NCBI GenBank assembly: GCA_001464615.1
Contig: LNFI01000016.1
Span: 248,001-312,000, forward strand
Source: Sphingomonadales bacterium Ga0077557
Lineage (GTDB): Bacteria > Pseudomonadota > Alphaproteobacteria > Sphingomonadales > Sphingomonadaceae
DNA: 64,000 nucleotides
Reading direction: 5' to 3'
The translations under genes and the position numbers were made by a program. Under the pieces are notes generated by a model. It did not search any database. It had not been told where the DNA came from and worked only from the letters and a program-made list of their open reading frames with translations. Below, piece by piece: positions 1 to 64,000 of this stretch (position 1 is its first letter; every line of letters begins with the position of its first letter).

Positions 1-4
1 GACC

Positions 5-1111
5 ATGGCGATCAACGGCGCTCAAGGGTTCACGCAAACCGAAATCACCCTGCCGTTCGATTTTCCCCGTGCCGGCCTCGCCCTGGAAGCGGATCGGCTG
101 AAGGGGGAAGGCGCCGATCTGGCGCTGGCCGGTGCCGGGCTGGCCGAAGCAACATCGCGCGCCGCTGTCGTCGCCTTTGGTCGGGGTGGCGATGCCCTGC
201 TTTCGGACGGGGCATGGCTGCGCGTGCGCGACCAGCTAAAGGCCGATCCGTCGCTGCTCAGCCGCCGGGTGATGCTGCGCGTACCCGCATCGACTGAACT
301 CGATATCGCGTCCAAGGGTAAGGGATCGCCCGCCGCAGAGGCCACCGTCGCGCAGTTGCAGCGCAACGGGCGGCTCCACACCGTCTTCAACTGGCCGTTC
401 TTGACCGAATCCGATTCAACCGATCCGACGATCGTCGGCATTTGGGGTGCCCTAAAGGGGTCATTGCTGACGATGTTGGTGACGCTGTCGATTGCCTTTC
501 CGGTCGGCGTGCTTTCAGCGTTATATCTCGAAGAATATGCGCCCCGAAACCGCTGGACCGATCTGATCGAGGTATCGATCAACAACCTTGCTGCGGTTCC
601 ATCAATCATCTTCGGCCTGCTTGGCCTGGCAGTGTTTCTCAACACCTTCCACCTGCCCCGATCGGCATCGTTGGTGGGCGGCTTGACGCTGGCGTTGATG
701 ACAATGCCCGTGATCGTCATCGCCGGGCGCAACGCCATCAAATCGGTGCCGCCGTCGATCCGCGACGCCGCGCTGGGCGTTGGCGCGAGCCCGATTCAGG
801 TGGTCTTCCACCATGTCCTGCCGCTCGCATTACCCGGCATCCTCACCGGGACGATCATCGGCATGGCGCGCGCCCTGGGCGAAACTGCCCCGTTGTTGAT
901 GATCGGCATGCGCGCCTTTATCGCAACGCCGCCGGCCCGGCTAACAGATCCAGCAACGGTATTGCCCGTCCAGATCTTCCTCTGGTCGGACGAAGTGAGC
1001 CGTGGCTTCATCGAAAAAACCAGCGCGGCGATCATCGTGCTGCTCGTCTTCCTGCTCGCGATGAACGGGGTCGCCATCTATCTCCGCAACAAATTCGAGA
1101 CCCGCTGGTAA
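5..1111 (+). CDS. pstA: phosphate ABC transporter permease PstA (5' end may lie before the window)
   Basis: BPD permease TM domain ([45 protein letters not shown]); followed by pstB, phoU, phoB; frame is open to the window edge. Confidence 0.93.
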
Positions 1112-1896
1112 TGAACGCTTCCCCCCTTTCACCCCCGCGCGCGCCCAAGATGACGGCGAAGCACGTGAATGTTTTCTATGGCCCCAAACAGGCGATCGAT
1201 GATGTTTCGCTGGACGTCGACAAGGATCATGTCACCTCGCTGATCGGCCCGTCGGGCTGCGGCAAATCGACCTTTTTGCGCACACTGAACCGCATGAATG
1301 ACACCATCGCCATCGCGCGCGTGTCGGGCGACATTCGGCTGGACGGCGAGGATATTTACGCCGCCGATATGGACGTGGTGCAGCTGCGAGCGCGCGTCGG
1401 GATGGTGTTTCAAAAGCCGAATCCCTTCCCCAAATCCATCTATGAAAATGTCGCCTACGGCCCGCGCATCCACGGGCTGGCGTCGACCAAGGCGCAGCTT
1501 GATGCTGCCGTCGAGCAATCGCTGCGCCGCGCTGGGTTGTGGGAAGAGGTCAAGGACCGACTGAGCGACAGCGGCACCGCCTTATCGGGCGGGCAGCAGC
1601 AGCGCCTGTGTATCGCGCGCGCCATTGCGGTCGATCCCGAAGTGATCCTGATGGACGAGCCTTGTTCAGCGCTGGACCCAATCGCGACCGCCAAGATCGA
1701 GGAACTGATCCACGAGCTGAAGGGCCGCTACGCCATCGTCATCGTCACCCATAACATGCAGCAGGCCGCCCGCGTTTCGCAGCGCACGGCGTTTTTCCAT
1801 CTCGGCACGCTCGTCGAATATGGCACGACTTCGGATATTTTCACCAATCCCCGCCAGGAGCGGACCAAGGATTACATCACCGGCCGTTATGGCTGA
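1111..1896 (+). CDS. pstB: phosphate ABC transporter ATP-binding protein PstB
   Basis: Walker [10 protein letters not shown], signature [14 protein letters not shown], Walker [14 protein letters not shown]; start ATG overlaps pstA stop. Confidence 0.96.
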
Positions 1897-1919
1897 TTGT
1901 TTCAAAATCGAGAAAATCA

Positions 1920-2606
1920 TTGGTTGATCATACAGTTAAGGCGTTTGACGAAGATATTGGGGAACTGCGTGGGTTGATCGCGCAGATGGGCGGTCTTGCC
2001 GAACATGCGATTGTCGGCGCGATGAACGCGCTTAAGCGCCACGACCTTGAAGGGGCCGAGGTGATTGTCTCTGGCGACAAGCAGATTGACGCTATCGAAA
2101 TGCAGGTGGAGCGGCTGGCGGTCCAGCTAATCGCCTTGCGCGCGCCGCTCGCCAATGATCTGCGCGAGGTTGTTGCTGCGCTCAAAATCGCCGGGGTGAT
2201 CGAACGGATCGGCGATTATGCCAAAAACATCGCCCGCCGCGTTGCCGCAATCGAAGATCATGGCGATATCGAGCCGCTATCAGTGCTGCCCGCCATGGCC
2301 GGCCTGGCGACAACGATGGTGCATGACGTGCTCGATGCCTATGCAGCGCGCGATGCCGAAGCCGCCATCAGGGTCTGCGAAAGCGACCGCGCGGTCGATG
2401 ATTTTTACAACAGCCTGTTCCGCGTCCTCGTCACCTATATGATGGAAAACCCGGCCAGCATCGGCCAGGTCGCGCATCTGCTGTTCATCGCCAAGAACCT
2501 GGAACGCGTGGGCGACCACGCGACCAACATCGCCGAGATGGTCTATTATGCGGCCACCGGCGTTCACATGGGGGAGCGCGAACGCGGCGCTGCCCCAATT
2601 CACTGA
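1920..2606 (+). CDS. phoU: phosphate signalling complex protein PhoU
   Basis: Two PhoU repeats (E/D-rich, KNLERVGDHATNIAE); TTG start; position in pst operon. Confidence 0.94.
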   Translation: MVDHTVKAFDEDIGELRGLIAQMGGLAEHAIVGAMNALKRHDLEGAEVIVSGDKQIDAIEMQVERLAVQLIALRAPLANDLREVVAALKIAGVIERIGDYAKNIARRVAAIEDHGDIEPLSVLPAMAGLATTMVHDVLDAYAARDAEAAIRVCESDRAVDDFYNSLFRVLVTYMMENPASIGQVAHLLFIAKNLERVGDHATNIAEMVYYAATGVHMGERERGAAPIH

Positions 2607-2633
2607 TTAAAGCCCACTGAACGGAGACGAATA

Positions 2634-3326
2634 ATGGCCCGCGCCAAGATGTTGCTCGTCGAAGATGACGCCGCCCTCGCCGAATTGCTGATCTGGCATT
2701 TCAAGCGCGAGGATTTCGAGGTTCAGCAGACCCCCGATGGCGAAGAAGCACTGCTGCTCGCCAAGGAGGCAACGCCAGATATCGTCCTGCTCGACTGGAT
2801 GGTCGAGGGGCTGTCGGGCATCGAAGTCTGCCGCCGCCTGCGCCGCATGCCAGAGACAGCGAATGTGCCGATCATCATGCTCACCGCGCGTGGTGAAGAG
2901 GAAGACCGGGTGCGCGGGCTGGAAACCGGCGCGGACGATTATGTCACCAAGCCTTTCTCGCCACGCGAGCTCGTTGCGCGTGTTGGCGCGGTGCTGCGCC
3001 GCGTGCGTCCCGCGCTCGCTGGTGAGCAGCTGACCTATGCCGATATCGAGATGGACACGGTTGGCCATAAGGTCCGTCGGTCGGGCGAGGTGATCCCGCT
3101 CGGTCCCACCGAATTCCGGTTGCTCAAGCATTTCCTGGAGCATCCCGGCTGGGTGTTCAGCCGCGAACGCTTGCTCGACGCGGTCTGGGGCCATGATTCG
3201 GACATCGAATCGCGCACAGTGGACGTCCATATCCGGCGGCTGCGCAAGGCGATCAACAATGGGGACCGGCCGGATATCATCCGCACCGTCCGCTCGGCGG
3301 GCTATGCGCTCGATTCGGGGGCCTGA
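2634..3326 (+). CDS. phoB: phosphate regulon response regulator PhoB
   Basis: Receiver plus winged-helix (LLVEDDAALAELL, TVDVHIRRLRKAIN); directly downstream of phoU. Confidence 0.93.
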   Translation: MARAKMLLVEDDAALAELLIWHFKREDFEVQQTPDGEEALLLAKEATPDIVLLDWMVEGLSGIEVCRRLRRMPETANVPIIMLTARGEEEDRVRGLETGADDYVTKPFSPRELVARVGAVLRRVRPALAGEQLTYADIEMDTVGHKVRRSGEVIPLGPTEFRLLKHFLEHPGWVFSRERLLDAVWGHDSDIESRTVDVHIRRLRKAINNGDRPDIIRTVRSAGYALDSGA

Positions 3327-3412
3327 GCGCCGATCCGGACCCTAATCCTCCTCCCGGCGTTTGGTCAGGGTGCGGCTTCGGCTGCCCCCGACCCTTCGCC
3401 AGGAGAGACAAG

Positions 3413-3742
3413 ATGAAATCCACTTATATCCTAACCAGCTTGGTCTTGCTGGCCAGCCCCTTGGTCGCACAAACCGGCCCCACCACCACCAACGGTATCC
3501 CAGATACCGCGCTGTCGACCGCGACGACACCATCGACCGGACCGCGATCGCGTGAGGCTGATCTGCAAACCAATACCGCCGCGCGCGCCAATCAAAGCAT
3601 GCTCGCCGTCGCCCCGGAATCGACACTGCCCGCACCAGCGCTCGATCCTTATCCGCTCTGCAAGGCGGGCGAGTTCGATCATTGTATGGAGCCAGGCAAT
3701 GGCCCTGCCAAAAAGCACCGCCGGTCCAAGCGGCCACGCTGA
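3413..3742 (+). CDS. small secreted hypothetical protein with basic C-terminal tail
   Basis: Signal-peptide-like N-terminus MKSTYILTSLVLLASPLVAQ; AGGAGA ribosome binding site upstream. Confidence 0.6.
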   Translation: MKSTYILTSLVLLASPLVAQTGPTTTNGIPDTALSTATTPSTGPRSREADLQTNTAARANQSMLAVAPESTLPAPALDPYPLCKAGEFDHCMEPGNGPAKKHRRSKRPR

Positions 3743-3858
3743 TATCGCGGTTATCGTGGTTATAGCGTCGTGGCGGGGCCGTAATGATGACGGTCCCGCT
3801 TGCACCGCCCGATCAATCGAATAGGAAGCGCACCAGATATCAATAGAGGAAGAGCGCT

Positions 3859-4758
3859 ATGACCATCAGTTTCGAAAACCGCGTTGCCATCGTCACCGGC
3901 GCAGGCGGCGGCCTGGGCCGCGCCTATGCGCTCGAACTGGCGCGGCGCGGCGCGAAAGTGGTGGTCAATGATCTCGGCGGATCACGCGATGGCACCGGGC
4001 ATTCCGATGCGGCGATGAAGGTCGTCGAGGAGATCGAGGCAGCTGGCGGCACCGCCATGTCGAATGGCGGCAGCGTCACCGAATATGACCAGATGGTCGC
4101 GATGGTCGAAGCCGCCAAGGCGAAATGGGGATCGGTCGATATCCTGATCAACAATGCCGGCGTGCTGCGCGACAAGAGCTTTGCCAAGATGGAGCCAGCC
4201 GATTTCAAATTCGTCGTCGATGTGCACCTCAATGGCTCGGCCAATTGCACCAAGGCAGTGTGGGAGACGATGCGCGCGCAAAATTACGGCCGCGTGCTGA
4301 TGACCGCGTCGTCAACTGGCCTCTACGGCAATTTCGGCCAGGCCAATTATGGCGCGGCCAAACTAGGCCTTGCCGGCCTGACCAAGACGCTGGCGATTGA
4401 GGGTGCCAAGAACAACATCAAGGTCAACACGATCGCGCCGACCGCTGGCACGCGGATGACCGAGGATCTGTTCCCGGCCGAAGCCTTCGCCGCCTTCGCG
4501 CCTGAAAAGGTCGCGCCTGCCGCGCTGTTCCTGGTGTCAGAGGATGCCCCGACCAACATGATCATCGGCGCAGGCGCGGGTGTGTTCCAGGCGGCCTATG
4601 TCACGCTGACCCAGGGTAAGCTGCTGACCGGCGACGAGCTGTCGCCCGAAGGTATCGCCGCCCATTGGGCAGAGATTACCGACCGCACCGGCGAACTCAC
4701 CCCGCAATCGGGCAGCGAGCAATCGCTGAGCATCCTGAAGCTGCTGCAGGCCAAGTAA
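3859..4758 (+). CDS. SDR family oxidoreductase (peroxisomal MFE-type 3-hydroxyacyl-CoA dehydrogenase-like)
   Basis: TGAGGGLG, NDLGG, NNAG, YGAAK motifs. Confidence 0.88.
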   Translation: MTISFENRVAIVTGAGGGLGRAYALELARRGAKVVVNDLGGSRDGTGHSDAAMKVVEEIEAAGGTAMSNGGSVTEYDQMVAMVEAAKAKWGSVDILINNAGVLRDKSFAKMEPADFKFVVDVHLNGSANCTKAVWETMRAQNYGRVLMTASSTGLYGNFGQANYGAAKLGLAGLTKTLAIEGAKNNIKVNTIAPTAGTRMTEDLFPAEAFAAFAPEKVAPAALFLVSEDAPTNMIIGAGAGVFQAAYVTLTQGKLLTGDELSPEGIAAHWAEITDRTGELTPQSGSEQSLSILKLLQAK

Positions 4759-4780
4759 CGACCGTCATCCGACAACCCCC

Positions 4781-4857
4781 ACCTCCGTTCGCCCTGAGCG
4801 AAGTCGAAGGGCAAGCGCAGCGCCTGGGCTTCGACTTCGCTCAGCCCGAACGGAGGT
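4781..4857. repeat. REP-like imperfect palindrome (acctccgttcgccctgagcgaagtcgaagggc ... cttcgacttcgctcagcccgaacggaggt)
   Basis: Terminal inverted arms ACCTCCGTTC/GAACGGAGGT and inner arms CTGAGCGAAGTCGAAG/CTTCGACTTCGCTCAG; intergenic. Confidence 0.8.
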
Positions 4858-4915
4858 CGATATAAGCACTGGTCTAATTGCGGCCCCGATTCATTCGTGC
4901 AACCTTGATCGCACG

Positions 4916-6223
4916 ATGACATCCCCCCCCACCTTCACCAATGGAAAGCTGATCCGCAGCGTCGGGCTGTGGGGGCTGATCGCGATGGTGCTCAACGGTC
5001 TTATCGGCGCAGGGATATTCGGCTTGCCCGCCAGCGTCGCCAATAGCGCGGGTGGCTGGGCACCGGTGATTGTGCTGCTCGTCGGGCTGGCGATGCTGCC
5101 GATTGTGCTCGTCGTCGCGCGGCTGGCGCGGTTGTTCGACGGCACCGGCGGGCCAATTCAATATGTGGAGGCCGCCTTCGGCACAACCGCCGCTTTCCAG
5201 ATCGGGTGGATGCAGCTGCTATCGACCACCGCATCGGCTGCCGCCAACGTTAACCTGCTCGCCGATTATGCCTTGCGGGGCTGGGGCATGCCGGAATCAA
5301 GCCTGCAGGCTCATATGGCCGTGGTCCTTGGCGCATTGCTGCTGATCTTCATCGTCAATCTGAATCGCACAAATGGTGTTGCCCGCATTTTGGGCGTGCT
5401 GTCGGTGATGAAGCTTGCTCCCCTGGCGCTATTGATCGTCCTCGCCATACCCCTGGTGGTCAGCGATGGCGCGAGCGTGCGCCCGGCATCAACATGGTCG
5501 CTGAGCCAGGCGGCCTTGCTGTCGGCTTATGCTTTTACCGGCTTCGAGGGCGCCCTGACGCTGGCGGGCGAAGCCCGTAATCCCAAACGGGATATGCCGC
5601 GCGCCGTTGTTGGTGTGTTCCTCGCCGTCAGCTTGCTCTATGCACTACTGGTTTGGGGCTATGTCGCGACCGCCTATTCCCCGTCCGCAACCGACACCGC
5701 CCCGCTATCAACGATGGCTATGGTGCTAATTGGCAGTGCCGGGGCAGTGCTCATGCTCGCGACGGCGACATTGTCGATATTCGGCAATATCACCAACAAC
5801 ATGCTGTTTTTGTCGCGCCGGTTGCTGGCGTTGGAGGCATTGGGCGGCCTGCCGCGTTGGTTCGGCCAGGTCAGCCCCAAAGATGCAGTCCCGCGCAACG
5901 CAGTCATCTTCATCATGGCCGTTTTGGTTGGATTGTCGTTCAGCGGCGGCTTTGCGGCGCTGGCGGTGCTCAGCGTGGCATCGCGGCTGATCGTCTATCT
6001 GGGCTGCATTGCCGCGCTGCCCGTCATTGAGCGACGCCACGCCCCAAGCGGATCGGTGCGCACCGGGCTAATCGTCGTCGCAGCAGCGTCCGTCTGCCTC
6101 GCGCTGATCGCAGGCAGCGAAGCCAAGTCCTGGATATCGCTGGGGGTCGCCGCGATCATCGGGATCGCGGTATATTCGGTCACCCGCGCCGTACGGTCGC
6201 GTGATCCGATTGCGGCGACTTAA
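4916..6223 (+). CDS. APC family amino acid permease
   Basis: GLIGAGIFGLPA motif, about 12 TM segments, FTGFEGALTLAGEARNPKRDMPRA. Confidence 0.9.
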   Translation: MTSPPTFTNGKLIRSVGLWGLIAMVLNGLIGAGIFGLPASVANSAGGWAPVIVLLVGLAMLPIVLVVARLARLFDGTGGPIQYVEAAFGTTAAFQIGWMQLLSTTASAAANVNLLADYALRGWGMPESSLQAHMAVVLGALLLIFIVNLNRTNGVARILGVLSVMKLAPLALLIVLAIPLVVSDGASVRPASTWSLSQAALLSAYAFTGFEGALTLAGEARNPKRDMPRAVVGVFLAVSLLYALLVWGYVATAYSPSATDTAPLSTMAMVLIGSAGAVLMLATATLSIFGNITNNMLFLSRRLLALEALGGLPRWFGQVSPKDAVPRNAVIFIMAVLVGLSFSGGFAALAVLSVASRLIVYLGCIAALPVIERRHAPSGSVRTGLIVVAAASVCLALIAGSEAKSWISLGVAAIIGIAVYSVTRAVRSRDPIAAT

Positions 6224-6233
6224 ACGCTATCGA

Positions 6234-7733
6234 TCACCCTATTGCCGGCACCGGGAACAGCTCATCCATGGGCACCGACTTGCCATTCGCCTGCACCACC
6301 CGGACATGATAGCGGCGGAGCGCGCGCGGTTCGCCGACGCCGCAGCTATGCGCGATCACCTCGACCTCATGGACCAGGTTTTTGCAGTAATTCGCAACCT
6401 TCACCGCCTTGTCCTGCGGGTTGAGGCCCTTTTGCAGCCGCTGGTTGTGGGTGGTGATGCCGGTCGGGCAGGTATTCTTGTTGCACTTCAGCGCTTGGAT
6501 ACACCCCAGCGAGAACATGAACCCGCGCGCCGAATTGACGAAATCCGCACCGGTACACAGCGCCCAGGCGACGTCGGCCGGCGTCACCAGCTTGCCCGAC
6601 GCGATCACCCTCACGCGATCGCGCAGGCCGTGACGGTGCAGGATATCCACCACCATTGGCAGCGATTCCCTCAGCGTCAGCCCGACATTATCCATCAACG
6701 GCATCGGTGCCGCCCCAGTGCCGCCGTCACCGCCATCAATGGTGATGAAATCGGGCGCGCTCTCAATCCCGCGCCGGTGGATTTCGACGCAAAGAGTGTC
6801 GAGCCACCCATAGGCACCAATCACTGATTTGAACCCGGTCGGCTTGCCCGTCACCCGGCGCACCCGGTCGATAAAGTCGAGCAGCTCGCCAACATTGTCG
6901 ATCTCAGGATGGCGGTTGGGTGAAATCGAATCCTCGCCCGCGCGGATGCCGCGAATGGCGGCGATCTCATCGGTCACCTTGGCCCCAGGCAGGATGCCGC
7001 CCTTGCCGGGCTTTGCCCCCTGCGACAACTTGACCTCAAACATCCGAATTTGGTCCAGCGCCGCCATCTCGCGCAATTTGTCGTCGCTCAGATTGCCATC
7101 CTCGTCGCGTACGCCATATTTGGCGGTACCAATCTGGAAGACGATATCGGCCCCGCCCGACAAATGATGCGGCGACAGCCCGCCCTCACCCGTATTCAGC
7201 CAGCACCCCGCCAGCTTCGCCCCGCGCGACAGCGCCCGCACCGCAGGTGTCGACAGCGCGCCATAGCTCATCGCCGAAATATTGAAGATCGACGGTGCTA
7301 TATAGGGGTGCGCGGCATAGGGCCCGATCTGCAGCGGCTTGGTTCTGGCCGCATCATCGTCCAGCGTGGGAAAGGCGCAATTGGCGAAGATGACGCTACC
7401 CGGCAGCATGATGTTCTTGGTCGATCCAAAGGCGACCGTGTTGTCATGCCCCTTTGCCGTATCATAAATCCAGTTCCGCTCGGCCCGATTGAAGGGCATT
7501 TCCTCACGGTCCATCGCGAAGAAATATTGGCGGAAGAATTCGCCCAGCGACGTGAACAGATCGCGAAATCGCCCCACTACTGGATAATTGCGGCGGATCG
7601 CATCGCGCGTCTGGCCGATATCCGCCAGATACATCGCCAGCACGAGCAGAACGCCGGCACCCACGACGAAGATAAAGGCATAGGCGAGCAGCTGCAGCGT
7701 CTCCACCAGCCAGAACGGCAACATTTCGACCAT
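6234..7733 (-). CDS. FMN-binding glutamate synthase family protein, N-terminal membrane anchor
   Basis: GltB2-like domain (NISAMSYGALS, GEGGLSPHH, KLSQGAKPGKGGILPG, TIDGGDGGTGAAP); N-terminal TM segment. Confidence 0.9.
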   Translation of the reverse strand: MVEMLPFWLVETLQLLAYAFIFVVGAGVLLVLAMYLADIGQTRDAIRRNYPVVGRFRDLFTSLGEFFRQYFFAMDREEMPFNRAERNWIYDTAKGHDNTVAFGSTKNIMLPGSVIFANCAFPTLDDDAARTKPLQIGPYAAHPYIAPSIFNISAMSYGALSTPAVRALSRGAKLAGCWLNTGEGGLSPHHLSGGADIVFQIGTAKYGVRDEDGNLSDDKLREMAALDQIRMFEVKLSQGAKPGKGGILPGAKVTDEIAAIRGIRAGEDSISPNRHPEIDNVGELLDFIDRVRRVTGKPTGFKSVIGAYGWLDTLCVEIHRRGIESAPDFITIDGGDGGTGAAPMPLMDNVGLTLRESLPMVVDILHRHGLRDRVRVIASGKLVTPADVAWALCTGADFVNSARGFMFSLGCIQALKCNKNTCPTGITTHNQRLQKGLNPQDKAVKVANYCKNLVHEVEVIAHSCGVGEPRALRRYHVRVVQANGKSVPMDELFPVPAIG

Positions 7734-7883
7734 GATGTTTCTCCCCCGGTCCCCTGTCAGGCGGTGACGCCGACAAAACAGGCGTGACGATAGCAGGGCT
7801 GGAGAGCACCGTCCGCTAAGGTACGGGTAGCTCAGCGTCCGTACCGGTGCGTTTCTAAAACGAACCGGTGCGTTTTCAGCCCG

Positions 7884-8510
7884 TCAATAGACCGCCCGCA
7901 CCAGCTGGCGGACGCTAGCGCGAATGCGCGACCAGTCTTCGTCAGTGACAAGATCGATCCCGGCAAAACCACCAATCGACGACGCTGACAGGACAAGATG
8001 CTGGGCGGCGGCGATCAGCATCGCGTTAATCGCCGGCGCATCGATGGCTGGCGGTGGCATCAGATCCCCACGCTGCTTTTCGACCCAACGCCGCAATACA
8101 AAGCTGCGCGCCGACGCAAAGCGGATCACCATCGGGCCCGGCTCAGAGATTTCCCAGGCAATGATCCGCTGCAAGAGCGAATCGGCGCGAAGTACCTCGA
8201 TAAAGCCAAGCACGAGCTTTTCGATCAGGCCGGCATAGCTGTCGGGCACGCCCTCCCCGGCCTGTTCGGTCAAGCGACGTCCGAGCCCGTTGGCAACATC
8301 ATTGCCGATCGCGTCGGCTAGTCCGTCAAGCCCGCCATAATAGCGATAGAGCAATTGCTTGTCGCATCCCGCCTGGCGCGCGATTGCATTGATCCCGAAC
8401 CCCTGAAAGCCCTGATCGGCGAGCACGCTGCGGGCAGCGGCGATAATCGCTTCCTCGGTACGGGCGCGATCGCGGGTTTTCGGATTCGGCTCGGCGATCT
8501 TGTCGGTCAT
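7884..8510 (-). CDS. TetR/AcrR family transcriptional regulator
   Basis: N-terminal HTH (TEEAIIAAARSVLADQGFQGFGINAIARQAGCDKQLLYRYYGGLDGL); start chosen from AGGAG ahead of ATG at 8510. Confidence 0.9.
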   Translation of the reverse strand: MTDKIAEPNPKTRDRARTEEAIIAAARSVLADQGFQGFGINAIARQAGCDKQLLYRYYGGLDGLADAIGNDVANGLGRRLTEQAGEGVPDSYAGLIEKLVLGFIEVLRADSLLQRIIAWEISEPGPMVIRFASARSFVLRRWVEKQRGDLMPPPAIDAPAINAMLIAAAQHLVLSASSIGGFAGIDLVTDEDWSRIRASVRQLVRAVY

Positions 8511-8566
8511 TTTCATCTCCTGCAGCCCCACCCTAGCAGGCCCGAAAACCCCGTCCATAAAAAATG

Positions 8567-8637
8567 TCACCGATTGGTGATAAAATCGCTTGCAGATGTC
8601 ACCGACCGGTGGCAAATACTTTGTCACCAACTGGAGA
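8567..8637. promoter_or_regulatory. three TetR-type operator-like palindromes in the divergent intergenic region
   Basis: TCACCGATTGGTGA (8567-8580), TCACCGACCGGTGG (8599-8612), TCACCAACTGGAGA (8624-8637) between divergent tetR and a membrane protein gene. Confidence 0.75.
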
Positions 8638-8649
8638 CAATGATTCGCC

Positions 8650-9357
8650 ATGACCCAACGCACCTGGACCGGCCTGGCCACAATGGGCCTCGCCATCGCT
8701 TTCAACATTCCCTACGCCGTGCTCGCGGTGATTTTCGATTATCCGGAAATCCTGCGTCTCAGCGCCGCCGACGTGCTCACCCGCTTTGCCGGGGGTGGCG
8801 CGCAGCTGCTGATCAGCTGGTACGGCTTCATGCTCGCTGCATTGGCGCTTGTGCCGCTCGGCGCTGCACTGTCGGTTACCGCCGATCGCCTCACCCGTCG
8901 CCCCGCGCTCGCGATTGGCGCAGCGATCGCGGCGGGCCTGTCCGGCCTCGCCCAGGCAATCGGCTTGTCACGCTGGGTCTTCGTGGTGCCCGCCTTAGCC
9001 CGCGATCACGCCAATCCCGCGTCAACACCCGAAGCGCGCAACGCCTTTGAGCGCAGCTTTGAACTGCTGAACAGCTATGGCGGCGTCGCGATCGGCGAAC
9101 AGATTGGCCAATGGCTGCTCGCCTTGTTCGTGATCCAGGTCGCAACGATGCAGTGGCAGGAAAGCGATCAACCCGCCGCATTGATTGGTATCGCCACGGC
9201 CGCATTGATCGCGGTCGGCACCGGCGAAGGGCTGGCGATCGCCCTTGGTGGCACCGGGGCGCTGTTCTCCATGGCCACCATCACCGGATTTCTGGGCCTC
9301 ACCATCTGGCTGATCGCCACGGGCATCACCCTGCTGCGCGCGCCCCGCGCCGCCTGA
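8650..9357 (+). CDS. multi-TM membrane protein of unknown function, divergent from TetR regulator
   Basis: Hydrophobic ORF starting just after the operator array. Confidence 0.8.
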   Translation: MTQRTWTGLATMGLAIAFNIPYAVLAVIFDYPEILRLSAADVLTRFAGGGAQLLISWYGFMLAALALVPLGAALSVTADRLTRRPALAIGAAIAAGLSGLAQAIGLSRWVFVVPALARDHANPASTPEARNAFERSFELLNSYGGVAIGEQIGQWLLALFVIQVATMQWQESDQPAALIGIATAALIAVGTGEGLAIALGGTGALFSMATITGFLGLTIWLIATGITLLRAPRAA

Positions 9358-9451
9358 CCTGAATAATCAATCCCGTTTTACCCGGCACCGTCACGACGGC
9401 CGGTGCCCTGTTTCCGCGCGCCGTCGAAACCCACCACAAAGGACCAAGATC

Positions 9452-10261
9452 ATGAACATGTTCCAAGCCGTATTGCCGATCATCGCCCTGCTGGCGCTGA
9501 CCACCCCTGCCGCCGCCCAGGAAGCCGACAGTATCGACCAAAAAGATGGCGGCGTTCACGGCACCGTCATTGCCGGTATTGGCGCGGTACCCGATTATGA
9601 AGGCGCCGACACATACCGCCTCTTCCCGCTGCTCGGCGGCAAGATAAATCTCGACAACCGCTATGTCGCGATCGAGGGATTGAGCGCGCGCGCCAACATC
9701 CTCAACAGTGACCGTTTCGAATTCGGCCCGGTCGCCCACTTGACGCTGGGTCGCCGCCGCAGGATCGACAGCGCCGCCGTGGCCAGTCTCGGCCGGATCG
9801 ACGATGCTTATGAAGTTGGCGCCTTTGCCGCGACATCGTTCACGATCGGCGACACTGGTCGTCTGCGGCTGGCGATAGAGGGCGTCCATGATGTCAGCCA
9901 AGTTCACAACGGTTGGCTGGGCACCGCGACCATTGGCTATGTCCAGACACTGGGCAGCAAATGGCGTGTTTCCGCCGATGCATCGCTCACCGGGGCAAGC
10001 GACGACTATGCCCAGCGCTATTATTCCATCTCGACACTCGGCGCGGCGGCGAGCGGGCTCGACGCCTTCACTGCCAAGGGCGGCATCAAGGATGTCGGCG
10101 CGTCGCTGGGGGTTGGCTATCAACTGTCGCCACGCTGGTCGATCAACGGCTTTGCCAATTACAAGCGCCTGTTGGGCGACGCTGCTGCCAGCCCGGTTGT
10201 CGCGCGCGAGGGCTCTGCCAACCAGTTCAGCGGCGGGATCGGCATCGGCTTTTCCTTCTAA
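9452..10261 (+). CDS. MipA/OmpV family outer membrane protein
   Basis: Signal peptide; GAVPDYEGADTYRLFPLLGGKINLDNRY; C-terminal GIGIGFSF. Confidence 0.85.
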   Translation: MNMFQAVLPIIALLALTTPAAAQEADSIDQKDGGVHGTVIAGIGAVPDYEGADTYRLFPLLGGKINLDNRYVAIEGLSARANILNSDRFEFGPVAHLTLGRRRRIDSAAVASLGRIDDAYEVGAFAATSFTIGDTGRLRLAIEGVHDVSQVHNGWLGTATIGYVQTLGSKWRVSADASLTGASDDYAQRYYSISTLGAAASGLDAFTAKGGIKDVGASLGVGYQLSPRWSINGFANYKRLLGDAAASPVVAREGSANQFSGGIGIGFSF

Positions 10262-10334
10262 CACAGGTCTGTAGTAGTGTATTGAACCGCTAACACACTT
10301 ATGCTATCCTCACGGAATCAACGGGAGGATTACG

Positions 10335-11366
10335 ATGTATAGCGAAAGCGATATTGACGGCGCGGTGGCCGCGGGGGTTCTTTCCCCCGATCAGGCCGCC
10401 GCGTTTCGCAACTTCACCGCCAGCGGGCGCTACGCCCCGGCAGTGGACGAAGAACATTTCAAACTGCTGACCGGCTTTAACGACATTTTCGTCGCGATTG
10501 CGCTCAGCCTGTCGCTCGCCGCGATTGCGCAAATCGGCGGCATGGTAACCCCGGCGCTCGGTGGCGCTGGTGTCGCTGTATCGGCCTGGCTGCTGGCTGA
10601 ATTTTTCACCCGCCGTCGCCGGATGGCGCTCCCCAGCATCCTGCTGCTGCTCGCCTTTGTCGGCGGGGTCGCTGCGACGATGATCGGCGGGTTGGTCAGC
10701 TTGCAGCCCGATCTGCCCGATCGCACCGATGCGGTAATCGGCGCGGGCATTGCGCTGGTGACCGCAGGGGCCGCCTGGGCACATTGGCGGCGCTTCATGG
10801 TGCCGATCACGGTGGCAGCGGGTGCTTTGTCGCTGGTCGGCATGGTGATTGCGCTAACGCTTGCGGCGGTGCCTGCCGCGAAGGACGCCATTTATCCGAT
10901 CACGTTGACCGCCGGTGTCGCCGTGTTCCTCGTCGCAATGGGGTGGGACATGTCTGACAAGGAACGCCGCACGCGCCGGTCCGATGTTGCCTTTTGGCTC
11001 CACCTTGCTGCGGCGCCGCTGATCGCCCATCCGGTGTTTCAGTTGCTTGGCGTGTTCAACCAGGACGTTGATAGTGCCAAGGCGGGGATCGTGCTTGGTT
11101 TGTACCTGATCTTCGCCTTTGTGGCGCTGGCGATCGATCGCCGGGCACTGCTCGTATCCAGTCTCGTCTATGTGCTTTACGCCATGTACGCGCTGTTCCA
11201 GAGCGCGGGCGCGGTTGAGCTGAGCGCCTCACTCACCGCCTTTGTCATTGGCTCGGCGCTGCTCACTCTTTCAGTCTTTTGGCACCAGATGCGCGGCTTT
11301 GTCGTTTCGCTGCTGGGTGGCCTCCGCAATCGACTGCCCCCTGTGCAGACGATGGTACCAGCGTAA
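10335..11366 (+). CDS. polytopic membrane protein (DUF2157-like)
   Basis: N-terminal soluble segment then many TM helices; AGGA ribosome binding site upstream. Confidence 0.7.
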   Translation: MYSESDIDGAVAAGVLSPDQAAAFRNFTASGRYAPAVDEEHFKLLTGFNDIFVAIALSLSLAAIAQIGGMVTPALGGAGVAVSAWLLAEFFTRRRRMALPSILLLLAFVGGVAATMIGGLVSLQPDLPDRTDAVIGAGIALVTAGAAWAHWRRFMVPITVAAGALSLVGMVIALTLAAVPAAKDAIYPITLTAGVAVFLVAMGWDMSDKERRTRRSDVAFWLHLAAAPLIAHPVFQLLGVFNQDVDSAKAGIVLGLYLIFAFVALAIDRRALLVSSLVYVLYAMYALFQSAGAVELSASLTAFVIGSALLTLSVFWHQMRGFVVSLLGGLRNRLPPVQTMVPA

Positions 11367-11392
11367 CGCCATTCCGTTGGTACGAAGCCCCT

Positions 11393-11425
11393 GCCCCGGC
11401 GCCCCCACGGCGCCGGGGCTTTTTT
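11393..11425 (+). terminator. intrinsic terminator after the DUF2157-like gene
   Basis: Perfect 11-bp stem GCCCCGGCGCC/GGCGCCGGGGC, 5-nt loop, then TTTTTT. Confidence 0.9.
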
Positions 11426-11772
11426 CATTCGGTGACCAGCTTGACCAATCGGCGTTCGACCGGGGCAAGCACGGCGGCCAGATCATGGCCGCGCTTCAGC
11501 ACGGCTCCACTCTCTCCCACCAGCGCCCACATGCCCTGGCGGTTGCGCAGCACCGGGCGCTTCTCGATCCGAAACTCTGGCCGCTCGGCGGCTCGGCGAA
11601 AGGCGGAAAAGACGGCAGCATCGCGGCCCATATCCATCGCATAGTCCCGCCAATGCCCCGCCGCGACCATCCGCCCATAAAGATCAAGGATCCGCGTCAA
11701 CTCCGCGCGATCGAAACCGACTTGCACGGGCATGCGAGCGGCAGGCAGCGGAAAGGGTGTAACCGTCCCCAT
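11425..11772 (-). CDS. DUF2794 family protein
   Basis: FDRAELTRILDLYGRMVAAGHWRDYAMDMGRDAAVFSAFRRAAERPEFRIEK pattern. Confidence 0.8.
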   Translation of the reverse strand: MGTVTPFPLPAARMPVQVGFDRAELTRILDLYGRMVAAGHWRDYAMDMGRDAAVFSAFRRAAERPEFRIEKRPVLRNRQGMWALVGESGAVLKRGHDLAAVLAPVERRLVKLVTE

Positions 11773-11821
11773 CAGGCACTCAACGCCGGGCCATTAGCGC
11801 TGATCCTTCAGCGCTGGACTG

Positions 11822-12502
11822 CTACGCACGATCACGCAGATCCTCATTATCCGCGAGCAACGCATCCAGGCGCTTGCGCAGCGTGTCAATCTCACAGCGG
11901 AGCAGTTCGACCTTCTGCGTCTCGGGATCGAACATTTCGCTGCACGGCGTGCCATAGGGCACGAAGCTCTTGTCGCTCCTCCCCCCATCGACCATCGTCG
12001 CGCGCGCCGGGATGCCAACCATTACCGCGCCGGGCACAACATCCTTGGTGACGACGGCATTCGCCCCCACCCGCGCGCCCACGCCAATAGTGATCGGCCC
12101 CAGCACCTGCGCGCCCGATCCGATAATGACATTATCGAGCAGGGTCGGGTGCCGCTTGCCCGCCACGCCATTGTCCGGGCTGGTGCCGCCCAGCGTCACG
12201 CATTGGTAAATGGTAACATTGTCACCAATTTCGACGGTTTCACCGATCACCGTAAAGCCATGATCGATAAAGAAATTGCGCCCGATTTTTGCACCCGGAT
12301 GAATGTCGATCGCCGTCAGGAATCGCGACAGGTGATTGACGAGACGCGCCAGAAAAAACAGATCAGCCTGATACAAGCTGTGTGCAACCTTGTGCAAGCC
12401 AAGCGCCAGCACGCCGGGATAAAGCAGGATTTCCCAGCGTGATCGCGGCGCGGGATCGCGCAGCTTGATCGAATCGAGATAGGCTGTCAGGCGCTCGAAC
12501 AT
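11822..12502 (-). CDS. cysE: serine O-acetyltransferase
   Basis: Left-handed beta-helix hexapeptide repeats; GAKIGRNFFIDHGFTVIGETVEIGDNVTIYQCVTLGG. Confidence 0.92.
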   Translation of the reverse strand: MFERLTAYLDSIKLRDPAPRSRWEILLYPGVLALGLHKVAHSLYQADLFFLARLVNHLSRFLTAIDIHPGAKIGRNFFIDHGFTVIGETVEIGDNVTIYQCVTLGGTSPDNGVAGKRHPTLLDNVIIGSGAQVLGPITIGVGARVGANAVVTKDVVPGAVMVGIPARATMVDGGRSDKSFVPYGTPCSEMFDPETQKVELLRCEIDTLRKRLDALLADNEDLRDRA

Positions 12503-12659
12503 GAGCCGGGTCCTCTTTTGAACTCGCGCCTATTTAGGCACTCCCCCGGACGAATTCCATAACCGCTTCGTCGCAGTATTTAGTCCAATAAATCCTATCT
12601 ATCTTGTAGGGTATAATGTCGCTGCCTATTCTTCCTATATCCAAGGGAAGGCGGCCGGC

Positions 12660-13427
12660 GTGTTTGACGTTTCTCTTATTGATTTCAATGTTATCCTGCC
12701 CTTCATCCTGGCCGGATTCGCTGCGCAGGTTATCGATGGCGCACTGGGCATGGCCTTTGGCGTGATCTCAAGCACGTTGCTCGTCAGCCTGCTTGGCGTG
12801 TCGCCCGCGCTTGCCTCGGCAAGCGTTCATGCGGTCGAGACCTTTACGACGGCAGCTTCCGGCGCCAGCCATATCTATAACCGCAATGTCGATTGGAAAC
12901 TGTTCAGGCGGCTCGTCATCCCCGGCATGATCGGCGGTGCGCTGGGGGCTTATGTGCTGAGCAGCATCGATGCATCTGTCGCCAAGCCGTTTGTGATGGC
13001 CTATCTGGCCGCGATCGGCCTTTATCTGCTGTATCGCGCCTGGCGCGGGCAGACCGAACCGCGCAAACCGAGGGTTGTTGCACCGATCGGCTTGATTGGC
13101 GGATTTCTGGATGCGGCGGGCGGTGGCGGCTGGGGGCCGGTGGTGACGTCAAACCTGCTGGTTCAAGGGGCGGCACCGCGCACCACAATCGGCACGGTCA
13201 ACACATCCGAATTCTTCCTGACCGCAACAATTTCGGCAACCTTCATTGCCACAATGGGTTTTGCGGCATTCACGGTTGCCACGCTTGGAATCCTTATCGG
13301 TGGGCTTATCGCTGCGCCATTCGGGGCTGTGCTTGCCAAGCGCATGCCCGCGCGGGCGCTGATGGTGTTGGTCGGCATGCTGCTGACCATCACCAGTGTC
13401 TACACGATCTGGAAGGCGCTGAGCTGA
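12660..13427 (+). CDS. sulfite exporter TauE/SafE family protein
   Basis: GFAAQVIDGALGMAFGVISST, GGFLDAAGGGGWGPV; GTG start; divergent from cysE. Confidence 0.88.
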   Translation: MFDVSLIDFNVILPFILAGFAAQVIDGALGMAFGVISSTLLVSLLGVSPALASASVHAVETFTTAASGASHIYNRNVDWKLFRRLVIPGMIGGALGAYVLSSIDASVAKPFVMAYLAAIGLYLLYRAWRGQTEPRKPRVVAPIGLIGGFLDAAGGGGWGPVVTSNLLVQGAAPRTTIGTVNTSEFFLTATISATFIATMGFAAFTVATLGILIGGLIAAPFGAVLAKRMPARALMVLVGMLLTITSVYTIWKALS

Positions 13428-13453
13428 TCCCGGGCCGCTCCCCCCGCCAAGGA

Positions 13454-13975
13454 TCAGTTCAGCGCCGCATGGACCGAAGCAACCGCCTTCATCACTGATG
13501 CATAGCGAACGGCATGCTGGATCGTCTCGGCATTGATGCCGGCCTTTTTCAGCACCTGCTCATGGCTGTCGATGCACATCCCGCAGCCGTTCATCGCTGA
13601 GACCGCGAGGCAGAACAGCTCGAAATCGGCCTTGTCGATGCCCGGCGCGCCGATCACGTTCATGCGCAACTTGGCGGGCATATTCAGATATTCCTTGTTC
13701 CCGGCCAGATGCGTGAAGCGGTAATAGACGTTGTTCATCGCCATCACGGCGGCGGCAGCGCGGGCAGCGGTTGCTGCTTCAGCGCTCAGCTTGCCAGTGC
13801 ATTCGGCTTCGGCGGCATCGACCAGGGGCTTGTAAGCCGAACCATGCGCGCAGGTCAGCAGCAGACCATATTTGCGCTGGTCGGGCAGCGCCTGCTCGTT
13901 GAGCAATGACGACACGTTGAGCCGAATATCTTTGGCGAAGTCTGGCAGCGCGCCCGAAAATTCCTTGAGCGACAT
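13454..13975 (-). CDS. ahpD: AhpD-like alkylhydroperoxidase (carboxymuconolactone decarboxylase family)
   Basis: CGMCIDSHEQVLKKAG CXXC motif; downstream of peroxiredoxin gene. Confidence 0.9.
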   Translation of the reverse strand: MSLKEFSGALPDFAKDIRLNVSSLLNEQALPDQRKYGLLLTCAHGSAYKPLVDAAEAECTGKLSAEAATAARAAAAVMAMNNVYYRFTHLAGNKEYLNMPAKLRMNVIGAPGIDKADFELFCLAVSAMNGCGMCIDSHEQVLKKAGINAETIQHAVRYASVMKAVASVHAALN

Positions 13976-13999
13976 GGTCGATCAATCTCCTGAAAACGA

Positions 14000-14025
14000 G
14001 TCACCCCGGCGCTGGCCGGGGTGAC
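14000..14025. repeat. REP-like hairpin between ahpC and ahpD
   Basis: Perfect 11-bp arms GTCACCCCGGC/GCCGGGGTGAC around 4-nt loop. Confidence 0.75.
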
Positions 14026-14063
14026 AAGAAAGCGAGCGGGACTTCGCCCGCCCCACTGGTTGG

Positions 14064-14606
14064 TTAGGCGGCGAGCTGGAGGACGTCGTCGCCCTTGTTC
14101 CAGTTGCACGGGCAGAGCTCATCGGTCTGCAGCGCATCAAGCACGCGCAGCGTTTCCTGCGGGTTACGGCCCACATTCAGGCCGTTGACCTGCACCGCCT
14201 GGATGACATTGTCCGGATCGATGATGAAGGTCGCGCGGTAAGCGACATGCTCATTGGCATCGAGAATGCCGAGCGCCGAGGCCAGCACCGCGCCATTATC
14301 CGCCAGCCAGGGAAAATCAGCAGCCGCCAGATCGGGATCCGACTTCCGCCAGGCGAGATGGACATGTGCGGTATCGGTCGATGCGCCGATCAGCACGGCA
14401 TCACGATCAGCGAAATCATCCTTCAGCGCGGCATAGCCGATGATCTCGGTCGGGCAGACAAAGGTGAAATCTTTTGGCCAGTAAAATAGAATCTTCCACT
14501 TGCCCGGGAAGCTATCCTGGCTGAGCGTTTCGCCGGCGGGGAGGGCATGAATGCCCTGCTGAACGGGAACGGTGAAATCTGGCAGCGTATCGCCAACGGT
14601 CAACAT
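14064..14606 (-). CDS. ahpC: AhpC/Prx-type peroxiredoxin
   Basis: FYWPKDFTFVCPTEI peroxidatic Cys; C-terminal CPCNW; start at MLTVGD. Confidence 0.9.
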   Translation of the reverse strand: MLTVGDTLPDFTVPVQQGIHALPAGETLSQDSFPGKWKILFYWPKDFTFVCPTEIIGYAALKDDFADRDAVLIGASTDTAHVHLAWRKSDPDLAAADFPWLADNGAVLASALGILDANEHVAYRATFIIDPDNVIQAVQVNGLNVGRNPQETLRVLDALQTDELCPCNWNKGDDVLQLAA

Positions 14607-14759
14607 GGATAGGGACTCCTTTGAATGAATTCGGAGCCAGCCAGGTCCTCTCACGTCCACGGGGCGTGCGCCGCCCTCTCTTCTCGTTCCGCCTATATAA
14701 GGCTGTTATTTAGCGAGCCAACAGGTTATTTGTTCCGTATTGATTGACTGGAACGATAA

Positions 14760-15671
14760 ATGGCGACCTACCTGCCAACGCTCAAGCAACTGCAATATCT
14801 TGTTTCCTTGCAGGAACACGGGCATTTCGGGCGCGCGGCAGAGGCGTGTTTTGTCACACAATCAACGCTGTCAGCCGGCCTGCGTGAACTGGAAACGCTG
14901 ATTGGCGTCACCCTGGTTGAACGCACCCGTCGGGTCGTCCGCTTTACGCCCTTGGGTGATCGGATAGCCGAAAAGGCGCGACGCGTGCTGCGCGAAGCCG
15001 ATGAGTTGGGTGATCTGGTACGCGCGGCCGGGCGGCCGTTGTCAGGCGATATGCGGATGAGCGTGATCCCGACGATAGCGCCCTTCATGCTGCCGCGCAT
15101 CCTGCCAAGATTGCGCACCGACTATCCCGACCTGAAACTCTATCTGCGCGAAGAGCCCAGCGGTGTCGCGTGTGAGGGGCTGCATAATGGCCGCACCGAT
15201 TGCGTGCTGCTGGCATTGCCCTATGCCTGCGGCGAGGTTTCGGTGCAGCCCTTGTTCGATGATCGCTTGTTCGTGGCGTTTCCGGACGGCGAATACACCC
15301 CCTGCCCCGCCAGCATCCTTGCCGCTGACATCGACGAACATCGCCTGTTGCTGCTTGAAGACGGGCATTGCCTGAAAGATCATGCGCTATCGGCCTGCAA
15401 CCGGCCTGAACTGCGCGCCGAGGCAACGATGCTGGGCACGTCGCTGCATACGATCGTCCAGATGGTCGATAATGGGCTGGGGGTAACCATGCTGCCGGAA
15501 ATGGCGATCATGGCAGGGATATTGGAACACACCAATATTGCCGCCCGGCCACTGGAGGCGGACAATGCGATCCGCCGGATCGCGCTCGTCTGGCGACGCG
15601 CATCCCCGCGCGAAAAGGATTTTCTACTGCTGTCGCAAGTGCTCGCCGATGCGCAATCGCTGCCGCGTTAA
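14760..15671 (+). CDS. oxyR: LysR-type hydrogen-peroxide-responsive regulator OxyR
   Basis: LysR HTH, LPTLKQLQYLVSLQEHGHFGRAAEACFVTQSTLS; redox region CxxDGHCLKDHALSAC; divergent from ahpC. Confidence 0.9.
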   Translation: MATYLPTLKQLQYLVSLQEHGHFGRAAEACFVTQSTLSAGLRELETLIGVTLVERTRRVVRFTPLGDRIAEKARRVLREADELGDLVRAAGRPLSGDMRMSVIPTIAPFMLPRILPRLRTDYPDLKLYLREEPSGVACEGLHNGRTDCVLLALPYACGEVSVQPLFDDRLFVAFPDGEYTPCPASILAADIDEHRLLLLEDGHCLKDHALSACNRPELRAEATMLGTSLHTIVQMVDNGLGVTMLPEMAIMAGILEHTNIAARPLEADNAIRRIALVWRRASPREKDFLLLSQVLADAQSLPR

Positions 15672-16278
15672 AGCGCGCCGGATTGGCGCTGCCGTTTTAG
15701 CTGCCGCATTAGTTGCCGTTGGCTTTAGCTTCGCTGCTGGGGCACAGCAGCACGATGCTATCATCGCTGTCGGAACCCCCGCGCCGATGCCGACGCTCGG
15801 CATTGGCAGCACCAATATGCAGGCGAATAAAAAAATCGCCGAAAATGTCGCTGCCGCACCGAATTTGTCGATGCTTTTCGCCGCGATGCAAGCCGCCGGC
15901 CTGATCGATACGCTGATCAACCCTGGGCCGATGACGCTATTCGCACCAACCAACGCCGCCTTTGCCCGCCTCGCACCCGGCACGGTGGAGACATTGCTGA
16001 AACCCGAGAACAAGGCGGCGCTGGTCAGAATATTGCGCTACCATATCGTGCCCGGCGCAATCACCACCGAGCAGATCCGCGAACGGGTAAAGGCTGGCGG
16101 CGGCAAGGCGCGCTACACCAGTATCGACGGCGAGCCGCTGGTGATCCAAATCCTCCATGGCGCGATCAGCATCACCGACGCCAACGGCAACAAAAGCTAT
16201 ATCGAAACCGCCAATCTCGGCCAGGCCAATGGCGTGGTGCATGTCATGGGCGGCGTATTGATCCCCAAGTTGGATTGA
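15649..16278 (+). CDS. fasciclin domain-containing secreted protein
   Basis: FAS1 motifs (TLFAPTNAAFARL, LRYHIVPGA, GVVHVMGGVLIP); predicted start MRNRCRVKARRIGAAVLAAAL overlaps the oxyR end. Confidence 0.85.
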   Translation: MRNRCRVKARRIGAAVLAAALVAVGFSFAAGAQQHDAIIAVGTPAPMPTLGIGSTNMQANKKIAENVAAAPNLSMLFAAMQAAGLIDTLINPGPMTLFAPTNAAFARLAPGTVETLLKPENKAALVRILRYHIVPGAITTEQIRERVKAGGGKARYTSIDGEPLVIQILHGAISITDANGNKSYIETANLGQANGVVHVMGGVLIPKLD

Positions 16279-16441
16279 GTGACGAGCTACTAGGCGATGA
16301 AGAACGCGGTGGAATACTGGGGCATCCGGCCCTGGCTATTGTGAACGCTGTCGCCCGACCGTCACATCAGATTCCAAACTGGCCCGCTTGCCAAATGCAA
16401 CTCCCATTGCGGACGTCAGTCGGAAACGATATCATTGGAAA

Positions 16442-16621
16442 ATGGACGCTCTGGGCAGTTATCCAACATGGATTTTGGTCGCGCTTGGGATCATATTGCT
16501 TGTGCTCGGACTCGTCAGCAGTTTCGCGCTCGGCACCAATGGACTAGCAGTGGGCATGGGGTTCATTATAACTGCGATCATATTGATCACCTCCCCATTG
16601 AAGCGTTCAAAAACGAAATAA
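16442..16621 (+). CDS. small two-TM membrane protein
   Basis: MDALGSYPTWILVALGIILLVLGLVSSFALGTNGLAVGMGFIITAIILITSPLKRSKTK; hydrophobic pattern. Confidence 0.5.
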   Translation: MDALGSYPTWILVALGIILLVLGLVSSFALGTNGLAVGMGFIITAIILITSPLKRSKTK

Positions 16622-16691
16622 TCGGTTGCCAAGGAGGGGCTGTTTTCCAACCATCCGCCTGAGCGCACTGAATCGCAGCGCAGCGCAATCC

Positions 16692-17135
16692 CTACTCAGC
16701 CCGCCAACGATCTGCCGCCGCATCATCGCTGGCGCGCGCCTCCACCCAGCGCGCATCGCTGCCGCGCAGCTCACGCTTCCAAAAGGGCGCGTCGGTCTTC
16801 AGCCGGTCGATCAGGAAGGCGCAGGCGTCAAGCGCAGCACCGCGATGGGCGGCGGCGGTGCCGACAAACACGACCCGGTCGCCGGGAACCATCGGCCCGA
16901 CCCGGTGGATGATCTCGACGGCAATGAGCGACCAGCGCGCGCGCGCTTCGACCGCAAGAGCTTCCAGCGCTGCTTCGGTTGCCCCCGGATAATGCTCTAG
17001 CTCCAGCACGGAAACGCCATCATCGCCGCGCACCAGGCCGGTAAAGCTCGCCACCGCGCCCGCACCCGGTGCCTCAAGCCCGGCAAGCGCTGCCGCCGTA
17101 TCGATCGGCTCGGCCTGCACGCGAACCGCCATCAT
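16692..17135 (-). CDS. moaE: molybdopterin synthase catalytic subunit MoaE
   Basis: GAVASFTGLVR, HRVGPMVPGDRVVFVGTAAAHR, FWKREL; ATGA overlap with moaD. Confidence 0.92.
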   Translation of the reverse strand: MMAVRVQAEPIDTAAALAGLEAPGAGAVASFTGLVRGDDGVSVLELEHYPGATEAALEALAVEARARWSLIAVEIIHRVGPMVPGDRVVFVGTAAAHRGAALDACAFLIDRLKTDAPFWKRELRGSDARWVEARASDDAAADRWRAE

Positions 17136-17389
17136 CCGCCCGTCACCGGTGGGAAAATGGCGATTTCGCGGGCCCCTTCGATGGGCGCGTCGAGCGGACC
17201 GAAGCGCTGATCGATCGCCGCCCGCAACCGCGCGCGATCGGCAAAGGCGGCGGCATGGCCAGCGCTTCGGCCGGCTAGCCAATCGATCAGATCAGCCACC
17301 GTCGCCAGGCCTTCGGGCGGCGAGACGCTTTCATGGCCACGGCCAATCTGTTCGCGGACCCAAGCGAAATAGAGCATCTCGACCGCCAT
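17132..17389 (-). CDS. moaD: molybdopterin synthase sulfur carrier subunit MoaD
   Basis: Ubiquitin-like fold pattern, ends in IFPPVTGG (C-terminal Gly-Gly); adjacent to moaE. Confidence 0.9.
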   Translation of the reverse strand: MAVEMLYFAWVREQIGRGHESVSPPEGLATVADLIDWLAGRSAGHAAAFADRARLRAAIDQRFGPLDAPIEGAREIAIFPPVTGG

Positions 17390-17394
17390 CGCCG

Positions 17395-17946
17395 TCAATC
17401 CATATGCTTCAGGCCGACGCGCAGATAATCCCAGCCCGTGATCACCGTCAGCCCAGCCGCCAGCCAAAGGGCTGACAGACTAGCCAGCTTGATCCAGGCC
17501 GCTGCCGGCAGCGCCCCGGCCAGGATCAGCCCGCCAAAGGCAATGATCTGCAGCGCGGTCTTCCATTTGGCGAGCTGCGATACCGGCACCGAGACGCGGA
17601 GCTGCGCCAAAAACTCCCGCAAGCCAGATACCGCAATCTCGCGCAGCAGGATGACGAGGGCTGCAACCTTGTGCAGCCCGGCGATATCTCCCGTCCCCAC
17701 CAGCAGCAGGATAACCGCGGCGATCATGATCTTGTCGGCAATCGGATCGAGAAATATGCCAAGCTTGGAGACGGTGCCCTGCGCGCGCGCCAGATAGCCA
17801 TCGAAATAATCGGTGATGCCCATCAGGCAGTACAGGCCGAAGCCGATCGCATAGCCAAGCCGCCAATCGGGCCACCACAACAGGGCAGCGAGCAACGGCA
17901 CGGCAAGGATCCGCGACAGGGTCAACAAATTGGGCAAGGTCAACAT
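17395..17946 (-). CDS. pgsA: CDP-diacylglycerol--glycerol-3-phosphate 3-phosphatidyltransferase
   Basis: CDP-alcohol phosphotransferase signature DYFDGYLAR...GIFLDPIADK. Confidence 0.92.
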   Translation of the reverse strand: MLTLPNLLTLSRILAVPLLAALLWWPDWRLGYAIGFGLYCLMGITDYFDGYLARAQGTVSKLGIFLDPIADKIMIAAVILLLVGTGDIAGLHKVAALVILLREIAVSGLREFLAQLRVSVPVSQLAKWKTALQIIAFGGLILAGALPAAAWIKLASLSALWLAAGLTVITGWDYLRVGLKHMD

Positions 17947-18083
17947 TGCGGGCCGCTCTACGCCTGTCATGGGCCGACGCAAACCCCACCCGGCGGGCGC
18001 ATCTACATTATCCGATTGCCGGTTTCCGCGCCGCTCGGCTATGGCCTTGTCACAGTCTTGCCATTTTGAGGTACGGTTTTTCC

Positions 18084-19397
18084 ATGTTGAATGCGCTCGG
18101 GCTCCTGAAGAAGCGCAGATTTCTGCCCCTTTTTGTCACTCAGTTCCTCGGCGCCTTTAACGACAATCTGTTCAAGACCTCGATGGTGCTGTTCGCGACG
18201 TACCAGATTTATAACGATCCCAAGATCGAGCAAAATTTCAATGCGATTGCGACAGCGATCGGCATTTTGCCGTTTTTCCTGCTCTCGGCGCTGTCCGGCC
18301 AGCTCGCGGATACACACGACAAGGCAAAGATTATCCGGATCGTGAAGACCGCCGAAATTTTGATCATGATCGTCGGTTCGGCAGGCCTGCTGCTGGCGCA
18401 TGGTGGCTATGCCACCCCCGGCCTGGCGCTGATGCTCATCGCGGTGCTGGGGCTTGGCATTCATTCGGCGTTTTTTGGGCCAATCAAATACGCCATTCTG
18501 CCCCAGCATCTGCACGAAGACGAAGTGCTGGGCGGCACCGGCCTGGTCGAATCTGCGACCTATCTGGCGATCCTGGCCGGCACGATCGTGGCGGGCTTGC
18601 TCGCGGCCCAGCCGGCCGAGTGGACCGTGATCACGGTACTTGTCGTGGCGCTGATCGGCTGGGTCACCGCACTGTTCGTGCCAGCAGCGCTGCGCGCCGG
18701 GCCAGAGCTAAAAATCAACTACAACCCCTTTACCTCATCCTGGCGCGTGATCAGCGCGACGATGCATATCCCCCGCCTGTTCATGACGATTTGCGCGATC
18801 AGCTTTTTCTGGTCGATGGGGGCGGTGCTGATCATCATCTTCCCGCCGCTGGTCAAAAATGTGCTCACCTCTGATGAGGCTGTTTCAACCTTTGTGATTG
18901 CGCTGTTCTCGGTCGGTGTCGCGGTTGGCTCGGTTGCGATCAACGCGCTGCTCAAGGGCCATACCTCAGCGCGCTATGCGCCAGCGTCGGTGTTGGCGAT
19001 GGGCGCGTGCGTCGTGATCTTTTCCTTACTGTGCCGCAGCTGGCCAGCCGCCCCGGCCGGTACACTGTATGATTTGCACAGTTTCATGCAGTTGCCGCGC
19101 GGCATTGCTGTGGTCGCTGCGTTGATCGCGATTGCTGTAACGGGCGGCATGTTCGTGGTGCCGCTCTATGCCTTTTTGACGACGACCGTCACCAAGGATC
19201 AGACCGCGCGGACCGTCGCTGCCAATAATGTCGTCAATGCCGGCGCCATGGTGCTGGGCGCCGTTGGCGTGCAGGGGTTAGCGCTTGCCGGTGTCGGCCC
19301 TAGCGACATGCTGTTCGTGGTCGCGGTGATGTGCCCGATATCGGCATGGCTGGGCTATAAACTGCACCTGCTCTGTGACGACATCCCGGCGACCTAA
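18084..19397 (+). CDS. MFS transporter, lysophospholipid transporter (LplT)-like
   Basis: FLPLFVTQFLGAFNDNLFK, SALSGQLADTHDKAKII, FFGPIKYAILPQHL. Confidence 0.85.
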   Translation: MLNALGLLKKRRFLPLFVTQFLGAFNDNLFKTSMVLFATYQIYNDPKIEQNFNAIATAIGILPFFLLSALSGQLADTHDKAKIIRIVKTAEILIMIVGSAGLLLAHGGYATPGLALMLIAVLGLGIHSAFFGPIKYAILPQHLHEDEVLGGTGLVESATYLAILAGTIVAGLLAAQPAEWTVITVLVVALIGWVTALFVPAALRAGPELKINYNPFTSSWRVISATMHIPRLFMTICAISFFWSMGAVLIIIFPPLVKNVLTSDEAVSTFVIALFSVGVAVGSVAINALLKGHTSARYAPASVLAMGACVVIFSLLCRSWPAAPAGTLYDLHSFMQLPRGIAVVAALIAIAVTGGMFVVPLYAFLTTTVTKDQTARTVAANNVVNAGAMVLGAVGVQGLALAGVGPSDMLFVVAVMCPISAWLGYKLHLLCDDIPAT

Positions 19398-19428
19398 CGC
19401 CTGCCAGGCCAGCTCCAGGCGATAACGC

Positions 19429-19608
19429 CTATAAAATCAGCGTATAGATGCAGATGAAGAATGCGGTGAAGCTGAGCGCAAACAGCTTCAGCTCATCCTC
19501 CCCCTTTGCCGCGGCGGCCAGCGCCTTGGGCGCAGAACGCTTGGTTCCCACCATCCGGCGGATCGGGTGGCCATGGGCCGGGGCGGATGCGATTGATCTG
19601 AATGCCAT
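19429..19608 (-). CDS. small hypothetical protein with hydrophobic C-terminus
   Basis: Manual translation: MAFRSIASAPAHGHPIRRMVGTKRSAPKALAAAAKGEDELKLFALSFTAFFICIYTLIL*; below the cutoff of the ORF track. Confidence 0.45.
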   Translation of the reverse strand: MAFRSIASAPAHGHPIRRMVGTKRSAPKALAAAAKGEDELKLFALSFTAFFICIYTLIL

Positions 19609-19805
19609 GCGCTGAAGTTAACGCGATGTTTACGATTATTGCCAGCATTCAAGATGGTTAAGCAGTGTTACGCTTTGGTACAGCGGCAGCGGCAATGCTG
19701 CCTGCGATGTAAAGAAGTATTGCTTGATTCGCTTTGGGAAACGCACTCCGTTGACGCTCCGGAACGCTCCCCCTACTTCTGTTCGATGAAACTAGGCGAT
19801 CTTGT

Positions 19806-20516
19806 ATGACGGCCCCAACGATTCTGCTGGTTGAAGATGACCCAGCGCTTCGCACGCTTACCACCCGAGCGCTGCAGGAAAACGGCTATACCGTCCGCCC
19901 TGCGGCTGCCGCGCCCGAAATGTGGTTGGCCTTTGATCAAGGGCCAGTTGATCTTGTCCTGCTTGATATCATGCTGCCCGGCACCAACGGCATCGATCTG
20001 TGCCGGTCGCTGCGTCAGCAAAGCGATGTGCCGATCATTTTCATCAGCGCCAGGGGGAGCGAGACCGACCGGGTCGTCGGCCTTGAGCTGGGTGCGGACG
20101 ATTACATTGCCAAACCATTTGGGACGCGTGAGCTCGTCGCGCGCGTCCGCGCGGTGCTGCGCCGTCCGGCGCTTGACCGGGGCAAGGGCGATGGCGAAGC
20201 CAAAACCATTGTTTTTGATGGGTGGGTGGTTGACCTGCCCCGTCGCGAATTACGCTCACCCAGCGGTGCCAGCGTCGATCTGACCGGCGCAGAGTTCGAT
20301 CTGCTGGTAACATTGCTTGATCACGCCCAGCGCGTGATCGCCCGTGATCGGCTGATCGAATTGTCGCGGACCCGGCTTGGCGACAGTTCGGATCGCAGCA
20401 TCGACGTGTTGATCAGCCGGTTGCGCCGCAAGCTTTCCAGCGCCGGCCGTGATGCGCCGATCATCACGGTGCGCGGGATTGGGTATATGCTGAACGTCCC
20501 TGTCGAGCGTCGTTGA
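19806..20516 (+). CDS. OmpR-family response regulator
   Basis: ILLVEDDPALR, LLDIMLPG, KPFGTRELVARVRAVLRR, winged-helix C-terminus. Confidence 0.92.
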   Translation: MTAPTILLVEDDPALRTLTTRALQENGYTVRPAAAAPEMWLAFDQGPVDLVLLDIMLPGTNGIDLCRSLRQQSDVPIIFISARGSETDRVVGLELGADDYIAKPFGTRELVARVRAVLRRPALDRGKGDGEAKTIVFDGWVVDLPRRELRSPSGASVDLTGAEFDLLVTLLDHAQRVIARDRLIELSRTRLGDSSDRSIDVLISRLRRKLSSAGRDAPIITVRGIGYMLNVPVERR

Positions 20517-21910
20517 TCAAGTTCGTTCGCCCATCGCCCGGGGTCCTTGGGCAGATTGTGGCGATCCTGCTGCTGACGGTGATTATCGAATTCGGCATCA
20601 GTACAATCCTTTACGAGCGCGACAGCCAATTTTCGGTGCGCGATGACGAAGCGCGCCGCATTGCCGAACATCTGGCGATCACCCAGCAACTGATGTCCGC
20701 AGCACCCGTCGCCCAACGGCCGCAGCTTGCAGCATCGCTCAGCACCGGCCATTATCTGGTCCAGTGGCAGACTGCACAGCACCCGCCGCCGCCATCGGCA
20801 ACGGCGCTCGCGGGGATGACGAAGCAAATTGTGGCATGGGAACCGACGCTAGGCAGCACTGACCTGCGGATTTGGCTCGAATCGCCAGGCCGCAAGGCCG
20901 TGGTCACGGGCGGGCTTCACCTTGCCGACCATAGCTGGCTGTATTTCCGCACCCAGGAACCTGTCGCCAATGTGCGCGTCATTACCGAACGGGTCCTGCT
21001 CGCGCTGGCACCAGCAATTGCCCTGGTGCTGATGGCCGGTTTGCTGATGCAACGGACATTGCAGCCGCTGCGCCGGTTGGCAGCCGCCGCCGACCAAACC
21101 GGCAGCGGTGTCGAAGTCTATGTCAAGGAAGAAGGGCCAACCGATGTCGCGCAGGTGATTCGCGCCTTTAATGGCATGCAAAGCCGTATCCATGGGCTGA
21201 TCAACGATCGCACTCAGGCGCTGTTCGCGGTCGGTCATGATCTGCGGACGCCGCTTTCGCGGCTTAAGCTGCGCGCCGATGGCGTTCAGGAGCAACAGGT
21301 ACGCGACGCGATCCGCGAAGACATTGATGAAATGGAAGCGATGGTTTCATCGTTGCTCGCCTATTTGGGCGGCGACGAGGATCCAGAAACGCCAACCCGC
21401 GTCGACCTTGCGGTAAAATGCGCGACTATCGCCGATGATGCGACCGATCATGGCGCCAATGTCAGCTATGTCGGCCCTGATCATCTTGAAGTGATGATCC
21501 GTCGATCGGCAATCAAGCGCGCCATCACCAATCTTGTCGATAATGGCCTGCACCACGGATCATCGGTGATGCTGACGCTGCAAGACGATGGCGATGCGAT
21601 CCGCCTCTATGTTGAAGATAACGGGCCCGGCATCCCGCCCGACAAGCTGGCTGATGTCCTCAAACCCTTTGTCAGGCTCGACACCGCCCGCCAGCGCGAC
21701 ACCGTCGGCTTTGGCCTCGGGCTATCAATCGTCTCGCGCGCCGTTGAGGATGAGGGCGGGACGATGACGCTATCGAACCGCGCCGAAGGCGGGCTGCGTG
21801 CGGAGATCTACCTCCCCATGGCCAAGGCGGTTACGCGGGCGCAGCCAGCGTCTTCAAGGCGATCAGTGGATCGGCCAGCTGGATCGGATCGGGTGACAGC
21901 CCCGTCGTAA
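20513..21910 (+). CDS. sensor histidine kinase
   Basis: HAMP, H-box [17 protein letters not shown] boxes ([28 protein letters not shown]); TTGA overlap with regulator. Confidence 0.92.
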
Positions 21911-23075
21911 TGCCAGCAACCACCAACGCCCGCCCCGCGACATAATCCTTGATCATGTTGACGCAATCCAGCGCGATCACATGCCCATCACGCAAATAGA
22001 TGACCGAGAAGCTGCGCGTGGCGGGGTCCCCACGCACCAGCACATGATCATAGCCCGTCGATAGACCGACCGTCTGCAACTTCAGATCATATTGGTTGGA
22101 CCAGAACCACGGCACTGCGTCATAGCCATCAGTACCGCCCATGATCGCCTTGGCGGCAATTGTTGCCTGATCATTGGCATTTTGGACCGATTCCAGCCGG
22201 ATCACCGCGCCCCCGGCGAAGCGATTGGCATGGGCCGCGCAATCGCCAATCGCGAAGATATCGGGCAGGCTGGTGCGGCACTGCGCATCAACCAGCACAC
22301 CATTGCCCCCTGCGGCACCTGCCTCCAGCAGCGGCGCGACAGCGGGAATGATGCCGATCCCCACCACCACCATGTCGCAACCGATCAGCTCGCCGTCCGT
22401 CAGCCGGACGCCAATTGCCCGGCCGTTCGCGCCCTCAATCGCCTCGACCATCGCGCCCAACCGCACATCGACGCCGTGCGCGCGATGTTCGGCTTCGAAA
22501 AAGCGCGACAGCGGTTCCCCGGCGACACGGGCCAGCACGCGATCAAGCGCTTCGACCACCGTCACCTGCTTGCCGAGCTTGCTGAGCACTGCCGCCGCTT
22601 CAAGCCCGATATAGCCGCCGCCAATGACGACGACCCGGCTTACCGACGCCAATTCAGCGATCTGCTGATCCACATCAGCGCGACTGCGGACATAATGGAC
22701 GCCCGCCACCTCTGCCCCCGGACAAGTCAGCTTTCGCGGCGCGCCGCCGGTCGCCCAGATGAGCGTGCGATAGCCGAATGATTGGCCATCCTCGGTCGTG
22801 ACCCGATGCTCCTCTGGCAGCACTGCGTTAACCCGCATGCCCAGCCGAAAATCGATCTGCCGTTCTGACCAGAACGCCGCTGGGCGGATCAGTAGTCGTT
22901 CAAAGGGCTTGTCGCCAGCCAGATAATCTTTCGACAGTGGCGGCCGTTCATAGGGCAGTTCGGGCTCTTCGCCGATAATCGCTATTGAGCCGGTAAAGCC
23001 CTGTTGCCTGAGCGCAATCGCCGCCTGCGCGCCGCCATGCCCTGCCCCGACGATGACTATATCTGCCTGATCCAC
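21831..23075 (-). CDS. FAD/NAD(P)-dependent ferredoxin reductase (rhodocoxin reductase-like)
   Basis: [54 protein letters not shown]; probable GTG start at [10 protein letters not shown]. Confidence 0.88.
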
Positions 23076-23137
23076 ACCGCATCCTCTACCAATTGTTCTG
23101 CCGCTATCCTTGGTTGGACAGCGGATCGCAAGCCGCG

Positions 23138-24085
23138 CTAGGCGACCAGCCCGATGTCCTGCCAATGCTCGGCGAGCACGCCGAGCATCCTGGGCATGAC
23201 CGCAAATTGCTTTGGCCGAACAAACTGAAATACCCCGATCTGGCCCGCCATCGCCGCGCTCGCCTGGAGATAGCGGGATTTACGCCCCATGCGTTGCATC
23301 AGCACCGGGCGATAAGCATTGGCAACCAGCAGCGCGGTGCGATCGGCCAGATTAGGAATCTTGACCTCAATTGCCGCCCCAGAATCGCTTTCGGACAATT
23401 GATAAATCGCGCCGATCGCCAGAGCGTCCTCGCTCCGCTGGGCGGGATCGACATAAAATTTGTTGGGATTGATCGGCACCGCGCCCTGCCGTCGCCCGTC
23501 CAGCGCCAGCGCCGCGATCGAGGGCGTCCATAATTTCAATTGGCGCCCATCAGGTCGAAGCATCGGCCGCGATGCCGTATCCAGGGCAATCGCGCATTGA
23601 TCGTCGGATAGCAGCGGGTATCCCTGTTCAGCAAGCGCCGCGGCGAGCGTCGATTTGCCAGCGCCCGATCGCCCGCAAAACAGCACGGCGCACCCGCCAA
23701 CCGCAATCGCGCTGGCATGCAGAACGATGTCGCCCCGCTGATGGAGCAGCACCGCAAAGACCGTACCGACCAGGAACATCGTCAGTTCTTCCGGCGCGGC
23801 ATCGGGTTCAGCAGCATAATGGATCATGCTGCCGCCTTCGATCAGGAAGCGCCCAATGCCGGGACGCAGCGACAACGCCTGGGTCGCGCCAAGCTGCAAT
23901 CGCGGCCGCAGTAGCACGGGATCAGGGAGCATGGTTGGCACGACGCCGGCCGCGATGGTCACATCGGGCGGCGCATCGCTTGCCAGTCGGCGCAACCCGG
24001 GCAGGGCAAGATCGCTTTGAACAGTTAATCCCGAAACACGGTATCGATAGACCGGCGGTCGATCGCCAGGTTCAGCCATGGTCAC
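23138..24085 (-). CDS. HPr kinase (HprK)-related serine kinase-like protein
   Basis: P-loop [27 protein letters not shown] and [13 protein letters not shown] overlap with pyrC. Confidence 0.8.
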
Positions 24086-25161
24086 GCAGGCGCAAGGCCA
24101 GCAAAGCGCCAGGGCAGGATATCCCCGGCATGAAAGGGCACCAGATTGCCCGCATCGGGCGTGGCGATGATTGCGGGAACCGTCACCGGCACGCGTTCCA
24201 GCACGATCCGTTCATCGCTGAGCGGAAGCCCATAGAAGCGCGGTCCATGCTCGGCGGCGAAAGCCTCCAGCCGATCGATTGCGCCCTCCTCCTCAAAAGT
24301 CGCAGCATAGCTTTCAATTGCGAAGGGGGCGTTGAACAAACCGGCGCAGCCACAGGCCGATTCCTTGCGGCCAACCTCATGCGGCGCCGAATCCGTGCCC
24401 AGGAAAAACTTCGGCGAGCCCGAAACCGCCGCCCGGCGCAGGGCGAGCCGGTGCCGCTCGCGCTTGGCAACCGGCAGGCAATAGAAATGCGGTCGGATGC
24501 CGCCTTCGAACATCGCGTTGCGGTTTATCCGCAAATGATGCGGCGTAATCGTCGCTGCAACCAGCGGGCCACTCGCCTCAACAAAGGCCACCGCATCAGC
24601 GGTGGTGATATGTTCAAATACTGCTTTCAATCCCGGAAAATCGGCGCTGATCCGGGAAAAAATGCGATCGATAAACACCGCTTCCCGGTCGAAAATGTCC
24701 ACCGAAGGATCGGTCACTTCGCCGTGCAGCAACAGCGGCATGCCGATTTTCTGCATCCGCTCCAGCACCGCGCTGATCGCGCTGACATCGGAGACGCCAT
24801 GTTCAGCATTGGTGGTGGCATGCGCGGGATAAAGTTTGGCAGCCGCAAAAACACCCTCGGTAAAGCCGCGCTCAACCTCATCGGGATCGCTATGATCGGT
24901 GAGATAGCAGGTCATCAATGGCGTGAAGCCAAGGCCAGGATCGACCGCCGCCATGATCCGCGCCCGATAGGCCGATGCGGCTGCCCGGTCCGTCACCGGC
25001 GGGACGAGATTGGGCATCACAATCGCCCGCGCAAACTGCCGGGCGGTAAAATGTGCAACGCCCGCCAGCATTGCCTCATCGCGCAGATGAACGTGCCAGT
25101 CATCTGGCCGACGCAGGATAAGTCGATCGGGCGAAAGCGGATCAGCAGCCATCACCGCCAT
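24082..25161 (-). CDS. pyrC: dihydroorotase (class II)
   Basis: RRPDDWHVHLRDEAM, ARAIVMPNLVPPV, FFLGTDSAPH. Confidence 0.94.
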   Translation of the reverse strand: MAVMAADPLSPDRLILRRPDDWHVHLRDEAMLAGVAHFTARQFARAIVMPNLVPPVTDRAAASAYRARIMAAVDPGLGFTPLMTCYLTDHSDPDEVERGFTEGVFAAAKLYPAHATTNAEHGVSDVSAISAVLERMQKIGMPLLLHGEVTDPSVDIFDREAVFIDRIFSRISADFPGLKAVFEHITTADAVAFVEASGPLVAATITPHHLRINRNAMFEGGIRPHFYCLPVAKRERHRLALRRAAVSGSPKFFLGTDSAPHEVGRKESACGCAGLFNAPFAIESYAATFEEEGAIDRLEAFAAEHGPRFYGLPLSDERIVLERVPVTVPAIIATPDAGNLVPFHAGDILPWRFAGLAPA

Positions 25162-25212
25162 TTACCCGACCGTCGCGCAAAGTCCATTGCCGCCCGCACG
25201 ACGCAACGGCGG

Positions 25213-25242
25213 GATCCCGCAAGGCCAAACCCTTGCGGGATC
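25213..25242 (-). terminator. terminator-like hairpin after the TorF-family gene
   Basis: Perfect 12-bp stem GATCCCGCAAGG/CCTTGCGGGATC, 6-nt loop, just past the stop; no clear U tract. Confidence 0.55.
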
Positions 25243-25248
25243 AACCGA

Positions 25249-26076
25249 TCAGAAGCTTGCCAAAACCGAGAACACGACCTGTGGGCCGGCAATCGGGCCG
25301 CCATCCTTGGTCGAGCTGAAATTCGGCAACAGATACGCCGATTCCGCTGCAGTGATGTCCGTATCGACATAGGCAACACCGAGCACCAAGGGTCCTACCA
25401 CTGCGTCAACGCCGAGCAGCCAATCGACATATTTCCCGGTCGGTGCAACGCTGGTGCCGTTCGGGCCAAGCCCTGGGTTGCCGTCCGAATAGCCAACATG
25501 CGCCTTTGCGGTGATTGGCGTTCTCGGGATGCCAACGCTGGCATCACCCCAGACGTAAATATTATCGTCGGACTGGCCACGGCTGAACGGCGTGTTCGAG
25601 AAATTGCCGAGCGCCCGCTGCTTGGGCGCATAAGCAAAGCCACCGAGCACCGACACTGGCCCGACCGTGCCGCTGAGCTTGACATAAGGCTCGGCAAAGT
25701 CGGTGTTGCTTGCGCCGCCCGGGTACATATACCAGGTCAGGCCGACATCGAGCGTCGCGCCGCCGATGGGCCGTTTGTAACCAGCAAAAAGATCGAGCTC
25801 GCTGTTTGAACCGCCAAAAGCGCCCCAACCAGCAAGGTTGGATGCCCAGGTCCCGGCATAAAGGCCGCTTTCATGCGTGACGGTGAAGCCGCCCTGCACG
25901 GCAAGCTCTTCGTCGGACTGGGAAACGCCGCGAAAACGATAATCTGAAACCAGCGCAATCGAGCCCGTTACGGTCAGTGCCTTGGGCGCTTCGGTTTCCT
26001 GGGCAGCAGCAGGCTGCGCGATGATCAACATCGCTGCGGCGACAGTGCTAGCGGTGGTGCAAACTGATAACTTCAT
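25249..26076 (-). CDS. TorF family putative porin
   Basis: Signal peptide; TGSIALVSDYRFRGVSQSDEELAVQGGFTVTHESGLYAGTWASN, repeated beta-strand pattern ending VFSVLASF. Confidence 0.88.
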   Translation of the reverse strand: MKLSVCTTASTVAAAMLIIAQPAAAQETEAPKALTVTGSIALVSDYRFRGVSQSDEELAVQGGFTVTHESGLYAGTWASNLAGWGAFGGSNSELDLFAGYKRPIGGATLDVGLTWYMYPGGASNTDFAEPYVKLSGTVGPVSVLGGFAYAPKQRALGNFSNTPFSRGQSDDNIYVWGDASVGIPRTPITAKAHVGYSDGNPGLGPNGTSVAPTGKYVDWLLGVDAVVGPLVLGVAYVDTDITAAESAYLLPNFSSTKDGGPIAGPQVVFSVLASF

Positions 26077-26314
26077 GGGATCTCCTGTTGCCAGATTGAG
26101 GTCCCGCCTGCGCCTGCCTCGTCGCCACTCTCGCCGTAGAAGGCGGGTGAAGCATCGGAACGACCTAGAAACACTGACGCAGATATATGGCTCAATAATG
26201 ACTTGTTTATAACAAATTGTGGCTCTATCGACTATGTCAGCATTGTGTTGCAGTGCAGCATCGCTTTACTTCCGCAAGCGGTGCCCGAACCCCTCGCTGC
26301 CGCGGCACCGGCCA

Positions 26315-26351
26315 AGAAAATGCCGGATGCCCAGCCAACGGGGCACCCGGC
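26315..26351 (-). terminator. intrinsic terminator after the aminotransferase gene
   Basis: Minus-strand stem GCCGGGTGCCC/GGGCATCCGGC (one G-U), 8-nt loop, followed by ATTTTCTT. Confidence 0.7.
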
Positions 26352-26382
26352 TTAATGGCTGCAATCGATCGGACGATCACCT

Positions 26383-27582
26383 TCAGGCAACCCACACCTT
26401 GTCGAGTGCCATGCAGAAGTTCTTCATGTCGGTCATCGATCCCACGGTAATCCGCGATACGGTCGGCCAGATTGGCCAGGACCGACCAATTTCCACGCTT
26501 TGCGTGCGGAAGGCCGCCTGCACTTCCTTGGCGGCTTTGGTCTTCCAGTCGATCATCACCATATTGGCATTGGTGGGCACCACCGACAGGCCGCGCGCCT
26601 TCAGGTGATCAATCGTCATACCCCGCGCTTGCTCCATTTCGGCCTTGCGCGCCGCGATCAGCGTCTTGGCCTTCAGGCTGGCCGTCGCGCAGGCAAGCGA
26701 GGGCAGCGGCAACGCGCCCGATTGCATGCCGCCATCATAACGCATCATCTTGGCGATATTGGCGGGGTTGGTCATGATGAAGCCCATCCGCATGCCGGCC
26801 ATCCCGAAGATTTTCGAAAAGGTCCGCAGCACGATCACATCCTTGTGCGTCACGACAAAGGATGACGCGACCGGTACCCCGGCGAAATGGGTATAGGCCT
26901 CATCCACCAGGACCATCGATCCTTCGGGCTTGTTCTTGATCAGCCATTCAATGTCGGCAATCGGTGTGATGGTGCCCGTCGGGTTGTTGGGCGTGCAGAT
27001 ATAATAAAGGCCGGCATTGGGATCAGCCGCCAGCATCGCCTTCACGTCATGGCGGAAATCCGGGGTCAGCGGCACCCGCTTTACGGGCGCGCCAATCCAT
27101 TCGGCGGTGCGGCCAGCGAGTTCAAAGGTCGGATCCGCCGTCACCAGGCCTTTGGTCGGCGAACAATAGCTGATCACCGCGCGCGACAAGGGATCGCTTG
27201 ATCCAGGCCAGGGGGCGACATGATCATAGGGCACGCCTTCAATCGCCATCACCGCCTTGATGAAATCGCCGCGTTCGTCATGCGGCGAATAACGGTTGCT
27301 ATGCGCAATCATTTTGCTGGCGGCGATCTGGCCCGGCATCAGCGGCCCGGTCCAGCATTCATTGGCACCGATGCGGGTCTTGGCGCTGGGAGCAGGATCC
27401 GGCACACCGGCGGCGGCCCAGGCCGGGCGCCCCGTCGTCGCCGCCACCGCGCCCACGCCAAACACAGCCGCGAAACGAGCAAGGTCGCGCCGATTAAAGC
27501 CGCGCGTCAACAAATCATCCTGCGCTTCGGGCGGCAGGATCAAGGCGGTCGGCTCGGTCATCACATCGGTCATCTTGATCAC
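26383..27582 (-). CDS. class I/II (HisC-like) aminotransferase with Tat-type signal sequence
   Basis: CTPNNPTGTITP, VDEAYTHFAG, RTFSKIFGMAGMRMGF; N-terminal FNRRDLARFAAVFGVGAVAATTGRPAWA. Confidence 0.87.
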   Translation of the reverse strand: MIKMTDVMTEPTALILPPEAQDDLLTRGFNRRDLARFAAVFGVGAVAATTGRPAWAAAGVPDPAPSAKTRIGANECWTGPLMPGQIAASKMIAHSNRYSPHDERGDFIKAVMAIEGVPYDHVAPWPGSSDPLSRAVISYCSPTKGLVTADPTFELAGRTAEWIGAPVKRVPLTPDFRHDVKAMLAADPNAGLYYICTPNNPTGTITPIADIEWLIKNKPEGSMVLVDEAYTHFAGVPVASSFVVTHKDVIVLRTFSKIFGMAGMRMGFIMTNPANIAKMMRYDGGMQSGALPLPSLACATASLKAKTLIAARKAEMEQARGMTIDHLKARGLSVVPTNANMVMIDWKTKAAKEVQAAFRTQSVEIGRSWPIWPTVSRITVGSMTDMKNFCMALDKVWVA

Positions 27583-27668
27583 TCCCTTTAGCTGTTGGCC
27601 TTATCGCTCATCGCTCATCGACGCCGACGATACCCGGCGCGCTTTTTGGTCAGTCACATCGTCACTCA

Positions 27669-28559
27669 TCACATTTTCATGGCATTGCGGAACATCACAA
27701 TCGCAATGAAAACAAGGTAGAGCCCGAAAATCCGCCGCAGCGGGGTTGCGGGCAAGCTATGCGCTGCCGCAACGCCAAGCGGTGCGGTCAGGATCGACAT
27801 TGATGTGATCGCCGCCGCCGCCGGCACGTTGACAAAGCCAAGCGATCCCCAGGGCAGCCCGGCCTCACCAAGTCCGATCAGCACAAAGCCAATGGCACTG
27901 GGAATGGCGATCAGCGCGCCAATGCCCGACGCCGTCGCAATCGCCCGGTGGATCGACCGGCCACACAGCGTCATCACCATGATCGCAATCGTGCCGCCGC
28001 CGATGCCCAGCAGGGCGGAAAAGGTCCCAAGGCCGCCCGCAATCGCAACGCGCGGGGCGATGCCTGGCATATCATCACCAAATTTATGGTCGGCCAGGTG
28101 CGGGATTAAAAACAGCAGCGACATCAACCCAACGCCAATCGCGAAGATCATCGTCAGAATATGGCCATCAATCCGCCCCGCCAGCAGCACGCCAACGGCA
28201 TCGCCAATGATCAGCCATGGGGCCCAGCTCCACAGAATTGGAAACTCCACCGCACCGCGCCGGGCATGCGAGCGCAGCGATCGAATGGAGGTGATGATGA
28301 TCGTAGCGGCAGAGGTGCCGATGGCGACATGCGCAAGCTGCGCCTTATCGCCGCCAAACAGGGGCAATACCACCAGCAGCGCTGGGACGACGATGAAACC
28401 GCCGCCAATCCCGAACAGGCCCGCCGCGAAACCGGCGACCAGCCCAGCCACGATCAGCGCTGCAAACGGCACGCCCGCATTAAGCAGTAAATCAACCAAA
28501 CGAGACCCCTTTGAAAATCCGGGTCTCTCCCGCGCAATGGCAGTATCACGCGACATCAT
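27669..28559 (-). CDS. sulfite exporter TauE/SafE family protein (second copy)
   Basis: VAGFAAGLFGIGGGFIVVPALL, FSALLGIGGGTIAIMVM; start uncertain (28559 or 28556). Confidence 0.88.
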   Translation of the reverse strand: MMSRDTAIARERPGFSKGSRLVDLLLNAGVPFAALIVAGLVAGFAAGLFGIGGGFIVVPALLVVLPLFGGDKAQLAHVAIGTSAATIIITSIRSLRSHARRGAVEFPILWSWAPWLIIGDAVGVLLAGRIDGHILTMIFAIGVGLMSLLFLIPHLADHKFGDDMPGIAPRVAIAGGLGTFSALLGIGGGTIAIMVMTLCGRSIHRAIATASGIGALIAIPSAIGFVLIGLGEAGLPWGSLGFVNVPAAAAITSMSILTAPLGVAAAHSLPATPLRRIFGLYLVFIAIVMFRNAMKM

Positions 28560-28746
28560 ATCGCGCCCCTGCCCGCCGCAAGATTGGCCATGCCCTTTTG
28601 GAATTGCAATCGCTAATGTCCAAGGCACCCTGCTCGCGTCGCAATCGGCCGGGCGGCCAGAATCGCAGCGCAGATGAACGGCCACGCGCTGCGGGGATGG
28701 AACTGGCCCAGACGTGGCTAGCCACGTTCCAACAATTTCCCAAACG

Positions 28747-28765
28747 CTGTCAGCATTTCGTCAGG
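28747..28765 (+). promoter_or_regulatory. 11-bp-spaced direct repeat, candidate OmpR-family binding site upstream of the regulator gene
   Basis: CTGTCAGCATTTCGTCAGG; half-site starts 28748 and 28759; matches the repeat at 30901. Confidence 0.55.
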
Positions 28766-28888
28766 CCAGGGGCGCAGCAGGATAAATCTACCGCGTACCG
28801 GCAAGCAGTTTTCTGCGCTGATTGGCGCCCCTGCCGTTGGTGATGATTACGGGCTACAAGCGAACAGTCGAAAGGACGGACACCGACA

Positions 28889-29575
28889 ATGCGCCTGTTG
28901 CTGGTTGAAGATAATGCCCGTCTGGCAAGCCTTATCCGCGAGGGGCTCGACCGACAGGGCTTTGCGGTCGATTGGTGCGAAACCGTCGGTGGTGCGGAAC
29001 ACGCCCTGAAGATCAACGACTATGATTTGATGCTGCTCGATCTCGGCCTGCCCGATGGCGAAGGGCTTGATCTGGTGCGCGGGCTTAGGCGGCGGCACGA
29101 TATGATGCCGATCCTGATCCTGACCGCGCGTGGCGGGCTCGATGATCGGGTGCTGGGGCTCGATGCCGGCGCGGACGATTATCTGGTCAAGCCGTTCCAG
29201 ATTCCCGAGCTTGCCGCCCGCTGCCGGGCGCTGCTGCGCCGGCCAGGGGCTTCGTTGGGCACCGAACTCAGTGTGGGCAATGTCTTGCTGCATTCAGCCG
29301 AACGCAGCGTGAAAGTGGCGGGGCTGCCGGTCGAGGCCACCCCGCGCGAGGTCGATCTGCTCGAATGCCTGTTGCGGCGCGCAGGGCATGTCGTCGCCAA
29401 GCCGGCACTGGAAGGAGCGCTCTATTCGATGGATGCGGAGGTGACGCCAAACGCGCTGGAGGCGTGCATCTCGCGGTTACGCAAACGGCTGACCGGGGCC
29501 AATGCAGACATCCAGATTCGCACCGTCCACGGTGTGGGCTATGCGCTGTTCGCACCGATGACCGTTTATGGCTAA
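28889..29575 (+). CDS. OmpR-family response regulator (PhoP/QseB-like)
   Basis: MRLLLVEDNARLASLIREGL, LLDLGLPDGEGLDLV, KPFQIPELAARCRALLRR, IRTVHGVGYALF. Confidence 0.92.
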   Translation: MRLLLVEDNARLASLIREGLDRQGFAVDWCETVGGAEHALKINDYDLMLLDLGLPDGEGLDLVRGLRRRHDMMPILILTARGGLDDRVLGLDAGADDYLVKPFQIPELAARCRALLRRPGASLGTELSVGNVLLHSAERSVKVAGLPVEATPREVDLLECLLRRAGHVVAKPALEGALYSMDAEVTPNALEACISRLRKRLTGANADIQIRTVHGVGYALFAPMTVYG

Positions 29576-29583
29576 AGCAGGCC

Positions 29584-30894
29584 ATGGACAGGGCCGGTAA
29601 AAGTCGCAAAGGACCGTCGGGGCCAACGCTGTTCCGGCAGATCGCCACCCGGCTGGCCGCCTTCACCTTGCTGTTCGCGCTGCTCGATATCGGGCTCGTC
29701 GTCGTCACCTATAGCCGCCAGCCGGAATCGCTGGCGCAGGAATTGCTGACGCTGGAGGCGCACCGCGCGGAAAACTCGGCCGACCTGACGATCGGGCCAC
29801 CGGGGGCCGAGCATTGGTCTGCCCGCTATATCGATCCAGCCACGATCGCCGGGCAATCACGCCCCGGTGTGCTGATGGACTGGACCCGGCGCGAGCGCAT
29901 CGCTGGGGGATTTCGCATTTCGGGGGTGCGAACCATCGATCAAGACGGGCGGTCGCGCTGGCTGTTCATGCAGTTCGAAGGCGATGGCATCGCCCCTTAT
30001 GTGCCGGTGATCTTCAACGAAATCGTCCAGCATGTGTTGCTGCCGCTGATCCCCTTGTCGCTGCTCCTGCTGCTGTTCAATATCGTTGCCGTCCGGCGCG
30101 TGCTGCAACCGCTCAGGCGGGCTGAGGCTGAGGTCGATGCGCTCGATGCCGACAATGTCTTGCGACGCTTGTCCGAAGCGCCCGAGCCGCGCGAGGTCAA
30201 TACGTTGGTCCGCGCGGTCAACCGCGCGCTAACCCGGCTCGACGAGACGATGGCGATCCTGCGCGGTTTCACCGCCAATGCCGCGCACGAACTGCGCACG
30301 CCGCTGTCGATCATGCAGCTGTCGCTCGACAAATTGCCGCCCAGCGCGCTTCGCGATGATCTGCAGGCCGACACCCAGCATATGGCGCGGCTGGTCGGGC
30401 AGATGCTCGATCTTGCCCAGGCCGATGCGCTCGCGGTCGAGCCCGATGTCCTCGTCGATCTCGCCGATATCGGGCGCGAGGTAGTGGCAGCGATGGCCCC
30501 CAAGGTGTTTGCAGCAGAGCGCGACCTGCGCTTCGAGAGCGTCGGCGACACCCGTGCGCTCGGCCATGCCGAGGCGATCTATCGTATCTATCGCAACCTG
30601 ATCGACAATGCGTTGGCGCATGCCCCCGGCGCCACACCAATCGAGGTGACCGCCGGGCCGGGGCCGCAGCTCAGCGTGCGTGACCATGGCCCCGGCATCG
30701 CTGACGAAGACCGGCCGCACATCTTCGAACGCTTCTGGCGCAAGGACCGGCGCAAGACCGATGGCGCCGGGCTGGGGCTCGGTATCGTCCAGCGGCTGGC
30801 GCAGGCCCATGGCGGCGCCATCACAGTCGACAATGCATCCGGTGGCGGTGCGCTGTTCCGCGTGACCTTCGCCGCACCCGACGAGGATCGATAG
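29584..30894 (+). CDS. sensor histidine kinase with periplasmic sensor segment
   Basis: Two TM segments flanking about 130 aa, FTANAAHELRTPLSIMQL, LIDNALAHAPG, GAGLGLGIVQRL. Confidence 0.92.
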   Translation: MDRAGKSRKGPSGPTLFRQIATRLAAFTLLFALLDIGLVVVTYSRQPESLAQELLTLEAHRAENSADLTIGPPGAEHWSARYIDPATIAGQSRPGVLMDWTRRERIAGGFRISGVRTIDQDGRSRWLFMQFEGDGIAPYVPVIFNEIVQHVLLPLIPLSLLLLLFNIVAVRRVLQPLRRAEAEVDALDADNVLRRLSEAPEPREVNTLVRAVNRALTRLDETMAILRGFTANAAHELRTPLSIMQLSLDKLPPSALRDDLQADTQHMARLVGQMLDLAQADALAVEPDVLVDLADIGREVVAAMAPKVFAAERDLRFESVGDTRALGHAEAIYRIYRNLIDNALAHAPGATPIEVTAGPGPQLSVRDHGPGIADEDRPHIFERFWRKDRRKTDGAGLGLGIVQRLAQAHGGAITVDNASGGGALFRVTFAAPDEDR

Positions 30895-30900
30895 CCGCCG

Positions 30901-30919
30901 CTGTCAGGTTTGTGTCAGC
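30901..30919 (+). promoter_or_regulatory. 11-bp-spaced direct repeat (Pho-box-like), candidate OmpR-family binding site upstream of the cytochrome operon
   Basis: CTGTCAGGTTTGTGTCAGC; half-site starts 30902 and 30913; same spacing and core as 28747. Confidence 0.6.
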
Positions 30920-30955
30920 AATTGGGTCGAAGCATTTGCCTCCACGGAGGTGACC

Positions 30956-31696
30956 ATGCCCGATCTTTCGATTTCCCCGCTGCCCATCACGGCCCCCACC
31001 ACTGCCGCTACTGTGCGGGTCTGGGATGTCCCGGTCCGCGTCTTTCACTGGGTGCTGGTCGTGACCATTTTGCTGGCGTTTCTGTCGTCGGAGGAAGGCA
31101 GCGCGCTTGCCCCCTGGCATATTCCGGCCGGCTGGGTCGCGGCGCTGCTGATCGCCTTTCGCCTGGTATGGGGCTTTGCCGGCGGCGAGCATGCGCGCTT
31201 TGCTGATTTCCTGAAGCCGGGCGAGATTGCCCATCATGTCGGCGGGTTGTTTTCGGGCAAACCCGAACGGACGATTGGCCATAATGCGCTGGGCGGGGTG
31301 GCGATCATCGCGCTGCTCGGCACGGTCGGCGGCATCATCTATACCGGCGCGACGATGCAGGGCGAAGCCGAAGGCGGCCTGCACGAGACATGGGCGAATG
31401 TGTTGATCGGCCTGATCGCGCTGCACGTGATTGCGGTGATCGCAATGTCGCTGTTGACCAAGGATAACCTGATCCGCGCCTTCATCACGGGTCGCAAGCG
31501 CGCAGACCTCCACCCCGGCATTTCTGATGCGCGGTCGCCCACGCCGCTCGGGCTTCCCATCGCGACGGTTGCGATTGGTGCCGCTGCCTATGGCATCACG
31601 CTGGTCGATCCGGTCGCGTTCTCGCCCGGCGCGCATGCCGAAGCGGGCGAGAATGGCGGTGGTGAAGCGGGCGAAGGCGCGGGCGACAATGACTAG
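30956..31696 (+). CDS. cytochrome b561/b6-type membrane protein
   Basis: VWDVPVRVFHWVLVVTIL, APWHIPAGWVAALLIAFRLVWGF, LHVIAVIAMSLL; GGAGG ribosome binding site before ATG 30956. Confidence 0.88.
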   Translation: MPDLSISPLPITAPTTAATVRVWDVPVRVFHWVLVVTILLAFLSSEEGSALAPWHIPAGWVAALLIAFRLVWGFAGGEHARFADFLKPGEIAHHVGGLFSGKPERTIGHNALGGVAIIALLGTVGGIIYTGATMQGEAEGGLHETWANVLIGLIALHVIAVIAMSLLTKDNLIRAFITGRKRADLHPGISDARSPTPLGLPIATVAIGAAAYGITLVDPVAFSPGAHAEAGENGGGEAGEGAGDND

Positions 31697-31726
31697 GCGT
31701 CTGCTCCAGCCCGAGCGCAGACGCGA

Positions 31727-32941
31727 ATGACTGCGCTCGCGCTCGCCGGTTATAACTGCGCTGCGCTTGCGGTGCAGGTAATTGCGGCGATCATCTTCGC
31801 AGCATCCCGTCCCCGGCCGCCATCGGTGCAGGCCATACCGACCCGCGCCGTGCCCAACGCCGCCTGGGCTGGCCTGCGCGCGTTTCGGGTGCGATCGCGC
31901 GATGATGAGGACGACGCGATCAGCCAAAGCTCCTTCTATCTGGAGCCAGTCGATGGCCGCCCGCTCGCGCCGTACCTGGGCGGGCAGTTCCTGACGCTTC
32001 ACCTCGAACTGCCCGACGCGCGCGGCAAGATTGGCACCGTCACGCGCTGCTATTCGCTGTCCGATCGCCCCGACAAACTGGCCTATCGCATCACCATCAA
32101 GCGTATCCCCGCGCCCGCTGATCACCCTGATCTGCCGCCGGGCCGCGTCTCCAGCTATTTCCACGACCATGTGGCCGCAGGCACGATCCTTCAGCTGCGC
32201 GCGCCTGCAGGGGCCTTTGTCCTCGACGACGACGCCAGCATTCCAGCGGTGCTGATCGCGGGCGGCATCGGCATCACCCCGCTGTTCGCGATGGCGCGCG
32301 CAGCGCTTGCTGCAAAGGCCGACCGCGCGATCCACCTGTTCTACGGCGTTCGCGATAGCCGGGAACTGGTGTTCGAGGCCGATCTGCTAGCGATGGTGGA
32401 CCGGCACCCCAATTTCCACCTGACCATCGTCCAGAGCGCGCCCTTGCCGCTCGAAGCCAAGGGCGATCGCTACCACGCGATCGGCTACATCGATGTCGCC
32501 TTGCTGCGGCGCATCCTGCCGCACGGCCAGCAGCATTTCTACGTCTGCGGGCCGCCGCCGATGATGGCGAGCCTGGTCCCGGCGCTGCGTGCCTGGGGCG
32601 TGGCGAGCGATGCCGTGCGCTATGAAGCGTTCGGCCCGGCATCGATTGAATCGGCTGAGGACGTCGCACCCACCCCGCTCGCCACACCACTGGAAATTCG
32701 CTTCACGCGATCGGGCCGGACGCTCAGCTGGACCGGCGTGGAGACCAATCTGCTCGATTTTGCCGAACGCAATGGCGTGGCCGTCCTCTCTGGCTGTCGC
32801 TCCGGGAGTTGCGGAAGCTGCGACACCGCAGTCACCTCGGGCGAGGTGCGCTACGCCCAGCCGCCATCCTTTGACGTCGCAAAGGGCCATTGCCTGCTCT
32901 GCGTCGGCGCGCCGGTCGGCGATCTGGTGCTCAACGCATGA
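31727..32941 (+). CDS. membrane-anchored FAD-binding oxidoreductase with C-terminal 2Fe-2S ferredoxin domain
   Basis: N-terminal TM; RCYSLSDRP FAD motif; AGGIGITPLFAM; CRSGSCGSCDTAV and HCLLCVG. Confidence 0.88.
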   Translation: MTALALAGYNCAALAVQVIAAIIFAASRPRPPSVQAIPTRAVPNAAWAGLRAFRVRSRDDEDDAISQSSFYLEPVDGRPLAPYLGGQFLTLHLELPDARGKIGTVTRCYSLSDRPDKLAYRITIKRIPAPADHPDLPPGRVSSYFHDHVAAGTILQLRAPAGAFVLDDDASIPAVLIAGGIGITPLFAMARAALAAKADRAIHLFYGVRDSRELVFEADLLAMVDRHPNFHLTIVQSAPLPLEAKGDRYHAIGYIDVALLRRILPHGQQHFYVCGPPPMMASLVPALRAWGVASDAVRYEAFGPASIESAEDVAPTPLATPLEIRFTRSGRTLSWTGVETNLLDFAERNGVAVLSGCRSGSCGSCDTAVTSGEVRYAQPPSFDVAKGHCLLCVGAPVGDLVLNA

Positions 32942-33525
32942 CCGGCATCCGCGCCAGCCTGATGCAGCGGGACGTGATTCCGTTCTACTTGTCGCTCGCC
33001 GCCCTAGCCGGCGGGACACTCGCGCTCGATGCCGGTCTGCATCTGGCCAATGCCGTGTGGATCGGCCGCTATTTGGGCATCCCCGGTGTGCTACTCATCC
33101 TCGCCTCGTCGGGCTATTCGATGCGCAAGCGCAAGTTGATCACATCGGGCAAGCCGGGCGATCTGCTGCACTGGCATGAACGGCTCGCCTGGGCCGGATC
33201 GCTGCTGATCCTGGTTCACGCGGGCATTCATTTCAACGCGATCCTCGCCTGGCTGGCGGTGGGGGCGATGCTGATCAACATCGCCAGCGGGCTGACCGGC
33301 AAATATCTGCTCGGCCGCTCGCGCCAGCGGCTTGAGGCGACCCGCACCAGGCTGCGCGCGCGCGGGCTTTCGCCCGAGCAGCTCGAGGAGCGGACCTATT
33401 GGGACAGCCTGACCTTCGACATGGTCAAGTCGTGGCGCGTCGTCCATCTGCCGATCACACTGGCGTTCAGCGTGTTGGCGCTCGCCCATATCATCGCGAT
33501 CTTCCTGTTCTGGGGGTGGCAATGA
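32938..33525 (+). CDS. membrane protein with b-type cytochrome-like histidines
   Basis: LLHWHERLAWAGSLLILVHAGIHFNAIL, WRVVHLPITLAFSVLALAHIIAIFLFWGW; ATGA overlap with upstream gene. Confidence 0.7.
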   Translation: MTGIRASLMQRDVIPFYLSLAALAGGTLALDAGLHLANAVWIGRYLGIPGVLLILASSGYSMRKRKLITSGKPGDLLHWHERLAWAGSLLILVHAGIHFNAILAWLAVGAMLINIASGLTGKYLLGRSRQRLEATRTRLRARGLSPEQLEERTYWDSLTFDMVKSWRVVHLPITLAFSVLALAHIIAIFLFWGWQ

Positions 33526-34253
33526 TCCGCCGCTGGGCGCTTTGGCTGATCGCAGCCAATCTGTGCGGGCTGATCGCGCTTGCCTTTATCTTTCCGCAAC
33601 AGATGGTCGCGCCCGGTCCGCTGATCCCGGCGCATGCGGGTTTTGCCAACAATTGCTTCGCCTGCCATGCGCCCTTCAGGGGCGTATCGGTTCAGCGCTG
33701 TACCGCTTGCCACACGCTTGCCGAGATCGGCATCCGCACCACGACGGGCAGATTAATGCGCAACGACGGCGATGCCGTTGCCTTTCACCAATCGCTGACC
33801 GAACCCAACTGCCTAGCCTGCCACAGCGACCATAGCGGGCCCAAATTGGTCAAGGCGACAAAGCAACGCTTCGCCCACACGCTGTTGCGGCCCGAGGTGC
33901 GCGACCAGTGTGCCACCTGCCACCGCGCACCGAAAACGCCGCTTCATGCGCAGGCGGGCACCAACTGCGCGGCCTGCCATACCCAGGCCGGATGGACACC
34001 CGCTACCTTTGACCATAGCCGCTATTTCGCGCTGATCGGTCCGCATAAGACCACCTGCGCGACGTGCCACACCGACGGCAATTTCACCCGCTACACCTGT
34101 TACAGCTGTCACGAGCACAGCCCTGCCCGGATCAACGCCATCCACGCCGAGGAAGGTATCCGCGACATCGCCAATTGCGTCCGTTGCCATCGCAACGGTT
34201 CGGGCGAGGGCGGCGAGGGTCGCGAAGGGGGCGAGCGTGGCGGAGACGACTAA
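33522..34253 (+). CDS. multiheme c-type cytochrome (eight CXXCH motifs)
   Basis: CFACH, CTACH, CLACH, CATCH, CAACH, CATCH, CYSCH, CVRCH; N-terminal TM/signal; ATGA overlap with upstream gene. Confidence 0.88.
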   Translation: MIRRWALWLIAANLCGLIALAFIFPQQMVAPGPLIPAHAGFANNCFACHAPFRGVSVQRCTACHTLAEIGIRTTTGRLMRNDGDAVAFHQSLTEPNCLACHSDHSGPKLVKATKQRFAHTLLRPEVRDQCATCHRAPKTPLHAQAGTNCAACHTQAGWTPATFDHSRYFALIGPHKTTCATCHTDGNFTRYTCYSCHEHSPARINAIHAEEGIRDIANCVRCHRNGSGEGGEGREGGERGGDD

Positions 34254-36807
34254 CCCCGATCGCTGCGGCCTGTCTTCAGCCGCAGCAGCAGCCCGGTTGG
34301 CAGCCGATGGGCCCAATGAATTGCCAAAGACTGGGCGACGATCGGTCTGGCGCATTGCGGTCGAGGTGTTGCGCGAGCCGATGCTGGCGCTGCTGCTGGC
34401 GGGCGGTACTGCCTATCTGCTGCTCGGTGACTTGACTGAGGCGCTGATCCTGCTGGGGTTTGCGACTTTCTCAGTCGTCGTCACGGTCGTGCAGGAAGCG
34501 CGCACCGAACATGTGCTGGAGGCGCTGCGCGATCTGTCCGCGCCGCGCGCTTTGGTAATCCGCGATGGCATTCGGCTGCACGTGCCGGGGCGAGAGGTAG
34601 TGAAGGGCGACCTGATCGTCCTGGAACAGGGCGACCGGATTGCCGCCGACGCGCTGCTGATCGAGTCAGGCGACCTCCAGGCCGATGAGTCGCTGCTGAC
34701 CGGGGAATCGCTACCGGTCGGGAAGCAGGTTGCGGCAGGCGATGCGAACGGCGCGCACCGCCCCGGCGGCGATGGCCAGCCCTATGTCTATTCGGGATCG
34801 CTCGTCACGCGCGGCAGCGGCATTGCGCGGGTGCTGGCAACGGGGCCACGCAGCGAAATCGGCCGGATCGGGCAATCGCTGGCAACGCTCGATACCGAAG
34901 CGCCGCGCCTGCGCCGCGAGACAACGCGGATCGTAACCTGGTGCGCGGCGGGCGGAACGGCGGTCGCGCTGCTGGTGGTGCTGCTCTACGGGCTGCTCCG
35001 CGGTGGCTGGATCGAAGCAGTGCTGGCCGGCATCGCCATCGGGATGTCGATGCTGCCCGAAGAATTTCCGGTGGTGCTGACGGTGTTCCTGGCGATGGGC
35101 GCGTGGCGGATCGGCAAGGTCGGCGTGCTCACGCGCCGCGCCGCTGCGATCGAGACTCTGGGCTCGGCGACCGTGCTGTGCACCGACAAGACGGGGACAC
35201 TGACCGAAAACCGCATGTCGCTCGCCGAACTCTGGCTGCCATCGGGCGAGACTTTGGCGATTGGCGCTGCTATCGCCACCCCCGCAGCGTGGCACAGGCT
35301 GATCGAAACCGCCGCGCTCGCCAGTGCCGCGCAGCCGAGCGATCCGATGGAGATCGCCTTGCACGAGGCCCGCACGGCCATTCCCGCGATTACCTCCCCC
35401 GATGGCACGCTGGCGCACGCCTACGCGCTGCGCCCCGAACTACTGGCGATGTCCAACATCTGGGAACACGGCGCCAGCCTGATCATGGCCACCAAGGGCG
35501 CGCCCGAGGCAATTGCCGATCTTTGCCAGCTCACCCCGCCCGACCGCGCCGCGATGACCGCCGCAGTGGAGGCGATGGCCGGGCGCGGCATTCGGGTACT
35601 GGCCGTCGCCACTGCCACTCCGCCCGACAGCGCCTGGCGGGAGAGCCAGTTCGATTATGACTATGCGCTAACCGGTCTGGTCGGCCTCGCCGATCCGCTG
35701 CGCGCCAGCGTTCCCGCCGCCGTTGGCGAGTGCCGCAGTGCCGGCATCCGCATCGTGATGATCACCGGTGATTATGCCGCCACCGCGCGATCGATCGCCA
35801 AACAGGCGGGGATTGCCGATGGCGAAGTGCTGACCGGCATCGCACTTGACGCGCTCGACGATGCAGCGTTGGCCGACCGGCTCGAGGCTGTCACCGTGTT
35901 CGCGCGCATCATGCCCGAACAGAAATTGCGGATCGTGCAAGCCTATAAGGCGCTGGGCGAGATCGTCGCGATGACCGGCGACGGGGTCAACGACGCGCCG
36001 TCGTTGAAAGCAGCGCATATCGGCGTGGCGATGGGCAAACGCGGCACTGATGTCGCCCGCGAAGCCGCGGCGATCGTTTTGCTTGACGATGATTTCGGGT
36101 CGATCGTCGAGTCGGTCCGGCTCGGGCGGCGGATTTACGACAATATCCGCAAGGCGATGGCGTTCATCTTCGCGGTGCATGTGCCGATTGCGGGGCTGGC
36201 GCTGTTGCCCTTGTTCTTCGGCCTGCCGCTGTTGTTCGGGCCGATCCATATCGCGCTGCTTGAAATGGTGATCGATCCCGTTTGCGCGCTGGTGTTTGAA
36301 GCGGAACGCGACGAGGATGATATCATGGCACGACCACCGCGCGACCCGAACGAACCGCTCTTCTCGATCGGGATGATCGCCTGGAGCGTGGTACAGGGGG
36401 GGATGGCGTTCATTATGCTCTCGACGGTTTTCCTGGTTGAGACCTGGAGCGGGATGGCGGATGCCGAGTTGCGCGCGCTGATTTTTTTCGCGCTGATCGC
36501 CGAGCTAATCGCGCTGATCCTGGTGAACCGTTCGTTCGGGGCGTCGCTGGGGGAGGCCTTGTCGCGGCATAACGCGGCATTGCGCTATGTCGTCCTGGCG
36601 ATTGCCGCCATCACCGCGCTGATCCTGTTCCTGCCTTCAGCGCAGATTCTGCTGAAATTCGGATCGATCGCTTGGACTGACATGGCGTTGGCGGCGGGGC
36701 TGGGCGTGGTGCTGCTGGTCGTGCTTGAGGGGGCCAAGCCATTGGTCGGCCGCCTGCTCGCTGGGCGCTCGGGACTCGTCGCGGCCAACGGGATGGGGCA
36801 CGCATGA
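34237..36807 (+). CDS. cation-transporting P-type ATPase (P2-like, PEEFP subgroup)
   Basis: TGES, CTDKTGTLTENRM, GDGVNDAPSLK; M4 motif PEEFPVV; GTG start overlapping the cytochrome c gene. Confidence 0.92.
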   Translation: MAETTNPDRCGLSSAAAAARLAADGPNELPKTGRRSVWRIAVEVLREPMLALLLAGGTAYLLLGDLTEALILLGFATFSVVVTVVQEARTEHVLEALRDLSAPRALVIRDGIRLHVPGREVVKGDLIVLEQGDRIAADALLIESGDLQADESLLTGESLPVGKQVAAGDANGAHRPGGDGQPYVYSGSLVTRGSGIARVLATGPRSEIGRIGQSLATLDTEAPRLRRETTRIVTWCAAGGTAVALLVVLLYGLLRGGWIEAVLAGIAIGMSMLPEEFPVVLTVFLAMGAWRIGKVGVLTRRAAAIETLGSATVLCTDKTGTLTENRMSLAELWLPSGETLAIGAAIATPAAWHRLIETAALASAAQPSDPMEIALHEARTAIPAITSPDGTLAHAYALRPELLAMSNIWEHGASLIMATKGAPEAIADLCQLTPPDRAAMTAAVEAMAGRGIRVLAVATATPPDSAWRESQFDYDYALTGLVGLADPLRASVPAAVGECRSAGIRIVMITGDYAATARSIAKQAGIADGEVLTGIALDALDDAALADRLEAVTVFARIMPEQKLRIVQAYKALGEIVAMTGDGVNDAPSLKAAHIGVAMGKRGTDVAREAAAIVLLDDDFGSIVESVRLGRRIYDNIRKAMAFIFAVHVPIAGLALLPLFFGLPLLFGPIHIALLEMVIDPVCALVFEAERDEDDIMARPPRDPNEPLFSIGMIAWSVVQGGMAFIMLSTVFLVETWSGMADAELRALIFFALIAELIALILVNRSFGASLGEALSRHNAALRYVVLAIAAITALILFLPSAQILLKFGSIAWTDMALAAGLGVVLLVVLEGAKPLVGRLLAGRSGLVAANGMGHA

Positions 36808-37892
36808 CCGAACCGGCCGACCCCCGTACCATTCTTGAGCGCGGCTTCATGCCCTTGCTGCTCTTGCTCGTCACCGTCGCCTTTGTCTGGCTGATCGGGC
36901 CGTTCATCGGGGCAATCCTGTGGGGCGTGATCACCGCGATCCTGTTCACGCCACTCAACGCGCAGGTGCTGGCGCGGATCCCGCAGCGCCGCAGTCTCGC
37001 CGCCATCATCACCCTGGTGATCATCATGGCGGTCGCGATCATCCCGGCGATGCTGCTCGGGGTCGCATTACTCAGCCAGGCGACGGCGATCTATGGCCAG
37101 GTCCAGTCGGGCGAGATCGACATCGGGCGCGGCTTCGTCGCAGCGGAGCGCCATTTGCCGCCGTTCGTGCGCGCTTGGCTCGTGGATATGGGTCTGGGCG
37201 ATTTTGACGCCGTGCGCGACCGGATCGGCCAGGGCATCGCCAGCAGTTTCCAGACGCTGGCACGGCAGGCGTTTACGGTCGGGCAGGGAACGATCGCGTT
37301 TTTCCTCTCGCTTGGCGTGATGCTGTACCTGACCTTCTTCCTGCTGCGCGACGGCCAAGCCCTGACCATGATGGTCGAGCGCAGCCTGCCGCTGCCGGTC
37401 GATCAGCGACGTTTCCTGGTGGCGCGCTTCGTCGCCGTCGTCCGTGCGACCATCAGGGGCAGCATAATCGTCGCGATCCTGCAGGGGCTGGTCGGCGGGG
37501 TCATGTTCTGGACGCTCGGGATCAGCGGCGCCTTGCTCTGGGGTGTGGCGATGGCGATTTTCTCGCTGTTCCCCGCGATCGGTACGGGCCTTATCTGGGT
37601 GCCAGTCACCGTCTATCTCCTCGCCACCGGCGATGTCTGGCGCGGCGTCGCGCTGTTTCTGTGCGGCTTTTTCATCATCAGCAGCGTCGACAATGTCGTG
37701 CGGCCAATTCTGGTCGGGCGCGATGCCCGTATGCCCGATTATGTCGTGCTGATCGCAACGCTCAGCGGTTTCGAGCTGATGGGATTTAACGGCTTCGTGA
37801 TCGGCCCCGTCATCGCCGCGCTGTTCATGGCGGTTTGGGAAATTCACGCTAATACCCCGGCAAGCAACGCTACCGACAGACCGGCTGATTGA
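36804..37892 (+). CDS. AI-2E family transporter
   Basis: Repeated TM pattern, LFPAIGTGLIWVPVTVYLLATGDVWRGVALFL, VVRPILVGRDARMPDYVVLIATLSGFELMGFNGFVIGPVI; ATGA overlap. Confidence 0.88.
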   Translation: MTEPADPRTILERGFMPLLLLLVTVAFVWLIGPFIGAILWGVITAILFTPLNAQVLARIPQRRSLAAIITLVIIMAVAIIPAMLLGVALLSQATAIYGQVQSGEIDIGRGFVAAERHLPPFVRAWLVDMGLGDFDAVRDRIGQGIASSFQTLARQAFTVGQGTIAFFLSLGVMLYLTFFLLRDGQALTMMVERSLPLPVDQRRFLVARFVAVVRATIRGSIIVAILQGLVGGVMFWTLGISGALLWGVAMAIFSLFPAIGTGLIWVPVTVYLLATGDVWRGVALFLCGFFIISSVDNVVRPILVGRDARMPDYVVLIATLSGFELMGFNGFVIGPVIAALFMAVWEIHANTPASNATDRPAD

Positions 37893-37906
37893 CTGAGATT
37901 AACGCC

Positions 37907-39463
37907 TCATTCCCACTCGATCGTGCCGGGCGGCTTGCTGGTATAGTCGTAAGTCACGCGGTTAATGCCCTTGACCTCATTGACGATGCGGGTCGCCACG
38001 CGCGGCAGGAATCCGCCGGGATATTCAAACGCCTGTGCGGTCATCCCGTCGGTTGACGTCACCGCACGCAGCGCCAGGACATTGTCATAGGTCCGCCCGT
38101 CGCCCATCACGCCCACCGATCGCACGGGGAGCAGCACCGCAAACGCCTGCCAGATCGCATCGTACAACCCGGCATTGCGGATTTCCTCAAGGTAGATCGC
38201 ATCGGCCTTGCGGAGGATATCGCAGCGTTCCTTGGTCACCTCGCCCGGAATACGGATCGCCAGGCCAGGTCCTGGAAACGGATGCCGCCCGACAAAGATA
38301 TCGGGCAGGCCAAGCTCGCGTCCCAGCGCGCGGACCTCGTCCTTGAACAATTCGCGTAACGGCTCGACCAGCTTCATATTCATGCGTTCGGGCAGACCGC
38401 CGACATTATGGTGGCTCTTGATCGTGACCGATGGCCCGCCGGTGAACGACACGCTTTCGATTACATCGGGATAGAGCGTCCCCTGCGCCAGAAACTCCGC
38501 GCCGCCGATCTTACGCGCTTCGGCCTCGAACACTTCGATAAAGGTCGCACCGATGAACTTGCGCTTCGCCTCAGGGTCAGTGAGGCCCTTGAGCCCGTTC
38601 AGAAACAGTGTTTCCGCGTTCACATGGACCAGCGGAATATTATAATGGTTGCGGAACAAGCCCACGACCTGATCGGCCTCGCCACTGCGCATCAGCCCAT
38701 GATCGACGAACACGCAGGTGAGCTGTGTCCCGATCGCCTCATGGATCAGCACGGCGGCAACGGCTGAATCGACCCCGCCGGACAGGCCGCAAATCACCCT
38801 GCCCGTTCCCACTTGCGCGCGGATCTCGTCGATCTTGGTCTGGCGAAATTCCGCCATCGTCCAGTCGCCCGCCAGCCCGCAAACATGGCGCGCGAAATTG
38901 GCGATCAGCTTGCCGCCATCGGGGGTATGGACCACCTCCGGGTGGAACTGCATCGCGTAATATTGGCGGGTATCATCGGCGATGACGGCAAAGGGCGCGC
39001 CGGGGCTGGTCGCGACCGTGCGGAAGCCTGGGGCAAGGCTGGTGACCTTGTCGCCATGGCTCATCCACACCTGATGCGTCTCGCCCTCTGTCCAAAGCCC
39101 GTTGAACAGCCCGCAGCTATCTTGCACCTCGATAAAGGCATGACCAAACTCGCCGCTATCGCCGAGCTGCACCTCGCCGCCGAGCTGCGCCATCATGGTT
39201 TGCTGGCCATAACAAATGCCCAACACCGGCACCCCGCTATCGAACACGATCTGCGGCGCGCGCGGGCTGTCGGCATCCAGCACCGAAGCCGGACTGCCCG
39301 ACAGAATCACGCCCTTTGGCTGCATCCGCGCAAAGGCGGCGGCGGCGGCGTTAAAGGGAGCGATCTCACTATACACCCCCGCCTCACGCACACGGCGGGC
39401 GATGAGCTGGGTCACCTGGCTGCCGAAATCGATGATCAGGATGGAGTCGGGATGCTGGTTCAT
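37907..39463 (-). CDS. guaA: GMP synthase (glutamine-hydrolysing)
   Basis: [48 protein letters not shown]-terminus. Confidence 0.96.
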
Positions 39464-39685
39464 GGCGTCAGATAACGGCCCAAAACGACGAAGGCCAGTC
39501 CGCACGAACGGCACGGAAAATTTCGTTCGTTCACAACAAGCTAGGCTTTGGGGGCACATTGCCGCGACATTGGAGGCGAAAAATCCGGCCGATATGCGTC
39601 CCAATGCGGCAGGCAAAGCGCCAAAAAACGCTTGTCAAACGATAGAGTCACGAAGATGTAACAATCGCTCGGGGGGAATGAGTTT

Positions 39686-41185
39686 TTGGAAGGGCACATG
39701 ATCAGATCAGCGATCCGATCGTTGGGGATACCCGTCGGCATTCTCCTCGTCACGCTTTGCGCCATTCAGCTGCTGGTCGCTGACATGCTCGGCGCGCTGA
39801 CGGGTGTGTCAGCGCGCGCCATCTATCTCAGCTTTGCGATCATCGGGTGGATCGCCGGTGCGATCATCATCTGCCGGTTGACCGAAATGCTGTTCTGGAA
39901 CCAGCTCGGCCGGTCCAGTGGCCGCAAAACACCGCGCTTGTTGATCCAGATTACCAATGTGCTGATCTATTGCACCATGGGACTGGCAATGGCGGCAACG
40001 CTGTTCAACATCCCCCTCACCGGCGCGATTGCCACGTCGAGCGTCATCGGTCTGGTGATCGGCTTTGCAGTGAAAAGCCTGATCTCGGACACATTTTCCG
40101 GCATCGCGCTCAACCTCGACAGCGGTTTTGGCATCAACGATTTCGTCCAGATCCTCAGCCGTGGCACCACGACCCGCATTCAGGGCCGGGTGACCGAGAT
40201 CAACTGGCGCAGCACCTATATCCTCACGCCCGAAAATTCGATGATGGTCATCCCCAACACGGTGATGAGTGAATCGATCGTCCTCAATTATTCGAAGCCC
40301 GATCGGATGGGCGAATTCGAAATGGTCGTGTCGCTCGATTTCGAAGTGAGCACTGATCGCGCGCTCCGCGTGCTGTCATCGGTGATCTAGGCGGCCGCAC
40401 GGGAAAATGACGCCATCTGGGACGTGAAAGCGCGGATATCGGAGGCAACCGGCAACGGCATCAATTACAAGATCAAATATATGCTCGATCCGGCCAAGCT
40501 GGCACCGGGCAAGGCGAAGCATCTCATCCTCGGGCACTTGCTGCGCCATTTGTCGACCACGGGCCTGGCGCTCGCGCACCCAAAAATCGACAACTGGACC
40601 GCCGAACCGCAGGATTATGGTCGATTTGCCGAAGCGCCGGGCAGCCGGTTCCGTCTGCTCAATCAGGTCCAGCTCTTTGCGGATATCGATTCCGCAACAC
40701 TCCACCAGCTGGCGGACCGGATCGCCCGCCGGAATTTTGTCGCAGGCGAGCGGCTGATCACGGCAGGCGACCCTGGCCAGTCGATGTTCGTGATGAGCGA
40801 AGGGCTGGTATCGGTCCGAATCCCGCAAGGCGACAGTGAGCTGGATGTCGCCGCATTTTCGCCCGGCGATTTCTTCGGCGAAATGTCTTTGCTCACCGGC
40901 GAACCGCGCAGCGCGACCATCGTCGCGGTGACCGACACCATCGCCTATGAAATCGACAAGACCGATATCGAACATCTGCTCGACACCTGCCCGTCGGCCG
41001 CCGAAACGTTGAGCATGGCCGCCGCCGAACGTCGCCTTTCGTCGGACAAGGCCCGGTCGAGCAAGCCCCCTGAACAGATCGAAGCAGAGCGCATCTCGAT
41101 GGCCGGCAAGATCCTGGCGGGAATGACCCGCTTCCTGGCGCGCAAACTGCCCAAACCCGAACTCGCGCAGATTGGTTCACGATGA
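39686..41185 (+). pseudogene. MscS-type mechanosensitive channel fused to a cyclic nucleotide-binding domain, interrupted by an in-frame TAG at 40388-40390
   Basis: ORF 39686-40390 (MscS: VIGLVIGFAVKSLISDTFSGIALNLD) and ORF 40424-41185 (cNMP: GDFFGEMSLLTGEPRSATIVA) are in the same frame, and translation continues uninterrupted past the single TAG. Confidence 0.75.
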
Positions 41186-42288
41186 TTGGCCGAATGAAAT
41201 CCCTCGGGTCGCTTCTGGCCGCCGCGGTACTGCTCAGCGGCTGCGCCTATGCGGGGCCGCGCGCGCTTATCGCCACCCGGCCGCTTTATAATCAGGCGAT
41301 CGCCCAGACCAATGACCAGGAACTGCTGCTGAATCTGGTGCGGATCCGGTACCGCGACACCACTTATTTCACGAGTGTGGAGCGGATCGCCGCGTCGCTC
41401 GAAATGAACATGTCGATCGGCAGCAGCGGCAGTTACAGCCAGACATCAAGCACTGCCGCCAAGGATACAATCGGCCGCGTCTTCGGCTTTGGGCCAGGCA
41501 CGATCGCGCTGAACGAAAAGCCAACGATCTTCTACGCGCCGCTGGAGGGCGAGAAGTTCGTTCGGCAGATGATGACACCGATCAACCCCGAAATTCTGTT
41601 CTTGTTGGTGCGGTCCGGCTGGTCGATCGACCGGGCATTTTCGATCGGGGTGATCGAGATGAATGGGCTGAAGAACGCGCCGACCGCGTCTGGCCCCGCC
41701 CCGTCGCGCGAGCCGGAATTTCGCGAATTTGCCGATGCCGCCAAATTGCTGCGCGCGCTGCAACGCGACAATCGGCTCGATCTGGTCCGCATCCCAGGCG
41801 AAAAGCCGAGCATCGAACTACGCTTCACGCGCGGATCGGCAGCGAGTGAAGAGGCGCTGAAATTCAAGTCACTGACCGGGATCGATCCGTCCGCCGATCG
41901 CATCCGCATCATTCTGGCAGGCGATGCGCCGGATACCAAATCGCTGGTCATCACCACGCGCCCAGTAATGGCAGCGCTGCATTTCCTGGCGACCGGGGTG
42001 GAAGTGCCGGGGCGTGATCTCGATGCCGGGCTGGTGCGCCGCACCACGCGGGCAGATGGCAGCCCGTTCGATTGGCAGGAAATGCTGGGTGGCGTGTTCC
42101 GCGTCCAGGTATCCGACCGGGAGCCGGTGGGAGCGACCACGATGGTCCACTATCGCGGCGCGTGGTTCTACATCGCCGATAATGATCTAGAGACCAAGTC
42201 GACCTTTGAATTACTGACCCAGGTCATCGCGTTGCATTCCGCCCCGCCATCCACCACCGCACCCATTGCCTTCACCGTCGGCAAATAG
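41182..42288 (+). CDS. hypothetical lipoprotein
   Basis: Lipobox LLSGC; 368 aa; ATGA overlap with the channel/cNMP reading frame. Confidence 0.8.
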   Translation: MIGRMKSLGSLLAAAVLLSGCAYAGPRALIATRPLYNQAIAQTNDQELLLNLVRIRYRDTTYFTSVERIAASLEMNMSIGSSGSYSQTSSTAAKDTIGRVFGFGPGTIALNEKPTIFYAPLEGEKFVRQMMTPINPEILFLLVRSGWSIDRAFSIGVIEMNGLKNAPTASGPAPSREPEFREFADAAKLLRALQRDNRLDLVRIPGEKPSIELRFTRGSAASEEALKFKSLTGIDPSADRIRIILAGDAPDTKSLVITTRPVMAALHFLATGVEVPGRDLDAGLVRRTTRADGSPFDWQEMLGGVFRVQVSDREPVGATTMVHYRGAWFYIADNDLETKSTFELLTQVIALHSAPPSTTAPIAFTVGK

Positions 42289-42336
42289 CCGCGACATAGC
42301 GCAGTTTGACCGCCGCGCGGGCGGTGCCTTCGGCCA

Positions 42337-43242
42337 TCACCCGCCCAGGTCGCGAAGAGCCGTCTTCAGGCGCGGCGCGACAAAATCCAGGAACGCCCGC
42401 AATTTGAGCGGCACCAGCTGGGCCGGGGGATGGACGAGATGGACGGGCATCGGATCGGGTGACTGGTCGGCCAGCAGCGGAATCAACTGCCCGTGACTGA
42501 TCGCCTCTGCCGCCTGATAGGATAATAACCGGGCGCCCCCCATATCCGCGACGGCTGCCGCGATCACGGCATCGGCGGTATTCCCCGCAAAGCGCGGCTT
42601 GATGGCGATGGTGCGGGCATCGGCCCCCACTCCGAAGGGCCAATGGCGCGCGGGCTGCAAGCCTTCGAACGCGATACAATCATGGACGGCAAGGTCCTCA
42701 GGCGTTTGCGGCGTGCCGCGCTGTTCAAGATAGGCCGGGCTCGCGCACACCACCCAACCCGTTTCTCCAATCCGCCGGGCGACCAGGCCACTATCGGGCA
42801 GGCGACCGACCCGTACCGCGACATCGACATGATTCTCGATCAAATCGACGACATAATCTGCTGCGATCACTCGCACATTCACTTGCGGATATTCGGCCAG
42901 AAAGGCCAACACCACCGGGGTCAGATAGGCCTTGCCAAAGCGCAGCGATGCCGTGACCAGCAACTCTCCGCTTGGGGTGCGATATTCGCCTGCCGCAGCC
43001 CGCTCGGCCTCTTCCAGCTCCCCCAGCACGCGCCGCGCGGCGGGCACAAACCCTTGACCAGCCTCTGTCAGCACGAGCTTGCGGCTGGTCCTGATCAGCA
43101 ATTGCGTGCCGAGATGGGCCTCCAGCTCCGAAATCTTGCGGCTGACGGTGGGCAACGGCATGCCCAGTCGCCGGGAAGCGGCGGATAAGCTGCCGCCATC
43201 GATTGCAGCCAATAGAGTGCGCAGCGCATCGAAACGATCCAT
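42337..43242 (-). CDS. LysR family transcriptional regulator
   Basis: MDRFDALRTLLAAIDGGSLSAASRRLGMPLPTVSRKISELEAHLGTQLLIRTSRKLVLT. Confidence 0.92.
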   Translation of the reverse strand: MDRFDALRTLLAAIDGGSLSAASRRLGMPLPTVSRKISELEAHLGTQLLIRTSRKLVLTEAGQGFVPAARRVLGELEEAERAAAGEYRTPSGELLVTASLRFGKAYLTPVVLAFLAEYPQVNVRVIAADYVVDLIENHVDVAVRVGRLPDSGLVARRIGETGWVVCASPAYLEQRGTPQTPEDLAVHDCIAFEGLQPARHWPFGVGADARTIAIKPRFAGNTADAVIAAAVADMGGARLLSYQAAEAISHGQLIPLLADQSPDPMPVHLVHPPAQLVPLKLRAFLDFVAPRLKTALRDLGG

Positions 43243-43547
43243 TCGGATATTCCATTTTGTGGAAGTCAACGTCTCAAAAATAACGTCTGCTGGCGATCAA
43301 TGGAAGTTACTAATTCAGCGTCACCGGCCAATCAGGCCTGTTGCTGAAAGGCCTGCTGCTGAAAGGATTGCCCTCCCCCTTCCCTGACCATCGCGGCGAT
43401 TGCCGACGGGCACGCATGACATCGGGCTGACCAGCCCAAAGCGTCGTGATCCTGCCCGTTCCCAGTCACCCAGCCAATTGCACCAGGCGCCACCCATTCG
43501 CGGTGGCGCCGTCGCCCCTCTGCACCCTGACCCCAAGGACGTTTGTG

Positions 43548-44534
43548 ATGACCACTCGACTGCCCCTTTTCCATGCCGTTTCGATCGCCGCCGTGCTGAT
43601 CGCAACCACCCTGACACCCCCCACCTCCACCCACGCCGCCGCCCCGGTTGCGGCCAGCAAAAAGGCTGCTTCAATGACCCAGACCACCTATCATTATGCC
43701 ACCGTCAACGGCCGCAAGGTCTTCTACCGCGAAGCCGGTGACCCGAGCTTGCCAACGATCATCCTGCTCCACGGCTTCCCGACCAGCAGCTTCATGTTCC
43801 GCGATCTGATCCCGCAGCTAGCCGGCAAATTCCATGTGATCGCGCCTGATTATATCGGCTTTGGCCAATCCGATGCGCCCTCGGCGACCGAGTTTGACTA
43901 TTCGTTCGACAATCTCACCACCCATGTGACTGGCCTGATCGATCAGCTCGGCCTGAAGTCCTACGTCTTGTATATGCAGGATTATGGCGGCCCGGTGGGT
44001 TTCCGCATCTTCACCCAGCGCCCGGACGCGGTGAAGGGTTTCGTGATCCAAAACACCAACGCCTATATGGAGGGCGTCGGCGATCCGCCAAAGCTGGTGT
44101 TCCTGCCGCTATGGGCGCACCGCGATGCCAAATCCGAAGAGGGCGCGCGCAGCTTCCTTCAGGCCGGCACCACCCAGTTCCAGTACACGGTGGGCGCGAA
44201 GAACCCCGACGCGATCAGCCCCGATAACTGGACGCACGACCAGGCTTTGCTCGATCGCCCCGGCACCGATGCCTATCAGCTCAACCTGCTGGAAAACTAC
44301 AAGACCAATGTCGCGCTGTACGACAGCTGGCATGCGGCCTTCCGCCAGCATAGCCCCAAGACGCTGATCCTGTGGGGCAAGCATGATCCCTTCTTCATCG
44401 AAGCCGGCGCGACTGCCTTCCTGCGGGATCTGCCCAAGGCAAAGCTGGTCTGGCTCGATGCCGGCCACTTCGTCCTCGATGAAAACGCCGCCACCGTTGC
44501 GGCTGAGATCAAGGCCGAATTCGCGACAAAGTGA
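43548..44534 (+). CDS. secreted alpha/beta hydrolase (haloalkane dehalogenase/epoxide hydrolase-like)
   Basis: Signal peptide; ILLHGFPTSSFMFRDL, nucleophile context YMQDYGGPVG, catalytic His DAGHFVLDE. Confidence 0.85.
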   Translation: MTTRLPLFHAVSIAAVLIATTLTPPTSTHAAAPVAASKKAASMTQTTYHYATVNGRKVFYREAGDPSLPTIILLHGFPTSSFMFRDLIPQLAGKFHVIAPDYIGFGQSDAPSATEFDYSFDNLTTHVTGLIDQLGLKSYVLYMQDYGGPVGFRIFTQRPDAVKGFVIQNTNAYMEGVGDPPKLVFLPLWAHRDAKSEEGARSFLQAGTTQFQYTVGAKNPDAISPDNWTHDQALLDRPGTDAYQLNLLENYKTNVALYDSWHAAFRQHSPKTLILWGKHDPFFIEAGATAFLRDLPKAKLVWLDAGHFVLDENAATVAAEIKAEFATK

Positions 44535-44605
44535 CTCTGTCCCCCGCCCGGGCGTCGCCCCCTCGACGCCCGGGCACCCAACCCGCTTTCTCAGGGACTC
44601 CCCCA

Positions 44606-44856
44606 ATGACCAAGACCTATCTCATCACCGGCGCCAGCGAAGGCATTGGCCTGGAAACCGCGCGGCTTGCCGTCGCATCGGGTGCTGCTGTGCTGATGGT
44701 CGCGCGTGATGCCGCCAAGCTGCAGGCCGCCGCCGCCGTTCGGTCATCATTGGACCAGTCGCCGCCATCGTGATGGGCACCGCCCCCATCCTGCCGCGCG
44801 GCTTCGATCTCGCCTTCATGACCCTGCTCTTCAAGGGCAAGCGGGCCGCTGCCTGA
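44606..44856 (+). pseudogene. remnant of an SDR oxidoreductase gene (N-terminal Rossmann segment, internal deletion/frameshift)
   Basis: MTKTYLITGASEGIGLETARLAVASGAAVLMVARD then frame loss; a second frame gives ...TAPILPRGFDLAFMTLLFKGKRAAA*. Confidence 0.55.
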
Positions 44857-44979
44857 ACGGCCCGTTCTCTGAAGGGATTGTGACATGACCACCCACCGAC
44901 GTGATCCGTTACCCAGCCCGTGGGGTGGATGGCGGCGACACGAAATCGGTCTAGCCCTGCCCCGCTCAGGAGAATGAAG

Positions 44980-45363
44980 ATGCTTGTTTCAGGATTTCTT
45001 GAACGCCCCGATTACCGGGTCGATCTGCTCCCGCGCTGCAATCGAGTGACGGTGCAAGTCGGCGACCAGACCGTGGCGTCGAGCAACAGAACGATTGTTG
45101 TCGATGAGCAAGGCCATGGGCTGGTTTTCTATTTTCCGCCCGTGGATGTTGATTTCGACCGGCTGGTTGCCATCGACCAGCGAACGACGTTCTGCCCGTT
45201 CAAGGGCATTGCCCGTTATCTTGCGGCCAGCACCGCGCCCGAGCTACCGATCGCCTGGGCCTATGCGGATCCCTTTGTTCAGGTGGCTGCCCTGGCGGGC
45301 TATATTGCCTTTTATCAGGATCGGGCGATCATCACGGTCGGTGGCGAAGACCCAATTGGATAA
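44980..45363 (+). CDS. DUF427 domain protein
   Basis: FCPFKGIARYL and AWAYADPF motifs; AGGAGA ribosome binding site. Confidence 0.8.
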   Translation: MLVSGFLERPDYRVDLLPRCNRVTVQVGDQTVASSNRTIVVDEQGHGLVFYFPPVDVDFDRLVAIDQRTTFCPFKGIARYLAASTAPELPIAWAYADPFVQVAALAGYIAFYQDRAIITVGGEDPIG

Positions 45364-45377
45364 CCGAGCATCAAGCG

Positions 45378-45417
45378 GTCGCCGTCGCCCGGCTCAATCA
45401 GCCGGAGTGACGGCGAC
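45378..45417. terminator. bidirectional terminator-like hairpin between convergent genes
   Basis: GTCGCCGTC-gc-CCGGCT caatc AGCCGG-agt-GACGGCGAC, between stops at 45363 and 45424. Confidence 0.65.
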
Positions 45418-45423
45418 GCCAGG

Positions 45424-47574
45424 TTATTTGACCGTCATCCCGGTCCATTTTGCGGCGAAGGCCCACAAGTCAGCCGCCTCCTCGATCACCTTGTCAGTCG
45501 GCTTACCACTGCCGTGCCCTGCGCGTGTTTCAATGCGAACCAAATGCGGCTTGGGGCCAATATCGGCATGCTGGATGGCAGCGGCATATTTGAAGGTGTG
45601 GCCGGGCACGACGCGATCATCGGTATCCGCCGTGGTCGCCAGGATCGCGGGATAAGCGACGCCTGATTTGACATTGTGATAGGGCGAATAGGCAAGCAGC
45701 ACCTTGAAATCCGCCTCTTTCGACGGATAGCCATAATCATCGACCCAATAGCGCCCGGCGGTGAACCGGTCGAAGCGCAGCATGTCCATCACGCCCACCG
45801 CCGGCAATGCCGCCGCGAACAGATCAGGCCGCTGGTTGACAACGGCACCGACCAGCAGACCGCCGTTGGACCCGCCCTGGATCGTCAATTTATCCTTTGT
45901 TGTGATTCCCTTCGCGATCAGATATTCGCCCGCCGCGATGAAATCATCGAACACGTTCTGCTTGTTCTCCAGCCGCCCGCCATCATGCCAGGCACTGCCA
46001 TATTCGCCACCGCCGCGAATATTGGCGACGACGAGCACCCCGCCCTGCTCCATCCAGGCTAGCCGCGTTGCGGAAAAGCCCGGTGCGCTCGAAATGTTGA
46101 ACCCGCCATAAGCGTAAAGCAGCGTCGGTGCCGGGCCCTTGGGCAATGCCTTTTTGTGGACAACGAACATCGGCACTTTGGTGCCATCCTTCGACGCGTA
46201 GAATTTCTGCTCGACGACATAATCTGCTGGATTGAAGGCAACCTTCGGCGCGGCCCAGGGGGTCGCTGTGTTCGCCTTCACGTCGTAATGATAAATCGTC
46301 GTCGGCGTAGCGAAGCTGGTGAACGCGAAAAAGGTTTCGGTATCGAGCTGATCGCCGCCAAAGCCGCCCACCGAGCCGATTCCGGGCAGGGGCAGGGTCC
46401 CGCGCTTCTTGCCATCCAGCGTGTACAGCCGGACTTCGCTTTTCACATCGACCAGATATTCGGCGACCAGATTGCCGCCGATGATCGTGGCGCTTTCGAG
46501 CACTGCCTTATCCTCGGGCACGATTTCACGGATCGCTGGCAGCTCGCCCGCCTTTGCCAGATCGGTCGCGACGATGCGCAGCTTGGGCGCGCCGCTGTTG
46601 GTCTTCCAGAACAGCGTGGCCCCTGCATTGCCGGCCAACTGCCACTCATATTCGAGCCCCGCGAACACCATTTGCGGTGCCGCGCCGAGCTGGGTCTGGT
46701 CGATCACATGCACCTCGTAACGGCGATCGGTGCCTTGGGTGGTAGCGATAACGAGCCAGCGACCATCATCGGTCAGCTGCGCGATATGGCCCTGGCGGGG
46801 TTTGTCCGGCGTGGCATAGATCAGCCGATCGGCCGATTGCGGCGTGCCGAGTTTGTGAAAAAAGACCTTCTGGTTTTCGTTCAGCGCCTGGAACTTCGCC
46901 CCTTCGGCTGGGGCCGGGAACGCCGAATAGAAGAACCCCGATCCGTCCTTCGCCCAGCTGAGGCCAGAGAATTTTACCCATTCAATCGTGTCGCTCAACA
47001 ATTGACCAGTGGCGACATTGAGCACCTTCAGCGTGCGCCAATCGGTGCCGCCATCCTGCACGCCGTACAGGACTTTGCTGCCATCTTCCGATGGCACCCA
47101 TTCGGCCAGCGCCGTCGCCCCGTCCTTCGACCAGCCATTGGGGTCGATCACCACCCGACCCTCTCCCGCCAGCGTATCGCGGACGTACAGGACCGACTGG
47201 TTCTGCAGGCCCGAATTACGGCTATAGAAATACTTGCCACCCTTCTTCACTGGCAAGCCGAAGCGCTCATAGTTATAGAGCTCTTTCATGCGCGCCTTGA
47301 ACACGTCGCGGCCGGGGAGGTTTTCCAGATAGGCATTGGTCGTCGTCACTTGGGCGTCGACCCACGCCTTCACCTCGCTATCGGTACGAACATCATTCTC
47401 CAGCCAGCGATAGGGATCGGCAACTTTGACGCCAAATTGCTCGTCAACCTGATCGACGCGGCGGGTGGTGGGATAGGTGATGGAGGCGGTCATCTGCGTG
47501 CTTGTCTCCGGCGCGGGCTCAGCATGAAGCGGCAATGGCATGGCAAGCAGGATCAGCAATAGCGTGCGACGCAT
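45424..47574 (-). CDS. prolyl oligopeptidase family (S9) serine peptidase
   Basis: Signal peptide; VKVADPYRWLEND, GGSNGGLLVGAVVNQRPDLFAA, TADTDDRVVPGHTFKYAA. Confidence 0.94.
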   Translation of the reverse strand: MRRTLLLILLAMPLPLHAEPAPETSTQMTASITYPTTRRVDQVDEQFGVKVADPYRWLENDVRTDSEVKAWVDAQVTTTNAYLENLPGRDVFKARMKELYNYERFGLPVKKGGKYFYSRNSGLQNQSVLYVRDTLAGEGRVVIDPNGWSKDGATALAEWVPSEDGSKVLYGVQDGGTDWRTLKVLNVATGQLLSDTIEWVKFSGLSWAKDGSGFFYSAFPAPAEGAKFQALNENQKVFFHKLGTPQSADRLIYATPDKPRQGHIAQLTDDGRWLVIATTQGTDRRYEVHVIDQTQLGAAPQMVFAGLEYEWQLAGNAGATLFWKTNSGAPKLRIVATDLAKAGELPAIREIVPEDKAVLESATIIGGNLVAEYLVDVKSEVRLYTLDGKKRGTLPLPGIGSVGGFGGDQLDTETFFAFTSFATPTTIYHYDVKANTATPWAAPKVAFNPADYVVEQKFYASKDGTKVPMFVVHKKALPKGPAPTLLYAYGGFNISSAPGFSATRLAWMEQGGVLVVANIRGGGEYGSAWHDGGRLENKQNVFDDFIAAGEYLIAKGITTKDKLTIQGGSNGGLLVGAVVNQRPDLFAAALPAVGVMDMLRFDRFTAGRYWVDDYGYPSKEADFKVLLAYSPYHNVKSGVAYPAILATTADTDDRVVPGHTFKYAAAIQHADIGPKPHLVRIETRAGHGSGKPTDKVIEEAADLWAFAAKWTGMTVK

Positions 47575-47593
47575 CAGGACAGGCTCCGAGCAT

Positions 47594-47628
47594 AAAAAAG
47601 GAGCCGCACCTTTATCAGGCACGACCCC
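47594..47628 (-). terminator. intrinsic terminator at the 3' end of the ribosomal protein block (after rplQ)
   Basis: Minus strand GGGGTCGTGCC-tgataaa-GGTGCGGCTCC (fully paired with G-U) followed by TTTTTT. Confidence 0.8.
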
Positions 47629-47687
47629 TTTCTCAACCCTTTGACCCAGCCGGCACCAATGTCGCGCGACCAGGGCTATACCGGCGA

Positions 47688-48110
47688 TCAAGCCGCGTCG
47701 GCGTAATCCTCGTCGCCCATCACCGGGCCCGAATCCTGGCCCTTGGCCGACACATCACGATCAACGAATTCGATGATCGCCATCGGCGCCGCATCGGAGC
47801 CGCGCGGGCCCATCTTGATGATGCGGGTATAGCCGCCGTTGCGGTCGGCATAGCGGGCAGCGAGCACGTCGAACAGCTTGACCAGCTGCGCGTCGTCCAG
47901 GATGCGCGCATGCGCCAGGCGCCGGTTGGACAGGCCACCCTTCTTGGCGAGCGTGATCAGCTTTTCGACATACGGGCGCAGTTCCTTCGCCTTGGCGACG
48001 GTGGTAACGATCTGCTCGTGCTTGATGAGCGCTGCCGACTGGTTACGGAACAGGGCTGTGCGGTGGGCCGAAGTCCGCGAAAGTTTACGACCGCCTACGC
48101 GATGGCGCAT
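47688..48110 (-). CDS. rplQ: 50S ribosomal protein L17
   Basis: [34 protein letters not shown]. Confidence 0.97.
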
Positions 48111-48186
48111 GATTCATTCCTTCGTTCGTTAGGGGGCCGGATTAGGTACCCCAGACCAGGTTGGGACGGCGAGCCAACCAAATTAC

Positions 48187-48313
48187 CGTCACCCCGGGGT
48201 TGACCCGGGGTCCCGCTTATTCACCCGACCCAGCAAAGCTGCGTCGTCGGTCCTCGCAGCGCGAGACCGACCGGGCTTGGCGATGGACCCGGGATTAGCT
48301 GTGCTAATCCCGG
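48187..48313. repeat. REP-like palindromes in the rpoA-rplQ spacer
   Basis: GTCACCCCGGGGTTGACCCGGGGT near 48187 and perfect 11-bp hairpin CCGGGATTAGC-TGT-GCTAATCCCGG at 48289-48313. Confidence 0.65.
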
Positions 48314-48322
48314 ACGCCAAGC

Positions 48323-49387
48323 TCAGCCCATAATTTCCTGCTCAAGCTTCTTCGCCATCTCTTCGATGTTCTCAGGCGGCCAGCCGGGGATTTCCATGCC
48401 CAGCCGCAGCCCCATCGACGACAGCACTTCCTTGATCTCGTTCAAAGACTTGCGGCCGAAGTTTGGCGTGCGCAGCATCTCGGCTTCGGTCTTCTGCACC
48501 AGATCGCCGATATAGATGATGTTGTCGTTCTTCAGGCAATTGGCCGAGCGAACCGACAGTTCGAGCTCGTCGACCTTCTTGAGCAGATACCGGTTGATCT
48601 GCTGCGCGTCGCCAGCGACTTCGCCACCGGTTGCCGGGGCGGCAACGCCGATCGGTGCCGAACGGACCATCGCCGATTCATCAAAGTGCACGAACAGCGC
48701 GAGCTGGTCCTGCAAGATACGACCGGCATAGGCGACCGCGTCGTCCGGAGTCACCGTGCCGTCAGTCTCTACCGTCAGCGTCAGCTTGTCATAATCGAGT
48801 TCCTGCCCAACGCGGGTGTTCTCGACCTTGTACGAAACCTGACGCACCGGCGAATACAGCGCATCGACCGGGATCAGGCCGATCGGCGCGTCGGCCGGGC
48901 GGTTGGCGATGGCGGGGACATAGCCCTTACCGACATCAGCCGTCAGTTCCATGTTCAGCGTCGCGCCGTCGTCCAGGTGACAGATCACCAGATTGGGGTT
49001 GAGCACTTCGATGTCGCCCGAAACCGCGATGTCGCCCGCGGTCACCTGGCCGGGGCCGGTTGCCGAAAGCTGAAGCCGCTTGGGGCCTTCGCCCTGCATG
49101 CGCAGCGCGATCTGCTTCACGTTCAGGACGATGTCGGTGACGTCTTCACGCACACCGGCCAGCGACGAGAATTCGTGCAGCACGTTTTCGATCTTGATCG
49201 AGGTAACCGCAGCACCTTGCAGCGACGAGAGCAAAACGCGGCGCAGCGCATTGCCGAGCGTCAGGCCAAAGCCACGCTCGAGCGGCTCGGCGATGAAGGT
49301 CGCCTTGCGCTTGGTATCACCGCCGGGCTTGCGCTCAAGGCTGCTCGGCTTCTTCAGTTCCTGCCAGTTCTTTGCATTCACGGACAC
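48323..49387 (-). CDS. rpoA: DNA-directed RNA polymerase subunit alpha
   Basis: [37 protein letters not shown]-terminal [18 protein letters not shown]. Confidence 0.97.
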
Positions 49388-49484
49388 GGGCTTCCCCTTG
49401 GTTTTGGGCGGGAGCGGGGGCGTGCTCCGGCCGGTGGGAGACCTGTTCGCGCCAGCGGTTCAATCGCGCGCGAACAAGCCGGAA

Positions 49485-49874
49485 TCAGACGCGACGACGC
49501 TTGGAAGGGCGAACGCCGTTATGCGGGATCGACGTGACGTCGCGGATCGAAGTGATCTGGAAGCCAACCGCTTGCAACGCACGCAGCGCCGATTCGCGGC
49601 CCGAACCCGGACCCTTCACTTCCACTTCAAGCGTGCGCACGCCGTGTTCGGCAGCCTTGCGGCCAGCGTCTTCGGCGGCGACCTGAGCGGCATAAGGCGT
49701 CGATTTGCGCGACCCCTTAAAACCCATCATGCCCGCCGACGACCACGAAATCGCGTTGCCCTGGGCATCGGTGATCGTGATCATCGTGTTATTAAAGCTG
49801 GCGTTCACATGCGCGACGCCGCTGGTGATATTCTTGCGCTCGCGCCGACGAATGCGCTGAGGTTCGCGTGCCAT
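49485..49874 (-). CDS. rpsK: 30S ribosomal protein S11
   Basis: [26 protein letters not shown]. Confidence 0.97.
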
Positions 49875-49959
49875 AGTAGAAAAATCCTAACCCTGATGCT
49901 GAGACCGGGAGGCTGTCGGCTTCATGCCTGCCTCCGGCGGAGAAGTAAGCGCCGCGCGC

Positions 49960-50328
49960 TTACTTCTTCTTGCCGGCGATCGGCTTGGCCTTACCCTTGC
50001 GGGTGCGCGCATTGGTATGCGTGCGCTGACCACGAACCGGCAGGCCCTTGCGATGGCGCAGCCCGCGATAGCAGGCAAGATCCATCAGACGCTTGATGTT
50101 GATCGACACTTCGCGGCGAAGATCGCCCTCAACAGTGTGATCGGCATCAATCGTCTCGCGGATCTGCAGCACTTCCTGATCGCTCAGGTCCTGCACGCGA
50201 CGCTCAGGCGCAATGCCCAGCTTGGTGGTGATTTCCTTGGCCTTGGTGTTACCAATGCCGTGAATATAAGTGAGCGCGATAACAACGCGCTTGTTCGTCG
50301 GGATGTTGACGCCCGCAATACGTGCCAT
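49960..50328 (-). CDS. rpsM: 30S ribosomal protein S13
   Basis: [26 protein letters not shown]. Confidence 0.97.
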
Positions 50329-50458
50329 GAAAGTGTTTCTCCTGCTCCACAGGGCCTGGCATGGCTGCACCGGCCCCATCTCATCGCGTTGATTTCCTAA
50401 CGCACGATACCGGCGAGCGCGAAAGCGCCGCCGACAACCGGTGGTTCGGAAGAGCACG

Positions 50459-50487
50459 CGCTTAGGCCGCAGCGCACAAGCTGTCAA
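50459..50487 (-). promoter_or_regulatory. candidate sigma-70 promoter for rpsM-rpsK-rpoA-rplQ
   Basis: Minus strand TTGACA, 17-nt spacer, TAAGCG, upstream of rpsM. Confidence 0.5.
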
Positions 50488-50640
50488 GCGGTGTGGTGCA
50501 GTGCAACGCGGAAAGCTAAAATACCTTAGCCGGGGGGCAGCTGCAATCCGCAAATGGCCGCGCCAAAAATAATCACCCTTGCGCACGTTGCGGCCCTAAA
50601 ACATGCTGGTTGCCGTGCAAATATGAGGCGCCGCCAACTG

Positions 50641-51372
50641 ATGCCCTGGCTGTTCAACATCATTCTCGTCGTTCATGTCATCGCCGGCGCGGTTGCGCTC
50701 ACCAGCTGCTGGGGATCGGTGCTGACCCGCAAGGGCGGCCCGGCGCACCGCCGCTGGGGTAAGGCTTTCACGACATCCATCTATGCCGCCAGCTTCATGG
50801 CATTGGGGATGGGCCTGTTGTCGCTGCGCTGGCCGCTGGCGATGCACCCGCAATTGACCGACGAAACGCTCTATCGCGGGCTGTTTGGCTGGATGATGAT
50901 CTATCTGGCGCTGCTGACGATGAGCATGACCCGCTATGGACTGCAGATGGTCGCCAACAAGCGCAACCACGCCGCCAACCGCCACTGGTCGATGATAGCG
51001 CTGCAACTTGCGGTGCTCGCGACCGGCACCAATTGTTTCGTGCAGGGCATCATGCTGAACCAGCCGCTGATGATCGGTGTGTCGATTATCGGCTTTGGCA
51101 CCACCGCCACCTATTTATGGTATATGTTCAAGCCCGCCCCCGGCGCGCGTGATTACATCCCCGAGCATCTGAAGGCGATGGTCGCAACCGGCATCGCCGC
51201 TTACACCGCGTTCCTTTCAGTCGGGCTGATCGAGTTGTTCCCCGAACATGCCTTCAACCCAATCATCTGGGTGCTGCCGACGGTCGTCGGCGTTGGCATT
51301 ATTGGCTATTTTCTGCGCACCTTGCCGGGACGGGCACGCGCGGCGGCAAAGGCCACGCAAAGCACGACCTGA
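50641..51372 (+). CDS. polytopic membrane protein (DUF2306-like)
   Basis: HVIAGAVALTSCWGSVLTRKGGPAHRRWGKAF; about 7 TM helices; opposite strand inside the ribosomal block. Confidence 0.7.
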   Translation: MPWLFNIILVVHVIAGAVALTSCWGSVLTRKGGPAHRRWGKAFTTSIYAASFMALGMGLLSLRWPLAMHPQLTDETLYRGLFGWMMIYLALLTMSMTRYGLQMVANKRNHAANRHWSMIALQLAVLATGTNCFVQGIMLNQPLMIGVSIIGFGTTATYLWYMFKPAPGARDYIPEHLKAMVATGIAAYTAFLSVGLIELFPEHAFNPIIWVLPTVVGVGIIGYFLRTLPGRARAAAKATQSTT

Positions 51373-51382
51373 ATCAGTTGGA

Positions 51383-51940
51383 TCAACGTGTGGTTGGCGG
51401 CTTTGGCGGCGGCGGTGCCGATTCAGCGGCAGATTTCAGGCCAAGCAGCTGCACCGCCAGCACTTCATCCACCTTTGGCGCAATCGCTTCCGCGCCCCCC
51501 CGGATAGTGCCCGCAACAATATAGGTGAACGTCACCCGAGTCGCGCTGTCGCCTTCGCGTGCCAGCGCCCAGGTCAGTGTCCCCGTCACGGCTTCGGCCT
51601 GGAGGGGGCCGAGCCCGCCGGTCATTCGGATCATCCGCGGCGGCTGGATATAGAGAATTTGCGCATGGGCAATGCTCCCGCCATCGGCCAGCCGCTCGCA
51701 AAAACACCCCAAGGCTTGGCCATCGAGATAAAGATTGGCGCTGTCATCCGAATAGGTGTGTTCCTTGCTCCACCATTTTTGCGGATTGCGCAGGACGGGC
51801 CAGACCTGATTTATCGGCTTGTCGATCGTAATGCTCTGAGTCGTTTCGAACCCCGTGGCCGACATCTGCACGACCTCTGCACTGGCCGACAGCGGCGTCA
51901 TCGCCAGCATCATCGCCCAGAATACCGATCGCCCCTGCAT
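51383..51940 (-). CDS. secreted SRPBCC-fold (START/Bet v1-like) protein
   Basis: Signal peptide; TTQSITIDKPINQVWPVLRNPQKWWSKEHTY. Confidence 0.7.
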   Translation of the reverse strand: MQGRSVFWAMMLAMTPLSASAEVVQMSATGFETTQSITIDKPINQVWPVLRNPQKWWSKEHTYSDDSANLYLDGQALGCFCERLADGGSIAHAQILYIQPPRMIRMTGGLGPLQAEAVTGTLTWALAREGDSATRVTFTYIVAGTIRGGAEAIAPKVDEVLAVQLLGLKSAAESAPPPPKPPTTR

Positions 51941-51950
51941 ATCGTTTCCC

Positions 51951-52382
51951 TTAGCTCGCGACGGCCCGGCTGGCAGCGTTTCCGTCGTCATTGTCAGTGG
52001 ATGGCGGCAGGCTCTCCACCTGGTGCCGGACCCAGCGCATGAAATCCCGGCCAGCCAGCTGAACGCCCGCCGAAGAAGCGCTATAGGCTTTGTCATCGCT
52101 ATCGATCGCCACGGCGGACCAGCGTGCCTGATGGTCTGCAATCACGGCCCGCAATCCACTCAACCGCTGGCGCAGTTCAGCATAAACCGCCGCATTCTGT
52201 CTGATCGGGGGATACTCTTCGCCGATCGCCATGACCGTCATCATCCGCATCGCAAGCTCGCGCCGCGCCGCCGCCAGATCCTGCTTGCGCTGATCATCGG
52301 TGCGTTCTGCCACCGTCGCCAGACGCTTGGCGGTCGCTTCAATTGCGTCCATTTCCGATAGTAACTGTGCCCGAGTCGTCAT
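51951..52382 (-). CDS. hypothetical protein
   Basis: 143-aa ORF in the adk transcription direction, close to its neighbours. Confidence 0.6.
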   Translation of the reverse strand: MTTRAQLLSEMDAIEATAKRLATVAERTDDQRKQDLAAARRELAMRMMTVMAIGEEYPPIRQNAAVYAELRQRLSGLRAVIADHQARWSAVAIDSDDKAYSASSAGVQLAGRDFMRWVRHQVESLPPSTDNDDGNAASRAVAS

Positions 52383-52446
52383 GGGCGGCTACATGCACAT
52401 GCCCGCACGCACCTGTCACGCCATTCGTCGCAAAATCGGCTTGCAA

Positions 52447-53100
52447 TCAGCCGCCTGGATTCAGGATCGATTCGATCGCGGCGCTGACATGGTCAATGTC
52501 CGCCATCCCATCGACCCGCGAAACCAGCTCGCGCGCTTCGTAGATCGGCAGGATCGGCGCCGTCTTGGCGCGATATTCCGCCATGCGCGTACGGACTGTT
52601 TCGGCATTGTCATCAGCGCGGCGCTTGAATTCGGTGCCGCCGCAGACATCGCAGACGCCATCGACCTTGGGCCGGTTGAATTTGTCGTGATAATTGGTGC
52701 CGCAGCTGGCGCAGCTGAATCGGCCTACGATCCGCTCGACCAGCGCGTCTTCATTCACTTCAAGCTCGATGACGTGATCCAGCGTGCGGCCATGCGCCGC
52801 GAGCAGCGCATCGAGCGATTCGGCCTGGGTCGATGTGCGCGGATAGCCATCGAAAATCGCGCCTTCATCGGCAGCGAGCGTACCAAGCTTTTCGTCAATC
52901 AATGCCGACACGATATCATCGGAAACCAGCCCGCCCGATTCCATCACGGCTTTGGCCTTCAGCCCGGCCGGGCTACCCGATTTGACGGCCGCGCGCAGCA
53001 TGTCGCCGGTCGAGAGCTGCACCATGCCATGCTCTGCCTGCAATCGGCTCGCTTGTGTGCCCTTACCCGCCCCCGGGGGCCCCAGCAGGATGATATTCAA
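52447..53100 (-). CDS. adk: adenylate kinase (zinc-binding LID type)
   Basis: MNIILLGPPGAGKGTQ, DGYPRT; LID Cys CASCGTNYHDKFNRPKVDGVCDVCG. Confidence 0.97.
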   Translation of the reverse strand: MNIILLGPPGAGKGTQASRLQAEHGMVQLSTGDMLRAAVKSGSPAGLKAKAVMESGGLVSDDIVSALIDEKLGTLAADEGAIFDGYPRTSTQAESLDALLAAHGRTLDHVIELEVNEDALVERIVGRFSCASCGTNYHDKFNRPKVDGVCDVCGGTEFKRRADDNAETVRTRMAEYRAKTAPILPIYEARELVSRVDGMADIDHVSAAIESILNPGG

Positions 53101-53133
53101 ATGCTCAGGTCCCCTCGTTCGGCGCCGACTCTC

Positions 53134-54498
53134 TTAGCGGAGTCGGCCGCCCTTCAGCTTGGCCTTCTTGATCAGATCGCCATATTGATGCGCAAGCAAG
53201 TGGCTTTGGATCTGCGTTACCGTATCCATCGTCACATTGACGACGATCAGCAAGCTCGTTCCACCCAGATAAAAAGGAATCGACAGCGCCGAAACCAGAT
53301 ATTCCGGCAACAGGCAGATGATCGTCAGATAACCAGCCCCAATCACCGTCAGCCGCGTCAGCACATAATCGAAATAAAGCTCGGTATTCTTGCCCGGACG
53401 GATGCCAGGAATGAAGCCACCGTGCCGCTTCAGATTGTCAGCCGTTTCCTCAGGATTGAAGACAACGGCGGTATAGAAGAACGAAAAGAAGATAATGCCC
53501 GCGCCATACAGCGACATATATAATGGCGAGCCATGCTGGAGATATTGGTTCATCGTGATGATGAAATCACCCCAGCCGCTCTGGCCCTGTACATAATTGC
53601 CAGCGAACTGCGTGATCGTCAGCGGCATCAGCAACAGCGACGACGCAAAGATCGGCGGGATAACGCCGGCCGTGTTGATCTTCAGCGGCAAATGGCTGCG
53701 ATCAGCCTGCATGCCGCGCTGCGTCTGGCGCTTGGGATATTGGATAAGGATGCGGCGTTGAGCGCGCTCCATGAAGCAGATGAACAGCACCAGAAATACC
53801 ACTGCAGCGATGATGCCCAGCAGTCGAACGAGATCAAGCGAGCCGGTTCGGCTGCCCTCAAACAGATTATAAAGCGTGGTCGGCATGCTGGCGACGATGC
53901 CGGCCATGATGATCAGCGACACACCATTGCCGATCCCGCGGCTAGTGATCTGCTCACCCAGCCACATCAGGAACATCGTTCCACCGACCAGCGAGATCAC
54001 GGCGCCCACGCGGAACATGATGCCCGGCTCGACGACGGCAGCCACACCCTGGCTTGCGCCGAAGGACTCAAGACCGAGCGCAATGAAATAGCCCTGCACG
54101 ATCGTCAGCCCAACGGTGCCGTAGCGCGTATACTGGTTCAGCCGCTTGCGGCCACTTTCGCCGTCCTTCTTGATCGCCGCCAGCGTCGGCGAGAGCGACG
54201 TCGCGAGCTGCACAACGATCGATGCAGTGATGTAGGGCGTCACGCCAAGCGCGGTCAGGCTCATGCGTTCCAGCGACCCGCCGGTGAACGAATTAAAAAG
54301 GTCGAGCACCCCGCCCTGGGTCTGCTGCGACAGCAGGCCAAGCGCGGTCGGATCAATTCCCGGCAGCGGCACGAAGCTGAGCAGACGGAATACCAGCAGC
54401 GCCACGATCGTGAACCACAGCCGCTTCTTGAGATCGGTCGCCTGCGAAAATTTCGCAAAGCTGATGCTGGAGGCCATTTGCTCGGCTACTGATGCCAT
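53134..54498 (-). CDS. secY: protein translocase subunit SecY
   Basis: LNQYTRYGTVGLTIVQGY, INTAGVIPPIFASSLLL. Confidence 0.97.
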   Translation of the reverse strand: MASVAEQMASSISFAKFSQATDLKKRLWFTIVALLVFRLLSFVPLPGIDPTALGLLSQQTQGGVLDLFNSFTGGSLERMSLTALGVTPYITASIVVQLATSLSPTLAAIKKDGESGRKRLNQYTRYGTVGLTIVQGYFIALGLESFGASQGVAAVVEPGIMFRVGAVISLVGGTMFLMWLGEQITSRGIGNGVSLIIMAGIVASMPTTLYNLFEGSRTGSLDLVRLLGIIAAVVFLVLFICFMERAQRRILIQYPKRQTQRGMQADRSHLPLKINTAGVIPPIFASSLLLMPLTITQFAGNYVQGQSGWGDFIITMNQYLQHGSPLYMSLYGAGIIFFSFFYTAVVFNPEETADNLKRHGGFIPGIRPGKNTELYFDYVLTRLTVIGAGYLTIICLLPEYLVSALSIPFYLGGTSLLIVVNVTMDTVTQIQSHLLAHQYGDLIKKAKLKGGRLR

Positions 54499-54606
54499 CG
54501 GTTTGATCGTCCTGGAAACATAAACGGCGGGATCGTTTTCACCGCCCCGCCGCTCATATAGTCACGCAAGCGGGCTTGCCTAGCGTCTGATCGCCGAAGC
54601 GACGCG

Positions 54607-55149
54607 TTACGCCTTGAAAGACGCCTTATGAGCCTGGCGTTCTTTGTACTTAACGCCCTTCTTGGCCGCTGCTTTTTCATTAGCAGGCACGACATGGATC
54701 ACATCGACCGTGCCACCCAGCTTCTCGACGGCTTCAATCGCGCCCTTTGACGCGCCAGCGACGGTGAAGCTCAGCTTGGTGGTCAGTTCGCCCTTGGCGA
54801 GCAGACGGACGCCGTCCTTGCCACCGCGCGCCAGACCAGCGGCCTTCAGCGCTGCGTGATCAAGTGTACCATCGGCCGCGAGCTTGCCGGCGTCGATCAT
54901 CTTCTGGATCGCGCCCAAATTCACCTCGGCATAATCCTTGGCGAAAATGTTGTTGAAGCCGCGCTTTGGCAACCGCATGTGCAGCGGCATCTGGCCGCCT
55001 TCAAAGCCGGCGATGCTGACGCCTTCACGGCTCTTCTGGCCCTTCTGGCCACGGCCAGCGGTCTTTCCCTTGCCGGAACCGATACCACGGCCAACGCGCA
55101 TCCGCGACTTGCGGGCGCCTTCATTATCACGGAGTTCGTTCAGTTTCAT
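54607..55149 (-). CDS. rplO: 50S ribosomal protein L15
   Basis: [41 protein letters not shown]. Confidence 0.97.
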
Positions 55150-55231
55150 GGTCGTGCACTCGCTTTCGCTTATTTCGCGCTGATTGTGGAAGGAAGGCCC
55201 CTTACTGAGTCGCATTCCACTTGTCACGCGT

Positions 55232-56362
55232 TCAATTGGGCAAAGCCCGCGCGCGGATTAGAGCGCGAAGGGTGGCGGTGTTTCTTTCGGTAATTCGGGA
55301 AAACAGCAGCCCTACTATGATCACGAACCCTATTTCCATTGCAACCAGGGCAATGCTGCCCGCGCTGGGCTGCAAACGATGCAGCGGGCCTAGCAGCGCA
55401 GCGAGGAATACCAGGATCGGGAAGTGGATGCTGTAGAGCGAAAAGCTCGACTGAGCGCCATAAGTGGCGAACGGCCTTAACCAGCGCAGCTGCGGCGGCA
55501 CGGCCAGATACACACCGAACAACGCTGCAGCAAAAGAGGCGGAAATCAGCACGTCGCCAGCAAAGAACATCGGGTAAAAACGGCTATGCGCCAGGCAGAC
55601 GGTGAACAACACTATGCCCACAATTAACACTGGCCATGCAATTGCCCGCTTCCCTAACCAGCCGCGTCGCTGCGCGTTGGCGCAGGCAAAATATAATCCT
55701 GTGCCACAAAGCCAGGACAGGAACCCCATCGTCAAAGAAGGGAAAAACCAGCCCAGGATCAGGGTTGAAAGCGCCCATGAGACCCGCTTGCGCGCCGCCA
55801 GCCACAAAGCGGGAAACCAGACAAAATACCAAAATTCATAAGCCAGGCTCCACAACGGCGCGTTCGACCCAAATGGCGGCGCAACCAGCGACTGGAGAAA
55901 CACCAAGGAGGCGATCAGTGACTGCATGGACAGCGTCGACGTTACATAGGGGATGTCGCCCGCACTATGTTGTGAGCTGTAAAAATCCGCTGCTATCGAA
56001 TGCAAGCCGATCAAATCGAGGGTCCCGCCCAACACCAGCACCGGCACCAACACGATGCCCAGCCGCGACAGGCGATCAATCAAATAGCCGGGCCAAAAAT
56101 GCGTCTGTCCGGTGCGAACGACGACCGATTTGGTGATCCAGAATCCGGATAGCACGAAGAAAATCATCACACTTTGATGACCAAACCCCGCCATATAATA
56201 AAGCAGGCTAATCAGCGCCCCTGGATCAGGAACGCCGCGATAATCAACAAGAATTTGGCTGCGGCTATGGTTCAAAACGACCAGAAAAGCCGCGATGAAG
56301 CGGCACACATCCATGTAGAGGAAAATCGCTTCTTCTGGCGGTACGCAATTCCGGCTTGCCAC
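55232..56362 (-). CDS. acyltransferase 3 family membrane protein
   Basis: [54 protein letters not shown]-type pattern; GTG start with AGGAGAG. Confidence 0.88.
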
Positions 56363-56400
56363 CGCGCTCTCCTAACACCAGTTTTTTGCCTATAACGAAC

Positions 56401-56432
56401 GAGCGACCGTAGTCGAGTGACTACGGTCGCTC
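56401..56432. repeat. perfect 14-bp inverted repeat between rpmD and the acyltransferase gene
   Basis: GAGCGACCGTAGTC gagt GACTACGGTCGCTC. Confidence 0.85.
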
Positions 56433-56477
56433 ACTAGAAACGACTGCAAAAAAGAGGAGAGAGACCTAGCGGCTCGC

Positions 56478-56654
56478 TTAGCCCTCGACGCTCAACATAT
56501 GCGCCACCTTACGGATCATGCCACGCACTTCAGGCGTGTCAGTCAACTCGACGGTCTTGTGCATCTTGTTGAGGCCCAGGCCAACCAGCGTTGCGCGCTG
56601 GTCGCTGGTACGGCGGATCGGCGAGCCGGTCTGCGTGATCTTGATCGTTGCCAT
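56478..56654 (-). CDS. rpmD: 50S ribosomal protein L30
   Basis: Manual translation [58 protein letters not shown]; below ORF-track cutoff. Confidence 0.96.
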
Positions 56655-56659
56655 CTGTC

Positions 56660-57385
56660 TTACTCCACGACCGCGAGCGCATCGGCTTCGGCGGTCTGTG
56701 AACCACCGCGACCGAGCAGGTCGGCGATCTTCTTGCCGCGACGCTGGGCAACGGCCTTGGGGCTGGTCTGGTGAATCAGCGCCTCAAAGGTCGCCCGGAT
56801 CATGTTGTAGGGGTTCGACGTACCAACCGACTTGGTCACCACGTCTGCCACGCCCAGCGATTCGAACACGGCGCGCATCGGGCCACCGGCGATGATGCCC
56901 GTACCCTGCGGTGCCGAACGAACCGTCACCAGACCCGCACCAAAATGGCCCTTGCCATCATGATGCAGCGTGCGGCCTTCCTTCAGCGGCACGCGAACCA
57001 TTGCCTTCTTGGCAGCAGCCGTCGCCTTACTGATGGCTTCCGGCACTTCGCGCGCCTTGCCATGACCAAAGCCAACCCGGCCCTTACCATCGCCAACCAC
57101 AACGAGTGCAGCAAAACCAAAGCGCTTGCCGCCCTTCACCGTCTTCGACACGCGGTTGATATGGACCAGCTTTTCGATCAGCTCTTCGCCGCCGTCATCG
57201 CCACCGGGACCACCACGGCCGCGATTATCGCGACCACCACGGCTGTCACGGCCACGACCGTCACGATTGCCACCGCCACCGGGGCCACCGCGACCGGGGC
57301 CACGCCCGCCACGCGGGCCACCACGATTGTCGCCAGCCGGAGCGCCAGCGTCGGGCGCTGCCTGGGTCTGGATTTCGTCAGCCAT
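56660..57385 (-). CDS. rpsE: 30S ribosomal protein S5 with RGG-rich N-terminal extension
   Basis: [37 protein letters not shown] preceded by Gly/Arg-rich segment. Confidence 0.97.
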
Positions 57386-57387
57386 TC

Positions 57388-57744
57388 TTAAAACTCCAAT
57401 CCGGCTTCGCGCGCGGCATCAGCCAACGCCTTGACGCGACCATGATACAGGAAGCCGCCACGGTCGAAGACGACCTGCTTGACGCCTGCCTGCACTGCCG
57501 CTTCGGCAACGCGCTTGCCCACGCTGGTTGCTGCTTCGATGTTGGAACCGTTCGTGCCGCGCACGTCCTTTTCCAGCGTCGATGCGGCAACGATCGTCTT
57601 GCCGGCGGCATCGTCGATCACCTGGGCATAGATGTGCTTGCCCGAACGATGGATCGACAAACGCGGACGGCCCGAACCCCGCGCGCGGAGCGCGGTGCGG
57701 TTGCGGCGACGCCGCTTCTCGAACAGAGACATTCCCTTGCTCAT
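57388..57744 (-). CDS. rplR: 50S ribosomal protein L18
   Basis: [39 protein letters not shown]. Confidence 0.97.
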
Positions 57745-58277
57745 TACTTCTTCTTCCCTTCCTTGCGGAAGATGAACTCGCCGCGATACTTGATGCCCTT
57801 GCCCTTGTACGGCTCGGGCTTGCGCCAGCGACGGATTTCAGCAGCGACCTGACCGACCTTCTGCTTGTCGATGCCCGAAATCTCGACCGTGGTCTGGTCG
57901 GGCGTCTTGATCTCGATGCCGTCCGGAATCGCATAGTTGACGTGGTGGCTGTAGCCGAGCTGCAGGTTCAGGTTGCGGCCCTGCGACGCAGCGCGATAGC
58001 CGACGCCGGTGATTTCAAGCACCTTCGAAAAGCCTTCGCTCACGCCCGTCACCAGGTTCTGCACCAGGGTCCGCTGCATGCCCCAGAACGCACGCGCGCG
58101 CTTGGTGTCATTCGCCGGCTTCACCGAAATGCTACCATCCTCAAGGATGTAGCTGATGTCATCGACCAGCGGCATGGTGAGTGTGCCCTTAGGCCCCTTC
58201 ACCGAAATAATGCCACCGTCGATGCTGGCCGTCACCCCTGCGGGGATCGGCACATTCTTTTTACCGATGCGGCTCAT
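57744..58277 (-). CDS. rplF: 50S ribosomal protein L6
   Basis: [27 protein letters not shown]. Confidence 0.97.
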
Positions 58278-58672
58278 CAGAATACCTCCGCCAGCACTTC
58301 GCCACCGACATTCTGTTCGCGCGCTTCGGCGTCGGACAGAACGCCACGCGGCGTCGAGACGATCGTGATGCCAAGGCCGTTCATGATCCGGGGCAGATCC
58401 TGCGAACCCGAATAGACACGGCGGCCAGGCTTGGAAACGCGGGCAACATGCTTGATCGCAGGCTGGCCCTCGAAATACTTGAGTTCGATGCGGATGCCCT
58501 TGGCAGGCCCCATCTCTTCTTCGGTATAGCCGCGGATATAGCCTTCGCGCTGAAGCACGTCGAGCACGCGGGCGCGCAGCTTGGAGCCCGGCGTCAGGAC
58601 AGAGTCCTTGCGCGCGCGCTGTCCGTTGCGGATGCGGGTGAGCATATCACCAATGGGATCGGTCAGTGCCAT
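58277..58672 (-). CDS. rpsH: 30S ribosomal protein S8
   Basis: [31 protein letters not shown]. Confidence 0.97.
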
Positions 58673-58681
58673 ATCTCGTCC

Positions 58682-58987
58682 TTACCAGCTCGACTTCGTA
58701 ACGCCGGGGATCAGGCCCTTGTTGGCCAAATCGCGCAGCTGAATACGGCAGAGGCGGAACTTGCGGTAATAAGCGCGCGGGCGACCCGTGAGCTCACACC
58801 GGTTGCGAATGCGCGTACGATTGCCGTTGCGCGGGATTTCAGCCTGCTTCAGGCGGGCGATCAGGCGCTCAGTATCGTCGAGCGACTTGTCGTTCGCAAC
58901 TGCCTTCAGCTTGGCATAGCGGCCAGCATATTTCTTGACGAGCATCTTGCGGCGCTCGTTCTTGTTGATCGAACTCTTCTTCGCCAT
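58682..58987 (-). CDS. rpsN: 30S ribosomal protein S14
   Basis: [48 protein letters not shown]. Confidence 0.97.
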
Positions 58988-58988
58988 C

Positions 58989-59570
58989 TTATGCCGCCTT
59001 CTTCGCGTCTGCGTCTTCGATCGGGAACGGGAAGCCGAACAGGCGGAGCAACTCGCGCCCTTCCTCATCGGTCTTCGCCGTGGTCGTAACGATCACGTCC
59101 ATGCCGCGGATCTTGTCGACCTTGTCATAGCTGATTTCCGGGAAGATCAGCTGTTCCTTCAGGCCGCAGGCATAGTTGCCGCGCCCGTCGAACGACTTGG
59201 GGTTCAGCCCACGGAAATCGCGAACGCGCGGCAGCGCGATCGTGATGAAGCGATCAAGAAACTCGTACATCCGCTCACGGCGCAGCGTGACCTTGCAGCC
59301 AATCGGCATGCCTTCACGCAGCTTGAACTGCGCGATCGACTTCTTGGCCTTGGTCACGACGGGCTTCTGCCCCGCGATCAATTCCATTTCGCCGACGGCC
59401 TGCTCGACCTTTTTCTTGTCCTGCGTCGCTTCGCCCACGCCCATGTTGAGCACGATCTTTTCGATCCGGGGCACTTCCATCGCGTTCTTGTAGCCGAACT
59501 TCTCGGTCATCGCCTTCACGACAACGTCGTCGTACATCGACTTCATCCGCGGCACATAAGCATCAGCCAC
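58989..59570 (-). CDS. rplE: 50S ribosomal protein L5
   Basis: [21 protein letters not shown]. Confidence 0.97.
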
Positions 59571-59886
59571 TGATCGTCTCCCCGGACTTCACGGCCACAC
59601 GGACCTTTTTGCCGTCCTTGATGTCAAACCGCACGCGCGATGGCTTGCCGGTCTTGGGGTCGGCAATCGCCACCTTCGACACGTGCATCGGCGCTTCGAT
59701 CTTTTCCAGGCCACCTTGCGGGTTCGCCTGGCTCGGCTTCTTGTGGCGGGTCGCGATGTTCGCGCCCGACACGATGACCTTGCCGTCCTTCGGGAAAGCA
59801 CGGGTCACTTCGCCCGTCTTGCCCTTGTCCTTGCCGGACAGGATGACGACGGTGTCACCCTTCTTGATCTTGGCCGCAGCCATCAC
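59563..59886 (-). CDS. rplX: 50S ribosomal protein L24
   Basis: [22 protein letters not shown]. Confidence 0.97.
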
Positions 59887-60251
59887 AGCACCTCCGGCGC
59901 GAGCGAGATGATCTTCATGTGCTTCTTGCCACGGAGCTCACGCACCACCGGGCCAAAAATACGCGTGCCAATCGGCTCTTCGTTCTTGTTGACGAGCACG
60001 GCTGCGTTGGTGTCGAACCGGATGACCGAGCCATCGGCGCGGCGAATGTCCTTCGCCGTGCGCACGATAACGGCGCGGTGCACGTCGCCCTTCTTCACCT
60101 TACCACGGGGCTGCGCTTCCTTGATGCTAACGACGATGATGTCGCCAACACCGGCCGTGCGACGCTTTGAGCCGCCCAGCACCTTGATGCACTGCACCCG
60201 CTTCGCGCCGCTGTTGTCAGCGACCTCGAGATTGGACTGCATCTGGATCAT
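59883..60251 (-). CDS. rplN: 50S ribosomal protein L14
   Basis: [28 protein letters not shown]. Confidence 0.97.
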
Positions 60252-60318
60252 TGATCCGCTTCCTTCTTCACTTTGGGGCCGATTGCTGACCGGTCCCCGC
60301 CTAAATCAAACAACGCCG

Positions 60319-60591
60319 TTACGCGTCGACATCAACCCGGTCAGGCGTCGCATGGGTGTTGACCCGGTCGAGCACTTTCCACGTCTTCAGCTTGCTGATC
60401 GGCGCGATCTCTTCGATCCGCACCGTTTCGCCGGCCTTGAACTCGTTCGCCTCGTCATGGGCGTGATACTTCTTCGAACGACGGATGATCTTGCCATAGA
60501 GCGGGTGCTTCACCTTGCGCTCGACATTCACCACAACCGTCTTGTCGCCCTTGTCGGAGACGATCAGCCCCGTCAGCACGCGCTTCGGCAT
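60319..60591 (-). CDS. rpsQ: 30S ribosomal protein S17
   Basis: [26 protein letters not shown]. Confidence 0.97.
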
Positions 60592-60602
60592 GTCTAAATT
60601 CC

Positions 60603-60806
60603 TTACTTGGCGGTCGAGCGCGAACGCTCAGACTGCAGAGTCTTGATACGGGCGATGCCGCGACGCACTTCGCGAACCCGGCTCGGCTTTTCGAGCTGGT
60701 TGGTCGCGGCCTGGAAACGCAGGTTGAACGCCTCACGCTTCAGGTTGCCGAGTTCTTCGCTCAGCTGATCGTCGGACTTGGTCCGCATGTCTTTCACATC
60801 GGCCAT
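60603..60806 (-). CDS. rpmC: 50S ribosomal protein L29
   Basis: [32 protein letters not shown]. Confidence 0.96.
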
Positions 60807-60808
60807 CA

Positions 60809-61240
60809 TCATGCTCCCAGGTGCGAGGTGTCGCCAAGCCGGGCAACAACCTTAACCTTGATCGGCAGCTTCATCGCTGCACGCTCGAATGCCACTGCGG
60901 CAACCGGACCGGGCACGCCGTCCAGTTCGAACAAAATCCGGCCCGGCTTGACGCGGGCGGCCCAGAATTCCGGCGACCCCTTGCCCGAGCCCATGCGGAC
61001 TTCGGCAGGCTTGGACGAAACCGGCACGTCCGGGAAAATGCGGATCCACAACCGACCCTGGCGCTTTATGTGGCGCGTGATCGCGCGGCGAGCCGCTTCG
61101 ATTTGGCGGGCGGTGATCCGGTCAGGCTCCATCGCCTTCAGGCCGTACGACCCGAAGTTAAGCGTCGAGCCACCCGTGGCCTTGCCATGGATGCGGCCTT
61201 TGAACGCCTTGCGGAACTTGGTCTTTTTTGGCTGCAACAT
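60809..61240 (-). CDS. rplP: 50S ribosomal protein L16
   Basis: [19 protein letters not shown]. Confidence 0.97.
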
Positions 61241-61254
61241 TGTCTAGTTTCCTA

Positions 61255-61950
61255 TCAGCGCGCCGGGCGGACGCCGGAAGTCTGTGCTTCCATCATCAAC
61301 CGGTCTTGCGCCATCGGGTCATGACCCAGGATTTCGCCCTTGAAGATCCACACCTTCACGCCGCACACGCCATAAGCCGTGTGTGCCGTTGCCTCAGCGT
61401 AATCGACATTGGCGCGCAGCGTATGAAGCGGCACGCGACCTTCGCGATACCATTCCGTGCGCGCGATTTCGGCGCCGCCGAGACGACCGCCGCAGGTGAT
61501 ACGAATGCCCTCTGCACCCAGACGCAGCGCCGACTGAACCGCGCGCTTCATGGCACGACGGAACGCGATGCGGCGCTCGAGCTGATCGGCAACGCCCTGC
61601 GCAACGAGCTTGGCATCGATTTCCGGCTTGCGGATTTCGACGATGTTCAAGCTGACGTCCGACGAGGTCATCTTGCCGAGCGTCTTGCGCAGCTTTTCAA
61701 TGTCCGCGCCCTTCTTGCCGATGATCACACCGGGACGGGCAGCGAAGATCGAGATGCGGCACAGCTTGGCTGGACGATCGATGACGACCTTGGAGATCGC
61801 GGCCTGTGGCAGCGTCTTCATGATGAACTCGCGGATGCGCAGGTCTTCCAGCAGCAAGCGGCCATAATCGGCGCCTTCTGCATACCAGCGGCTGTCCCAG
61901 GTGCGGTTGATCTGCAGCCGAAGCCCGATCGGATTGCTCTTCTGACCCAT
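61255..61950 (-). CDS. rpsC: 30S ribosomal protein S3
   Basis: [26 protein letters not shown] domain [15 protein letters not shown]. Confidence 0.97.
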
Positions 61951-62330
61951 TACGCTTCCTCTGCCTGCTCACGCACCACGATCCGCAGCCGGCTGAACGG
62001 CTTCAGGATGCGGGTCGACTTGCCGCGACCGCGGGTGGCGAAACGCTTCATCACGATCGACTTGCCGACCGATGCTTCCGACACGACGAGGGCGTCGACG
62101 TCGAGGTTATGGTTGTTCTCTGCATTCGCAATTGCCGATGCCAGCACCTTGCGTGCCTCGACAGCCATCGCTTTGTTCGAAAACTGCAGGATGTTCATCG
62201 CATCGCCAACCTTGCGGTTGCGGATGAGTGCCGCGACCAGGCCCAGCTTCTGTGCCGAACCACGGATCTGCGTACCGACCGAGAGTGCCTCGTTGTCAGC
62301 CACGCGACGCGGGGATTTTTCCTTGCCCAT
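61950..62330 (-). CDS. rplV: 50S ribosomal protein L22
   Basis: [28 protein letters not shown]. Confidence 0.97.
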
Positions 62331-62605
62331 CAGCGCTTGCCCTTCTTGTCGGCGGCGTGGCCGGGGAAGAAGCGCGTCGGCGCAAATTCGCCGAGCTTCA
62401 TGCCGACCATGTCTTCGTTGACCGAAACCGGCACGAACTTGCGGCCGTTATAGACGTTGAAGGTCAGGCCGACGAAATCCGGGAGGATCGTCGAACGACG
62501 CGACCAGGTCTTGATCGGTGCGCGGTTATTGGCTTCCTGAGCGGTTTGCGCCTTCTTCAGGAGGTGAAGGTCCACGAACGGACCCTTCCAGACGGAACGT
62601 GCCAT
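62330..62605 (-). CDS. rpsS: 30S ribosomal protein S19
   Basis: [19 protein letters not shown]. Confidence 0.97.
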
Positions 62606-62611
62606 GAGCGG

Positions 62612-63448
62612 TTAGCCCTTCTTCTTGGCGTGACGCGAGCGGATGATCATCTTGTCCGTCGCCTTGTTATGACGGGTGCGCGCACCCTTGGTCGGCTTGC
62701 CCCATGGCGTCACCGGATGGCGACCGCCCGAGGTCCGGCCTTCACCACCGCCGTGCGGATGGTCGACCGGGTTCTTGGCGACACCGCGCGTCAGCGGGCG
62801 AATGCCCTTCCAACGGTTGCGGCCAGCCTTGGCAAGGTTCGTGTTGGCGTTGTCGGGGTTCGACACTGCGCCCACCGTCGCCATGCAATCGCTGCGGATA
62901 TAGCGCTGCTCGCCCGAATTGAGGCGAACCATCACCATGCCCTTGTCGCGACCGACGACCTGCACATAGGTGCCTGCCGAGCGGGCGAGCTGACCACCCT
63001 TGCCGGGCTTCATTTCGACATTGTGGACGATGGTGCCGACGGGCATCTGGCCCAGCTCCATCGCGTTGCCCGGCTTCACGTCGGTCTTCTTGCCAGCGAC
63101 AACCTTGTCGCCGACGGCCAGACGCTGCGGTGCCAGGATATAGACGACTTCGTCGCCTGGATATTCGATGAGCGCGATGAAAGCGGTGCGGTTTGGATCA
63201 TATTCGATCCGCGCCACGGTGCCTTCAACGTCCCACTTGCGGCGCTTGAAATCGATGATGCGATAGCGCTGCTTGTGGCCACCGGCGATGCCGCGCGAGG
63301 TGACATGGCCCTTGTTGTTGCGGCCACCGGTCTTGCGCTTGCCTTCGGTCAGCGCCTTTACCGGGCCGCCCTTGTGCAGACCGGAACGGTCCACCAGGAT
63401 CAGGCCACGGCGTGCCGGGCTGGTCGGGTTATAATGCTTGAGTGCCAT
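62612..63448 (-). CDS. rplB: 50S ribosomal protein L2
   Basis: [49 protein letters not shown]. Confidence 0.97.
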
Positions 63449-63452
63449 TGCC

Positions 63453-63767
63453 TCAGATCCCCGTCGTCACGTCGATCGATTGCCCGTCTTTCAGGGTGAC
63501 GATCGCTTTTTTCACATCAGACCGGGTGTAGGGCTTGCCCTTCCACTTCTTGGTCTTGCCCTTCTGGACGATCGTGTTCACGCCAGTGACGTTCACGTCG
63601 AACAGCGCTTCCACGGCGGCCTTGATCTCAGGCTTGGTCGCATCGTTCGCCACGCGGAACACAACCGCGTTGTGCTCGCTCAGCAACGTTGCCTTTTCGG
63701 TGATGTGCGGCGCGACGATCACGTCATAATGACGGACCGCAATCGCTGCCTTTTCCTTCTTAGCCAT
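63453..63767 (-). CDS. rplW: 50S ribosomal protein L23
   Basis: [27 protein letters not shown]. Confidence 0.97.
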
Positions 63768-64000
63768 TAGTTCGCCCCTCCCGGGAGGGCGAAGCGCGCC
63801 TCCAGCTTTTCGACTGCCGCGCGCGTCAGCACGAGGGTGTCAGCCTTGAGAATATCGTAAACATTGGCGCCTGCCGCCGGCATCACGTTGATCTGGCGCA
63901 GGTTGCCGGCGGCGAGCGCGAAGCTTGCCTCGACCATGTCACCGTCGATCACCAGCGCCGTCCTGGCGTTGAAGGTGCTGAAGTTGTTGAACAGCACGGC
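63767..64000 (-). CDS. rplD: 50S ribosomal protein L4, C-terminal part (start beyond window)
   Basis: [20 protein letters not shown]...[19 protein letters not shown]; runs off the right edge. Confidence 0.93.

Follow-up and report, generated by a model that had tools for sequence, protein, structure and literature searches.

A single in-frame amber codon, probably a recent nonsense mutation, in a bCNG-type MscS-like channel gene of a Sphingomonadales bacterium

In the genome of Sphingomonadales bacterium Ga0077557, the gene of a predicted MscS-like channel with a C-terminal cyclic nucleotide-binding (cNMP-binding) domain is interrupted by one amber codon, and this interruption is probably a very recent CAG to TAG nonsense mutation that truncates the channel. 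The gene lies on the forward strand of the 64,000-nucleotide stretch of DNA that was analyzed, referred to here as the window. In the initial annotation two open reading frames, 39686-40390 and 40424-41185, were placed in one frame, and reading through the TAG at 40388-40390 was said to give VLSSVI-*-AAARENDAIWDVKARISE. Both statements hold: the frame is open up to the TGA at 41183-41185 and the sequence is as quoted. The start had to be revised, since the listed TTG at 39686 is less suitable than the ATG at 39698, which aligns with the ATG of the ortholog, has GGAAGG upstream and is the likely start. From this ATG to the TGA the frame holds 494 residues and the single in-frame TAG, which is codon 231 and is followed by 264 open codons up to the TGA.

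The proposed fusion of an MscS channel with a cNMP-binding domain is borne out by Pfam, which finds one domain on either side of the TAG: MS_channel_2nd (PF00924, 1.3e-12) on the 5' side and cNMP_binding (PF00027, 3.7e-22) on the 3' side. The 5' part (39698-40390, forward strand, 230 aa) matches the E. coli YnaI and MscS structures in phmmer and contains membrane helices, the MscS pore helix, the beta domain and the start of the alpha-beta domain. The 3' part (40391-41185, forward strand) contains the remaining alpha-beta domain, a linker, the cNMP-binding domain with its intact phosphate-binding cassette FFGEMSLLTGEPRSATI, the C-terminal helices and the TGA; R404, the Arg of this cassette, is invariant in 24 relatives. 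The structure model of the read-through protein, which is a rough guide only (mean pLDDT 76.8, pTM 0.51), places codon 231 inside a helix (219-236), after which come the remainder of the alpha-beta domain, a linker modeled with low confidence and the cNMP-binding domain. By comparison with the MscS fold, we take this helix to be the first one of the alpha-beta domain.

The closest known relatives of this architecture are the bCNG channels, members of the MscS superfamily that are gated by cyclic nucleotides in bacteria. As in these channels, a single frame joins an MscS pore and beta domain to a cNMP-binding domain at the C-terminus; unlike theirs, the window frame is cut by a TAG between the domains, and gating of its product by a cyclic nucleotide or by tension is putative. 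Under the standard code, the two domains share a single polypeptide in the orthologs but not in the window genome. The locus should be annotated as one interrupted bCNG-type gene and not as two genes. The bCNG work of Caldwell et al. (2010, doi 10.1016/j.bbamem.2010.06.001) is cited in PMC4560390.

A close ortholog of the channel was found in one other genome (G190) among the 295 of the genus; it is uninterrupted, 494 aa long and 84% identical to the window protein. Three genomes elsewhere in the family and four MAGs carry orthologs that are 53-58% identical, all of them uninterrupted, and as two of the family genomes agree exactly with two of the MAGs, the set including G190 amounts to six distinct orthologs. 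Plasmid records gave only relatives below 60% identity. At the stop site the six have CAG (G190), CAA, AAA, CAG, CAA and CAC, which is Gln in four, Lys in one and His in one, and judged from these sequences the position tolerates all three residues. A single transition separates the CAG of G190 from TAG. That the two window frames line up is not due to chance, because the nearest ortholog, 84% identical, continues without interruption from one half into the other and aligns gap-free in the region of the stop. Neither the frame itself nor the comparison with G190 revealed a second stop or a frameshift in the window channel gene. It had been considered that relatives might encode two separate proteins as well; they encode one uninterrupted protein, and a split gene or a shared stop was seen in none of the six.

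The half downstream of the TAG had been described as free of decay, and the comparison with G190 agrees with this: dN/dS is 0.17 upstream of the TAG, 0.105 downstream of it and 0.10 in the adjacent lipoprotein gene, and the cassette is intact. After the TAG, 11 amino acid changes were assigned to the window branch and 10 to the G190 branch; before it, the numbers are eight and seven. Such near-equal numbers of derived changes on both branches indicate that constraint was kept until very recently, and by these measures the stretch after the TAG is under no less constraint than the one before it. If the downstream half has been neutral since the stop arose, the age of the stop is at most ~17% of the window branch (95% bound, omega 0.1), or at most 31% with an omega of 0.17; these bounds are rough, as the polarization relies on distant and noisy outgroups (orthologs that are ~55% identical). 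An old pseudogene is ruled out by the lack of decay after the TAG.

Three explanations had been offered for the amber codon, namely a recent nonsense mutation, a sequencing error, and readthrough or split expression. The first is favored here, the second comes next, and split expression and programmed readthrough are disfavored. According to the favored explanation, a single C-to-T transition would very recently have turned the Gln codon CAG 231 into an amber codon. Ribosomes would mostly stop there and release a 230-residue fragment that breaks off within the first alpha-beta domain helix, so that the remainder of this domain and the entire cNMP-binding domain are missing. For this reason the fragment very probably has no function. 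Through a polar effect, the lipoprotein gene that overlaps the channel stop would probably also be translated less. This reading is built on the stop, the intact orthologs, the one-step codon difference and the undecayed downstream half; we infer that the organism truly carries this base. Other genes of this genome are terminated normally by TAG: in both the window and G190 a TAG closes the lipoprotein gene at the same position, and another TAG, at 31694-31696, is discussed below. Ordinary termination at the TAG accounts for all of the observations.

In-frame nonsense codons in genes under constraint are reported to occur widely among bacterial genomes and in most cases to be short-lived (PMC7918605). 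The window case resembles them in its single stop, its CAG/TAG exchange, its dN/dS well below 1 on both sides and its probably short life; it differs in that the window stop was seen in one genome only. The gene also looks like a young pseudogene, with an intact ortholog one nonsense substitution away, no other disruption, and little sign, if any, of relaxed selection downstream of the stop. The loss of the channel should be tolerable, since the genome has a second MscS-type gene with an intact 406-codon frame, and since 293 of the 295 genomes of the genus lack a close ortholog. We regard the finding as real but ordinary: the gene is a rare, accessory one for a channel, and it carries either one recent nonsense allele or an error. 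The undecayed downstream half would equally be expected from a base-calling error or from functional readthrough.

One possible option is that the TAG arose through an error in base calling or assembly, the channel gene of the organism itself being intact. We consider this unlikely, although it is the foremost of the alternatives. An isolated single transition in an otherwise constrained gene, with no relaxation after the stop, is what such an error would look like, and the assembly is a draft of 41 contigs. Yet in a genome scored as 100% complete and 0.06% contaminated, few single-base consensus errors would be expected to create a stop, and in-frame nonsense codons in constrained genes are reported to be common, if mostly transient (PMC7918605).

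Another hypothesis is that near-cognate tRNAs decode the amber codon at a useful level, in a leaky and not a programmed manner, so that some full-length channel is made. Readthrough has been reported or inferred for some bacterial genes with nonsense codons: a wide occurrence of in-frame stops with dN/dS below 1 is reported in PMC7918605, and products of full-length size from nonsense-bearing Shigella genes in PMC11327459. The purifying selection after the stop is consistent with it, and a site that naturally accepts Gln, Lys and His would tolerate the inserted residue. Against it, the stop occurs in no ortholog, the RNA just 3' of the TAG folds no better than shuffled sequences (z = 0.35), which gives no sign of a stimulatory hairpin, and a tRNA with a CUA anticodon was not among the tRNAs read with ARAGORN, a search for the Rfam tRNA family and a pattern for the anticodon loop. 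The tRNA result is no more than suggestive, because the list is incomplete and misses four isoacceptors that should exist: tRNA-Gly(GCC), -Glu(TTC), -Ile(GAT) and -Ala(TGC). Altogether leaky readthrough seems improbable. An elaboration in which the amber codon is tolerated because of leaky readthrough and acts as an expression rheostat, providing a low dose of full-length channel together with a truncated subunit and also tuning the coupled lipoprotein, is more improbable still. Programmed readthrough or amber recoding would share with the window gene an undecayed coding sequence after an in-frame UAG; it is disfavored, because the stop is not conserved and neither a stimulatory structure nor a suppressor tRNA was found (with the same incomplete tRNA list). 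The tRNA search also gave a marginal tRNA-like match of 29.8 bits at G000:C5:18337-18418, which ARAGORN does not call a tRNA.

It is very improbable that the gene has become two functional genes, one for a short MscS and one for an independent cNMP-binding protein that begins at the GTG of the second listed frame (40424-40426, forward strand). The open frame from this GTG holds the entire cNMP-binding domain, but the GTG has no Shine-Dalgarno sequence (-0.9 kcal/mol, against a stronger random median of -1.9) and is not conserved as a start in relatives; it was rejected as a second start and is probably unused. No other in-frame start up to 40900 has a Shine-Dalgarno sequence, the cut would fall within a helix of the structure model, and no ortholog is split.

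Five other adjacent in-frame pairs of open reading frames in the window were compared with Pfam; four of them plainly represent different genes, and for the fifth there was no match. The TAG at 31694-31696, between cytochrome b561-like and oxidoreductase frames, was considered as a parallel case and rejected; it is an ordinary terminator between two genes, because the relatives of the second frame begin at this point too, in open frames about as long as the relatives themselves. Counting such pairs across the whole window by codon score did not discriminate, since antisense frames in this GC-rich DNA also score well.

A more promising lead than the stop codon is the lipoprotein gene that follows (41182-42288, forward strand), which may encode a conserved and probably coupled partner. 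Its start had been noted to overlap the channel stop, and indeed its ATG at 41182 lies within an ATGA; its own ribosome-binding site is weak. G190 has the same overlap, and so does G573, which belongs to another genus. The channel and the lipoprotein are likely to be translationally coupled, so that the premature stop probably lowers lipoprotein synthesis as well. The lipoprotein is 86% identical to that of G190 and 70% identical to that of G573, whose channel is 57% identical to the window channel. It has no Pfam or NCBIfam match and was absent beside the other four distinct channel orthologs in the DNA examined. It may be an unrecognized partner of the channel.

The rare channel-lipoprotein pair is present in three genomes of the family (window 39698-42288; L110 9972-12559 in G190; L158 in G573), and in two of them, the window genome and G190, it occupies different sites. 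The guaA locus of G190 is largely colinear with the window and lacks the channel stretch, the pair of G190 being located on another contig with other neighbors. The presence of the pair in two of the 295 genomes of the genus suggests lateral movement or frequent loss. Upstream of the channel gene, at 39620-39670 of the window, a promoter-like stretch, AACGCTTGTCAAA...GAGTCAC..AGATGTAACAAT, is conserved with G190. Beside guaA there is a variable slot (window 39499-45418), the flanks of which are colinear in G190 (up to 39498 on the guaA side and from 45419 on the other); in G190 the slot holds other DNA.
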